From Thiotrichales bacterium (GTDB lineage Bacteria > Pseudomonadota > Gammaproteobacteria > SZUA-229), in contig CP070838.1 in NCBI GenBank assembly GCA_020341835.1, positions 2,742,161 through 2,787,638 of the forward strand: a stretch of DNA of 45,478 bases, written 5' to 3'. The position numbers and the translations under genes are program-made. The notes under the pieces were generated by a model. It saw nothing but the letters and a program-made list of their open reading frames with translations, had not been told where the DNA came from and made no database searches. Position 1 is the stretch's first letter. Each line of letters opens with the position of its first letter. Of the stretch, positions 1-45,478 are shown in pieces.

Positions 1-159
1 AACCGTGTTCTGTTTTTCACCCGCGATGTGGCGTTGCGTTATGCCGGTTCGATCACGTATCCATTCGTCACTGGTATCAACCATGTTTTCAAGTTCATGG
101 TTTGTAAGTACCTTTTCCGGCAGATAACCCCCGGTTCCTGTAATACGCGCGTAACTCAA
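1..159 (-). CDS. fabH: Beta-ketoacyl-ACP synthase III, N-terminal part (runs off the window)
   Basis: This is the first 53 codons of FabH, which condenses acetyl-CoA with malonyl-ACP to begin fatty acid synthesis. The translation contains [18 protein letters not shown] followed by a VDTSDEWI segment and [10 protein letters not shown], all typical of the FabH N-terminus. The catalytic Cys, His and Asn lie beyond the window edge. The start is a TTG at 159 whose last two bases overlap the plsX TGA stop (shared bases 157-158), with a GAGAGA-like ribosome site just upstream inside plsX. This suggests translational coupling in the plsX-fabH operon. The identity is secure from the motif string and from the gene order; the exact start is an inference. 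Confidence 0.88.
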
Positions 160-1181
160 GCTGATTGTCTCTCAAGCAGGGGTTGTATGTGTTCCTGGAT
201 CTGTTGCGGAACCGATTTGTTCACTTCAAGCACAGCGATTTCTATCGCGTTGGCATAGGCATTGACATCAGCACCGCCGTGACTCTTGACAACAATACCC
301 TTGAGTCCGAGCAGACTGGCGCCGTTGTAGGCATTCGGGTCGATACGCTTTCTGAATGCATTCAGCACCGGCAATGCGATCAAACCGGCAAGCCTGTTGT
401 ACAGTCCCTGCTTGAACTCCTGCTTCATGTAGTAGCTGATCAGCCTGGCAACACCCTCGGCAGTCTTCAATGAGATATTGCCGACAAAACCATCGCAGAC
501 AACGACATCGACCTTGTCGCTGTAGATGTCGTCGCCTTCAACGAATCCGATATAGTTCAACGGTGCATCGGCGAGGTATTCGTCTGCCGCCTTGACCTGT
601 GCGTTGCCTTTCATGGCTTCAGAGCCAATGTTGAGCAGCCCGACTCGCGGGTTTGGAAGATTATCGATTGCTTCGGTTAGAACAGAGCCCATCACTGCGA
701 ACTGGAACAGATGCTCTGCGGTACAGTCCACATTGGCTCCGAGATCCAGCATTTGGGTATGGCTGTCTTTGGAGGGTATGGTTGTACAGATGGCGGGACG
801 ATCGATGCCGGGCAGGGTTTTGAGTACGAACTTGGCGGTTGCCATGAGTGCACCGGTATTGCCTGCACTGACGACCGCATCGGCTACACCATCATGCACC
901 TGGTTGATGGCAACGCGCATTGACGAATCCTTCTTCTTGCGCATCGCCAGCGCCGGTTCATCATGCATCTCAACCACTTCGGAGGCGTGCTGAATCGTCA
1001 GCCTGTCATCGAGCGGGATACGGTGTTTATCCGCACACGCACGCAAACGTTCCTCATCCCCTACGAGGATGATGCGAAGTGCACCTTTGCCGGAAAGCAC
1101 CTTGGCAGCTGCAGGTATGACGACTTCGGGACCGAAGTCGCCACCCATGGCATCAAGCGCGATAACTGCAGAATCAGGCAT
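156..1181 (-). CDS. plsX: Phosphate acyltransferase PlsX
   Basis: PlsX makes acyl-phosphate from acyl-ACP and inorganic phosphate, the first step in supplying acyl groups for phosphatidic acid through PlsY. It is a peripheral membrane enzyme. The 341-residue product has the usual family length. It shows [11 protein letters not shown] near residues 8-18, the [10 protein letters not shown] segment near 104-113, and [11 protein letters not shown] in the C-terminal half, all family hallmarks. It lies 32 bp downstream of rpmF and overlaps the fabH start, giving the conserved yceD-rpmF-plsX-fabH order. Nothing looks broken. Confidence 0.97.
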
Positions 1182-1213
1182 AACGTGCCTGCGCTACAGA
1201 CATTGATTGATGA

Positions 1214-1402
1214 CTAGTCTTCGAAGGCGTCGCCTGTTTCAACCACTTTACGGCCACGGTAGTAACCATCGGGTGAAACATGATGACGCAGATGCGTTTC
1301 GCCTGAAGTAGAATCGACAGACAATGTCTTGTTCTTGACGCCATCGTGTGAACGACGCATGCCACGTTTCGAACGTGTTTTTCTGTTCTGTTGAACGGCC
1401 AC
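1214..1402 (-). CDS. rpmF: 50S ribosomal protein L32
   Basis: The 62-residue product begins [20 protein letters not shown], the nearly invariant start of bacterial L32, and continues with [18 protein letters not shown], also typical of the gammaproteobacterial form. L32 is a small protein of the large ribosomal subunit. It lacks the Cys zinc ribbon found in some other phyla, as is normal for this group. An AGGAGATTCCCG ribosome site lies just upstream of the ATG. It sits 25 bp after yceD and 32 bp before plsX. Confidence 0.97.
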
Positions 1403-1427
1403 GGGAATCTCCTGTGAATACTTGTAA

Positions 1428-1931
1428 CTAACCCATTAAATCTTTAAGCGCAGCAAACGGTCTGTGTGTTTCCTGCTGCGCCTCGTCATTCTGTTTGTGT
1501 TTTTGCAGAATCTCCGAACACTGGTCATCATGCCGGGCAACAATCGGCAACGACAGCAACAATTCGTCTTCGACCAGTTCGACCAGGGACTGCTCGGACT
1601 CCGAAACCAGCAAGGGCTCGAATTCCTTTGGTAACAAATCCGCCTCGTCTTCGCTGGTGATCAGGCCAAAGCGAAAATCACTCTCGATGTGCTGTTTGAC
1701 CTGATCCAGACAGCGCTCACAGCGCAGTTCGAGATCGGCCTGCACATGCCCGTCCAGACAGGGTGTTCCCGCCCGGATCCCGAATTTCAACCGTGCTGCC
1801 ACCTCGCCGCGGTCATTGCAAATGGCCTCTGCCAGGCGCTCCAGGCCAGACACCGGCCAGACGCCCTCAAAGCTGGCGTTTCTCTCTACCTGCTTGAGAA
1901 AATCAACGCGTTCAGGCAGTTTTTTCTGCAT
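1428..1931 (-). CDS. yceD: YceD family protein (DUF177), 23S rRNA accumulation
   Basis: The 167-residue product belongs to the YceD/DUF177 family, whose members accompany rpmF across bacteria and are linked to 23S rRNA accumulation. A Cys pair, C71 and C74 in [10 protein letters not shown], followed by an acidic stretch and [27 protein letters not shown] split over two helices, fits the family pattern. It is the first gene of the yceD-rpmF-plsX-fabH run and is divergent from maf. The biochemical role is not established for this family; the assignment rests on sequence pattern and context. Confidence 0.92.
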
Positions 1932-2050
1932 AATCGGCGAAGTTTAAATGAATCTTGAGATCGTGTAAATATTCTATATATATCAATAAGTTCTGTGAAA
2001 CGACCCGTATCAGGCTCGAGTCTGGCCTGAATCAGATACAATATCCCTTT

Positions 2051-2629
2051 ATGAAACTGATACTTGCTTCAACATCCCCTTATCGAAAAGCCCTGCTCGA
2101 CCGCTTACAGGTCGATTTCCAGTGCGCTGCACCCGATATCGATGAATCCCCACTCGCGGGTGAATCTGTTGAGAATATGGTGGTCAGACTGGCAAAACTC
2201 AAGGCGGAAGCTGTTGCAGCGTCGCACCCCGATGCGCTGGTTATCGGTTCCGACCAGAGCGCCGTGCTCGAGGGTGAAATCCTGACCAAATCGGGCAATT
2301 TTGACAACGCGGTCCGCGAGCTGCAAAAAGCATCGGGCAAGCGCATCGTGTTCCAGACCGGGCTTTGCCTGCTCAATTCAGCCAGCGGAAACATCCAGAC
2401 TGCCTGCATCCCCTATACCGTCGTATTCAAATCGCTGACGCAGGACATGATCGAAGACTATGTAAAAAAAGAACAGCCCTACCACTGTGCAGGCAGCTTC
2501 AAATCCGAAGGCCTGGGCATCGCACTGTTCGAGCGCTTCGAAGGCGCAGACCCGAATGCACTGATCGGCCTGCCCCTGATCAAGCTGATCGAAATGCTGA
2601 GCAACGAAGGTTTCAGCGTACTCGGGTAG
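2051..2629 (+). CDS. maf: Maf/YceF family 7-methyl-GTP pyrophosphatase
   Basis: The enzyme hydrolyses non-canonical nucleoside triphosphates; the YceF subgroup prefers 7-methyl-GTP. I place the start at the ATG at 2051, giving MKLILASTSPYRKALLDRL, the standard Maf opening, and 192 residues. Upstream in-frame ATGs back to 1955 would add an unusual N-terminus that I reject. The phosphate-binding STSPYRK motif is at residues 7-13, the catalytic Asp is D68 in IGSDQ, and YHCAGSFKSEGLGIALFER resembles the E. coli YceF signature. It is divergent from yceD, as in many gammaproteobacteria. A TACAAT hexamer at 2037-2042 is a possible -10 element, but I see no clear -35. Confidence 0.94.
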   Translation: MKLILASTSPYRKALLDRLQVDFQCAAPDIDESPLAGESVENMVVRLAKLKAEAVAASHPDALVIGSDQSAVLEGEILTKSGNFDNAVRELQKASGKRIVFQTGLCLLNSASGNIQTACIPYTVVFKSLTQDMIEDYVKKEQPYHCAGSFKSEGLGIALFERFEGADPNALIGLPLIKLIEMLSNEGFSVLG

Positions 2630-2639
2630 CTTGCGAATG

Positions 2640-3020
2640 AGTCCACAGATGAACGCAGATAAACACAGATTAAACATTTAGGTCCGCGAACAACGCGAAA
2701 AACGCAAAGGACGCAGATTAAGTCTGGACTTCTGGCTTTGTGTCTTTCAGACGCAACCTGATCGGACACCTGGCTACCGTAGGAGCGGCTTTAGCCGCGA
2801 ATTACCTGCAGCCTCGTATAGCTTTTCGCGGCTAAAGCCGCTCCTACGATAACAAAGCGCTCAATCGAACTGAATCAGGATGTACCGAAGCCGGTCCGTG
2901 TTAATCCGGCATTGTTTTTCAGGTCAAGTCTGAACGACTACAAACAATGTCTTCGCGTCCTTTGCGTTGTTCGCGGACCTTTATCCATTATCCGCGTTTA
3001 TCTGCGTTCATCTGTGGACT
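2640..3020. repeat. Nested inverted-repeat spacer between maf and the aspartic protease gene
   Basis: No gene is visible in 2630-3026. The outer arms, 2640-2714 and 2954-3020, are inverted copies. Each has AGTCCACAGATGAACGCAG at its outer end and GGTCCGCGAACAACG further in, followed by a GCAAAGGACGC block. The inner part holds a REP pair (2779-2847). The arms resemble degenerate repeats scattered in many proteobacterial genomes; a shorter relative of the outer motif also lies at 32152-32185. The whole could fold into a long cruciform or act as a two-way transcription block between the convergent genes. Confidence 0.8.
2779..2847. repeat. REPIN: two inverted family-A REP palindromes
   Basis: The left copy at 2779-2801 reads GTAGGAGCGGC, loop TTTA, then GCCGCGAA. 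The right copy at 2825-2847 is its exact reverse complement. Two REPs in opposite orientation separated by a short spacer is the REPIN arrangement. The GTAG tetranucleotide before the hairpin foot is the element recognised by RAYT transposases in characterised systems. A RAYT gene is present at 18807-19337. Confidence 0.88.
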
Positions 3021-3026
3021 GGTTTT

Positions 3027-3683
3027 TCAGTTACGCTGGCGGATTTTCATGACATCGCCCGCTTTTTCCACCTTCAGCTTGCCCAGGAAAGACATGCCCA
3101 GCAGGATCGGGCCGGGGTGATCGCCATCGATGACCATGGCTTCGACATTTTTCTGTTTGATTTTGCCCAGTGACACCGATTTCAGGCGCACCCGGTAGCC
3201 TTTGACGTTCTGGGATGCCGTACTGACAACGACGTGCTCGCCGTGCATGCGGTAGTCCACTCCCAGCTGCCTGGCCTGCGACTTGTTCATCGCCACCGTG
3301 GTCGCGCCGGTGTCAAGCAGGAACCTGACTGTGAGGCCATTGATGGTACCGATCGAGCGGAACATGCCGCGTTCGTCAGCATAGATCTTTTCTTCATGAT
3401 GTGCGGGTTTTGCGTATGACAGCGATATCGCACCGCCGGGCCGGTAGGACTTTGTTTTGCCATCGACTTCAAGCACTGCCTGTTTGCTGTCCGCGTTAAC
3501 CAGCTTCACCCCTTCGGGACTGGACTGTCCGATCGACAGGGTACGACGCTGGCCGTCGATCATCAGCACGGCTTTGCCGCCAAACAGTGCCTGTACTTCA
3601 ATAACGGGCACGGCGAATACGTTGCCAGCCGTTGCCGACAACGTCATCGCTAACAAAACGCCATAAATGCATCGCATGACCAT
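3027..3683 (-). CDS. Periplasmic retropepsin-like aspartic protease (TIGR02281 type)
   Basis: The 218-residue product has a signal peptide, with a hydrophobic stretch at about 7-20 and probable cleavage after VFA at 24. The C-terminal retropepsin-like domain carries the catalytic motif FLLDTGATTV with D124. LLGMSFLGKL near the C-terminus is the usual second conserved block of the family. Single-domain members are expected to act as dimers. The N-terminal 100 residues, with two short beta-rich repeats, are less conserved. The start at 3683 lies inside the end of pgpA; a second ATG at 3677 is equally possible. The substrate is unknown. Confidence 0.85.
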   Translation of the reverse strand: MVMRCIYGVLLAMTLSATAGNVFAVPVIEVQALFGGKAVLMIDGQRRTLSIGQSSPEGVKLVNADSKQAVLEVDGKTKSYRPGGAISLSYAKPAHHEEKIYADERGMFRSIGTINGLTVRFLLDTGATTVAMNKSQARQLGVDYRMHGEHVVVSTASQNVKGYRVRLKSVSLGKIKQKNVEAMVIDGDHPGPILLGMSFLGKLKVEKAGDVMKIRQRN

Positions 3684-4156
3684 ATTTGTAGATATACCAA
3701 CCCCTGGATAATCGCCAGCGCAATAATGCCAGCTACGACATCATCGAGCATGATGCCCAGGCCACCGTTGACGTTTCTGTCGAACCAGGATATCGGCCAG
3801 GGCTTCACCGCATCGAACAGCCTGAACAGAACGAAGCCGGCGACAAGCACCGGCCAGCCGGCGGGCGCTGCTGTCATAGTTATTAAATAGCCTACTATTT
3901 CGTCAATGACAATCGAGGGGTGGTCATGGACGCCAAACTTTTCCGCGGTATAGGTACAGATCCATATCCCGGCGATGAACAGGCAGGTCGTGATCAGCAG
4001 GTAGCTGATCAATGGCAACGGCTGCATCCATATAACCAGAGGAACTGCGACTACGGTACCCGCAGTACCCGGCGCCTTTGGCGCCAGGCCGCTACCAAAG
4101 CCGACAGCCAGCAGTACCACCGGATCCTTGAGCTGCCTGAAACCGATACTGTTCAT
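3650..4156 (-). CDS. pgpA: Phosphatidylglycerophosphatase A
   Basis: PgpA removes phosphate from phosphatidylglycerophosphate in the inner membrane, giving phosphatidylglycerol. The 168-residue product has GFGSGLAPKAPGTAGT near residues 19-34, DHPSIVIDEIVG in the middle, and FRLFDAVKPWPISW, which together form the PgpA signature. Several hydrophobic membrane segments are evident. The ATG overlaps the thiL stop (ATGA), typical of the nusB-thiL-pgpA operon. The last 15 or so codons overlap the start of the next gene and look poorly conserved, so the C-terminal tail may be slightly longer than usual. Confidence 0.96.
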   Translation of the reverse strand: MNSIGFRQLKDPVVLLAVGFGSGLAPKAPGTAGTVVAVPLVIWMQPLPLISYLLITTCLFIAGIWICTYTAEKFGVHDHPSIVIDEIVGYLITMTAAPAGWPVLVAGFVLFRLFDAVKPWPISWFDRNVNGGLGIMLDDVVAGIIALAIIQGLVYLQIWSCDAFMAFC

Positions 4157-5124
4157 CTGGAAAAATGCTCATAGCCGCGATTATCAAGCAGGTAGCGTGC
4201 ACCCGACTGATCAACGATATTGAGCGAGTCGTGCGCTTCGATGACACCGATGTGTGTCAACGGCAACTCGAGTCTACTGGCCACGGCCATAAGCTTGTCC
4301 TCGTTTTCGGGCGTCACCACCAGGCACAGCTCGTAATCATCACCGCCTGACAGCACCATATTCCAGTCAACTGTATCCCTGCCCGCTGAATATTCAACCA
4401 GCTGACGGGATAGCGGCAACCGGTCTATATCTAATGTAGCACCGCAATGACTGGCCTCAAGAATATGCCCCAGGTCCGCGGCCAGGCCATCGGATATGTC
4501 GATCGCACATTTGCAGAAGCCGGACACCCGCATGCCCAGTTCCACCCGGGGTTCGGGCCGGTTGAGGCGATCGACCAGCCATGCCTGGTCGTGCCCGTCC
4601 GCCCCGCCCTGCTCCAGTATTTTCAATCCCGCGGCGGCATCGCCCAGCGTCCCGGAGACGTAGATAGCATCGCCGGCACGTGCAGCATCGCGGCGCATTA
4701 TTTTGTCCGGATCAACAAAACCGATAGCCTGCAGGGTGATGCTCATGGGACCCTGCGTAGTATCGCCACCGACAAGCTGCAAATGATACTGTTTTGCCAG
4801 GTGTCGGAAGCTTTCCGAAAAAGACTCGAGCCAGCCAGTATCTTCACCGGGCAGCGTCAGCGCGAGCGTCAACCAGGCGGGCTCGGCACCCATCGCGGCC
4901 AGGTCGCTCAGGTTGACCGCGATCGCCTTGCAGGCGATGTCTGCGGCTGACGTCTCGAGCGGAAAATGCACGCCAGCGACCAGCGTATCCGTGGTTATCG
5001 CCAGCTGCCTGCCTTCGGGCACGGCAACGACGGCACAATCGTCACCCACACCGAGGATGACTTCGTTCGGACTGGACGGTGATACAAAGTATTTTTTTAT
5101 GAGATTGAATTCACCGGACGCCAT
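4153..5124 (-). CDS. thiL: Thiamine-monophosphate kinase
   Basis: ThiL phosphorylates thiamine monophosphate to the active cofactor thiamine diphosphate using ATP. The 323-residue product matches the family length. It contains GEFNLIKKYF at the start, GVGDDCAVV near 26-34, TTDTLVAGVHF, and LVGGDTTQG in the central part, which are the metal- and nucleotide-binding blocks of the AIR-synthase-like fold. The ATG shares one base with the nusB stop (TAATG) and the stop overlaps the pgpA start, so the three genes are tightly coupled. Confidence 0.97.
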   Translation of the reverse strand: MASGEFNLIKKYFVSPSSPNEVILGVGDDCAVVAVPEGRQLAITTDTLVAGVHFPLETSAADIACKAIAVNLSDLAAMGAEPAWLTLALTLPGEDTGWLESFSESFRHLAKQYHLQLVGGDTTQGPMSITLQAIGFVDPDKIMRRDAARAGDAIYVSGTLGDAAAGLKILEQGGADGHDQAWLVDRLNRPEPRVELGMRVSGFCKCAIDISDGLAADLGHILEASHCGATLDIDRLPLSRQLVEYSAGRDTVDWNMVLSGGDDYELCLVVTPENEDKLMAVASRLELPLTHIGVIEAHDSLNIVDQSGARYLLDNRGYEHFSR

Positions 5125-5567
5125 TACACTGACACTGTCTCATGCGTCCTGGTATCGCGTGCAACCTTGTCCAGTACCGCGTTGACGAATGTGTGGCTCT
5201 TCTCGGCACAAAATTTCTTCGTCAGCACGACGGCTTCGTTAAGCACAACACGATACGGTACGTCGAGTCGTTTGATGAATTCGTAGGTTGCAATACGAAG
5301 AATCGCACGCTCGACCGGGTCGACTGAATCGATACTGCGTGACATGTGTTTTTCCAGCTGTACGTCGATTGGCGCCAGCTCGTTCATCACACCCAGCAGC
5401 AGTTCCGAGAAATAGGCCTGGTCGACATTTTTCATGTCATTCTCTTCGATAAACTGCTGTTCGATACCGTCGATATCATCTGCAGTCATCTGCCACTGGT
5501 ACAGGGCCTGCATTGCAAGGCGCCTTGCCTTGCCGCGCGCTTTGGCAAGTCCCGTATTATCAGACAT
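5124..5567 (-). CDS. nusB: Transcription antitermination protein NusB
   Basis: NusB binds boxA RNA with NusE (S10) in the rRNA antitermination complex. The 147-residue, mainly helical product opens with KARGKARRLAMQALYQWQM, a typical NusB N-terminus with the Arg-rich RNA-binding segment. It continues with PIDVQLEKHMSRSIDSVDPVERAILRIATYE in two adjacent helices and VVLNEAVVLTKKF, all characteristic. It lies 10 bp downstream of ribH and overlaps thiL by one base, the standard ribH-nusB-thiL order. Confidence 0.97.
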   Translation of the reverse strand: MSDNTGLAKARGKARRLAMQALYQWQMTADDIDGIEQQFIEENDMKNVDQAYFSELLLGVMNELAPIDVQLEKHMSRSIDSVDPVERAILRIATYEFIKRLDVPYRVVLNEAVVLTKKFCAEKSHTFVNAVLDKVARDTRTHETVSV

Positions 5568-5577
5568 GGGAAATAAA

Positions 5578-6051
5578 TCAGTCCAGTTGGGTCATCAGAT
5601 TGACCATTTCGATTGCACCGGCGGCAGCTTCCGCACCCTTGTTGCCGGCTTTTGTACCGGCGCGTTCGATCGCCTGCTCGATCGAGTCGGTCGTCAGGAT
5701 ACCGTTAATCACCGGAATACCGTGATCGAGCGCAATCGCCGAAAGACCCTTGGCCGATTCGTTGGCGACGATGTCGAAGTGAGGTGTGGCGCCGCGGATG
5801 ACCGCGCCAAGCGCGATGACTGCATTGTAGTTGCCGCTCTGGGCCAGCCCCTGCACAACGACGGGAATCTCAAAAGCACCGGGGGTCTTGACCACGGTGA
5901 TCGCCGCTTCGTCAACCCCGTGACGCTTCAGTGTATCGATAGCGCCTGCCAGCAGGCTTTCAACAATAAAGCCGTTAAAGCGTGCGCAAACGATCGCGAA
6001 GCGCCCCTGCGAATACTGCAAACTGCCTTCTACTGAATTTATCTGACTCAT
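5578..6051 (-). CDS. ribH: 6,7-dimethyl-8-ribityllumazine synthase
   Basis: RibH condenses 5-amino-6-ribitylamino-uracil with 3,4-dihydroxy-2-butanone 4-phosphate to make lumazine, the penultimate step of riboflavin synthesis. The 157-residue product has [16 protein letters not shown], the substrate-binding PGAFEIPVV, and [14 protein letters not shown] containing the catalytic His. It is separated from ribBX by 3 bp and from nusB by 10 bp, so it is co-transcribed with both. Confidence 0.97.
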
Positions 6052-6054
6052 ATC

Positions 6055-7158
6055 TCATTGATCTCCACTTACGTATTCAACAATCTCCAGACCGAACCCT
6101 GCAAGACCATGATAGACCTTGGGTGCAGACATCAGGCGCATTTTGTGGACACCAAGATCCATCAGGATCTGCGCGCCGACACCATCTTTACGCAGGTCGG
6201 GTTTCTGTTCCACCGCTTCGCTGTCAGAGGTGGGGTGGCGCAACATCCAGTTGATGATCGCATTCTCCTCTTCCGGCTGGCGAATGATCACCACGACGCC
6301 ACTGCCCTCGGACCGGGCCACCTGTTCGAGCGCAGACCGCAGCGGCCAGCCGCTGGCATGTGTCGAACCGAGCACATCGATCAGGGTATTCTCGACGTGC
6401 ACCCTGACCAGAACCGGCTCGGTTTCGTCAATGCTGCCGTGTACCAGTGCAAAATGCAGACCGCCATCCAGGCTGTTCTGGTAAGCATGCAGGCGAAACT
6501 TGCCGAACTCGGATACGAAGTCACTTTCAGCAACACGTTCGACGGTCTTCTCGTTCTTGATCTTGTAACTGATCAGGTCTTCGATGGTGCCGATCTTCAG
6601 TTTGTGCTCCCTGGCAAAATTCTCCAGATCCGGACGCCTCGCCATGGTGCCGTCTTCGTTGAGGATTTCGACGATAACCGCACTGGGCTCATGACCGGCC
6701 AGTCGCGCCAGATCGCAGCCGGCTTCGGTATGTCCGGCCCGGACCAGCACACCTCCGGGCTGCGCCATCAACGGAAAAATATGTCCGGGCTGAACGATAT
6801 CATTCGGGCTGGCATCCTCCTTCACCGCCGCCCGGATGGTCGTGGCGCGGTCCGCTGCGGAAATGCCTGTTGTCACGCCTTCTGCAGCCTCGATCGAAAC
6901 CGTAAAATTGGTGCCGTGCAGGTCGCCGGTTGAACCGACCATGAGCGGCAGCTTCAATTGCTGGCAACGCTCCTGCGTCAGCGTCAGGCAAATGAGTCCG
7001 CGGCCATAACGCGCCATAAAATTGATATCATCCGCGTTGGCCAGGCTCGCGGCCATGACCAGATCACCCTCATTCTCGCGGTCTTCATCGTCCATGATGA
7101 TGACCATTTTTCCCTGGCGAAAATCTTCGATGATCTCTTCTATGCTGTTCAACTTCAT
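6055..7158 (-). CDS. ribBX: RibBX: DHBP synthase fused to a degenerate GTP cyclohydrolase II-like domain
   Basis: The N-terminal 200 residues form 3,4-dihydroxy-2-butanone 4-phosphate synthase (RibB), which converts ribulose 5-phosphate to the four-carbon riboflavin precursor. Motifs are DDEDRENEGDL at about 23-33 and RAGHTEAGCDLARLAG. The remaining part resembles GTP cyclohydrolase II, keeping KDGVGAQILMDLGV. However, the region that should hold the three zinc-binding Cys of RibA reads VENTLIDVLGSTHASGWPL with no Cys. Catalytic cyclohydrolase activity is therefore unlikely, matching the RibBX hybrids known from gammaproteobacteria; a true RibA should be encoded elsewhere. I choose the start at 7158 (MKLNSIEEII), preceded by AGGATG. 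An ATG at 7176, immediately after the ribE stop, would add six residues. Confidence 0.93.
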   Translation of the reverse strand: MKLNSIEEIIEDFRQGKMVIIMDDEDRENEGDLVMAASLANADDINFMARYGRGLICLTLTQERCQQLKLPLMVGSTGDLHGTNFTVSIEAAEGVTTGISAADRATTIRAAVKEDASPNDIVQPGHIFPLMAQPGGVLVRAGHTEAGCDLARLAGHEPSAVIVEILNEDGTMARRPDLENFAREHKLKIGTIEDLISYKIKNEKTVERVAESDFVSEFGKFRLHAYQNSLDGGLHFALVHGSIDETEPVLVRVHVENTLIDVLGSTHASGWPLRSALEQVARSEGSGVVVIIRQPEEENAIINWMLRHPTSDSEAVEQKPDLRKDGVGAQILMDLGVHKMRLMSAPKVYHGLAGFGLEIVEYVSGDQ

Positions 7159-7176
7159 TACATATTCATCCTGCAT

Positions 7177-7830
7177 CTATTTCACGAAACCCGCGCGTGT
7201 TAACAGGTCCATGTTGATCCTGCCTTTGTCACTGTCATCCATGTTCAGTAGCAGCGCTTCAAGATAACGTGCTACCAGATCAACCTCAAGATTGACTCTG
7301 GTTCCTTTGGAATAATGCTGTATCACCGTTCGTTCCTGCGTATGCGGCACAATATTCAGTCCGACTATACGATCGTCGACTGAATTGACGGTCAGGCTGG
7401 TACCATCGATACAGATCGATCCTTTAACGGCGATGTATTTTTTCAGCTCGGCTGGCACTTCAATTTCCAGCCGGATCGAACGCGCATCGCCCGACTTGCT
7501 GACAACCGTTCCGAGACCGTCGACATGACCGCTGACGAGGTGACCACCCATACGTGTTGTCGGCAACATGGCTTTTTCAAGGTTGACGGAACTGCCGGCA
7601 CTCAGGGCCTTGAGCGATGTCAACGATATAGTTTCATTGGAAACATCGGCCGAAAACGAAGTCGAGTCGAATGCGATAACGGTAAGACATACGCCGTTGA
7701 CGGCGATACTGTCGCCGATCTGTACATCGCTCATATCAAGATCACCGCTGTCGATCACGAATCGCAGATCACCGCCAACCGGCTCCAGCCTTTTAACCGA
7801 GCCAAGTGCTTCAATTATTCCTGTAAACAT
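7177..7830 (-). CDS. ribE: Riboflavin synthase, alpha subunit
   Basis: The enzyme dismutates two lumazine molecules to riboflavin plus the pyrimidine precursor. The 217-residue product has the two tandem lumazine-binding domains: MFTGIIEALGSVKRLEP starts the first, and MGGHLVSGHVDGLGTV starts the second at about residue 95. DSIAVNGVCLTV and GSICIDGTSLTVNSV are the paired equivalent motifs. Length and order are normal. The gene is sometimes called ribC. The stop lies directly before the alternative ribBX start and the gene begins 8 bp after the HslV-like gene. Confidence 0.96.
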   Translation of the reverse strand: MFTGIIEALGSVKRLEPVGGDLRFVIDSGDLDMSDVQIGDSIAVNGVCLTVIAFDSTSFSADVSNETISLTSLKALSAGSSVNLEKAMLPTTRMGGHLVSGHVDGLGTVVSKSGDARSIRLEIEVPAELKKYIAVKGSICIDGTSLTVNSVDDRIVGLNIVPHTQERTVIQHYSKGTRVNLEVDLVARYLEALLLNMDDSDKGRINMDLLTRAGFVK

Positions 7831-7838
7831 AGCCGGTA

Positions 7839-8429
7839 TTAACCTGTTACTGATTTCAGCTTCTGCAAGTCAACCGTGTAACGACTCATTGGCATTGCTG
7901 AAGCATTGTTGAACTCTGCACCTGCCATGACACCTGCGCTGGCGATTTCTTCCGCCGATTCCAGCATGTCATAAACAGCAAACATCGCGCCCAGTGCATA
8001 TTCGGAACCCGATCCAATGGCCCAGAATTTCCTGTATTCGCAAACCTCACGCAGCGAATGCACACCGAAAATACCATGCGGGCAGGCGATCAATGCATCG
8101 ATCTGTGTTGATTCATAAGGATCGTCATCCTCGTCCTTGGTGTTGAGGAAATACCGGTCTTTCAACACCGGGTGAAGCTGGCGAAAAGTTTCGAACACGG
8201 CAAGGCGCGATGTGAAGTCCACTTTGATCTCATCCTGATTAAGGATACTTTCCATAACCAGCTGGTGAGCCGCACTGCCAACAATCCCCAGATAACTGTC
8301 ATCATGAACAAGTATCTTGTCATGACCGGCTTCATAATCCGCACCCATGCGCAAATCACCAAAACTGGTCAGGCTGTCTGCCGCGATACATACCTTACCG
8401 GCTTTTTTTGCTACTACAACAGTCGACAT
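7839..8429 (-). CDS. HslV-like Ntn-hydrolase (proteasome-type) protein, substrate unknown
   Basis: The 196-residue product begins MSTVVVAKKAGKVCIAADSL and continues SFGDLRMGADYEAGHDKIL. This aligns with the start of HslV (MTTIV, then GHVVIAGDGQ and the KVRRL segment), where the residue after Met becomes the catalytic N-terminal Thr. Here that position is Ser2, with Thr at 3. FWAIGSGSEYALGA matches the conserved IGSGGPYA block of HslV. It is therefore a proteasome beta-fold protein outside true HslV; no hslU partner is next to it. Some homologues are, I believe, misnamed as MFS transporters; no membrane segments are visible. It sits between ribD and riboflavin synthase, with a strong CAGGAGT ribosome site. 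A peptidase or amidase role is inference. Confidence 0.72.
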   Translation of the reverse strand: MSTVVVAKKAGKVCIAADSLTSFGDLRMGADYEAGHDKILVHDDSYLGIVGSAAHQLVMESILNQDEIKVDFTSRLAVFETFRQLHPVLKDRYFLNTKDEDDDPYESTQIDALIACPHGIFGVHSLREVCEYRKFWAIGSGSEYALGAMFAVYDMLESAEEIASAGVMAGAEFNNASAMPMSRYTVDLQKLKSVTG

Positions 8430-8450
8430 CGTTACTCCTGAATCTCGTTG

Positions 8451-9545
8451 TTAACTACCGGCAGGTATCGCGGTTATACGCAGGTCACTGCCTATGCTGC
8501 GGATATCCATGATCTCAAGCCGTATCCTGTCAGCCATGTTTTCAAGCCCGGGGATATTAAACAGCCCCCTGGCATCGTTACCCATAATATGCGGCGCCAT
8601 ATAGAGAATTATTTCGTCTACCAGTTCGCGCTGCAGCAACGCACCACACAGTGTCGCACCGGCCTCCACCTGGACCTCGTTTACTTCCTGTTCGGCCAGC
8701 CAGTTCATAACTGCGTTCAGATCGACCCTGCCATCGTCAGCATCAAGCCTGACCACATCACAGCCAAGTGCTGTTTCACGCTGTGCTGCCGTCAGTACCG
8801 TTGTCGATCCTTCCAGTGTCAGCATCTTCGCATTTGCAGGCATTCTCAACTGCGTATCCAGGACCACCCGGTGCGGCTGTCTGACAGCGCCCTCGATGCC
8901 CAGTTGCTCCGCTGTATGGCGGACAGTCAGCGAAGGATCATCGTCAATAACCGTATCGACACCGGTAAGTATTACCGAACTCCTCGCACGCAGACGCTGC
9001 ACATCAGCACGCGCTGCTTCGCCGCTGATCCATTGACTTTCGCCGGACGCCATTGCAGTGCGCCCGTCGAGACTCATCGCCAGCTTGACACGAACGTAAG
9101 GGCGTCTGCATTCCATGCGCTTGATAAAACCGGGATTGATTGCCCTGGCGTCGTGCTCGAGCAAGCCACTGTCTACTTCTATACCCTGCTTGCGCAGACA
9201 TTCGAAACCGCTGCCCGCCACTTCCGGATTCGGATCCTGTAGTGCCGCCACAACACGTGCAACACCGGCATTGACCAGCGCATCGGCACAGGGCGGGGTC
9301 TTGCCATGATGACTGCAGGGCTCCAGTGTGACATAAACCGTCGCACCCGCCGCCTGATCACCCGCCTGTTGCAGCGCCAGTATTTCCGCGTGCGGCTCGC
9401 CGGCGCGCTGGTGCCAGCCTTCACCGACAATCCTGTCGTCCCGGACAATGACACAGCCGACACGCGGGTTCGGATCGGTGGTATATAAACCACGCCCGGC
9501 CAAACGCAAGGCACGCTGCATGTATTCTGTATCGCGCCGGTCCAT
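8451..9545 (-). CDS. ribD: Bifunctional pyrimidine deaminase/reductase RibD
   Basis: RibD deaminates and then reduces the pyrimidine intermediate of riboflavin synthesis. The 364-residue product has an N-terminal cytidine-deaminase-like domain with zinc ligands H52 (in EPHAEI), C77 (in LEPCSHHGKTPPC) and C86, and the catalytic E54. The reductase domain starts near residue 146 with RPYVRVKLAMSLDGRTAM, the DHFR-like NADPH-binding opening. It lies 5 bp after nrdR, a pairing common in proteobacteria. Confidence 0.97.
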   Translation of the reverse strand: MDRRDTEYMQRALRLAGRGLYTTDPNPRVGCVIVRDDRIVGEGWHQRAGEPHAEILALQQAGDQAAGATVYVTLEPCSHHGKTPPCADALVNAGVARVVAALQDPNPEVAGSGFECLRKQGIEVDSGLLEHDARAINPGFIKRMECRRPYVRVKLAMSLDGRTAMASGESQWISGEAARADVQRLRARSSVILTGVDTVIDDDPSLTVRHTAEQLGIEGAVRQPHRVVLDTQLRMPANAKMLTLEGSTTVLTAAQRETALGCDVVRLDADDGRVDLNAVMNWLAEQEVNEVQVEAGATLCGALLQRELVDEIILYMAPHIMGNDARGLFNIPGLENMADRIRLEIMDIRSIGSDLRITAIPAGS

Positions 9546-9550
9546 AGGTT

Positions 9551-10024
9551 CTATTTGATTTTTTTCTTCGGCGCCTTTTGCTCGAGACGTTCAACGGCTT
9601 CGCGAAAAGCGTTGACATCACCAAAATCAAGATAGACCGAGGCAAAGCGGATGTAGGCAACGTGGTCCATCGCGAGCAACTCGTCCATGACCCAGTCGCC
9701 AATTTTTGCAGATTCGACTTCACGTTCGCCGGCCGCCAGCAGGTTATGTTTGATACGATTGATAGCCTCATCAATCTGTTCGATTGGAACCGGACGCTTT
9801 TCCAGTGCTCGCATCACGCCGCCGCGCAGTTTCTCTTCCCTGAAAGGCATGCGGCTGCCGTCATGCTTGACGATGCGGGGCATGTTCAACTCGGCGTTTT
9901 CGTAGGTCGTAAATCGCTCGCCACATTCCAGGCATTCACGTCTTCTGCGCACCTGGTCGCCCTCATTGGAAAGGCGCGAATCGACTACGCGTGTATCGGG
10001 AGCTGAACAGAATGGGCAGTGCAT
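9551..10024 (-). CDS. nrdR: Transcriptional repressor NrdR
   Basis: NrdR represses ribonucleotide reductase genes in response to the ATP/dATP balance. The 157-residue protein has a zinc ribbon made by C3, C6, C31 and C34, with [14 protein letters not shown] typical, followed by an ATP-cone domain containing [19 protein letters not shown]. It is 5 bp upstream of ribD, the usual neighbour. No NrdR-box pair is evident in the short glyA-nrdR gap; its targets lie elsewhere. Confidence 0.97.
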
Positions 10025-10073
10025 ATTTTTTTCATTTCATCGGTTTTGCCGGAGCGCATCATAGCGGCAACAG

Positions 10074-11339
10074 TTAACCGTACACCGGCAGGCGCGCGCA
10101 GATTTCCTTGACCTGTTCCCGCACCCGGCTGACAACCGCTGCATCAGCACTGGCACCGTCCATGCTGTCAACGATATCGCACATCCAGTTAGCCAGTGCC
10201 TTGGCATCATCTTCGTTGAACCCGCGAGTAGTCATTGCCGGTGTACCGATGCGGATACCGCTGGTGACAAAAGGTGACTGTGGATCGTTCGGCACCGCAT
10301 TCTTGTTCACGGTGATATTTGCTTCTCCCAGCGCCGCTTCAACATCCTTGCCCGTCAGTCCCTTGTCGATCAGATCCCACAGAAACAGATGATTGTCGGT
10401 ACCGCCGGACACTACCTTGTAACCACGCAGCATGACGACGTCGGCCATGGTACGCGCGTTGGCAATCACCTGGCGCTGGTACTCACTGAAACCATCCTCC
10501 TGGGCTTCAAGAAAGGCAACCGCCTTGGCGGCGATCACATGCATCAGGGGTCCACCCTGGGTTCCGGGGAAAATCGCGGAATTCAGTTTTTTCTCGAGCT
10601 CGGGATTGGACTTCGCCAGGATAATGCCGCCTCGAGGACCACGCAGGGTTTTATGCGTGGTGGAAGTGGTCACATCGGCGATTTGCACCGGATTCGGATA
10701 AAGACCCGCCGCGATCAGTCCGGCCACATGTGCCATATCCACCATCAGGTAGGCACCAACCGAATCTGCAATGTCGCGGAACCGCTGCCAGTCCATTACG
10801 CGTGAATAGGCAGAAAAACCACCGACGATCATTTTCGGCTTGTGCTCTTCCGCCAGTTTCTGAATCTCGTCGTAGTCGACTTCACCGGTTTCATTGTTGA
10901 GACCGTATTGCACAGCGTTATACAGTTTGCCGGAGAAATTGACCTTTGAACCGTGCGTCAGATGACCGCCGTCCGCCAGTGACATGCCCAGCACGGTATC
11001 ACCCGGCTGGCACAGGGTCATGTAAACCGCGGCGTTGGCCTGTGAGCCCGAATGCGGCTGCACATTCGCGTAATCGGCACCAAACAGCTGCTTGATGCGA
11101 TCGATTGCCAGCTGTTCGGCCACATCGACGTTTTCGCAGCCGCCATAGTAGCGACGCGCCGGATAGCCTTCTGCATACTTGTTGGTCAATACTGAACCCT
11201 GCGCCGCCATCACGCGCGGGCTTGCATAATTTTCCGAAGCGATGAGCTCGATGTGCTCCTCCTGCCTGCGCACTTCGTGCTGCATGGCAGCCCACAAGGC
11301 TTCATCGTAACCTTCAATCGTCATGTCTCTGGAAAACAT
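10074..11339 (-). CDS. glyA: Serine hydroxymethyltransferase
   Basis: GlyA interconverts serine and glycine with tetrahydrofolate, the main cellular source of one-carbon units. The 421-residue product has [16 protein letters not shown] near the N-terminus and the PLP-binding segment [15 protein letters not shown] at about residue 225-240, where the Lys after His forms the Schiff base. The start ATG at 11339 is preceded by a good AGGAG at 6-bp spacing, so I prefer it to the internal Met at residue 6. The gene stands 49 bp before nrdR, giving the frequent glyA-nrdR-ribD order, and is divergent from ettA. Confidence 0.98.
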
Positions 11340-11514
11340 GGAAACTCCTGGATGTTTGAATGGCCCGGATAACCAGGTATGGCCTGAAAAAAGTGGCCTA
11401 TCTTAACAAATAAGACCTGCTACCGCATGTGTGACAGAGATTTATCCACGCGGTTTCTGATGCCGGCCAAAACCCCGTATAATCGCGCCATCCCTGCAAC
11501 CGGTGGAAGCACGA

Positions 11515-13179
11515 ATGGCACAATATATCTTTACCATGAACGGTCTCGGCAAGGTGGTTCCGCCGAAGAAAGAAATCCTCAAGGACATCAATCTCAACTT
11601 CTTCCCTGGCGCAAAAATCGGCGTGCTGGGTTACAACGGTGCCGGTAAATCGACCCTGTTGCGGATTATGGCCGGTGTCGATACCGACTTTATCGGTGAA
11701 GCCCGCCCCGCCACCGGTATCCGCATCGGTTATCTGCCACAGGAACCGGAACTCGATCCCGACAAGGACGTGCGCGGCAACGTCGAAGAAGGCCTCAGTG
11801 ATATCAAGCAGGCGCACGAGGCACTCGAGGCAGTGTATGCCGCCTATGCTGAACCGGATGCCGACTTCGACGCACTCGCCAGTGAACAGGCAAGACTGGA
11901 AAACATCATTCAGGCCGCTGATGCTCACAACCTTGACCGCAAGCTTGAAGTCGCGGCAGATGCACTGCGACTGCCACCCTGGGAAGCGGATGTGAAAAAC
12001 CTTTCCGGCGGCGAACGTCGTCGCGTTGCACTGTGCCGGCTGCTGCTGTCTTCGCCCGACATGCTGATCCTCGACGAGCCGACCAACCACCTCGATGCCG
12101 AATCGGTGGCCTGGCTGGAGCGCTTCCTCAAGGACTACCCGGGTACCGTCGTCGCCGTCACCCATGACCGCTACTTCCTCGACAATGTTGCCGGCTGGAT
12201 ACTGGAACTCGACCGCGGCCACGGCATACCCTGGGAAGGCAACTATTCCTCCTGGCTGGAACAGAAAGAAAAACGTCTGGCGATCGAGGAAAGAAAGGAA
12301 GCCACCCGGCAGAAAACCATCAAGGCCGAACTCGACTGGGTACGCTCCAATCCGAAAGCGCGCCAGGCCAAGAGCAAGGCACGCATGCAGCGTTTCGAAG
12401 AACTGTCGTCGGCAGAACACCAGAAGCGCAGCGAAACCAACTCGCTCTACATACCACCCGGCCCGCGTCTTGGCGACAAGGTGGTCGAAGCCGACCATGT
12501 GCGCAAACAATATGGCGACAAGCTGCTGTATGAAGACATGAACTTCAAGCTTCCGCGCGGCGGGATCGTTGGCATCATTGGTCCGAACGGCGCTGGCAAG
12601 ACCACCCTGTTCCGCATGATAACCGGCAGTGAACAGCCCGACAGCGGCACCTTCGGCGTCGGTGATACCGTGCAGATCGCCTATGTTGACCAGTCACGCG
12701 AGAGCCTCGACGGCAGCAAGACCGTGTGGGATGAGATCTCCGACGGTCTCGATAACATTACCATCGGCAACTATACCGTGCCTTCGCGCGGCTATGTCAG
12801 CCGCTTCAACTTCAAGGGTGAAGACCAGCAGAAATACATCAAGGACCTCTCCGGCGGCGAACGCAACCGCGTGCACCTGGCAAAACTGCTGAGAAGCGGC
12901 GGTAACCTGCTGCTGCTCGACGAACCGACCAATGACCTTGATGTCGAAACCCTGCGCGCACTGGAAGAAGCCATTCTGGAATTTCCCGGTTGTGTCGTTG
13001 TCATTTCCCATGACCGCTGGTTCCTCGACCGGATTGCCACTCACATTCTCGCTTTTGAAGGTGACAGCGAGGTGATCTGGCATGAGGGCAACTATTCAGA
13101 ATACGACGAAGACCGCCGGCGCCGGCTGGGGGACGAAGCCGACAACCCCCACCGAATCAAGTACAAGAAGCTGGCCTGA
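11515..13179 (+). CDS. ettA: Energy-dependent translational throttle protein EttA (ABC-F)
   Basis: EttA is a soluble ABC-F ATPase that binds the ribosomal E site and couples translation initiation to energy status. The start at 11515 (MAQYIFTMNGLGKVVPP) matches the family; an upstream ATG at 11503 would add four residues and is less likely. The 554-residue product has two ABC domains. Walker A GYNGAGKS is at 39-46 and a second GPNGAGKT is near residue 360; each domain has an LSGGER signature and an LLLDEPTN-type Walker B. The linker with EQKEKRLAIEERKEATRQ, in two pieces, is the expected helical interdomain arm. No membrane partner is present. Confidence 0.97.
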   Translation: MAQYIFTMNGLGKVVPPKKEILKDINLNFFPGAKIGVLGYNGAGKSTLLRIMAGVDTDFIGEARPATGIRIGYLPQEPELDPDKDVRGNVEEGLSDIKQAHEALEAVYAAYAEPDADFDALASEQARLENIIQAADAHNLDRKLEVAADALRLPPWEADVKNLSGGERRRVALCRLLLSSPDMLILDEPTNHLDAESVAWLERFLKDYPGTVVAVTHDRYFLDNVAGWILELDRGHGIPWEGNYSSWLEQKEKRLAIEERKEATRQKTIKAELDWVRSNPKARQAKSKARMQRFEELSSAEHQKRSETNSLYIPPGPRLGDKVVEADHVRKQYGDKLLYEDMNFKLPRGGIVGIIGPNGAGKTTLFRMITGSEQPDSGTFGVGDTVQIAYVDQSRESLDGSKTVWDEISDGLDNITIGNYTVPSRGYVSRFNFKGEDQQKYIKDLSGGERNRVHLAKLLRSGGNLLLLDEPTNDLDVETLRALEEAILEFPGCVVVISHDRWFLDRIATHILAFEGDSEVIWHEGNYSEYDEDRRRRLGDEADNPHRIKYKKLA

Positions 13180-13283
13180 CAGGGCTCCTGAAGCGGTCAA
13201 ACCGAAGCGGGCGCCAGCGCTGCATGGCGCCGTATAACAGCTATACTTAAAGGGATAATGACAACTATGGCCTTATCCTGACC

Positions 13284-15155
13284 GTGGAAAACAACCCGTC
13301 TAATCCTGCCGATATTTCTGCTGTCCAGAACAAGCTGTTGCTGGCAACGGGTAACAGTCAGGACCTCGATGCGATGCTGCAGGCATTCATGACTGCGGCT
13401 ACCGAGCAGCTCGGACTGGACAACGTGTACGTCTACCTGCTGGATGGACTCGACGACAGTTCAATCGGCAGTGAGGAACCGGCCTGCTTTCATTACCACC
13501 TGGGCTTTGCCGATACCTGTAACCAGCTACCCCATAAATACGATGCCGTCGGTTCCGCACTGGATCAGCTCTGTCGCAATGACGAGAATGCGCTCGAAAT
13601 CACACAAACCGAAGGCCCGCAGTACCTGATTTACCGTCTTGAAAATATCGGCGCCATCATCTTTGAAACCGGCAATGGTGAATTTCCCGCAAACATCGCA
13701 AGTGAACTGATCCCGGTCATGCACCGCCTCGCGCAGGCCAGCGCGACCTGCCTGACGATACGCGAACTCAGAAACAGGATACGGCTGAACAAGGTACGTG
13801 AGAAAACCTACGAGGCGCAGGCCAACCAGGATCCGTTGACCAAATTACCTAACCGCCGCGCCTTCAGGTACAACCTGTACCAGGAGATCGCCAACACCAA
13901 ACGTTACAACCACTTCGGCGCAGTTCTGTACCTCGACCTCGATCATTTCAAAAACATCAACGACTCGCTCGGACATTCAGTCGGCGACATGCTGCTGACC
14001 AAGGTCGCAGACCGTCTGATGCGGGATGCGCGTGCCGGTGATGACGTCTACCGCCTGGGCGGCGATGAGTTTGTGTATATCCTGAGAAATCTCGGACATA
14101 CAGAAGCCCAGGCCATGAGCACATCACAATCGGTAGCACGCAGGCTGCTGGATTCCATGGCCGAACCCCTTCAGGTTGGTCAGTACTCGCTGCACGTCAC
14201 ACCCAGCATCGGAGTGACGATATTTCCCGACCAGAACATGGCTGAAAGCGACAGTGAAAGCGTGCTCAAGCACGCCGACACGGCCATGTACAAGGCGAAA
14301 TCAGAGGGCAGGAACACCTTTGCTTTTTATGATCCCGAAATGCAGGTAACCGCGAGCAAGCGCCTGATCATCGAGGACTATCTCAGAAAAGCCATCAATA
14401 ACAACGAGCTGCACCTTGAATTTCAACCGATTGTCAATGTACAGGAAGAGATTATCGCTGCCGAATCCCTGGTGCGCTGGTATAACCCGGCTCTGGGCAA
14501 TGTCCCGCCGGACGAATTTATTGCGATTGCCGAAGAAAGCAATCTGATGCTCGAGGTCAGCAACTGGATACTGGAATCAGCCTGTGCCTATACCAGACGA
14601 CTGAAAGGCGAAATCGGACCCAACCCGACGTTCCGATATATCACGATCAATATCAGCCCGAAACAGTTCAAACAGCAGGATTTTATTCCGAACCTGCTCA
14701 GGGCATTGAATAAATTCGAGCTGGCGCCGGACGATATACGCCTGGAATTCACCGAAAACATCCTGATCGACAACATCGACAGCACCATTCTAAAAATGGA
14801 AGAACTGCTGGCATCCAACATCAGGTTCATCCTGGATGACTTCGGTACCGGCTATTCATCATTGTCCTACCTGCACAAACTGCCGATTCGAACGATCAAG
14901 ATTGACCAGTCATTTGTCACCGGCTTTAAATACAAAAGCTACGCCAACAAGGCTATCGTCGACGCTATCATCGCCATGGCCAACCGTATGGATTTACGTT
15001 GTGTTATCGAGGGTGTTGAGACCAAGGATGATGCGGATTATTTCATCAGCAAGGACATCTTCGCGATGCAGGGATATTATTACTACCGCCCTATTTCAGG
15101 TGACGGACTGATTGACCTGCTCAGGCACGACGAGAAAAAAGTCGCTAGTGAATGA
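13284..15155 (+). CDS. GGDEF/EAL cyclic-di-GMP signalling protein with N-terminal GAF-like region
   Basis: The 623-residue product has an N-terminal sensory-like region (about 1-170, GAF-like by pattern only), a diguanylate cyclase domain with GGDEF at 259-263, and a phosphodiesterase domain. The latter begins with ESL instead of EAL at 394-396, but the metal-binding Glu is kept. So are INISPKQF, EFTENI, the DD pair at 518-519 (LDDFGTGYSS), KIDQSF and EGVET, so both activities are possible. No membrane segment or signal peptide is seen, so it is probably cytoplasmic. The start is a GTG at 13284; no in-frame ATG lies close upstream. The end overlaps the convergent PilZ gene by 11 bp. The signal sensed is unknown. 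Confidence 0.92.
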   Translation: MENNPSNPADISAVQNKLLLATGNSQDLDAMLQAFMTAATEQLGLDNVYVYLLDGLDDSSIGSEEPACFHYHLGFADTCNQLPHKYDAVGSALDQLCRNDENALEITQTEGPQYLIYRLENIGAIIFETGNGEFPANIASELIPVMHRLAQASATCLTIRELRNRIRLNKVREKTYEAQANQDPLTKLPNRRAFRYNLYQEIANTKRYNHFGAVLYLDLDHFKNINDSLGHSVGDMLLTKVADRLMRDARAGDDVYRLGGDEFVYILRNLGHTEAQAMSTSQSVARRLLDSMAEPLQVGQYSLHVTPSIGVTIFPDQNMAESDSESVLKHADTAMYKAKSEGRNTFAFYDPEMQVTASKRLIIEDYLRKAINNNELHLEFQPIVNVQEEIIAAESLVRWYNPALGNVPPDEFIAIAEESNLMLEVSNWILESACAYTRRLKGEIGPNPTFRYITINISPKQFKQQDFIPNLLRALNKFELAPDDIRLEFTENILIDNIDSTILKMEELLASNIRFILDDFGTGYSSLSYLHKLPIRTIKIDQSFVTGFKYKSYANKAIVDAIIAMANRMDLRCVIEGVETKDDADYFISKDIFAMQGYYYYRPISGDGLIDLLRHDEKKVASE

Positions 15156-15468
15156 ACCCGTTGAGGATGCTGAAACCATAGGCAAAATCGCCGTCGGTGT
15201 CAGTATCATTACAATAGCAGATCCTGCCAAACGTTTCCTGTGAGCTGCCATCGGCAAAGATGATTTTCGCGGTAATACGGTCTTCGAGTTCAAACCGCTT
15301 GGATGTAATGAAACGAAAGCCGCCCTTGCTGATATTCTCGATGTCGCCCTGGTAGTGCTGTGATTGATCCGGCTCAACCCCATTGACCAGTAGAATCTCA
15401 CAACGGCAGGCCTTGCAGAGTTGTCTTACGTCTTTTCGGTTTACGTCTTTACGTGTCTTGGCATCCAT
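15145..15468 (-). CDS. PilZ domain protein (putative c-di-GMP receptor)
   Basis: The 107-residue product is a lone PilZ domain. The N-terminal RKDVR box provides the RxxxR c-di-GMP-binding motif and IENISKGGFRF provides the NxSxxG motif, so ligand-binding residues are intact. Single-domain PilZ proteins act as c-di-GMP-responsive adaptors for motility or secretion, with partners not predictable from sequence. It is convergent with and overlaps the tail of the GGDEF/EAL gene, suggesting but not proving a functional pairing. Confidence 0.87.
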   Translation of the reverse strand: MDAKTRKDVNRKDVRQLCKACRCEILLVNGVEPDQSQHYQGDIENISKGGFRFITSKRFELEDRITAKIIFADGSSQETFGRICYCNDTDTDGDFAYGFSILNGFIH

Positions 15469-15711
15469 TCAGTGTGATTACCCCGGTGAAAAATCCCTGT
15501 ATTCTACGTTGTTTGATCAACGCCTTGTAGTTTATATTCTAGCCCGCATTTCTCACCAGGTGGCGTCGAATACGGATAAGGCATTGACCCAATGGCGGCA
15601 ATGCCTGGATGACAATAATTACCGTATGTAGTAGTCAAGCCTGCCTGTCACGGTTCAGGCTGGTCTTCGTGTCCGTAAGCTTGCTCCCGCGATCCTGGTA
15701 GGAAATTCGGG
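15469..15711. other. Intergenic region upstream of the PilZ gene, no gene seen
   Basis: This 243-bp gap separates the 5' end of the PilZ gene from the 3' end of the PhnD-like gene (both minus strand). A TAGAAT hexamer on the minus strand is a possible -10 for the PilZ gene, without a convincing -35. An AGCCTG/CAGGCT inverted pair occurs near 15640-15665 without a T-run. No open frame here looks coding. Confidence 0.4.
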
Positions 15712-16503
15712 CTAGTAGCCGAATATGCCCTCGAGCAGATCGGCGTAACCCGCGTACATCTTGTCATCGGCATCCTCGAAATACTCGATATTCATCTGTT
15801 CCAGCATTTTCTTGCCGGCCGGTGTTTTGCTAGCGTCCAGCAGCGCCTGTTTGACTGCCTGCGCTACCTCAGCAGGTACTTTGGGGGATGCAGACAGCGC
15901 CATGTGCGGAACCGGATCAGTCGAAGTCACGGTATTCAGGCTTTCGTAGTTGCCAACCAGCGGGCTCGGAATAATGGCCGCGTCGACGTAGCCCTCGAGC
16001 ACCTTGTTGACCGCATCCACGGCGTTGCTGGCCTCGATATAGAACGGCAGTCTTACCGGATTCGGGAACATGCTGTTCAGCCTGACGGCACCCATTCCGG
16101 GTGATGCCATGGTCGCAATTTTTTTCGAAATGAGCTCATCCATTTCAAAAACGAAATTCTCTTCGCCGGTCACTACGGTAAAACTCACCGTATCAGGAAA
16201 CTTGGCCAGTACCCGGTAGTCCTTGCGTTTAACCCGGTAATCGGTGAAATGGGCTGCATCAAGGATGAAATGCATATCCTCGGCTTTTTGCATGCGCGCC
16301 CAGTAGGTGAGGAAATTGCGGTAGGACTTGACGGTAAAGATATGGCCGGTTTTGTTCGACAGATACTTGACCAGCGGCTGGTAATTCTGAACGATCTGAT
16401 CAGGCGGCAGGACCGGCTGGACGGACAGAAAATAATTTTCAGCCCGTGCCGCTGTCGACGATATCAACAGCAGAAAAATGATCAGAAAGTACCGGAAATA
16501 CAT
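15712..16503 (-). CDS. PhnD/SsuA-type periplasmic substrate-binding protein
   Basis: The product has a hydrophobic signal sequence (YFRYFLIIFLLLIS, then cleavage after ARA) and a two-lobed binding-protein fold resembling PhnD. Markers are VQPVLPPDQIVQNYQPLVKYLS, split over the first strand and helix, and a DAAIIPSPLVG segment lining the cleft. I use the ATG at 16503 (263 residues). A TTG at 16521 has a GGAGGG only 2 bp away and is less likely. No ABC permease or ATPase gene is adjacent, so it may serve as a sensor or belong to a distant transporter. The ligand is unknown; phosphonate, phosphite or other oxyanions are family possibilities only. Confidence 0.78.
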   Translation of the reverse strand: MYFRYFLIIFLLLISSTAARAENYFLSVQPVLPPDQIVQNYQPLVKYLSNKTGHIFTVKSYRNFLTYWARMQKAEDMHFILDAAHFTDYRVKRKDYRVLAKFPDTVSFTVVTGEENFVFEMDELISKKIATMASPGMGAVRLNSMFPNPVRLPFYIEASNAVDAVNKVLEGYVDAAIIPSPLVGNYESLNTVTSTDPVPHMALSASPKVPAEVAQAVKQALLDASKTPAGKKMLEQMNIEYFEDADDKMYAGYADLLEGIFGY

Positions 16504-16592
16504 GGTGACGACGATGGCCAATGCCCTCCACAGTTTCTGAAAGCATAGTCAAATTTTTCCCGTTTTTCAGATAGATGGACATTATTTTACAA

Positions 16593-16697
16593 TCACTCCA
16601 GCCACGGCCTGAGCAGGTAGATCACCCCGATTCCCAGCACTGCGCAAACACTGCAAAGCATCAGAATCTTTGCGATCAATACGACTTTTTGATTCAT
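16593..16697 (-). CDS. Possible 34-residue single-pass membrane peptide
   Basis: An ATG frame gives MNQKVVLIAKILMLCSVCAV followed by LGIGVIYLLRPWLE. It has a basic N-terminus, one hydrophobic span of about 20 residues, and a positively charged end after the span. A weak GAGAAA lies upstream. It occupies an otherwise empty 302-bp gap (16522-16823). The pattern fits a small membrane protein, but short hydrophobic frames arise by chance, so the call is tentative. Confidence 0.35.
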   Translation of the reverse strand: MNQKVVLIAKILMLCSVCAVLGIGVIYLLRPWLE

Positions 16698-16765
16698 GGC
16701 GATTTCTCACATCCCAGATAAAACCTGAACCAGATTCCAGCCAAAATCGTCGGCTTTATATACTT

Positions 16766-16778
16766 GATATTCAATATC
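16766..16778. promoter_or_regulatory. AT-rich palindrome GATATTCAATATC, possible operator
   Basis: A 13-bp perfect palindrome with a single central base lies in the most AT-rich part of the gap between rarA and the small membrane frame. TATATA/TATAAA runs sit a few bases away on both strands. It could be an operator for the small frame or the PhnD-like gene. I cannot identify a factor, and AT-rich palindromes occur by chance. Confidence 0.25.
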
Positions 16779-16823
16779 TTATTTTATTTTCTTAAAGTAC
16801 TATATCACTCAAATGCAGACGCT

Positions 16824-18170
16824 TCAGGGCTTCTTCCTGGTGCTGTTTTTGCTGTTCAATGCCCTCAGTCCGGCGAGCTTTTCACCGATCTTGATCTCCA
16901 GGCCTCGTGCCACCGGCTGATAGTAGACCTTCTCTTCCATCGCATCGGGAAAGTAGGTCTCCCCTGCCGCAAACGCTTCTTCTTCATCATGGGCATAGCG
17001 GTAGTCCTTGCCGTGGCCGAGCTCTTTCATCAACCGCGTCGGTGCATTCCTGATATGCAACGGGACTTCCAGTGTGCCGAGTTCACGCGCATCCCGCATG
17101 GCCTGTGCAAACGCCAGGTACACCGCGTTGCTTTTGGCCGTTGATGCCAGATATGTGATCGCCTGTGCGATTGCCAGTTCACCCTCGGGGCTTCCCAGGC
17201 GCTCGTAGGTGTTCCAGGCATTGAGCGCGATCTCAAGACCACGCGGATCCGCATTGCCGATATCTTCCGACGCCATGCGTACAACACGGCGTGCGATATA
17301 TCTCGGGTCACAACCGCCGTCGATCATGCGTGCAAACCAGTAGAGCGCTGCATCCGGATTACTGCCGCGCACCGACTTGTGCAGGGCCGAGATCTGGTCA
17401 TAGAAAAGATCACCACCTTTATCGAACCGGCGCAGGCTCTGGGATGTAACAGCCCGGATGATATTTTCATCGATGATGTTGTCGTCTGATGCCAGGTCTG
17501 CGGCGATTTCAAGCATGTTGAGTGCGCGGCGTGCATCACCATCTGCGATCTCGGCAATCTGCTCGACAAGAACGTCTTCGATCTGCAGGCCGCGTTCGCC
17601 AAGCCCTGCCTCCCTGTCACTCACGGCTCTTTGCAGCAGGCACGCAATGTCTTCGGCTTCGAGACTTTTCAGTACATAGGTTTTAACGCGCGACAGCAAG
17701 GCATTGTTCAGCTCAAACGACGGGTTTTCCGTGGTTGCGCCGATAAAGAAAATAGTCCCGTCTTCCACATAGGGCAGAAACGCATCCTGCTGCGATTTGT
17801 TGAATCGGTGCACCTCATCCACAAACAGAATGGTTACCCTGCCGTAGGCCTGTTCCTGCCTGGCCTTGTCCACGGCCGCTCGAATGTCCTTGACCCCGGA
17901 GAGCACGGCTGAAAGGCTGAGGAACTGGGCATCGGCACTGTTGGCAATAATCCTTGCCAGTGTGGTTTTACCGGTACCCGGCGGCCCCCAGAAAACCATC
18001 GAATGCAGGGCCCCGGATTCGATCGCCTGGCGCAGGGCACTGCTGTTATCGCCTTTATCACCGAGAATATGCGCCTGACCGATAAAATCGTCCAGTACCC
18101 TGGGACGCATACGATCGGCCAGCGGCGTATAGACCGGATTGACCGGACTGGCGTGGTCAGTGGCCATCAT
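16824..18170 (-). CDS. rarA: Replication-associated recombination protein A (AAA ATPase)
   Basis: RarA (MgsA) is a clamp-loader-like AAA+ ATPase acting at stalled replication forks. The 448-residue product has PLADRMRPRVLDDFIGQ at its start, Walker A GPPGTGKT at 62-69, Walker B with D118-E119 (LFVDEVHRFN), and GATTENPSFELNNALLSR as sensor 1. The C-terminal tetramerisation region contains HKSVRGSNPDAALYW. The ATG overlaps the lolA stop by 4 bp (ATGA), keeping the conserved ftsK-lolA-rarA unit. Confidence 0.97.
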   Translation of the reverse strand: MMATDHASPVNPVYTPLADRMRPRVLDDFIGQAHILGDKGDNSSALRQAIESGALHSMVFWGPPGTGKTTLARIIANSADAQFLSLSAVLSGVKDIRAAVDKARQEQAYGRVTILFVDEVHRFNKSQQDAFLPYVEDGTIFFIGATTENPSFELNNALLSRVKTYVLKSLEAEDIACLLQRAVSDREAGLGERGLQIEDVLVEQIAEIADGDARRALNMLEIAADLASDDNIIDENIIRAVTSQSLRRFDKGGDLFYDQISALHKSVRGSNPDAALYWFARMIDGGCDPRYIARRVVRMASEDIGNADPRGLEIALNAWNTYERLGSPEGELAIAQAITYLASTAKSNAVYLAFAQAMRDARELGTLEVPLHIRNAPTRLMKELGHGKDYRYAHDEEEAFAAGETYFPDAMEEKVYYQPVARGLEIKIGEKLAGLRALNSKNSTRKKP

Positions 18171-18820
18171 GAACCACCGAAAACGTCGACACCCTCCGGC
18201 GGTACAAACTCAAATATGGTGGATTCAAGCTCGGGATTGGACTTCAGATCAGTGAACAGTATATAGGTGGTCTGTTCGAACTGGTCATGTAATTGCAGGA
18301 AGCGCAAACCCGTGTCATCCAGACCAACCATGACACGGTCAAAATCGGAGTCGAGCTTTTTGTTCAGCAGCTCGATGCGATGAAGCCCGGAATCAAAGCC
18401 GCGCTCGTGTATCTCGAATGCTTCTTCAAGCTTCTGCCTGTTTTGCAGCAGCGCCATCGGTGTATTGTCTCGGCCGGTGCCCTGCTTCTGTACCGTCACC
18501 TGTTCCAGATCGACATCGTAAATCCAGACCTGCTCACCATCGGAAACAATTTCCTGCGGATACGGCTCGGTGTAGTTCCAGCGAAACCTGCCCGGACGTT
18601 GCAGATAGAATTCACCGGCGGATTCCTGCAATACCTCGCCGTCACTGGACTTCAAGGTCTGCGTGAAATTCGCCGTCATGGTCGTGGTCTCGCTCAGAAA
18701 CCGGTCGAGCAGCACCCTGCCCTCGCCGGCATGAGCGTATCCGCCATGAAATCCAGAAAATACAACCAATTGTAGGGTGCAATAGCGCAGCGTATTGCAC
18801 CAGAATCTATTCAATCTCAA
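18167..18820 (-). CDS. lolA: Outer-membrane lipoprotein carrier protein LolA, start displaced by RAYT/REP
   Basis: LolA carries lipoproteins across the periplasm from LolCDE to LolB. The mature part is typical: LLDRFLSETTTMTANFTQTL, then GEFYLQRPGRFRWNYTEPYPQ in two pieces, and VWIYDVDLEQVTVQ. There is no in-frame ATG before the mature domain. The best start is TTG at 18820, inside the last codons of the RAYT gene, with GAGGTG seven bases upstream. The resulting leader (basic n-region, LQLVVFSGF core, cleavage after AHA at about 31) is plausible. Residues 7-17 are encoded by the REP at 18772-18801. Another TTG at 18769 would give a very short leader. The product of 217 residues from 18820 is normal in size. 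It overlaps rarA by 4 bp. Confidence 0.9.
   Translation of the reverse strand: MRLNRFWCNTLRYCTLQLVVFSGFHGGYAHAGEGRVLLDRFLSETTTMTANFTQTLKSSDGEVLQESAGEFYLQRPGRFRWNYTEPYPQEIVSDGEQVWIYDVDLEQVTVQKQGTGRDNTPMALLQNRQKLEEAFEIHERGFDSGLHRIELLNKKLDSDFDRVMVGLDDTGLRFLQLHDQFEQTTYILFTDLKSNPELESTIFEFVPPEGVDVFGGS
18772..18801 (+). repeat. Family-B REP palindrome, RAYT-side copy within the lolA leader
   Basis: It reads GTAGGGTGCAATA, loop GCGCAGCG, TATTGCACC, giving a 9-bp stem preceded by GTAGG. It is in opposite orientation to the copy at 19387-19416, so the two flank the RAYT gene with their GTAGG heads facing outward. It differs from the other three B copies only at the loop (GCGCAGCG versus GCGAAGCG). It lies in the 5' coding part of lolA. 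Confidence 0.88.
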
Positions 18821-19337
18821 GCGCTTTCACCTCTTCTGTTCCTGCCCAGTCGTAAGGATATATCCCCAGGGATGCATATTTATGAAAAGTAGAATAAGGC
18901 CAGTCTTCCACATTTTTTACCAGTCCATGCCTGACGGGATTGACGTGAACATAATCCAGATGGAGCCTGTAATCACGATCATCCCGAATCAAATGCTCCC
19001 AGAAACGTCTTTGCCAAATTCCTCTTTCACCACGTTTTTGACGTGTTAGTGATCTGCTCTCTGAATTCGGCAGAGCAGCCGAGAACCGTGTCTTGATCAT
19101 GCGTACCCTTAGTGAATAATTCGAGTCGTTCTCAGGCAATTGAATCAGACAATGGTAATGATCAGGCAGCACAACCCATCCATGAATTCTGAATGGCCAC
19201 TTACGCTTTACATAAACTACAGCATCGCGCAGCTTGTCAACATGTTGCACGAGAAGATCATTCGATCGTCGGTGCATCAAATTTACGGTAAAAAAATAGC
19301 ATCCACCCGCCTGGTACACCCTGCGATAGTGCGACAT
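18807..19337 (-). CDS. REP-associated tyrosine transposase (RAYT, Y1/HUH family)
   Basis: The 176-residue product is a single-domain Y1 transposase of the IS200/IS605-related TnpA_REP family. The HUH motif is HYH at residues 60-62 in LPDHYHCLIQL. The catalytic Tyr is Y129 in the diagnostic YVHVNPVRHGLV box, and WQRRFWEHLIRDDRDY precedes it. All catalytic residues are present, so it may be active. Known members recognise a GTAG tetranucleotide and the adjacent REP hairpin. This gene is flanked by inverted family-B REPs with GTAGG heads, so the element spans 18772-19416 (645 bp). It interrupts the usual ftsK-lolA adjacency, and its 3' end overlaps the lolA frame by 14 bp. It appears domesticated or recently inserted rather than broken. 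Confidence 0.93.
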   Translation of the reverse strand: MSHYRRVYQAGGCYFFTVNLMHRRSNDLLVQHVDKLRDAVVYVKRKWPFRIHGWVVLPDHYHCLIQLPENDSNYSLRVRMIKTRFSAALPNSESRSLTRQKRGERGIWQRRFWEHLIRDDRDYRLHLDYVHVNPVRHGLVKNVEDWPYSTFHKYASLGIYPYDWAGTEEVKALEIE

Positions 19338-19386
19338 AAAAAACTCCCTTTTCTCTGATCAATCCAATTCCGTTTTGATGGTATAC

Positions 19387-19416
19387 GGTGCAATACGCTT
19401 CGCTATTGCACCCTAC
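19387..19416 (-). repeat. Family-B REP palindrome, ftsK-side copy
   Basis: The reverse complement reads GTAGGGTGCAATA, loop GCGAAGCG, TATTGCACC. It is identical in sequence to the copies at 32346-32375 and 45129-45158. It lies upstream of the RAYT gene start (19337) and downstream of the ftsK stop, so it may also influence the ftsK-RAYT-lolA transcript. Confidence 0.88.
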
Positions 19417-19481
19417 GAACCTGTGAATTCACAACACAGGATCATAACTTTGCGCCTCTGCGCCTTCGCGTTTAAAAACAC

Positions 19482-21833
19482 CTAGGCTTCGGGTGGTGGC
19501 GGCGCCAGCACCTCGCGACTGCCATTCGACTGCATTGCGCTGACCACACCGGCCGCTTCCATTTCTTCAATCATCCGTGCTGCCCGGTTGTAGCCGATCT
19601 TCAGGCGTCGCTGGACATACGATATCGAAGCCTTGCGCGTCTCGGTTACGATCATCACAGCTTCATCGTATAGCGCATCCGCTTCCTCACCTGATCCGTT
19701 TGTCGGTTTTTCGCCCGGCAACACCGTTGTAGTGTTTTCCTGTAAGACCTCTTCGACATAATCTGGTTCACTGGACCGTTTCAGATGTTCGGCAACATTA
19801 TGCACTTCATGGTCGGCAACAAACGCACCGTGAACACGGGTAGGCAAATTGCTGCCAACTTCCATGTACAGCATGTCACCATGGCCGAGCAGCTGTTCAG
19901 CGCCCATCTGGTCGAGAATAGTCCTGGAGTCAACCCGTGATGAGACCTGGAATGCGATACGTGTAGGTATATTGGACTTGATCAGACCGGTGATCACGTC
20001 GACGGACGGCCTTTGGGTTGCCAGAATCAGGTGAATACCGGAAGCACGGGCTTTCTGTGCCAGCCTGGCAATCAGTTCCTCGATCTTCTTGCCCACGACC
20101 ATGAACAGGTCGGCAAACTCGTCGACCACGACGACGATATAGGGCAGCGGTTTCAACTCTGCGGGCTGTGCACCCGGCGCGGCGTGGTCGGGATCGAACA
20201 AGGGATCTTCCAGCGGCTTGCCTGCGTCGGCCGCTTCCCTGACCTTGCGGTTGTAGCCGGAAATATTACGCACTCCCAGTGCGGCCATCAGTTCGTAGCG
20301 CGTCTCCATTTCAGCCACACACCAGCGCAGTGCATTGGCCGCTTCCTTCATGTCGGTCACCACCGGTGCCAGCAGATGCGGAATGCCTTCGTACACATTC
20401 AGCTCGAGCATCTTTGGATCGATCAGGATCATACGCACTTCACTGGGCTTGCTCTTGTACAGCAGGCTCATCAGCATTGCATTGACGCAAACGGATTTAC
20501 CCGAACCGGTAGTCCCGGCCACCAGCAGGTGCGGCATTCTGGCAAGATCTGCCACCACCGGTTTGCCGGAAATATCCTTGCCGAGGCCGAGCGTCAGTGG
20601 TGACGAAGACTTGTCGTATTCCTTCGACATCAGGATTTCGCTGAGTGTTACCAGTTCGCGCTGTTCGTTGGGTATTTCCAGACCGACGACCGTCTTGCCC
20701 GGAATGACTTCAACCACCAGCACACTGATCACGGACAGTGAGCGGGCCAGATCTCTCGACAGGGCGGTTATCTTGCTCGCCTTCACACCCGGTGCCGGTT
20801 GCAGTTCGAAACGCGTTACCACTGGTCCGGGATGCACCGCCACGACCTCGACCTCAACACCGAAATCTGCCAGCTTGATTTCGACCAGTCGCGACAGCGC
20901 TTCGAGCGCTTCACGGGTATAGCCTTTTTCTGACGGTTGCGGTTTGTCCAGCAGGCGCAGCGGTGGCAACTCGGTATCGGCGTGAGTTTCAAACAGGGCA
21001 ATCTGCTTTTCGCGATCCAGCCGCTCGGAGATTTCCACTTTCTTCACCACCGGCTCGATCCGCACCTTGCTGCTTCCCTTGGCCTTGCGTTCAGCGGATT
21101 TTTGCTTGTCGGCTTCAAACACTTCCTGGCGGTGCTGTTTGGCGACGGCACCGGCCTTGCGTTCCTGCAGGTAGTCAACGAAGGCCAGCACTCTGCCGGC
21201 GACCCATTCATAGATGGCGAGCCCGAACGCACCGACCATGTCGATGACCCTGAACCACGACAGCCCGGTGAACAGCGTGATGCCGGCGAGCAGTACCGCC
21301 AGCAGGATCAGGGTCGAGCCGAGCAAACCCAGCACGCCGGCAAGGTCATCACCCAGCCATTGCCCGAGGATACCGCCACCATCGATCGGCAAGGTTTCTG
21401 CAGGGATCACAAAATGCAGGCTGGTCAATGCACAACCCGACGCCAGCGTGACGAAAAAGCCGGACCAGCGCAGACCCAGCACGCTGTAATCGATTTCATC
21501 ATCGTTGGCATCACTGCGCGCGCCCCGCATCACCAGCCAGCCGCTGTAGGCGATCATTACGGGCAACAGATAGGCAAGATATCCGAACAAGCTGAAGAGG
21601 ACGTCGGCAAACCAGGCGCCCACGACGCCGGCGGCATTGTCGATACCCTGACGCGGTCCGGTATAAGACCACCCCGGATCGAGAGGATCGTAGGTAACCA
21701 GTGCCGTGAGGAAAAACAGCGCCAGTGCGACGAGCACCAGCATGGCGCCTTCCCGCAGACCATGCTGGATATGCGTGGTCAGGCCCGAACTACTACCTGT
21801 TGTTGTTATTTTTTTAGGGCGTGCTTGAGCCAA
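19482..21833 (-). CDS. ftsK: DNA translocase FtsK
   Basis: FtsK coordinates chromosome dimer resolution and segregation with septation. The 783-residue product has an N-terminal region of about four membrane spans (from [11 protein letters not shown] to LIFTGL-like segments, residues 30-200), a short linker of about 80 residues, and the motor domain. Walker A is GTTGSGKS at 440-447, and [15 protein letters not shown] is Walker B. The C-terminal gamma winged helix contains [20 protein letters not shown] in one helix-turn-helix, and binds KOPS in known homologues. The linker is short compared with E. coli FtsK, as in many bacteria. Downstream are the RAYT gene, lolA and rarA. Confidence 0.97.
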
Positions 21834-21882
21834 ACAAACTGTCCTGATTCTTTTCCAGCCACATCATAGGGCATTCGGGGCA

Positions 21883-22950
21883 TTATAAACCCAGTTCCTC
21901 CTTCAATACAGCGTCAACCACCGCACCGTCGTGTACCGCCGCAGCCGCCTCCAGGCCGCTATCGGCGATACCTTTTTCCAGCAATTCAACGACATAGGGC
22001 AAAACCGCGGCTGACAGTGCCTGCGATGCCGTTCTCGGTACCGCGCCCGGCATATTCGGGACCGCCTGGTGCAGCACGCCATGGCGGGTATAGATCGGCT
22101 GCTCATAACTGGTGGCGTGAATATTTTCGATACTTCCGCCCTGGTCGATCGCGATATCCACGATCACGCTGCCCGCGGCCATACGCCTGACCATGTCCTC
22201 GCTGATCACCACGGGCGCCCGTCTGCCGGCGACCATCACGGCGCTGACAACCAGGTCGGCCTGACTGACCGCTGCAGCAACGGTCTGCTCGTCTGATAAC
22301 ACGCCGGTACAGTTCCTGTAGCGTGACGCGAACTGCTCCAGACGGCTCTGCTGAAGATCGAACACGGTGACACTGGCACCAATCGAAGAGGCGGCTTCAA
22401 CCGCATGTTCGCCGGCAACACCGGCGCCCATCACGACAACCTTGCCGTTATCCGCGCTGTCGATGCCGCCAAGCAGGATACCCTTGCCGCCGTTGTTCTG
22501 AAACAGGTAGCCGGCACCGCCGATGACCGCCAGGCGCCCCGCTATCTTGCTCATCGGTGCCAGCAAGGGTCTCGCACCCTGATCATCGACGACCGACTCG
22601 AAAGCGATCGCGGTCAGACCGATATGGCATAACTGCCGTGTCAGCACCGGTTGAGCCGCCAGGTGCAGAAAGCTGAAGACCGTGTGCTCCCGCGTCAGGT
22701 ATTTAAGCCCTTCTTCCAGCGGCTGCTTGACCTTGACGATGAGTTGTGCGGCTTCAAACAGCTCCGCCTTTTTCTTAACGACTTCCACGCCGGCATCGAC
22801 ATAATCCTGGTCGCTGTAGCCACTGCCCAGTCCGGCACCGGTTTCCAGGTAGACGCTGTGCCCGGCAGCAGTCAGCCTGGCACAGGCAGCCGGTATCAAT
22901 GCCACACGGCCTTCGCCGTACATGATTTCGAGTGGAATGCCGGTATTCAC
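21883..22950 (-). CDS. ald: Alanine dehydrogenase
   Basis: Ald interconverts L-alanine and pyruvate plus ammonia using NAD. The 355-residue product has the substrate-binding residues R15 (GEGRVALIP), K75 (IVKVKQP) and H96 (FSFLHLA) at the expected places, and a Rossmann segment VVVMGAGVAGEHAVEAASS. VPNMPGAVPRTASQALS is the C-terminal signature. The opening reads MNTGIPLEIMYGEGRV, slightly different from the usual GVPKEIK, but key residues are kept. It stands alone between ftsK and the divergent trxB. Confidence 0.94.
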   Translation of the reverse strand: MNTGIPLEIMYGEGRVALIPAACARLTAAGHSVYLETGAGLGSGYSDQDYVDAGVEVVKKKAELFEAAQLIVKVKQPLEEGLKYLTREHTVFSFLHLAAQPVLTRQLCHIGLTAIAFESVVDDQGARPLLAPMSKIAGRLAVIGGAGYLFQNNGGKGILLGGIDSADNGKVVVMGAGVAGEHAVEAASSIGASVTVFDLQQSRLEQFASRYRNCTGVLSDEQTVAAAVSQADLVVSAVMVAGRRAPVVISEDMVRRMAAGSVIVDIAIDQGGSIENIHATSYEQPIYTRHGVLHQAVPNMPGAVPRTASQALSAAVLPYVVELLEKGIADSGLEAAAAVHDGAVVDAVLKEELGL

Positions 22951-23009
22951 TAGTTACTCCATTCAATCAAATTACATTTATGGCTCGCGCTGTGCGACGA
23001 GATTCATAA

Positions 23010-24044
<1,035 letters not shown>

Positions 24045-24053
24045 GCAGCATCC

Positions 24054-25214
24054 ATGAAACTGACAACAGTTTCATCGCTGGCTGAAATCGATCCGCTCCA
24101 ATGGAACGAGCTGGCCGCTTCTGACAATCCATTCATTCAGCATGACTTTCTGCTCGCCCTGGAGAGCAACGACTGTCTTGAGCCCTGGGGCTGGCAACCG
24201 CATTATATTCTCGCCAGACTGGACAACACCCTGGTCGGCGCCTGCCCCGCCTTTATAAAAACCAACTCCTACGGCGAGTTCGTTTTCGACTGGGCCTGGG
24301 CCGATGCCTACCACAGAAACGGACTCGACTATTACCCGAAACTGGTGATCGCAGCGCCCTATACCCCTGCATCCGGCCCCAGGTTGCTGGCCGCTGACGG
24401 TAGCGACCAGGCCGTCGTCAAACAGCAGCTGATACAGAAAGCCATCGATACCGTGGCTGAAAACCGGCTGTCATCATCGCACTGGCTGTTCTGCCAGAAC
24501 CAGGACCGACACCTTCTGCAGCAGGCCGGCCTGTTAATGCGCACGGATTTCCAGTATCACTGGTCAAATGCAAATTACGAAGATTTTGACCAGTTTCTAT
24601 CCCGACTCAGCAGCAAGAAGCGTAAGAACATACGCCGCGAACGCCGAATCGTGGCCGAGGCCGGCATTACAACGGAAATTATCCGGGGCGACGATCTGAG
24701 TGAGGAGGAATGGAACACGCTGTATGACTTTTATCGAATAACCTTTCTGCGCAAGTCCGGCACACCGACACTCTCACTGGGCTTCTTTCAGGCCATGTCG
24801 CATCGTCTGCGTGCCATCTTTGCCAGACACGAATCAAGGATCGTCGCCGGCGCCATCTGTTTCGAGAGCAACGACACCCTGTATGGCAGGCACTGGGGCT
24901 GTTATCAGGACTATGACAACCTGCATTTCGAAGTCTGTTATTACGCCGGAATCGATTACTGCATCAAAAACGCACTATCCCGATTCGAACCGGGTGCCCA
25001 GGGTGAGCACAAAATAGCACGCGGTTTCATGCCGACACGGACCTGCTCCGCCCACTGGGTCGCCCACGAAGGCTTTCGCCGGGCTCTGGGCCAGCATCTC
25101 GAATACGAAGCTAATGCCATGGATGACTATTATCAACAACTTATAGCGCATCAGCCGTATAAACATTTTGCGCAGCCAGATCCTGCCCGCAGCCGCCGGG
25201 GAAAAGCGGAATAA
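24054..25214 (+). CDS. GNAT-fold, COG3146/DUF482-type putative acyltransferase
   Basis: The 386-residue product resembles the COG3146 family related to peptidoglycan FemAB-like and GNAT proteins. Markers are NPFIQHDFLLALE near the N-terminus, FVFDWAWADAYHRNGLDYYPKL across the first half in two pieces, SSKKRKNIRRERR, and GRHWGCYQDYDNLHFEVCYY near the C-terminus. No signal peptide or membrane span is visible. It lies 9 bp downstream of trxB, and aat, often a neighbour of this family, lies three genes on. The substrate is not known; aminoacyl or acetyl transfer is a family-level inference. Confidence 0.85.
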   Translation: MKLTTVSSLAEIDPLQWNELAASDNPFIQHDFLLALESNDCLEPWGWQPHYILARLDNTLVGACPAFIKTNSYGEFVFDWAWADAYHRNGLDYYPKLVIAAPYTPASGPRLLAADGSDQAVVKQQLIQKAIDTVAENRLSSSHWLFCQNQDRHLLQQAGLLMRTDFQYHWSNANYEDFDQFLSRLSSKKRKNIRRERRIVAEAGITTEIIRGDDLSEEEWNTLYDFYRITFLRKSGTPTLSLGFFQAMSHRLRAIFARHESRIVAGAICFESNDTLYGRHWGCYQDYDNLHFEVCYYAGIDYCIKNALSRFEPGAQGEHKIARGFMPTRTCSAHWVAHEGFRRALGQHLEYEANAMDDYYQQLIAHQPYKHFAQPDPARSRRGKAE

Positions 25215-25225
25215 CATCACAGCAC

Positions 25226-25254
25226 TTGAATTGCTGATGGCGCTTACATAGGAT
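25226..25254 (+). promoter_or_regulatory. Candidate sigma-70 promoter for the binding-protein gene
   Basis: TTGAAT at 25226-25231 and TAGGAT at 25249-25254 are separated by exactly 17 bp. They lie 45 bp before the ATG at 25299 of the binding-protein gene and just after the stop of the COG3146 gene. This would let the binding-protein pair be transcribed independently of trxB. It is a pattern match only. Confidence 0.4.
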
Positions 25255-25298
25255 GGCGCTTTTCACAGACCGACACTAAAGGATCTCCGGAAACTCAC

Positions 25299-26105
25299 AT
25301 GAAATTTTTCTCACGTTTATTCGCATCACTGCTGTTCCTGCTTGCCGTCACCAATCATAGCCACGCGGCGTCACAGGATGTTTTTGATCAGATCATCAAG
25401 AAAGGTGAAATCCGTGTCGGAATATCGGTCATGGCGCCCTGGGTAATGAAAGACAAGGACGGCAAATATATTGGCTTTGAAATCGACATCGCCAAACAGC
25501 TCGCCAGTGACATGGGAGTAAAGCCGGTTTTCAAACACTACGACTGGAACAAATTGATACCGGCACTGGTCAACCGTGAGATCGACATCATTGCCTCTGG
25601 TATCTCGATCACCCCCAAACGCGGCCTTAAAATCCGCTTCAGCAATCCTTATTCGAGTTCGGGATATAACCTGGTATCGAACCTCAAGCTGACGAAGGAT
25701 TTCACCAGCATCAAGGATCTCAATGACAGCAAGGTGTTTATCGGCGTCGTCAAGGGAACTGTTTCGGAAAGCCTGGTCCCGAAGGTTTTCCCGCGAGCAA
25801 AACTGGATTCGTTCAAGGATAACAAGGAAGCAACCGAGGCCGTGGTCAACGGCACGGTCCATGCCTTCGTCGCGTCGGCACCGATTCCACGCTTTGTCGC
25901 ACTGAAATACCCCGATGATGTTGACCTGCCGCTGGAGAAACCGCTGCTGGTGACCAAAGAGGCCTTTGCGATCAACAAGCACAACCCTGAAATGCTCGCC
26001 TATCTGAATTCATGGATAACCGCACACCAAGCGGACGCCTGGATCAAGAGTACGCATGCCTACTGGTTCAAGTCACTGAAGTGGCGCCGCAAAGTCAGTG
26101 AATAA
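25299..26105 (+). CDS. Amino-acid-type periplasmic binding protein (SBP family 3)
   Basis: The 268-residue product has a clear signal peptide (LFASLLFLLAV core, cleavage after SHA near 23). The mature protein opens DVFDQIIKKGEIRVGISV and contains IGFEIDIAKQLASDMGV, and GVVKGTVSES is the hinge region. These are hallmarks of family-3 solute-binding proteins for polar amino acids. No permease or ATPase gene is adjacent. It is followed 3 bp later by a small exported unknown, so the pair is probably co-translated. It might feed a distant transporter or act as a sensor; the ligand cannot be read from sequence. Confidence 0.88.
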   Translation: MKFFSRLFASLLFLLAVTNHSHAASQDVFDQIIKKGEIRVGISVMAPWVMKDKDGKYIGFEIDIAKQLASDMGVKPVFKHYDWNKLIPALVNREIDIIASGISITPKRGLKIRFSNPYSSSGYNLVSNLKLTKDFTSIKDLNDSKVFIGVVKGTVSESLVPKVFPRAKLDSFKDNKEATEAVVNGTVHAFVASAPIPRFVALKYPDDVDLPLEKPLLVTKEAFAINKHNPEMLAYLNSWITAHQADAWIKSTHAYWFKSLKWRRKVSE

Positions 26106-26108
26106 CTC

Positions 26109-26471
26109 ATGACGCTCAACGCTTGCAATGCACTTCACCGCAGCCCGCCACAATACTGGCTGCCTTTCCTGCTGTTGCTCAGCGCCGCCGCGATTGCAGG
26201 CAGCGACGGCCTGCTCGAATTGCCTGAACATTACCGCTCACCGCTTTCCGATGTCGTCTACGAGGAGCACACCACCTGGCGCGCAACCCCCGAAGACGAT
26301 AACGGCTGGCGTCGCGGTGATGATGAACTGATTCATCAGGGACGACTGCGTAAGGAAGTCCTGCCCGCCTGGGATTACGATGAACGCACCGACCCGACAC
26401 TGGGCAATATATTCATGAATGAAAACGAGCTGGCCAGGCCGAAGACGAATGTCTTCAGAATGAACTTCTAG
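26109..26471 (+). CDS. Small exported protein of unknown function
   Basis: I do not recognise this 120-residue product. It has a likely signal peptide ([16 protein letters not shown], cleavage near residue 31) and a hydrophilic mature part with [20 protein letters not shown], an acidic segment and a C-terminal FRMNF. There is no Cys in the mature part and no lipobox. It begins 3 bp after the binding-protein gene and ends 8 bp before aat, so it is probably in one transcript. The spacing suggests that it works with the binding protein in the periplasm, which is inference. Confidence 0.7.
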
Positions 26472-26479
26472 CAGAGCTG

Positions 26480-27130
26480 ATGCCTTCGATTGTATGGCTC
26501 GAGGATAATGATTATGAATTTCCTCCGGTCGAGCACGCCTTAACAGAACCGGACGGTCTGCTTGCTGCAGGCGGTGTGCTGTCACCCGAAATCCTGCTCA
26601 AGGCCTACCGGCATGGTGTTTTCCCCTGGTATTCACGCGAACAGCCGATACTGTGGTGGTCGCCCGACCCGCGCTGTGTGCTGTTCCCGGAAAAACTGAA
26701 GATATCGCGCAGCCTGAGGAAAACACTGAACAAACAGCTGTTCACGATCAGGCAGGACAGCGCGTTCCGCGATGTCATGGAACTCTGTGCCGGGCCACGC
26801 AAAGGCAACGACGGCACCTGGATTAGTCGGGACATGATCGATGCCTATTCACGCATGCACGATCTCGGTTATGCGCATTCGATCGAATGCTGGCTGGACG
26901 ACCGGCTCGTCGGTGGGCTCTATGGCATCGCCCTTGGCGAGATGTTTTTCGGTGAATCCATGTTCAGCCATGTTACCGATGCATCAAAAGTCGCACTCGA
27001 GTATTTGTGCAATACCATCAAACCGAAACTGATCGATGTTCAGGTCTGGTCGGAACACATGGAAAGCCTCGGCGCCGAGATGATCCCAAGAAAGCGATTT
27101 ATTGAATTGCTGGAAAAATACTGCGGTTGA
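26480..27130 (+). CDS. aat: Leucyl/phenylalanyl-tRNA--protein transferase
   Basis: Aat adds Leu or Phe from charged tRNA to N-terminal Arg or Lys of proteins, marking them for ClpS/ClpAP. The 216-residue product has [19 protein letters not shown] near the start, then [20 protein letters not shown] and the nearby HLGYAHS-like region ([16 protein letters not shown]), and [18 protein letters not shown], the strongest family block. The usual partners ate and infA are not immediately downstream. An 8-bp inverted pair (27128-27135 and 27143-27150) spans its stop codon. Confidence 0.96.
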
Positions 27131-27150
27131 TAACAGCAGATTTGTTATCA

Positions 27151-27330
27151 CAACATAAGCAGTGAAAAGTGAACAGTTAATAGTGAATAGAGAAGGATAA
27201 TCCACTCAGTGCCCACAGTAAGGCACTGGATCCCGCTTCCGCGGGGATGACACCCCGTCTTTCTCTCTTCACTATTCATTTTCCATTTTCCATTTTTCAC
27301 TTTTCATTCTTCATTATTCACTGTTAACCG
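27151..27330. repeat. AT-rich inverted repeat with an embedded GGATCCCGC hairpin
   Basis: No gene is seen in 27131-27384. The left part (27161-27195) has AGTGAAAAGTGAACAGTTAA and TAGTGAATAGAG. The right part (27268-27330) carries the complementary family of TTCACTATTCATT and TTTTCATTCTTCATT motifs, ending CACTGTTAAC. Between them lies CTGGATCCCGC/TTCC/GCGGGGATGAC at 27226-27250, a relative of the hairpins at 32528-32547 and 45312-45331. This is a compound dispersed repeat, a possible two-way block between aat and the next gene. Confidence 0.65.
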
Positions 27331-27384
27331 CTAGCGGTTAACGGAAAGCCAATCTACTGCTATAGTCTGAACAACGGCAACGCG

Positions 27385-28824
27385 GTGATATCCATGCAAC
27401 AGGAAAATACCTACGAACTGGTCTCGGCGCTGTTTATCAAGCTGCTTGCGGTTATCTACTTCATTGCCTTTGCTTCCTTTTCCAGTCAGATCACCGCCCT
27501 GATTGGTCAGCACGGCATCCTGCCCGTTACCGAACTACTCGATAACGCTACAGCGGAGTTCGGCTGGAAGCGCTTCATTGCATTCCCGACGGTTTTCTGG
27601 ATCAACGCCGGTGATACTGCACTCACCGCTGCCACATGGCTCGGTTGTGCCTTTTCGGTGCTGGTATTTATCAATTACAGGACGCGCTTCTCGCTGGTCG
27701 CGCTTTACCTGCTTTATCTGTCGATCTACCACGCTGGACAGACGTTCATGAATTTCCAGTGGGATTACCTGCTGCTGGAAGCGGGTTTTCTCGCGATTTT
27801 CCTGACGCCGAATTCACGTATCATTATATTTCTGTATCGCTGGCTACTGTTCAGGCTCAGATTCCTGTCGGGGCTTTCAAAGCTGTTAAGCAACGATCCC
27901 GGCTGGGCGGGTCTGTCCGCCCTGACCTTCTACTTCGAAACCCAACCGCTGCCGCACGCCGGCGCCTGGTACGCGCACCAGCTGCCTGAATGGATACTGA
28001 TCCTGGCCACTGCCGCCACCCTGCTCATCGAACTCGTGGTTCCATTCATGATGTTCATGTCACGAAAGTACCGCTTTATCGCGGCCTGGTTGACGATCGG
28101 GCTCCAGCTGTTGATCATTCTGACCAGCAACCACAACTGGTTCAACGTACTCACCATCATACTTTGCCTGTTTTTGTTCGATGACAAGGCACTCCGGCGA
28201 ATCATTCCCGAAAGTGTGGGCGCATGGCTGCTCGAGCAGAAGCAGCTCTCAGCCAACCCGGCTTATTTGCGGGTTATGGCGTACCCGTTTGCCGCCATAA
28301 TCCTGCTTGTCAGCAGTATCCAGATCTGGGAAATGGCTTCTGGCGTGCGTATGCCCGGCACACCGGGCCAGGTCCTCAACTATATTGAACGCTGGGCGCT
28401 GGCCAACAAATACCACGTGTTCCCGACCGTCAACCAGCGGCGCATCGAGCTTGTGATCGAAGGCAGTATCGATGGTGTTAACTGGCTACCCTACAAGTTC
28501 AGGTACAAACCCGGTGAACTGAACAAACCGCTATACGTTGTGATACCTCATCAGCCTCGGCTCGACTGGATGGTATGGTTTGTCCCGCTGGGTCCGGTAT
28601 TCATCGACTGGTTTGAAAACTTCCTCGCAACCTTGCTCGAGAATTCGCCCAGTGTTACCGCACAGCTGGAATACAACCCATTCCCCGATACGCCACCGAT
28701 CGCGGTACGGGTTCATGCATTCGAATACGCATTCACCGATGTCGACGAACAGGCCGCATCGGGACACTGGTGGAAACGTCAATATCTGGGCCTGTTTGAG
28801 CCGGCACCCGGCCTGTATCGTTAA
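27385..28824 (+). CDS. Lipase maturation factor family membrane protein
   Basis: The 479-residue product resembles lipase maturation factor (LMF1-like, DUF1222). It shows LIGQHGILPVTELLD near the N-terminus, FMNFQWDYLLLEAGFLAIF, YRWLLFRLRFLSGLSKL, and FYFETQPLPHAGAWYAHQLP. Multiple membrane spans cover roughly residues 15-310, followed by a soluble C-terminal domain with YKFRYKPGELNKP and VRVHAFEYAFTD. Vertebrate LMF1 aids lipase folding in the ER; the bacterial role is not established. The first ATG at 27385 may be replaced by one at 27394 (MQQENTYELV). It is convergent with the antiporter gene, 22 bp apart. Confidence 0.88.
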   Translation: MISMQQENTYELVSALFIKLLAVIYFIAFASFSSQITALIGQHGILPVTELLDNATAEFGWKRFIAFPTVFWINAGDTALTAATWLGCAFSVLVFINYRTRFSLVALYLLYLSIYHAGQTFMNFQWDYLLLEAGFLAIFLTPNSRIIIFLYRWLLFRLRFLSGLSKLLSNDPGWAGLSALTFYFETQPLPHAGAWYAHQLPEWILILATAATLLIELVVPFMMFMSRKYRFIAAWLTIGLQLLIILTSNHNWFNVLTIILCLFLFDDKALRRIIPESVGAWLLEQKQLSANPAYLRVMAYPFAAIILLVSSIQIWEMASGVRMPGTPGQVLNYIERWALANKYHVFPTVNQRRIELVIEGSIDGVNWLPYKFRYKPGELNKPLYVVIPHQPRLDWMVWFVPLGPVFIDWFENFLATLLENSPSVTAQLEYNPFPDTPPIAVRVHAFEYAFTDVDEQAASGHWWKRQYLGLFEPAPGLYR

Positions 28825-28846
28825 GGATCACGCACCCTTTCGTGGG

Positions 28847-30007
28847 TTAGTCCCTGCGTTGACTGGCCTTGGCGGAAATCGGTGTTGGGTATCTGTAAAT
28901 CACCCAGTAGGTTGATATCACAAACGTCAGGATCACCACGGTCTGAATAAGATACGAGGCACGCTGATCGATCAAACCGGATAACAACGCGCTGTAAGCC
29001 ACCAGCAGCGAAAATTCACTGGCCTGCCCCAGGCGAATTCCCAGTTCGGTCGCGACATAATCTTTTTCTCCGCTGAGATTGAAACCCCATCGATAGATCA
29101 ACGGTTTGGTCAACACGATGATCAGCGCGATTACCGCACCGGGAAGTACCACATCCATCATCACCTTCAAATCGAACTGTGCACCGATAGAAAAGAAAAA
29201 AAGGATCAGAAAAAAGTCCCTTAACGGCTTCAGCTCTTCGGCTATTACCAGCGCGATTGGTAGCGTCGCAATCGATACGCCGGCGACGAAGGCTCCCATT
29301 TCGAAAGACAGACCGATATACTCGGCCGCTCCCGCCACCATCAGGCCCCAACCGAGCGACATCAGGAAAGTATGCTCGCGGATGGTATCGAAGCGGATAT
29401 ACAGGGCCGTGATCGCATACTTGACCACATAGAATGAAATCACGGTCAACAGTATCAGCTTTAGCATCAACAACGATACCGTTAGCGTGATATTGCTCTC
29501 CTGCCCCCCGGTGATCAACAGGATGATGATAATCGCGAGTATGTCCTGGAGTAACAATACACTGACCATCATTTCACCACGATGCTTGTGATGCAATGTG
29601 GTCGTCGGTATCAGCTTCAGACCAACGATGGTACTGGAAAACATCAGCGCCGTACCAATGATCAGACTGTGCAATAGCGAGAACCCCATCGACAAAGCCG
29701 CCAGCGCTATCACTGAAGTGAATATGATCGAGGTCACCAGCGTCAGCGCACTAACCTTGCCGAAAAGCGCAACCATCCTGGATGGCCTCAGGTTGAGACC
29801 GATCAGAAACAGCAAGAGTATGATGCCGATGTGTGAAAGTTTTTCGATGTGATCCGGGTTATCGATCAGTCCCGCACCGGACGGACCAATTGCGACACCC
29901 AGCGCGATGTAAGCGAGAATAATCGGCTGCTTCAGATAAAGAAAAAGCGTTGCCAGCACCGCTGCTCCGGCGAAGATCAACACTAGCTCAAATATTATAT
30001 TATCCAT
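28847..30007 (-). CDS. CPA2-family cation:proton antiporter (KefB/NapA-like)
   Basis: The product is a polytopic membrane protein with about 12 hydrophobic segments. The N-terminal FLYLKQPIILAYIALGVAIG, split over two turns, and ILLLFLIGLNLRPSRM are typical of the CPA2 Na+/H+ and K+/H+ family. The likely start is the ATG at 30007 (MDNIIFELVLIFAGAAVLA), giving 386 residues. A farther start at 30088 would add a non-hydrophobic leader and I reject it. No C-terminal TrkA-N (RCK) domain is present, unlike KefB/KefC, so it is a short form. Ion specificity is not predictable from what I can see. Confidence 0.87.
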   Translation of the reverse strand: MDNIIFELVLIFAGAAVLATLFLYLKQPIILAYIALGVAIGPSGAGLIDNPDHIEKLSHIGIILLLFLIGLNLRPSRMVALFGKVSALTLVTSIIFTSVIALAALSMGFSLLHSLIIGTALMFSSTIVGLKLIPTTTLHHKHRGEMMVSVLLLQDILAIIIILLITGGQESNITLTVSLLMLKLILLTVISFYVVKYAITALYIRFDTIREHTFLMSLGWGLMVAGAAEYIGLSFEMGAFVAGVSIATLPIALVIAEELKPLRDFFLILFFFSIGAQFDLKVMMDVVLPGAVIALIIVLTKPLIYRWGFNLSGEKDYVATELGIRLGQASEFSLLVAYSALLSGLIDQRASYLIQTVVILTFVISTYWVIYRYPTPISAKASQRRD

Positions 30008-30114
30008 CTGTGTCCTGAATTCAGTACCCGAAAATAGCCAGATGCACAATCTCTCGGTAATATCGAAACCACTGGAGCTCAACATCATCAGCTTACTATA
30101 AACGGGAGAGCCTA

Positions 30115-30432
30115 ATGGCCTGGATTTATCTGATAATCGCCGGTCTGTTTGAGTGCGGCTGGGCGATTGGTCTCAAATATACCGAAGGATTTACCCGCTT
30201 GACGCCGTCAATTCTGACCGTGGCGGCGATGGCAATCAGCTTCTGGTTACTGTCCACCGCGATGAAGACCATCCCGGTAGGCACCGCCTACGCTGTGTGG
30301 ACCGGTATCGGCGCGGTGGGCGTCGCCATTATGGGCATGATACTGTTCGGCGAATCCCGGGACGTGCTCAGAATTGTCTGCCTGGTTCTTATCGTCAGCG
30401 GTATCATTGGACTGAAGCTGGTATCGAAATGA
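30115..30432 (+). CDS. gdx: Guanidinium exporter Gdx (SMR family)
   Basis: The 105-residue, four-span SMR protein matches the Gdx subgroup, formerly SugE, which exchanges guanidinium for protons as an antiparallel dimer. Binding-site residues of characterised Gdx are all present: G10, E13, W16, S42 and W62, within [19 protein letters not shown] and [10 protein letters not shown]. This favours Gdx over the Qac multidrug subgroup. No ykkC-type guanidine riboswitch is recognisable in the 107 bp upstream. It is monocistronic, followed by a REPIN and thrC. Confidence 0.92.
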
Positions 30433-30451
30433 AACGTTCGAGCAATACTCT

Positions 30452-30521
30452 GCAGGAGCGGCTTTAGCCGCGAACAGAATCGTGGTTTTCTCAAGCAATT
30501 CGCGGCTAAAGCCACTACTAC
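30452..30521. repeat. REPIN: two inverted family-A REPs after gdx
   Basis: The left copy at 30452-30474 has GCAGGAGCGGC/TTTA/GCCGCGAA, so its head is GCAG rather than GTAG. The right copy at 30499-30521 is the reverse complement with one stem change (GCCACTAC instead of GCCGCTCC). It is the most decayed A-family REPIN in the window. It lies in the 167-bp gap between gdx and thrC and may limit read-through. Confidence 0.82.
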
Positions 30522-30599
30522 CTGCCCTCTCTGCGACCGCTTCGCTACATATTGGAATCTGATTTCGATATAATTCGCCGAAATTTTCCAGGACCTATA

Positions 30600-32069
30600 A
30601 TGAATTTCATCGAAACACGCGGCAATGATGGCCAGCATCCTGAACAAGTCAGCTTTTCCGAGGCCATCCTGACGCCGATCGCTTCCTACGGCGGGCTCTA
30701 TTCACCGCAGTCCTTGCCTGAACTGAACGAAGCCTTTTTGAACGCACATCTGTCCGCCGATTACAAAACCCTGGCACGCAGTATGCTGGATGCTTTCGAC
30801 GTTGACATCGATAATCCCATTATTGACCGCGCACTCGAGTTGTACGATGGTTTTGATGATCCGTCCAATCCGGTGCCAGTCGTCAGGGTTAGCGAGGATC
30901 TTTATGTCAGCGAACTCTATCACGGCCCGACCCGGGCGTTTAAGGACATGGCGCTGCAACCCTTCGGCATCGTACTGTCTTCAATTGCTCAGAATCGAAA
31001 CGAGAATTACCTGATCCTGACCGCAACTTCCGGTGATACCGGACCGGCTGCGCTGGAAACCTTCAAGAACAGGGCCAATGTACGTGTCGCCTGTATGTAT
31101 CCGATCGGCGGCACCTCCGACGTGCAACGCCTGCAAATGGTTACCGAAGATGCGAGCAATCTCAAGGTCATCGGCGTCAAAGGTGATTTTGACGACACCC
31201 AAAATGCACTGAAACGCTTGCTGGCGTCGAAAAGTTTCAAGCAAACCCTGAAAGAAAAGCACATACACCTGTCTGCCGCCAATTCAGTCAATTTCGGCCG
31301 CATCATTTTCCAGACCATTTACCACGTCCATTCCTACCTGGAACTGGTGCGTCAGAATGCAATTGCCATGGGTGAAAAGGTTTATCTGGATGTTCCCAGC
31401 GGCAACTTCGGCAATGCGCTCGGCGGGTATTACGCAATGAAGATGGGGCTGCCTGTCGAAAAAATCCTGATTGCCTCCAACCGGAACAATATCCTGACGC
31501 AGCTGATCAGGACCGGCGTCTACGACCTGCGAACAATGGAAGTCGTCCCCACAACTTCACCCGCGATGGACATCCTGATCTCATCCAATATCGAACGTGT
31601 GCTGTTTGACCTGTTTGGTGCGGAACGTACGAAAGCATTGATGCAAAAACTGGAGACTGATCAGTGTTATGAACTCACCGCGAAAGAACATCAACAGATC
31701 CAGTCAATTTTCGCCGCTGACTTTTGTGATGATCAGCAGGGTAAAAAATATATCAAGGACGCTTTCGCGCAGGGCTATCTGATGGATCCGCACACAGCCA
31801 CCTGCTTCAAGGCATACGAAACCTGCCGGGAAAAACCGCTCAAAACCATCGTGTATTCGACAGCCGAATGGACCAAATTCTCGCCGGTGATAGCCAATGC
31901 CCTGACCGGCGAAGTCGACAGCCATGATATTGACGCGCTGAAAACGATCGCACAGGAAGCCGGCATTGAAATACCGGGCATGATCAGCGAACTGTTCGAT
32001 AAAGAGGTTACGCAGACATCAGTGATCGAAAAGGAAAATATTGAACGCGAGATACTCGCGTTTTTATAG
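30600..32069 (+). CDS. thrC: Threonine synthase
   Basis: ThrC converts O-phosphohomoserine to threonine, the last step of the pathway, using PLP. The start I use is ATG at 30600 (MNFIETRGNDGQHPEQVSF), after an AGGACC ribosome site. An upstream ATG at 30552 would add 16 untypical residues. The 489-residue product has the PLP-binding K115 in YHGPTRAFKDMALQPFG, the phosphate-binding ATSGDTGPAALE, and VPSGNFGNALGGYYA. Length and motifs suggest the longer threonine synthase type found in gammaproteobacteria. The usual neighbours hom and thrB are not here. Confidence 0.96.
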   Translation: MNFIETRGNDGQHPEQVSFSEAILTPIASYGGLYSPQSLPELNEAFLNAHLSADYKTLARSMLDAFDVDIDNPIIDRALELYDGFDDPSNPVPVVRVSEDLYVSELYHGPTRAFKDMALQPFGIVLSSIAQNRNENYLILTATSGDTGPAALETFKNRANVRVACMYPIGGTSDVQRLQMVTEDASNLKVIGVKGDFDDTQNALKRLLASKSFKQTLKEKHIHLSAANSVNFGRIIFQTIYHVHSYLELVRQNAIAMGEKVYLDVPSGNFGNALGGYYAMKMGLPVEKILIASNRNNILTQLIRTGVYDLRTMEVVPTTSPAMDILISSNIERVLFDLFGAERTKALMQKLETDQCYELTAKEHQQIQSIFAADFCDDQQGKKYIKDAFAQGYLMDPHTATCFKAYETCREKPLKTIVYSTAEWTKFSPVIANALTGEVDSHDIDALKTIAQEAGIEIPGMISELFDKEVTQTSVIEKENIEREILAFL

Positions 32070-32110
32070 CGTGATTTTTTACGCAAAGGATGCCGACGTT
32101 ACTTTTTTTC

Positions 32111-32280
32111 GTAGGAGCGGCTTCAGCCGCGAATGCGCGCGAGTGCAATTTGAGTCCACAGATGAAAGCAGATAAACACGGATGTTTATGTATGGTGTTT
32201 GGCCGCGAACAACGCAAATGACGCCATTAATCACCCACCCTATTTTGTTTAGTGTGATTCGCGGCTGAAGCCGCTCCTGC
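32111..32280. repeat. REPIN: spaced, inverted family-A REPs
   Basis: The left REP at 32111-32133 reads GTAGGAGCGGC/TTCA/GCCGCGAA. The inverted right REP at 32258-32280 has matching TGAA in the loop and a TGC rather than TAC end. Both loops have the same T-to-C change relative to the 2779 copy, suggesting that the pair moved or evolved together. The 124-bp spacer holds a copy of the GTCCACAGATGAAAGCAG motif also seen at 2640. Confidence 0.83.
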
Positions 32281-32302
32281 AACATTACAGCTTCGCATAC
32301 CC

Positions 32303-32375
32303 GTAGGGTGGATTAGGCGCAAGCCGTAATCCACCGCGAACGTTCGGTGCAATACGCTTCGCTATTGCACCCTAC
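32303..32375. repeat. Mixed REPIN: family-C REP facing a family-B REP
   Basis: The C REP at 32303-32335 has GTAGGGTGGATTA, inner GGC/GCAA/GCC, G bulge, then TAATCCACC. The inverted B REP at 32346-32375 has GGTGCAATA arms. Both have a GTAGGGTG head, a 9-bp outer stem and an unpaired G after the inner stem, so they share an architecture while differing in stem sequence. The same C/B pair recurs at 45086-45158. Confidence 0.85.
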
Positions 32376-32803
32376 GGCCATCCGGGCTCCACAGGACTCG
32401 ATTGGCCGTCCCTGGCCAATCGACCCTGCCAGCGAAGCTGTCTTCGGCGAGCTTAAGGGGGGCTGGCTTCATCTATCTCCACGCGATGTAAAGCGAAGCG
32501 TGAGTCAGAATAGCAAAAAGACGCTGGATTCCTGCTTCCGCAGGAATGACGAATAAACAGGAATGCTGTGGGCTAGGGTTTTTTGGGGCCCCCTTTAGGC
32601 TTGCCGAGGTATTCGGCTTTGGTAGGGCAAATCGGACAGGGACGTCCGATTTAGCCTTGTGGAGCCCGGACGGCGACTCAAGGCGGCCCGTTGGCAAAGA
32701 CGAATGCCGAGGGTACCCGCAGGGCAAGCCGACCGGGGGTGCCGTTTCTTTTGGTTACTTTTCTTTGGGCAAGCAAAGAAAAGTAACTCGCCGGCAGGCG
32801 AAA
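32376..32803. repeat. Conserved intergenic unit, left copy, with hairpins
   Basis: It begins GGCCATCCGGGCTCCACA, then CGATTGGCC/GGCCAATCG, GGCGAGCTTAAGG, a hairpin ATTCCTGC/TTCC/GCAGGAAT at 32528-32547, GGGGCCCCCTTTAGGCTTG, and a block ending GGCGGCCCGTTG at 32693. Beyond this, a 14-bp perfect stem GTTACTTTTCTTTG/CAAAGAAAAGTAAC spans 32754-32787 with loop GGCAAG. Similar units occur between genes in other proteobacteria, from memory. The presence of several hairpins suggests that structure, not protein, is maintained. Confidence 0.75.
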
Positions 32804-32863
32804 TAAACTCGCTGAGAAAAAAGGAAAAACATTGATTCGCGTCTTTGCGTTAGGAAACCTGCT

Positions 32864-33694
32864 CTACAGGGTTTTCCGTCGGTAGAAAATACCTGCGTCG
32901 TGACGCACCATATCAAAGTCTTTGTTGAACGGTAATATCGGCTCGTTGATACCGGCCACCAGGATTCCGGAAGGATCGAGCAAGGTTGAAAACGAGTCCA
33001 GTATCTGCGCTTTCACCGGCACGGAAAAATAGACCAGCACGTCAAGACATATGATCAGGTCAAAATGACCCTTGTCTTCGAAATCTTCGAGAAGATTACA
33101 GCGTGAAAACGTAACCATCGACTTGATGTCATCAACGGGCGCCCATTGACCATCGTGCTCGTCCATATACTTTCTCTTCAAAGGCTCGACCATACCGTCC
33201 ATAGAGGCGTCTTCAAACAGACCTCTGGTCGCACGGTGGACCAGGGTATCCGAAATATCGGTGGCTTCGATGCTGATACTCGGGGCCGATTTCTGCGCCT
33301 TGATTGCCTCGCGTATCCTCATCGCCAGTGAATACGGCAGCTGACCGGCGCCGCTTCCAACCACCCAGATACGGTAATTCTCGCGATCCCTGTTCAGCAT
33401 CTCGTCGAGCAGGTACTCATCGAGCAGATTGAACAGTTCGGGCGGTTCGAACCACGCATCTTCATAGGTGGTAATGGCGTGCAGGACGCTGTTTCTGAGA
33501 TCGACCGCATCCCGGTTCTGCATTTCGCCGACAAGCGTGTCAAGGGAGTCGAAACTGAATTCTGATATGACAGGTTTGAGTTTTGCTGTAAGGGCATACT
33601 GGCGCTCTTCGCCAATAACGATACCGAATTCGTCTTGCAAAACCATCTGCAGGGACTGGTAGGCGCCCCCTTCTTGTAGAGAAATTGATGTCAT
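32864..33694 (-). CDS. Degenerate CheR-like methyltransferase
   Basis: The 276-residue product has an N-terminal helical part and a methyltransferase domain like CheR. The segment that in CheR reads TTNxTxFFR is TTYEDAWFE at 75-83, so the substrate and SAM-contacting Arg is replaced by Glu. The SAM loop is GSGAGQLPYS at 113-122, lacking the STGEEPYS Glu residues. The later Asp is kept in EATDIS, and the fold is preserved through FDLIICLDVLVYF. Chemoreceptor methylation is therefore doubtful; a binding or new methyltransferase role is possible. No chemotaxis genes are adjacent. Confidence 0.8.
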   Translation of the reverse strand: MTSISLQEGGAYQSLQMVLQDEFGIVIGEERQYALTAKLKPVISEFSFDSLDTLVGEMQNRDAVDLRNSVLHAITTYEDAWFEPPELFNLLDEYLLDEMLNRDRENYRIWVVGSGAGQLPYSLAMRIREAIKAQKSAPSISIEATDISDTLVHRATRGLFEDASMDGMVEPLKRKYMDEHDGQWAPVDDIKSMVTFSRCNLLEDFEDKGHFDLIICLDVLVYFSVPVKAQILDSFSTLLDPSGILVAGINEPILPFNKDFDMVRHDAGIFYRRKTL

Positions 33695-33814
33695 TTATAG
33701 TCCTGATTGGGTTATTTCTATAAATGGCCGTAAACCGATCCATTTACCCTATGAGCATAGAACGAAATTGCCAGAGTTCAAGACAACAGCAGCATTTCAC
33801 AGCCCGTGTGCAGT

Positions 33815-34534
33815 TCAGGTGTTTTTCAGTGGAGACCTGAACAATTCCCGACTTTTCAGCTTCCTGGCGCCCAGGTGATTATTGATGATGTAGCGCATCA
33901 GCTTTTTGATCTCGGCGATACTGGTGGATGATTCGAGCTCGCCGGCACTGAAAGCCAGCAAGCTGCTGCCTGAGATTACCGGATGCCGTCCTGACTGGTC
34001 GGTTCGACACAGCACCGGCCCGTGTTCGAAATGGTAGGCATAATACCGGTCCGCCTGCACAGCCTCACCGGAATCCGCATCGAGCACAAGATTCAGGCCA
34101 AAACCGATCTGTTCGAGCAACTGCTTTTCGAAATTCCGCAGGATAATTTCAAGCCCTGACGGTTGCTGCAGGTTATAGAGCGTTTCGTGATAGGTCGCAA
34201 AAAGCGCCTCGTTGACATCATTTTTATGCAGCAGCAGTACCAGCAATTCATTCAAATACGTCGCAGACAGCAATGCCTTGCCAGTCAGCAGCGGTGGCCG
34301 TGCGTCCGCCACATCAACCGACCTCAAACCGGGCATTTCACTCCGCCCGTACCAGCTCAGCAGCAACGGCCTGAACGGCTGCAACACACCGCTGGTCCTC
34401 GAACGTGAACTGCGGCTGCCCTTCGACATCAGCGACAGGCGGCCGTGATGGCGGCTGAACACTTCCAGAATCTGGCTGGTCTCACGGTATGGGCGCTTGT
34501 GCAGGATGTAGGCAGGTTCGGCGTTGACTTGCAT
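33815..34534 (-). CDS. recO: DNA repair protein RecO
   Basis: RecO with RecR loads RecA on SSB-coated DNA. The start at 34534 (MQVNAEPAYILHKRPYRE) gives 239 residues, the normal length. An open frame continues upstream to 34693 but would encode repeat DNA. LHKRPYRETSQILEVFSRHHG is recognisable as the OB-fold start in two pieces, and GKALLSATYLNELLVLLL is the helical domain signature. Zinc-ligand Cys are absent, as in E. coli RecO. It belongs to the rnc-era-recO series but is separated from era by 168 bp of inverted repeat. Confidence 0.93.
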   Translation of the reverse strand: MQVNAEPAYILHKRPYRETSQILEVFSRHHGRLSLMSKGSRSSRSRTSGVLQPFRPLLLSWYGRSEMPGLRSVDVADARPPLLTGKALLSATYLNELLVLLLHKNDVNEALFATYHETLYNLQQPSGLEIILRNFEKQLLEQIGFGLNLVLDADSGEAVQADRYYAYHFEHGPVLCRTDQSGRHPVISGSSLLAFSAGELESSTSIAEIKKLMRYIINNHLGARKLKSRELFRSPLKNT

Positions 34535-34583
34535 GGCTAAACGAAACACCTGCTGCAGACGTGTAACTTGATGCACGCAAATT

Positions 34584-34682
34584 CTCTCGCAGAGACGCAG
34601 GGCACGCAGAGGATATTCAGAATGCCGATTCGAGTAAATAACAATTTCATAATTTCTCTGCGGGCTCTGCGCCTCCGCGAGA
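34584..34682. repeat. Imperfect inverted repeat between recO and era
   Basis: The left arm at 34584-34611 begins CTCTCGCAGAGACGCAGGGC and the right arm at 34656-34682 ends GCCTCCGCGAGAG; they pair over about 28 bp with a few mismatches. The spacer has no gene. The pair may form a strong RNA hairpin in the era-recO transcript and so lower recO expression. A related GCGCCTCTGCGCCTTCGCG piece is near 19452. Confidence 0.75.
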
Positions 34683-34702
34683 GCCACAAACATCGGTTAC
34701 AT

Positions 34703-35602
34703 CTATTCGTTGGTGTAGCCCAGGCTGGCCAGGGCACGCTCGTCATTGGACCAGCCCTCGCGGATTTTCACCCACAACTCCAGGTACACTTTTCCATCGA
34801 GCATTTTTTCGATATCCGCACGTGCCTTGCTGCCGATACTTTTCAACCTGGCACCCTTTCGGCCGATAATAATGGCCTTCTGCCCCTTGGTTTCGACGTA
34901 AATAGTGGCAAAAATGCGGGTGATCGATTCGCCCTCTTCGAAGCGGTCGATCTCGACCGTGGTGGTATAGGGCAGTTCCTGGCCAAGTTCACGGATAAGT
35001 TTTTCGCGTATGATCTCGGCAGACAGAAATCGGACATTCCGGTCGGTTATCTGGTCTTCCGGAAAAAAGGGGGCATTTTCCGGCATGCGCTGGTAAACAT
35101 CGGCTTCCAGTTCGGCGATGTTCTCCGCATGCAATGCGCTCACGGGAATGACCGCGTCAAAACTGCGCATTGCGGTGATTTTTTCGATATAGGGCAGCAG
35201 CTCGTTTTTGTCTCCGATCTTGTCCGTTTTATTCACAACCAGCAGTACCGGTGCTTTCACATCCTGCAGACGATCAAGTACAACTTCATCTTCTTCTGTC
35301 CACTGCAACGCCTGGACCACAAACAGCACCAGGTCGACATCCCTGAGCACCGAATTTGCCGCCCGATTCATGTAACGGTTAATGGCGGTGCTGCGCCGGT
35401 TATGGATTCCGGGTGTATCGACGTATATCACCTGGGATGTTTCCGAGGTTTTTACACCAAGGATCTGGTGGCGGGTGGTCTGCGGTTTACGCGAGGTAAT
35501 GCTGATCTTCTGCCCGAGAATATGGTTCAGCAATGTCGATTTGCCGACGTTGGGCCTGCCGATTATGGCGACAAAGCCGCAATGAAATACGTTGTCATTC
35601 AT
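34703..35602 (-). CDS. era: GTPase Era
   Basis: Era is an essential GTPase in 30S maturation, binding 16S rRNA near the anti-Shine-Dalgarno. The 299-residue product has G1 GRPNVGKST at 15-23, G3 VDTPGIH, and G4 VNKTDKIG, followed by a C-terminal KH domain with AIIIGRKGARLKSIGSKARADIE in two segments. It is 27 bp downstream of rnc. The length matches the family. Confidence 0.97.
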   Translation of the reverse strand: MNDNVFHCGFVAIIGRPNVGKSTLLNHILGQKISITSRKPQTTRHQILGVKTSETSQVIYVDTPGIHNRRSTAINRYMNRAANSVLRDVDLVLFVVQALQWTEEDEVVLDRLQDVKAPVLLVVNKTDKIGDKNELLPYIEKITAMRSFDAVIPVSALHAENIAELEADVYQRMPENAPFFPEDQITDRNVRFLSAEIIREKLIRELGQELPYTTTVEIDRFEEGESITRIFATIYVETKGQKAIIIGRKGARLKSIGSKARADIEKMLDGKVYLELWVKIREGWSNDERALASLGYTNE

Positions 35603-35629
35603 CTCGCTACTGTAACAGAGACTGCCGGG

Positions 35630-36322
35630 TCAGGATGCAAATTTCCTGCTGACTTCTTCGATGGCCAGCTTGGCAGCAGCCTGTTCGGCCTTGCGCCTGC
35701 TCTTGCCCTGCGCCGTGGTAATACATTCAAGTTCTTCGATGCTGCATTCGACCGTGAACATCTGGTTGTGCGCCTTGCCGCTGACTTCGAGTACGGTGTA
35801 AACAGGCAGCGGAAAACGACGCGACTGCAGCAGTTCCTGCAGACTGGTCTTGGAATCTTTCAGTGTCTGTACATCGGGTACATTTCGCAGCTTGTCATCG
35901 TATAAACGCAGGATCAGATCGCGGCAGGTCTCGAAACCGCTATCGAGGTATACTGCGCCGAATACCGCCTCGACCGCATCCGCCAGAATGGAGTCGCGCC
36001 GGCGCCCGCCGCTTTTCAGCTCACCGGAACCCAGCTGAATAAACCGGCCTATCTCGAGTTGTTTTGCGATATCAGCAAGGCTGTCCTTGTTGACCAGGCT
36101 CGCTCTCAACCGACTCAGGTCGCCTTCCTGCATGCCACGGTACTGATCGAACAGCCTGGCTGCAATAATGAAATTGAGAATGCCGTCGCCCAGGAACTCA
36201 AGGCGCTCGTTGTTGATGACTGCTGCGCTGCGGTGTGTCAACGCCTCTGTCAGCAGTGCTTCATTCTTGAAGGTATAATCCAGCCGACGTGTAAGCACCG
36301 CCAACGCCTCGTCTTGCGCCAT
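35630..36322 (-). CDS. rnc: Ribonuclease III
   Basis: RNase III cuts double-stranded RNA in rRNA and mRNA processing. The 230-residue product has the signature NNERLEFLGDGILN with the metal ligands E42 and D46, and LADAVEAVFGAVYLDSG for the second metal cluster. The C-terminal double-stranded RNA-binding domain starts near 155 with DSKTSLQELLQSR and contains KSRRKAEQAAAKLAI. The motif GDGIL differs slightly from the usual GDAVL, but catalytic residues are kept. Confidence 0.96.
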   Translation of the reverse strand: MAQDEALAVLTRRLDYTFKNEALLTEALTHRSAAVINNERLEFLGDGILNFIIAARLFDQYRGMQEGDLSRLRASLVNKDSLADIAKQLEIGRFIQLGSGELKSGGRRRDSILADAVEAVFGAVYLDSGFETCRDLILRLYDDKLRNVPDVQTLKDSKTSLQELLQSRRFPLPVYTVLEVSGKAHNQMFTVECSIEELECITTAQGKSRRKAEQAAAKLAIEEVSRKFAS

Positions 36323-36338
36323 CGATTGATCAACCCGC

Positions 36339-36704
36339 TTATCTTATCGGGACCCTCGCTTCGTGCTTGAACGAGACGATGTAATCAACAGGTCCGATCA
36401 ACTTGCCCCGCGGCTCATATTCAATCGTAATGAAATAGTCCTTTTTGCTTTTCTTCAGCGTTATGTGGTCCTTGTTAACACTATACACATTATTAACGCG
36501 CAGCCTTTTCGTGATGACGGTTTTGATCTTCTTGGGCGTGGCGCCTCGCAGCGACGAATCCGTTCCCAGGTTTTCCATTATCGATTTAACGCTGTGATCA
36601 TGTATAAACACAGGTACGACATTCATGGCGATGATGCCATTAAACAGCAAAAGCCCAATAATCGCCAACCAGCTGATTAACGTTAAACCCTTCTGTTTTT
36701 TCAT
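36339..36704 (-). CDS. DUF4845 family membrane protein
   Basis: This small inner-membrane protein has the start MKKQKGLTLISWLAIIG followed by a single membrane span to about residue 30, and a periplasmic part with SLRGATPKKIKTVITKRL. It is a typical lepB-rnc linker gene of gammaproteobacteria with unknown function. I use the ATG at 36704 with a GAGGG upstream; an ATG at 36722 would overlap lepB. The N-terminus superficially resembles a pilin-like type III signal, but there is no pilin motif. Confidence 0.87.
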   Translation of the reverse strand: MKKQKGLTLISWLAIIGLLLFNGIIAMNVVPVFIHDHSVKSIMENLGTDSSLRGATPKKIKTVITKRLRVNNVYSVNKDHITLKKSKKDYFITIEYEPRGKLIGPVDYIVSFKHEARVPIR

Positions 36705-36714
36705 AAGGCTGCCC

Positions 36715-37527
36715 TCACTCATCTATCATATTGCCAATACGACCCCATTTCACGCCTCCATTCCAGTGCATCCAGATCATGAATGCCTCACCGACCAGGT
36801 TCCTTTCCGGCACCGGCCCCCAGACTCGGCTGTCGTTGCTGTTATCCCTGTTATCGCCCATCACGAAATACATGCCATCCGGCACGATGTATTCGCCTTC
36901 CAGACTGCTGGGCCTGCCAGGCTGCAGCAGAATGGAATGATTATTATCCAGCAGGTTTTCGATATACTCGTTCGCATGAGCCTGTCCCGGCCCCTGGTAC
37001 TCGCCAACGAATTCCCTTTTTACCGGCTTACCATTTACATAGAGCACCTTGTTGTAATAAGCAATATGATCGCCCGGTAATCCGATAATTCTTTTTATGT
37101 AATCCAGCGAAGGATCGCGCGGATATCTGAACACGACAACATCGCCGCGCTCCGGATCGCCTGTCTCGATTATTTTCTTGTTCAATACCGGCAGGCGTAT
37201 ACCGTAGGCAAATTTGTTCACCAGGATGAAGTCACCGATGTACAGCGATGGCAGCATCGAACCTGACGGGATGCGAAAAGGCTCGACAATGAAGCCTCGC
37301 AGGATAAACACAATCAACAGCACCGGGAAAAACGATTTGGAATACTCGACGATTACCGGTTCCTTGCCACCGCGTTTGATTTCCACACCTTGATGAATTT
37401 CTGTTTCCGCGTGGTACACCTTGCTTCGCCTGGGTGCCAGCACCCAAACATCCAGCGCCCAGATCAGGCCGGTTATCACCGTGCCGAGAAATAAATAAAA
37501 AGAAAAATCAAAAACCATCATAAGCAA
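36715..37527 (-). CDS. lepB: Signal peptidase I
   Basis: LepB removes signal peptides from exported proteins. The 270-residue product has two N-terminal membrane spans (residues 5-31 and 65-82). The catalytic Ser is S90 in RIPSGSMLPSL and the catalytic Lys is K145 in YIKRIIGLPGD. GDNRDNSNDSRVWGPVP is the C-terminal conserved box. Its stop is near the DUF4845 start, and the start directly follows lepA, as in E. coli. Confidence 0.96.
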   Translation of the reverse strand: MLMMVFDFSFYLFLGTVITGLIWALDVWVLAPRRSKVYHAETEIHQGVEIKRGGKEPVIVEYSKSFFPVLLIVFILRGFIVEPFRIPSGSMLPSLYIGDFILVNKFAYGIRLPVLNKKIIETGDPERGDVVVFRYPRDPSLDYIKRIIGLPGDHIAYYNKVLYVNGKPVKREFVGEYQGPGQAHANEYIENLLDNNHSILLQPGRPSSLEGEYIVPDGMYFVMGDNRDNSNDSRVWGPVPERNLVGEAFMIWMHWNGGVKWGRIGNMIDE

Positions 37528-39327
37528 TCACTTACTGTCCACTTTGAGTACGGCAAGGAATGCTTCCTGGGGAATCTCCACTTTGCCAAACTGTTTCATT
37601 CGTTTCTTACCCGCCTTCTGTTTCTCCAGCAGCTTGCGCTTGCGTGTCGCATCACCACCGTAACATTTGGCTGTTACATTTTTACGTAAAGCTTTTACGT
37701 TCGTGCGCGCGATTATATGACGTCCGATCGCGGCCTGTATTGCCACATCAAACATCTGACGCGGAATCAGTTCCTTCATTTTTTCTGCAACTTCACGGCC
37801 CCGGCGCTGGCTAACGTCCCGATGTGCAATTATAGACAATGCATCGACTCTTTCACCGTTGATCAGAATATCCACCTTGACCAGTTCATCGGCCTGGAAG
37901 CGCGCAAAATCATAATCAAAGGAGGCGTAACCGCGACTGACCGACTTCAGCCGGTCGAAAAAATCCAGTACCACCTCGCTCAATGGCATCTCGTAGACCA
38001 GCGAAACCTGTCGCCCCAGATACTGCATGTTTTTCTGCACACCGCGCTTTTCGATGCACAGCGAAATGACATTGCCGACATATTCCTGAGGAACAAGGAC
38101 GTTGGTGCGAATAATTGGCTCGCGGATTTCCTCGATGTAGTTCACTTCCGGCAGATCACTTGGATTATGGATCTCGATGAGCTCACCTTTGGTATTCAGC
38201 ACCTGGTAAACCACAGTCGGTGCGGTCGTGATCAGGTCGAGGTCGTACTCACGCTCCAGACGCTCCTGGATGATTTCCATATGCAGCATGCCAAGAAAAC
38301 CGATGCGAAAACCGAAGCCCAGGGCTGTCGAATTTTCCGGCTCGTAGCTCAATGAAGCATCGTTCAGCGTGAGCTTCTCCAGCGAATCGCGAAAATCATC
38401 ATAATCATCCGCATCAACCGGAAACATGCCGGCGAACACACGCGGCTGGATTTGCTTGAACCCTTCGAGCGGCTGCTCTGCCGGCCGATCTGTCAGGGTA
38501 ATGGTATCGCCGACACGGGCGGAGTCGATTTCCTTGATGCCGGCGATAATGAATCCGACCTGCCCCGCCTGCAGCCCGTCCCGGCTTTCGCGCTTCGGTG
38601 TGAACACGCCGACATCATCAACCAGGTAGTGCCTTTTAGTCGACATGATCAGCATTTTCTGGCGCCGCCTGATCCGGCCCTGCTTGACTCTTACCAGGAC
38701 AATAACGCCCACATAGGGGTCAAACCAGGAATCGATAATCAGGGCCTGCAACGGCGCATCCTCGTCACCCTCGGGCGGTGGCACTTCGCGCACCAGCTGT
38801 TCGAGCAACTCGTCGATACCTTCACCCGTCTTCGCGCTGACACGGCAGGCGTGCTCGGCTTCGAGGCCGATGACATCCTCGATTTCGTGAATTACGCGGT
38901 CAGGGTCGGCTGCCGGCAGGTCGATCTTGTTCAGTACCGGGATGACTTCGAGCCCCTGCTCGATCGCGGTATAGCAGTTGGCAACGCTCTGGGCTTCCAC
39001 ACCCTGGGATGCATCCACAACCAGCAAAGCACCTTCGCAGGCGGAAAGCGAGCGCGAGACCTCGTAGGAAAAATCGACATGCCCCGGAGTATCGATGAAG
39101 TTCAGCTGATAGGTTTCGCCATCCAGCGCCCTGTAGTTCAGGGTAACGCTCTGCGCCTTGATGGTAATGCCGCGTTCGCGTTCCAGGTCCATCGAATCGA
39201 GCACCTGTTCCTGCATTTCCCGGTTGGTCAGGCCATCGCAGGTCTGGATCAGCCGGTCCGCCAGCGTGGACTTGCCATGATCGATGTGGGCGATAATGGA
39301 AAAATTGCGAATGTTCTGCATCGACAT
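37528..39327 (-). CDS. lepA: Elongation factor 4 (LepA) GTPase
   Basis: LepA is a ribosome-bound GTPase linked to 30S biogenesis and translation quality. The 599-residue product has G1 AHIDHGKST at 13-21, G3 DTPGHVDF and G4 NKIDLP, then domains II, III and V, and the LepA-specific C-terminal domain ending [20 protein letters not shown] across two helices. Length is normal. It abuts lepB with no gap and follows the glutaredoxin-like gene by 1 bp. Confidence 0.98.
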
Positions 39328-39328
39328 G

Positions 39329-39565
39329 TCAGGCGATTACCCGCTTCAGGGCCTGCAGGTCGAGAAAATAATGGCAGATTTCCCCGCTGCCACAGGTCAG
39401 CACCGGCACCTTGCTGCCGTAGGCCTGTTCAAGTTCTGCATTGTTATCGATTGGCACGCGCGTGATCTCAAAATCCAGTTCGGCTGCAGTCTCACCCAGC
39501 GCCTGTTCCATGTCGTCACACAGATGGCAACCTTCACGGATATACAGGGTTAATTGAACTGGCAT
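39329..39565 (-). CDS. Glutaredoxin-family (DUF836) small protein
   Basis: The 78-residue product has [19 protein letters not shown] with the C13-C16 redox pair of a compact thioredoxin-fold protein, and [10 protein letters not shown] as the cis-Pro segment. It sits immediately before lepA (1-bp spacing) and after the rseC terminator, so it probably begins the lepA operon. It may be a disulfide reductant; the partner is unknown. Confidence 0.88.
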
Positions 39566-39576
39566 ATATCAGGCTG

Positions 39577-39598
39577 AAAAAAAACCGGCAAGCGCCGG
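39577..39598 (-). terminator. Rho-independent terminator of the rpoE-rse operon
   Basis: On the minus strand the sequence is CCGGC, loop GCTT, GCCGG, followed directly by eight T. It lies about 33 bp beyond the rseC stop and just before the glutaredoxin-like gene. It is the clearest intrinsic terminator in the window and divides the sigma-E operon from the lepA operon. Confidence 0.9.
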
Positions 39599-39631
39599 AT
39601 CACATAAGGGCGGGATTTTAGCAGATTACGC

Positions 39632-40081
39632 TCAGACTATGTTTTTTCTGAGCACAACAGGCGTCAGCTTGATGGTATTGCTTCTGCTGGCCAGAAACCG
39701 GCGGGAAAAGACCAGCGTCAGCGCGAATCCGGTGACGGCAACGATCAGCACCAGCAGGTCGCGGGAAGCGTAATCCGGCGCAATCAGACTATCCGCCAGA
39801 ACAGCGCACACTATCATCGCCAGCAACGGCAACAGGTAGACAAATACCGAACCCTTCAGCATGGCCTCTTCGGCCAGTCCGACGACCACCTCATCACCGA
39901 CCCGCGCGTGTACCGTGTTGGTTGCCTGAAAGCGGGTAAACTTGCGACCGACCCACTTCGACAGCACCGAGGTGCCGCAGCCCTGCCTGGCTTCGCAGGC
40001 ACCGCAGCTCGACTTCGTCTGCGCTTCGAGCAGCAACTGGTCGTTTTCAACGGCGATGACCCTTGCGGTTTCCTCGATCAT
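39632..40081 (-). CDS. rseC: RseC/MucC family sigma-E modulator
   Basis: The 149-residue protein has a cytoplasmic Cys-rich start with C26, C29 and C35 in SSCGACEARQGCG, and two membrane spans near residues 78-95 and 105-122. This is the RseC family pattern; members modulate sigma-E and may affect iron-sulfur or electron transport functions such as Rsx/Rnf. The start overlaps the rseB stop by 4 bp. It is the last gene before the terminator. Confidence 0.94.
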   Translation of the reverse strand: MIEETARVIAVENDQLLLEAQTKSSCGACEARQGCGTSVLSKWVGRKFTRFQATNTVHARVGDEVVVGLAEEAMLKGSVFVYLLPLLAMIVCAVLADSLIAPDYASRDLLVLIVAVTGFALTLVFSRRFLASRSNTIKLTPVVLRKNIV

Positions 40082-41022
40082 TGGGTTCGCTCCATCGATT
40101 CCGCAATGGCTACAAGCGTTGCTTCGGGCACTTCACCCATCACGGTGATCTGAACACCGTTCACCTGCCGGCCGTAGACATTCAGCGCGCCCATATTCGA
40201 TGCGCCCGCCAGTCGCTGCGGGCTGTTTGCATCCGATTCGATGAAGACAGAGACGGATGCGAGCCCGTCGGTATACATCAGATGCGCTGAATTGCTGCCT
40301 TCACCTTTGCGTAGCGTGCTTTTAGTCAGCATGAAGCCCTGCGGTATGCTGGTCGCACGCCAGCCGGTATCCGCCTTTTCATTCCCGGTCTTGGGCAGTG
40401 TCTGGTGCGTATAACCCTTGAGCTCGGGTACGGTAAACGCTGTCGGTGGCACGGCCGAATGATCGTGGAATGCGGTGTACATCATTTGCTCGACAATCTC
40501 GCCGTTTTCATCCAGCAGGTCGCATTTGAGCAAAACGCGGGTCTCATTATCGAGCCAGTAGCGGTAACCATAACGGAAGGCGTCTTTCGGCAGAACATTC
40601 AGCACGGATGTCTGTCGTCCCGCGATGCGGTCTTCGCCCATCTGATTGATCGTGTAGTAATTGCCGAGCTTGTCCAGATTCTCGGGCAGGATCGGATGCA
40701 GGCCGGGCTTGTTGCCCATCTTGCTGACGGTAACCAGCTTGCGATCAGGATAGATTGATATGACTTCGTTGTTATGGCGGACGATTTTTCGCGCTTCGCC
40801 ATTGAGTGCTTCCATGCTTTCCCACACACCCCTGGCGTCAACACCGTGTACGACGTGCATGGACACCATTTTGTCTGACTTGCGTAGTACGAAGATCCCT
40901 TCGTAATTTGATTGTTTGTCTGCGGCGGACATGCCGCCTACGAGTTCAGAGACATTGCCTGCATGGGCAGGCAAATGACTCAGGATGGCAAATGTTAGTA
41001 CGGTTGTGACACCAATTTTCAT
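40078..41022 (-). CDS. rseB: Sigma-E regulatory protein RseB (MucB)
   Basis: RseB is a periplasmic sensor that binds RseA and shields it from DegS cleavage. The 314-residue product has a signal peptide (TTVLTFAILSHLP, cleavage after AHA near 22). It has SNYEGIFVLRKSDKMVSMHV and YWLDNETRVLLKCDLLDENG in the LolA-like large domain, followed by the smaller C-terminal domain. Its start overlaps the rseA stop by 4 bp. Confidence 0.94.
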   Translation of the reverse strand: MKIGVTTVLTFAILSHLPAHAGNVSELVGGMSAADKQSNYEGIFVLRKSDKMVSMHVVHGVDARGVWESMEALNGEARKIVRHNNEVISIYPDRKLVTVSKMGNKPGLHPILPENLDKLGNYYTINQMGEDRIAGRQTSVLNVLPKDAFRYGYRYWLDNETRVLLKCDLLDENGEIVEQMMYTAFHDHSAVPPTAFTVPELKGYTHQTLPKTGNEKADTGWRATSIPQGFMLTKSTLRKGEGSNSAHLMYTDGLASVSVFIESDANSPQRLAGASNMGALNVYGRQVNGVQITVMGEVPEATLVAIAESMERTQ

Positions 41023-41657
41023 TTGCCGGGATTATTCACGGGCTGGCGATGTTTCAGGCTGTTGTCAGGTGGTGGATTCTGCCCTGATCCGTAACTCACT
41101 GAACGTGCATAAGGCATCAAACCCTGGAGGGTATCCTGCGCTGCAAATTCCGAATGCCGGGTCATATAAGTGTTCAGGTTAACTGCCGGCATCGCGATAC
41201 CGGGATTGTTGTAGACAGGCAGGCTATTGCTCACCGGTAACGCCTGTACCGGCTGCTGGCCGACATTGCTGGCAACATTCGCGCCACCGGTTTCGGTCTG
41301 CTGGTCGGTGAGTGTCACCACCATCACCATTGCCACGGTCGCCGCCACTGCAAGGCCGCCAACCGGTCTCAGCCACGCGCCGAAATCAAACAGCGGTTTG
41401 CTTTCACGCTGCGGTGCGCGTGCCGGTCGGACAACCCGGTCCAGTTCAGGTTGGTTTTGAATCGCTTCGCGTACGCTTGCACTGACATCGATCATTGATG
41501 CATCGGCCACCCTGCCACGCAAAGCCTCACCAATCATCTGGTAGCGAGCTGCGGTCGAGTAAGATCGTTTATCCTGTTCCACCTCTATCGAGTCTATTTC
41601 ATGGTACTCAATGGCATCGTCGAGCCAGGCGGAAATTTTTTCTCTATCTTCACTCAT
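41019..41657 (-). CDS. rseA: Anti-sigma-E factor RseA (MucA)
   Basis: The 212-residue protein has an acidic N-terminal anti-sigma domain beginning EKISAWLDDAIEYHEIDSI, a single membrane span near residues 99-117 (GGLAVAATVAMVMVVTL), and a periplasmic region rich in Asn, Pro and Gln. This matches RseA/MucA, which holds sigma-E at the membrane and is proteolysed under envelope stress. It is 25 bp after rpoE. Confidence 0.93.
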   Translation of the reverse strand: MSEDREKISAWLDDAIEYHEIDSIEVEQDKRSYSTAARYQMIGEALRGRVADASMIDVSASVREAIQNQPELDRVVRPARAPQRESKPLFDFGAWLRPVGGLAVAATVAMVMVVTLTDQQTETGGANVASNVGQQPVQALPVSNSLPVYNNPGIAMPAVNLNTYMTRHSEFAAQDTLQGLMPYARSVSYGSGQNPPPDNSLKHRQPVNNPGK

Positions 41658-41682
41658 AATACACCTGAATATGTATCAAAGA

Positions 41683-42285
41683 TTAATCGTTAACATTGTG
41701 ACTGGAACTGTCTACGATAGGTTGCAGTTTTTCATCGATGGCTTCACGCGCCCTGAAAATACGCGAACGTACTGTCCCTATTGGACAATCCATAACCTGG
41801 GCGATATCTTCGTAGCTCAAGCCTTCAATTTCCCGCAGCGTTATCGCTTCTCTTAAATCCGGTGGCAGTACTTCCAGTGCATTGTGTACTGTCGCCTGTA
41901 TCTCGTCGGCGAGCAATTCGCGTTCCGGCGTCGCATATTCCTTCAGCCATTCGCTCGCATCGTATTTTTCCACTTCCTGAACATCAACCGCATAGGACGG
42001 GCTTTTTCTGCCGGCAGCCACCAGGTGATTCTTCGCGGTGTTGATCGCGATCCGGTACAGCCATGTATAAAAAGCACTCTCGCCCCTGAAGTTGGGCAAG
42101 GCCCGGTAAGCCTTGATAAAAGCCTCCTGGGCAACATCCTGAACGTCAGCAGGGTTTCGCACGAAGCGCGCAATCAGCTTCGCAATCCGACTCTGGTACT
42201 TCTGTACCAGTAAATCAAACGCTCTGCTGTCGCCTTTCTGTACGCGCTCAACCAGCGCCTGATCAACGTTCTTCTCGGTGCCCAT
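41683..42285 (-). CDS. rpoE: RNA polymerase sigma-E (RpoE/AlgU)
   Basis: This is the envelope-stress extracytoplasmic sigma factor. The 200-residue product has region 2 (FDLLVQKYQSRIAKLIARFV, then VQDVAQEAFIKAYRALPNF) and region 4 (LPPDLREAITLREIEGLSYE, then IAQVMDCPIGTVRSRIFRAR), typical of RpoE/AlgU. A GGAGG ribosome site precedes the ATG. It heads the rpoE-rseA-rseB-rseC operon and is divergent from nadB. Confidence 0.97.
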   Translation of the reverse strand: MGTEKNVDQALVERVQKGDSRAFDLLVQKYQSRIAKLIARFVRNPADVQDVAQEAFIKAYRALPNFRGESAFYTWLYRIAINTAKNHLVAAGRKSPSYAVDVQEVEKYDASEWLKEYATPERELLADEIQATVHNALEVLPPDLREAITLREIEGLSYEDIAQVMDCPIGTVRSRIFRAREAIDEKLQPIVDSSSHNVND

Positions 42286-42324
42286 CCAGGCCGTTCCTCC
42301 AGAGACACTCCGTTGTCTGATTGG

Positions 42325-42351
42325 TGTGACAAATTAATCCGGTTTTAGTTC
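42325..42351 (-). promoter_or_regulatory. rpoE: Candidate sigma-E autoregulatory promoter for rpoE
   Basis: On the minus strand GAACTA (42351-42346) and TCACA (42329-42325) are separated by 16 bp, close to the GGAACTT/TCTGA-type sigma-E consensus. They lie about 40 bp before the rpoE ATG. A TATAAT on the minus strand at 42397-42392 could be an additional housekeeping promoter. Both are pattern matches. Confidence 0.42.
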
Positions 42352-42463
42352 AGACGCTTTTAGCGATTCAGCGCCCTGATGCAATCCGACGATTATACAA
42401 GTACAATCAAGGTATTACAGCTAGCCAGGCGAAAAATACCAGAGATTGCCCCGGGAACCGCGC

Positions 42464-44104
42464 ATGTCCATCTCAAATCAACATGACGTTTTGATTATAG
42501 GCAGTGGTGCAGCTGGACTGAGTCTCGCTCTCAGGCTGGCATCGAATGGCCCGGTTGCGATTGTCAGCAAGGGGCCAATCAACGAGGGCTGCACCTATTA
42601 TGCCCAGGGCGGGATATCCGCCGTGCTGGCCGATAATGACTCGTTCGAGTCCCATATCGACGATACCATCAATGCCGGCGCCGGCTTGTGCGACCCGGAC
42701 TCGGTGCGCTTCACGATCGAGCACGGACCGGAAAACATTCACTGGCTGGAGCAGCTGGGTGTCCCGTTCACCAAGGAAACCGCACCCGACGGGGCGCGAA
42801 TGCTGCACCTGACCCGGGAGGGCGGCCACAGTTTCCGTCGGATTGTCCACGCGGCGGACGCCACCGGTGTCGCACTATCGAACACGCTGGTCAATCACGT
42901 TCGTCAGCACAACTCGATCGATATTTACGAGAACCATATTGCCGTGGATCTGATCACCGGCAGCAAACAGGGACTGAAACATAATCGCTGTATCGGCGCT
43001 TACATCCTGAACAAAAATACCGGCCACGTGAAACGATTCCTGGCAAAAACGGTTGTGCTTGCCACCGGCGGCGCCAGCAAGGTGTACCTCTATACCACCA
43101 ATCCCGACTGCTCCACCGGCGACGGGATCGCGATGGCCTGGCGCGCGGGCTGCAGGGTTGGCAACATGGAATTCAACCAGTTTCACCCGACCTGCCTGTA
43201 CCACCCGGAAGCGAAATCCTTCCTGATCAGCGAAGCCGTGCGGGGTGAAGGCGGCAAGTTGCTGCTGCCGGACGGGAAACCGTTCATGCACCGCTTCGAT
43301 GAACGCGCCGAGCTCGCTCCGCGTGACATCGTCGCCCGGGCAATCGACCACGAGATGAAGCGTCTCGGCGCCGAGTGCGTCTATCTCGATATCAGCCATC
43401 GTTCCGCCGCGTTCATCAAATCGCATTTCCCGACAATCCACAGGCGCTGCGGTGAACTCGGTTTTGACATCACTCGGGAGCCGATTCCGGTTGTACCCGC
43501 CGCGCACTATACCTGTGGGGGCGTCATGTCCGATATGAGCGGCCACACGGATATAGAATGCCTGTATGCCATTGGCGAGACCGCTTTCACGCGATTACAC
43601 GGCGCCAATCGCATGGCCAGCAACTCTCTGCTCGAATGCCTGGTATTCGCCGAATCCGCCAGCAAGGACATCATAAATAGAATTGCCGACATCAGGCTGG
43701 AAAAGTCGGTCGCACCCTGGGACGAAAGCCGCGTCACGGATTCGGACGAAGAAGTGGTGGTCACACATAACTGGGATGAGCTGCGTCGGTTCATGTGGGA
43801 CTATGTCGGTATTGTACGCACCAACAAGCGCCTCGAACGTGCAATGCGCCGGGTTCAGCTACTGCAACACGAGATCCACGAGTACTACAGTAATTTCCGT
43901 ATCAGCAGTGACCTGATCGAATTGCGCAACCTGGCCCAGGTTTCAGAGCTCATCATCCGTTCGGCGATGGAACGCAAGGAAAGTCGCGGGCTGCATTTTT
44001 CATTAGACTACCCGGAAGCATTGAATGACAGCGCTGCCAAAGACACGATTCTGGCACCTGACACCAGCCACAAACCGTCCGACCATATAAAAGCCATCAA
44101 TTAA
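42464..44104 (+). CDS. nadB: L-aspartate oxidase
   Basis: NadB oxidises aspartate to iminoaspartate for NAD synthesis, with FAD. The start at 42464 ([20 protein letters not shown]) gives 546 residues; a TTG at 42446 would add six. It has the dinucleotide-binding [13 protein letters not shown], the active-site [32 protein letters not shown] across one turn, and [12 protein letters not shown]. The C-terminal helical domain has [14 protein letters not shown]. It is divergent from rpoE, a pairing seen in gammaproteobacteria, and abuts a sulfurtransferase gene. Confidence 0.96.
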
Positions 44105-44917
44105 ATGCAAACACTCAGTTTGATTATCGAACCCGAAGAGCTCGAGACACTTCTGGACGATGCCTCTGTCGTCATCGTCGATTTATGCAAGGCAAAACAG
44201 TACAGAAAAGGCCACATACCCGGCGCCCATTTCGTCAATTACCCGGATATCGTCCATATCGAAAAACCTGTCATGGGTTTACTGCCTTCCGCCGAGCAAT
44301 TCTCGAGACTGGTTTCAGGCCTGGGCATTACCAGGGATACGCACGTCGTTGCCTACGACGATGAAGGCGGTGGCTGCGCATCACGCTTCATCTGGACGCT
44401 GCATGTGTTCGGCCACATGAAAACATCGCTGCTCAACGGCGGCCTGTTCAGCTGGGCGAATGAAGGCCATCCACTGACAACGGAAGTGCCACCGGCCGCT
44501 ACCAGCGACTACAGCCTGACCAGCACCGGAAAATTTACTGCTGACAGGCAGTTCATCCTGCAGCATATGGAAGACGAGAACGTAGCCCTGCTGGATGCGC
44601 GCAGCCTGGACGAATACAAAGGCACCAAGAAATTTTCCAACCGGGGCGGCCACATCCCCGGCGCCGCGCGCTACGAGTGGACCGACGCAATGGATCGCAT
44701 GCATAACCTGCGCCTGCTTCCCGCGCAAACGATCCAGCAGCAGCTTGACCGGCTCGGCATCAGTAAAGACAGGGAAGTGATCGTGTATTGCCAGTCACAT
44801 CATCGCTCGGCCCTGTCGTACGTTATGTTGAGATCGCTGGGATATGAACGTGTGAAAGGTTATCCGGGTTCCTGGTCGGAATGGGGGAATCGTGATGATA
44901 CCCCTGTTGAACAATGA
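44105..44917 (+). CDS. Two-domain rhodanese-like sulfurtransferase
   Basis: The 270-residue product has two rhodanese domains. The first (about 10-130) has KGHIPGAHFVNYPD, but its active-site loop reads AYDDEGGGCASRF with Asp instead of Cys, as is normal for the inactive half. The second (about 145-260) has LLDARSLDEYKG, the GGHIPGA turn and the active Cys C229 in VIVYCQSHHRSAL. The loop CQSHHRS differs from the mercaptopyruvate type CGSGVT. Thiosulfate- or mercaptopyruvate-type use cannot be settled. It starts on the base after the nadB stop, so the two are likely co-translated. Confidence 0.88.
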   Translation: MQTLSLIIEPEELETLLDDASVVIVDLCKAKQYRKGHIPGAHFVNYPDIVHIEKPVMGLLPSAEQFSRLVSGLGITRDTHVVAYDDEGGGCASRFIWTLHVFGHMKTSLLNGGLFSWANEGHPLTTEVPPAATSDYSLTSTGKFTADRQFILQHMEDENVALLDARSLDEYKGTKKFSNRGGHIPGAARYEWTDAMDRMHNLRLLPAQTIQQQLDRLGISKDREVIVYCQSHHRSALSYVMLRSLGYERVKGYPGSWSEWGNRDDTPVEQ

Positions 44918-44942
44918 TTAACGAATCGTTGGTCGTTCGATC

Positions 44943-44965
44943 GTAGGAGCGGCTTTAGCCGCGAA
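44943..44965 (+). repeat. Single family-A REP
   Basis: It reads GTAGGAGCGGC/TTTA/GCCGCGAA, identical to the left arm at 2779-2801. No inverted partner is seen within the next 100 bp, so it is a singlet rather than a REPIN. Confidence 0.85.
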
Positions 44966-45011
44966 TCACTGTTTCTCGTTTGACTGAACGTTTTATTTCG
45001 CCTTTCGGCGA

Positions 45012-45045
45012 GTTACTTTTCTGTCAACAGCGACAGAAAAGTAAC
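45012..45045. repeat. 14-bp perfect hairpin, variant of 32754-32787
   Basis: The arms GTTACTTTTCTGTC (45012-45025) and GACAGAAAAGTAAC (45032-45045) pair completely around loop AACAGC. Compared with the 32754 hairpin, two base pairs differ and both arms changed together (T:A to G:C and G:C to C:G). The surrounding GGCGAG and CCAAAAG flanks show that this copy is in the opposite orientation. Confidence 0.85.
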
Positions 45046-45085
45046 CAAAAGAACGCCGCCCCCGGCACTCGCGCTACGCATGCCC

Positions 45086-45158
45086 GTAGGGTGGATTAGG
45101 CGCAAGCCGTAATCCACCGCGTACGCTCGGTGCAATACGCTTCGCTATTGCACCCTAC
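45086..45158. repeat. Mixed C/B REPIN, second copy
   Basis: The C REP at 45086-45118 and the inverted B REP at 45129-45158 are the same, base for base within each palindrome, as those at 32303-32335 and 32346-32375. Only the short spacer differs by a few bases. Confidence 0.87.
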
Positions 45159-45478
45159 GGCCAACCGGGCTCCACAAGACTCGATTGGCCATCCCTGGCC
45201 AATCGACCCTACCAGCGAAGCTGTCTTCGGCGAGCTTAAGGGGGACCAAGCCTCAATCATCTCTACAAGAAACACGATGAGTTGGAAGCACAAGCAGAAA
45301 AAAGACACTGGATTCCCGCTTTCGCGGGAATGACGGTTCATCAGGATGGTTATGGGGTTTGGTGTTTTTGGGGCCCCCTTTAGGCTTGCCGAGGTATTCG
45401 GCTTTGGTAGGGCAAATCGGGCAGGGACGCCCGATTTAGCCTTGTGGAGCCCGGACGGCGACTCAAGGCGGCCCGTTG
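45159..45478. repeat. Conserved intergenic unit, right copy (cut by window edge)
   Basis: It aligns with 32376-32693 in the same orientation. Ends are well conserved (GGGCTCCACA, CGATTGGCC, GGCGAGCTTAAGG, then GGGGCCCCCTTTAGGCTTG to GGCGGCCCGTTG), while the middle (about 45243-45300) is not. Its internal hairpin at 45312-45331 is ATTCCCGC/TTTC/GCGGGAAT, where the left copy has T:A in place of one C:G pair. Confidence 0.82.

Follow-up and report, generated by a model that had tools for sequence, protein, structure and literature searches.

What is a proteasome-type hydrolase doing among the genes of riboflavin synthesis, and which residue would serve as its nucleophile? Both questions are raised by a minus-strand open reading frame (ORF) at positions 7839-8429 of the window, the whole 45,478-nucleotide stretch of DNA analysed here. 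In the ORF listing of the window it spans 196 codons and encodes 196 amino acids beginning with MSTVVVAKKAGKVCIAADSL. A first-pass annotation, which gave no strand, had described an HslV-like Ntn hydrolase within a riboflavin cluster, with Ser2 followed by Thr3 at its N terminus. Both residues are present, and Pfam matches confirm ribD and ribE as the flanking genes, as well as ribBA, ribH, nusB, thiL and pgpA, in the order glyA-nrdR-ribD-ORF-ribE-ribBA-ribH-nusB-thiL-pgpA, with 21 nt between ribD and the ORF and 8 nt between the ORF and ribE. The features that the argument draws on are as follows.

7839-8429, minus strand: Ntn hydrolase of the BPH family with Ser-1 (ORF residue 2), 196 amino acids (ORF call, phmmer to 5ovu/5ovs, model and fold search)
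8427-8429, minus strand: start codon ATG, presumed to be cleaved off to expose Ser-1 (by inference from mass spectrometry of Thr-1 BPH, passages of PMC5777263)
8424-8426, minus strand: codon of Ser2, the mature Ser-1 and presumed nucleophile (Ser in all 71 rib-linked rows; aligned to BPH chain residue 1)
8435-8439, minus strand: AGGAG, presumed ribosome-binding site for BPH translation, 5 nt 5' of the ATG (sequence reading)
8109-8138, minus strand: acidic pore-loop segment, residues 98-107, KDEDDDPYES (alignment)
8451-9545, minus strand: ribD (deaminase/reductase), upstream neighbour of BPH (Pfam PF00383 and PF01872)
7177-7830, minus strand: ribE, riboflavin synthase, downstream neighbour of BPH (Pfam PF00677)
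6055-7176, minus strand: ribBA (Pfam PF00926 and PF00925)
5578-6051, minus strand: ribH, lumazine synthase (Pfam PF00885)
9551-10024, minus strand: nrdR, conserved gene upstream (Pfam PF22811 and PF03477)

The ORF is a genuine gene under constraint. A search of genome contigs recovered 43 relatives, and the three of ten close pairs with computable dS gave dN/dS values of 0.017, 0.027 and 0.043, indicative of purifying selection; the other seven pairs were saturated, and dS was near saturation in two of these three. Counts of internal promoters and terminators stood at the shuffled level (3 versus 3.8 and 7 versus 5.7), so we claim neither within the gene run. No riboflavin-related Rfam family, such as the FMN riboswitch, matched the window at its gathering score. 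The sole Rfam match in the window is a TwoAYGGAY RNA motif (RF01731; 32582-32745, plus strand; 50.6 bits versus a cut-off of 43), a structured RNA for which we know of no role. The same gene run also holds, directly 3' of pgpA, a retropepsin-like aspartyl protease gene (PF13975/PF13650; 3027-3683, minus strand).

To which family does the protein belong? The ORF is a Ser-1 member of a known family, the Betaproteobacteria proteasome homologue (BPH). Searching PDB sequences with phmmer at E ≤ 1 returned BPH only (5ovu, E 2.2e-48; 5ovs/5ovt, E 5.4e-42) over residues 3-190. The Pfam proteasome family gave a weak match of 18.4 bits, under its cut-off of 22.4, and the HslV models remained far below theirs (NF003964, 22.1 bits versus 137; TIGR03692, 21.7 bits versus 157.75). 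An AlphaFold single-chain model built from 21 sequences reached a pLDDT of 80.3 and a pTM of 0.81; its weaker stretches, near residues 21-30, 91-110 and 171-180, leave the geometry of the pore loop unsure. The proteasome-type Ntn fold, whose absence the first-pass annotation had named as grounds for refutation, is present in this predicted structure: fold comparison of the model ranks BPH best (Z 24.6, 24.6 and 22.8) and HslV second (17.7 or less), and Foldseek places BPH at ranks 1-6. Among the matches listed by phmmer against the PDB, by Foldseek and by the fold comparison, no Anbu chain occurred.

With the BPH of Cupriavidus metallidurans (5ovu) and Thiobacillus denitrificans (5ovs/5ovt), the ORF product has in common its whole-length sequence, fold, D17/K37/G50/S139, the acidic pore loop and the lack of a propeptide. 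It differs in carrying Ser-1 where they carry Thr-1 and in lying in a riboflavin locus rather than beside PDC or argG; moreover, it is known here as a single-chain model, whereas theirs are solved structures. With HslV (ClpQ) it shares the Ntn fold and a two-residue hydroxyl motif at the mature N terminus (...GTTILTV in the host HslV), and HslV likewise has a catalytic Asp and Lys. In contrast to HslV, which according to passages of PMC5777263 has a short linker at that position, the ORF product carries the acidic pore loop, and it is adjoined by riboflavin genes instead of HslU in a host that also encodes a true HslV. That host pair lies elsewhere in the genome (one contig, 2.8 Mb), with HslV at C1:1935868-1936380 (278 bits) and HslU directly behind it at C1:1936423-1937739 (710 bits), in keeping with the earlier remark that no HslU partner lies near the ORF. 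HslV exceeds its cut-off in 41 of the 46 BPH-bearing genomes. Translation of the host HslV apparently begins at a GTG, which leaves a short leader ahead of Thr-Thr; in BPH only Met precedes Ser-1. Another Ser-1 protein of the proteasome type is CodW, the Bacillus subtilis HslV named in the same passages of PMC5777263, which shares the N-terminal Ser nucleophile but belongs to a different family and needs the ATPase CodX.

Which of the two hydroxyl residues would act? Structural alignment of the model places ORF residue 2 on BPH chain residue 1 (Thr-1), so that Ser2 would become Ser-1 once Met is removed. Across 71 distinct rib-linked rows, Ser2, Thr3, D18, K38 and G51 are each invariant (71/71); this set, which is weighted to the window's family, includes two ribD-BPH loci without ribE (L035, L042) and one whose contig ends shortly after BPH (L038), and was counted after exclusion of identical proteins and the fragments L040, L066 and L135. 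Because Ser2 and Thr3 are equally invariant, invariance alone cannot choose the nucleophile: the family alignment that had been suggested for deciding between them finds both conserved, and it is the alignment to BPH that favours Ser2. Thr3 was considered and ruled out, since the structural alignment puts it on the second chain residue and Ser2 on the first. Codon 2, read in 70 of the 71 rows, is TCC in 32, TCT in 18, TCA in 13 and TCG in 7. An invariant Ser written in four synonymous TCN codons suggests that Ser-1 is kept by selection, as presumed nucleophile, in agreement with the initial proposal.

The remainder of the active site can be mapped in the same manner. Passages of PMC5777263 name Thr-1, Asp-17, Lys-37, Gly-50 and Ser-139 in Td-BPH, whose counterparts in the ORF are Ser2, D18, K38, G51 and S140, and describe Ser-139 as contacting the nucleophile. 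Of the 71 rib-linked rows, 59 keep Ser at S140 (mature Ser-139) and 12 have Ala. The rows with Ala are L038, L048 (from a genus mate of the window genome), L064, L102-L104, L110, L111, L113, L115, L118 and L120. The Ser/Thr distinction, the main point of the first-pass annotation, is not new: in 2017 PMC5777263 already reported, in the passages concerned, Ser-1 in every BPH outside Betaproteobacteria, and the ORF shows the same residue change, likewise outside that group.

The suggestion that the group and its maturation were undescribed is not supported: BPH has solved structures, its Ser-1 form was reported in that 2017 paper, and the maturation of the Thr-1 relatives is covered in the same passages of PMC5777263. 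These Thr-1 proteins have no propeptide and lose only Met, as seen by mass spectrometry, and they assemble into 14-mers, closed double rings whose sites lie inside. Neither Cm- nor Td-BPH acted on peptides or casein, yet they bound epoxomicin/MG132. The suggestion fares better for the substrate, as PMC5777263, in the passages concerned, found none for BPH. In the rows related to the ORF, the loop KDEDDDPYE (K98-E106) is nearly fixed, with K98, D99, E100, D102, D103, P104, Y105 and E106 (eight of nine positions) unchanged in all 21 rows. The rib-linked BPHs L013, L015, L017, L020 and L027 end in roughly ten residues rich in Lys/Arg, a C-terminal tail that may matter in an acidic barrel.

How general is the riboflavin neighbourhood? 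At the 43 loci on genome contigs, ribD lies upstream in 39, ribE downstream in 38, and both in 36. Two Desulfobacterales loci (L037, L039) have neither flank, and five further loci lack one; for three of the five the contig ends there or close by. L035 and L042 have BPH behind ribD, with no ribE found adjoining; the next gene in L035 is, judging from its sequence, presumably ndk-like. BPH is present in 22 of 40 relatives, and at E ≤ 1e-10 the family occurs in 46 of 369 genomes of the class. The order nrdR-ribD-BPH-ribE accounts for 31 of these 46, from 13 families (in one, L104, the place where ribD would lie is beyond the contig end); two more carry BPH beside nrdR without ribD, and 13 carry it elsewhere. 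That the gene tracks rib genes holds for most BPH genomes without being obligatory; settings apart from the riboflavin locus, of the kind put forward at the outset as a possible refutation, account for 13 of 46. Across 67 loci, between -1 and 256 nt separate the BPH stop from the ribE start, with fewer than 10 nt in 46; this tight spacing supports co-expression of BPH with the riboflavin genes. No plasmid copies of BPH were found by tblastn.

Residue and setting go together. All 33 linked copies, which include the broken L135 (its Ser read from the frame) and the two nrdR-only genomes, are Ser-1, and the 13 others comprise seven Ser and six Thr. The association is significant by genome (33/33 versus 7/13, Fisher p 0.0002) and by family (14/14 versus 3/8, Fisher p 0.002), in both cases by a statistic that ignores shared ancestry. 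In a sample of the phylum, 6 of 299 genomes carry the family at E ≤ 1e-20, and the three new ones are Thr-1 and lie in published settings, two beside pyruvate dehydrogenase and one at argG. From the sequences, we take the neighbours to be a pyruvate dehydrogenase E2 gene in the two former cases and flanking argG and yajQ-like genes in the latter. The argG, pyruvate dehydrogenase and hsp33 operons are the three prevailing BPH operon types in passages of PMC5777263, a habitat rather than a defining trait; the window BPH, in its riboflavin locus, lies outside them.

How firm is the link over evolutionary time? In a 63-row tree built without HslV, without six long rows (L131-L134, L136, L137) and after thinning of 21 rows from the window's family, the 52 rib- or nrdR-linked rows are set apart by a single modestly supported branch (86/73, not starred), two Desulfobacterales rows lie next to the linked rows, and Ser and Thr have interchanged at least three times. 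The root and deep order of an earlier HslV-rooted tree were not used, the untrimmed HslV row forming an extremely long branch. A Ser-1 group (L128, L129, L130) clusters with Td-BPH in the tree; its BPH neighbour is, we assume, a glycerophosphodiester phosphodiesterase-like gene, with a presumed UvrD/Rep-like helicase gene nearby.

Several genomes break the link. Five gammaproteobacteria have ribD and ribE without BPH, with about 20-40 nt between the matches in three (L138, L140, L142). In genome G208 (L135, about 5020-5595) BPH is broken, with its start codon lost and two frame breaks, and the ribD and ribE flanks align unbroken; in G068 (L113), from the same genus, the gene is whole. In G280 and G375, BPH stays by nrdR and ribD, ribE and ribBA lie together elsewhere; its second neighbour in both is presumably an ndk-like gene. 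The break and the separation make BPH look dispensable for riboflavin synthesis and able to persist apart from it, and the link is not obligatory. Loss of BPH in close relatives was considered for five family members (G001, G004, G009, G011, G020) and rejected: none of them yields a ribE match either, which makes absence of the locus from the assemblies the most likely cause.

Why, then, would BPH reside here? One answer is a dedicated flavin role, in which BPH cleaves or turns over RibD, RibE, RibBA or apo-flavoproteins and operon expression sets the balance. The recurrence of the operon order in 13 families, with reading frames often overlapping or nearly touching, the gathering of linked rows on one side of the 86/73 (unstarred) branch, and the retention of ribD in L035 and L042 where no ribE adjoins all speak for it. 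We nevertheless regard it as unlikely, given the BPH broken between unbroken neighbours in G208, the copies separated from ribD-ribE-ribBA in G280 and G375, the five gammaproteobacteria that have ribD and ribE without BPH, and the placement of Thr-1 BPH with argG or pyruvate dehydrogenase, both in the phylum sample and in passages of PMC5777263. Equally doubtful is the more specific proposal that the rib-linked Ser-1 clade is a flavin-specialised self-compartmentalising hydrolase, whose Ser-1 and pore loop are tuned to a riboflavin enzyme or flavoprotein as substrate.

Other alternatives concern the activity itself. The Ntn fold also serves amidases, and the first-pass annotation had raised the possibility of an amidase rather than a protease. 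The absence of peptidase activity in the two BPHs tested (passages of PMC5777263) would suit a small-molecule amidase or another non-proteolytic Ntn hydrolase, but the closest structures are closed double rings whose internal sites take the peptide-like epoxomicin (same passages), and a near-invariant acidic pore loop is more in keeping with a gated chamber than with an enzyme for small molecules; no specific support for an amidase emerged, and we consider it very unlikely. A similarly slim chance attaches to an unused active site in a barrel that acts as scaffold or binding protein: Ser-139 is lost in 12 rows, and in the proteasome Ser-1 proved the less efficient nucleophile compared with Thr-1 (work cited in passages of PMC5777263), yet the invariance of Ser2, D18, K38 and G51 and the use of all four TCN codons for Ser2 point the other way. 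Least probable of all is a second HslV that borrows the host HslU. In its favour, HslV comes directly behind BPH among the solved families, and the host genome contains an HslU gene; against this stand the 22 bits scored where HslV models demand 137 and 157.75, the lack of conservation of HslU-interface residues in BPH and the failure to pull down HslU (passages of PMC5777263), and the position of the host HslU gene directly behind the host's own HslV.

We thus favour, as the probable explanation, a self-compartmentalising Ser-1 Ntn protease of the BPH family that is co-expressed with the riboflavin genes, a reading built on the family, predicted fold, presence of catalytic residues, locus and purifying selection established in the present analysis. 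We envision a subunit descended from HslV and working without HslU, in which removal of Met exposes Ser-1, as in its Thr-1 relatives. Ser-1 would then act as N-terminal nucleophile, tuned by Asp-17 and Lys-37 and with the base supplied by its own amino group, while Gly-50 would provide the oxyanion hole. By analogy with the same relatives, the subunits probably form a closed double ring, and the acidic pore loop would admit only a limited range of substrates, either unfolded or compatible with the loop; these, we infer, are cleaved by proteolysis without ATP. Against a protease speak the inertness of the tested BPHs on peptides and casein and the Ala at position 139 in 12 of 71 rib-linked rows. 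Probably, an ancestor of the rib-linked clade settled between ribD and ribE and was inherited there, and BPH would be made from the riboflavin operon for that reason; the link would most likely amount to steady co-expression, any tie to flavin metabolism being accessory at most.

The family and its Ser-1 variant are already known; the conserved riboflavin setting is a useful addition. Our literature searches recognised no paper on BPH in a riboflavin operon, and the word riboflavin has no occurrence in the portions of text covered of PMC5777263 and PMC8665760. As the 2008 paper that named BPH or the supplement of PMC5777263 could list the setting, we do not claim it as unpublished. The riboflavin locus brings the genomic settings to four and goes unmentioned in those portions of the two BPH papers; for the most part, the Ser-1 and Thr-1 forms of BPH occupy different operons. 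For a family that has structures, this setting offers a clue to its job and a list of candidate substrates: RibD, RibE, RibBA, RibH and flavoproteins. Should the tie prove functional, BPH would offer an uncommon instance in which a proteasome-like chamber forms part of a vitamin pathway; otherwise, the result would still be a useful map of the family.
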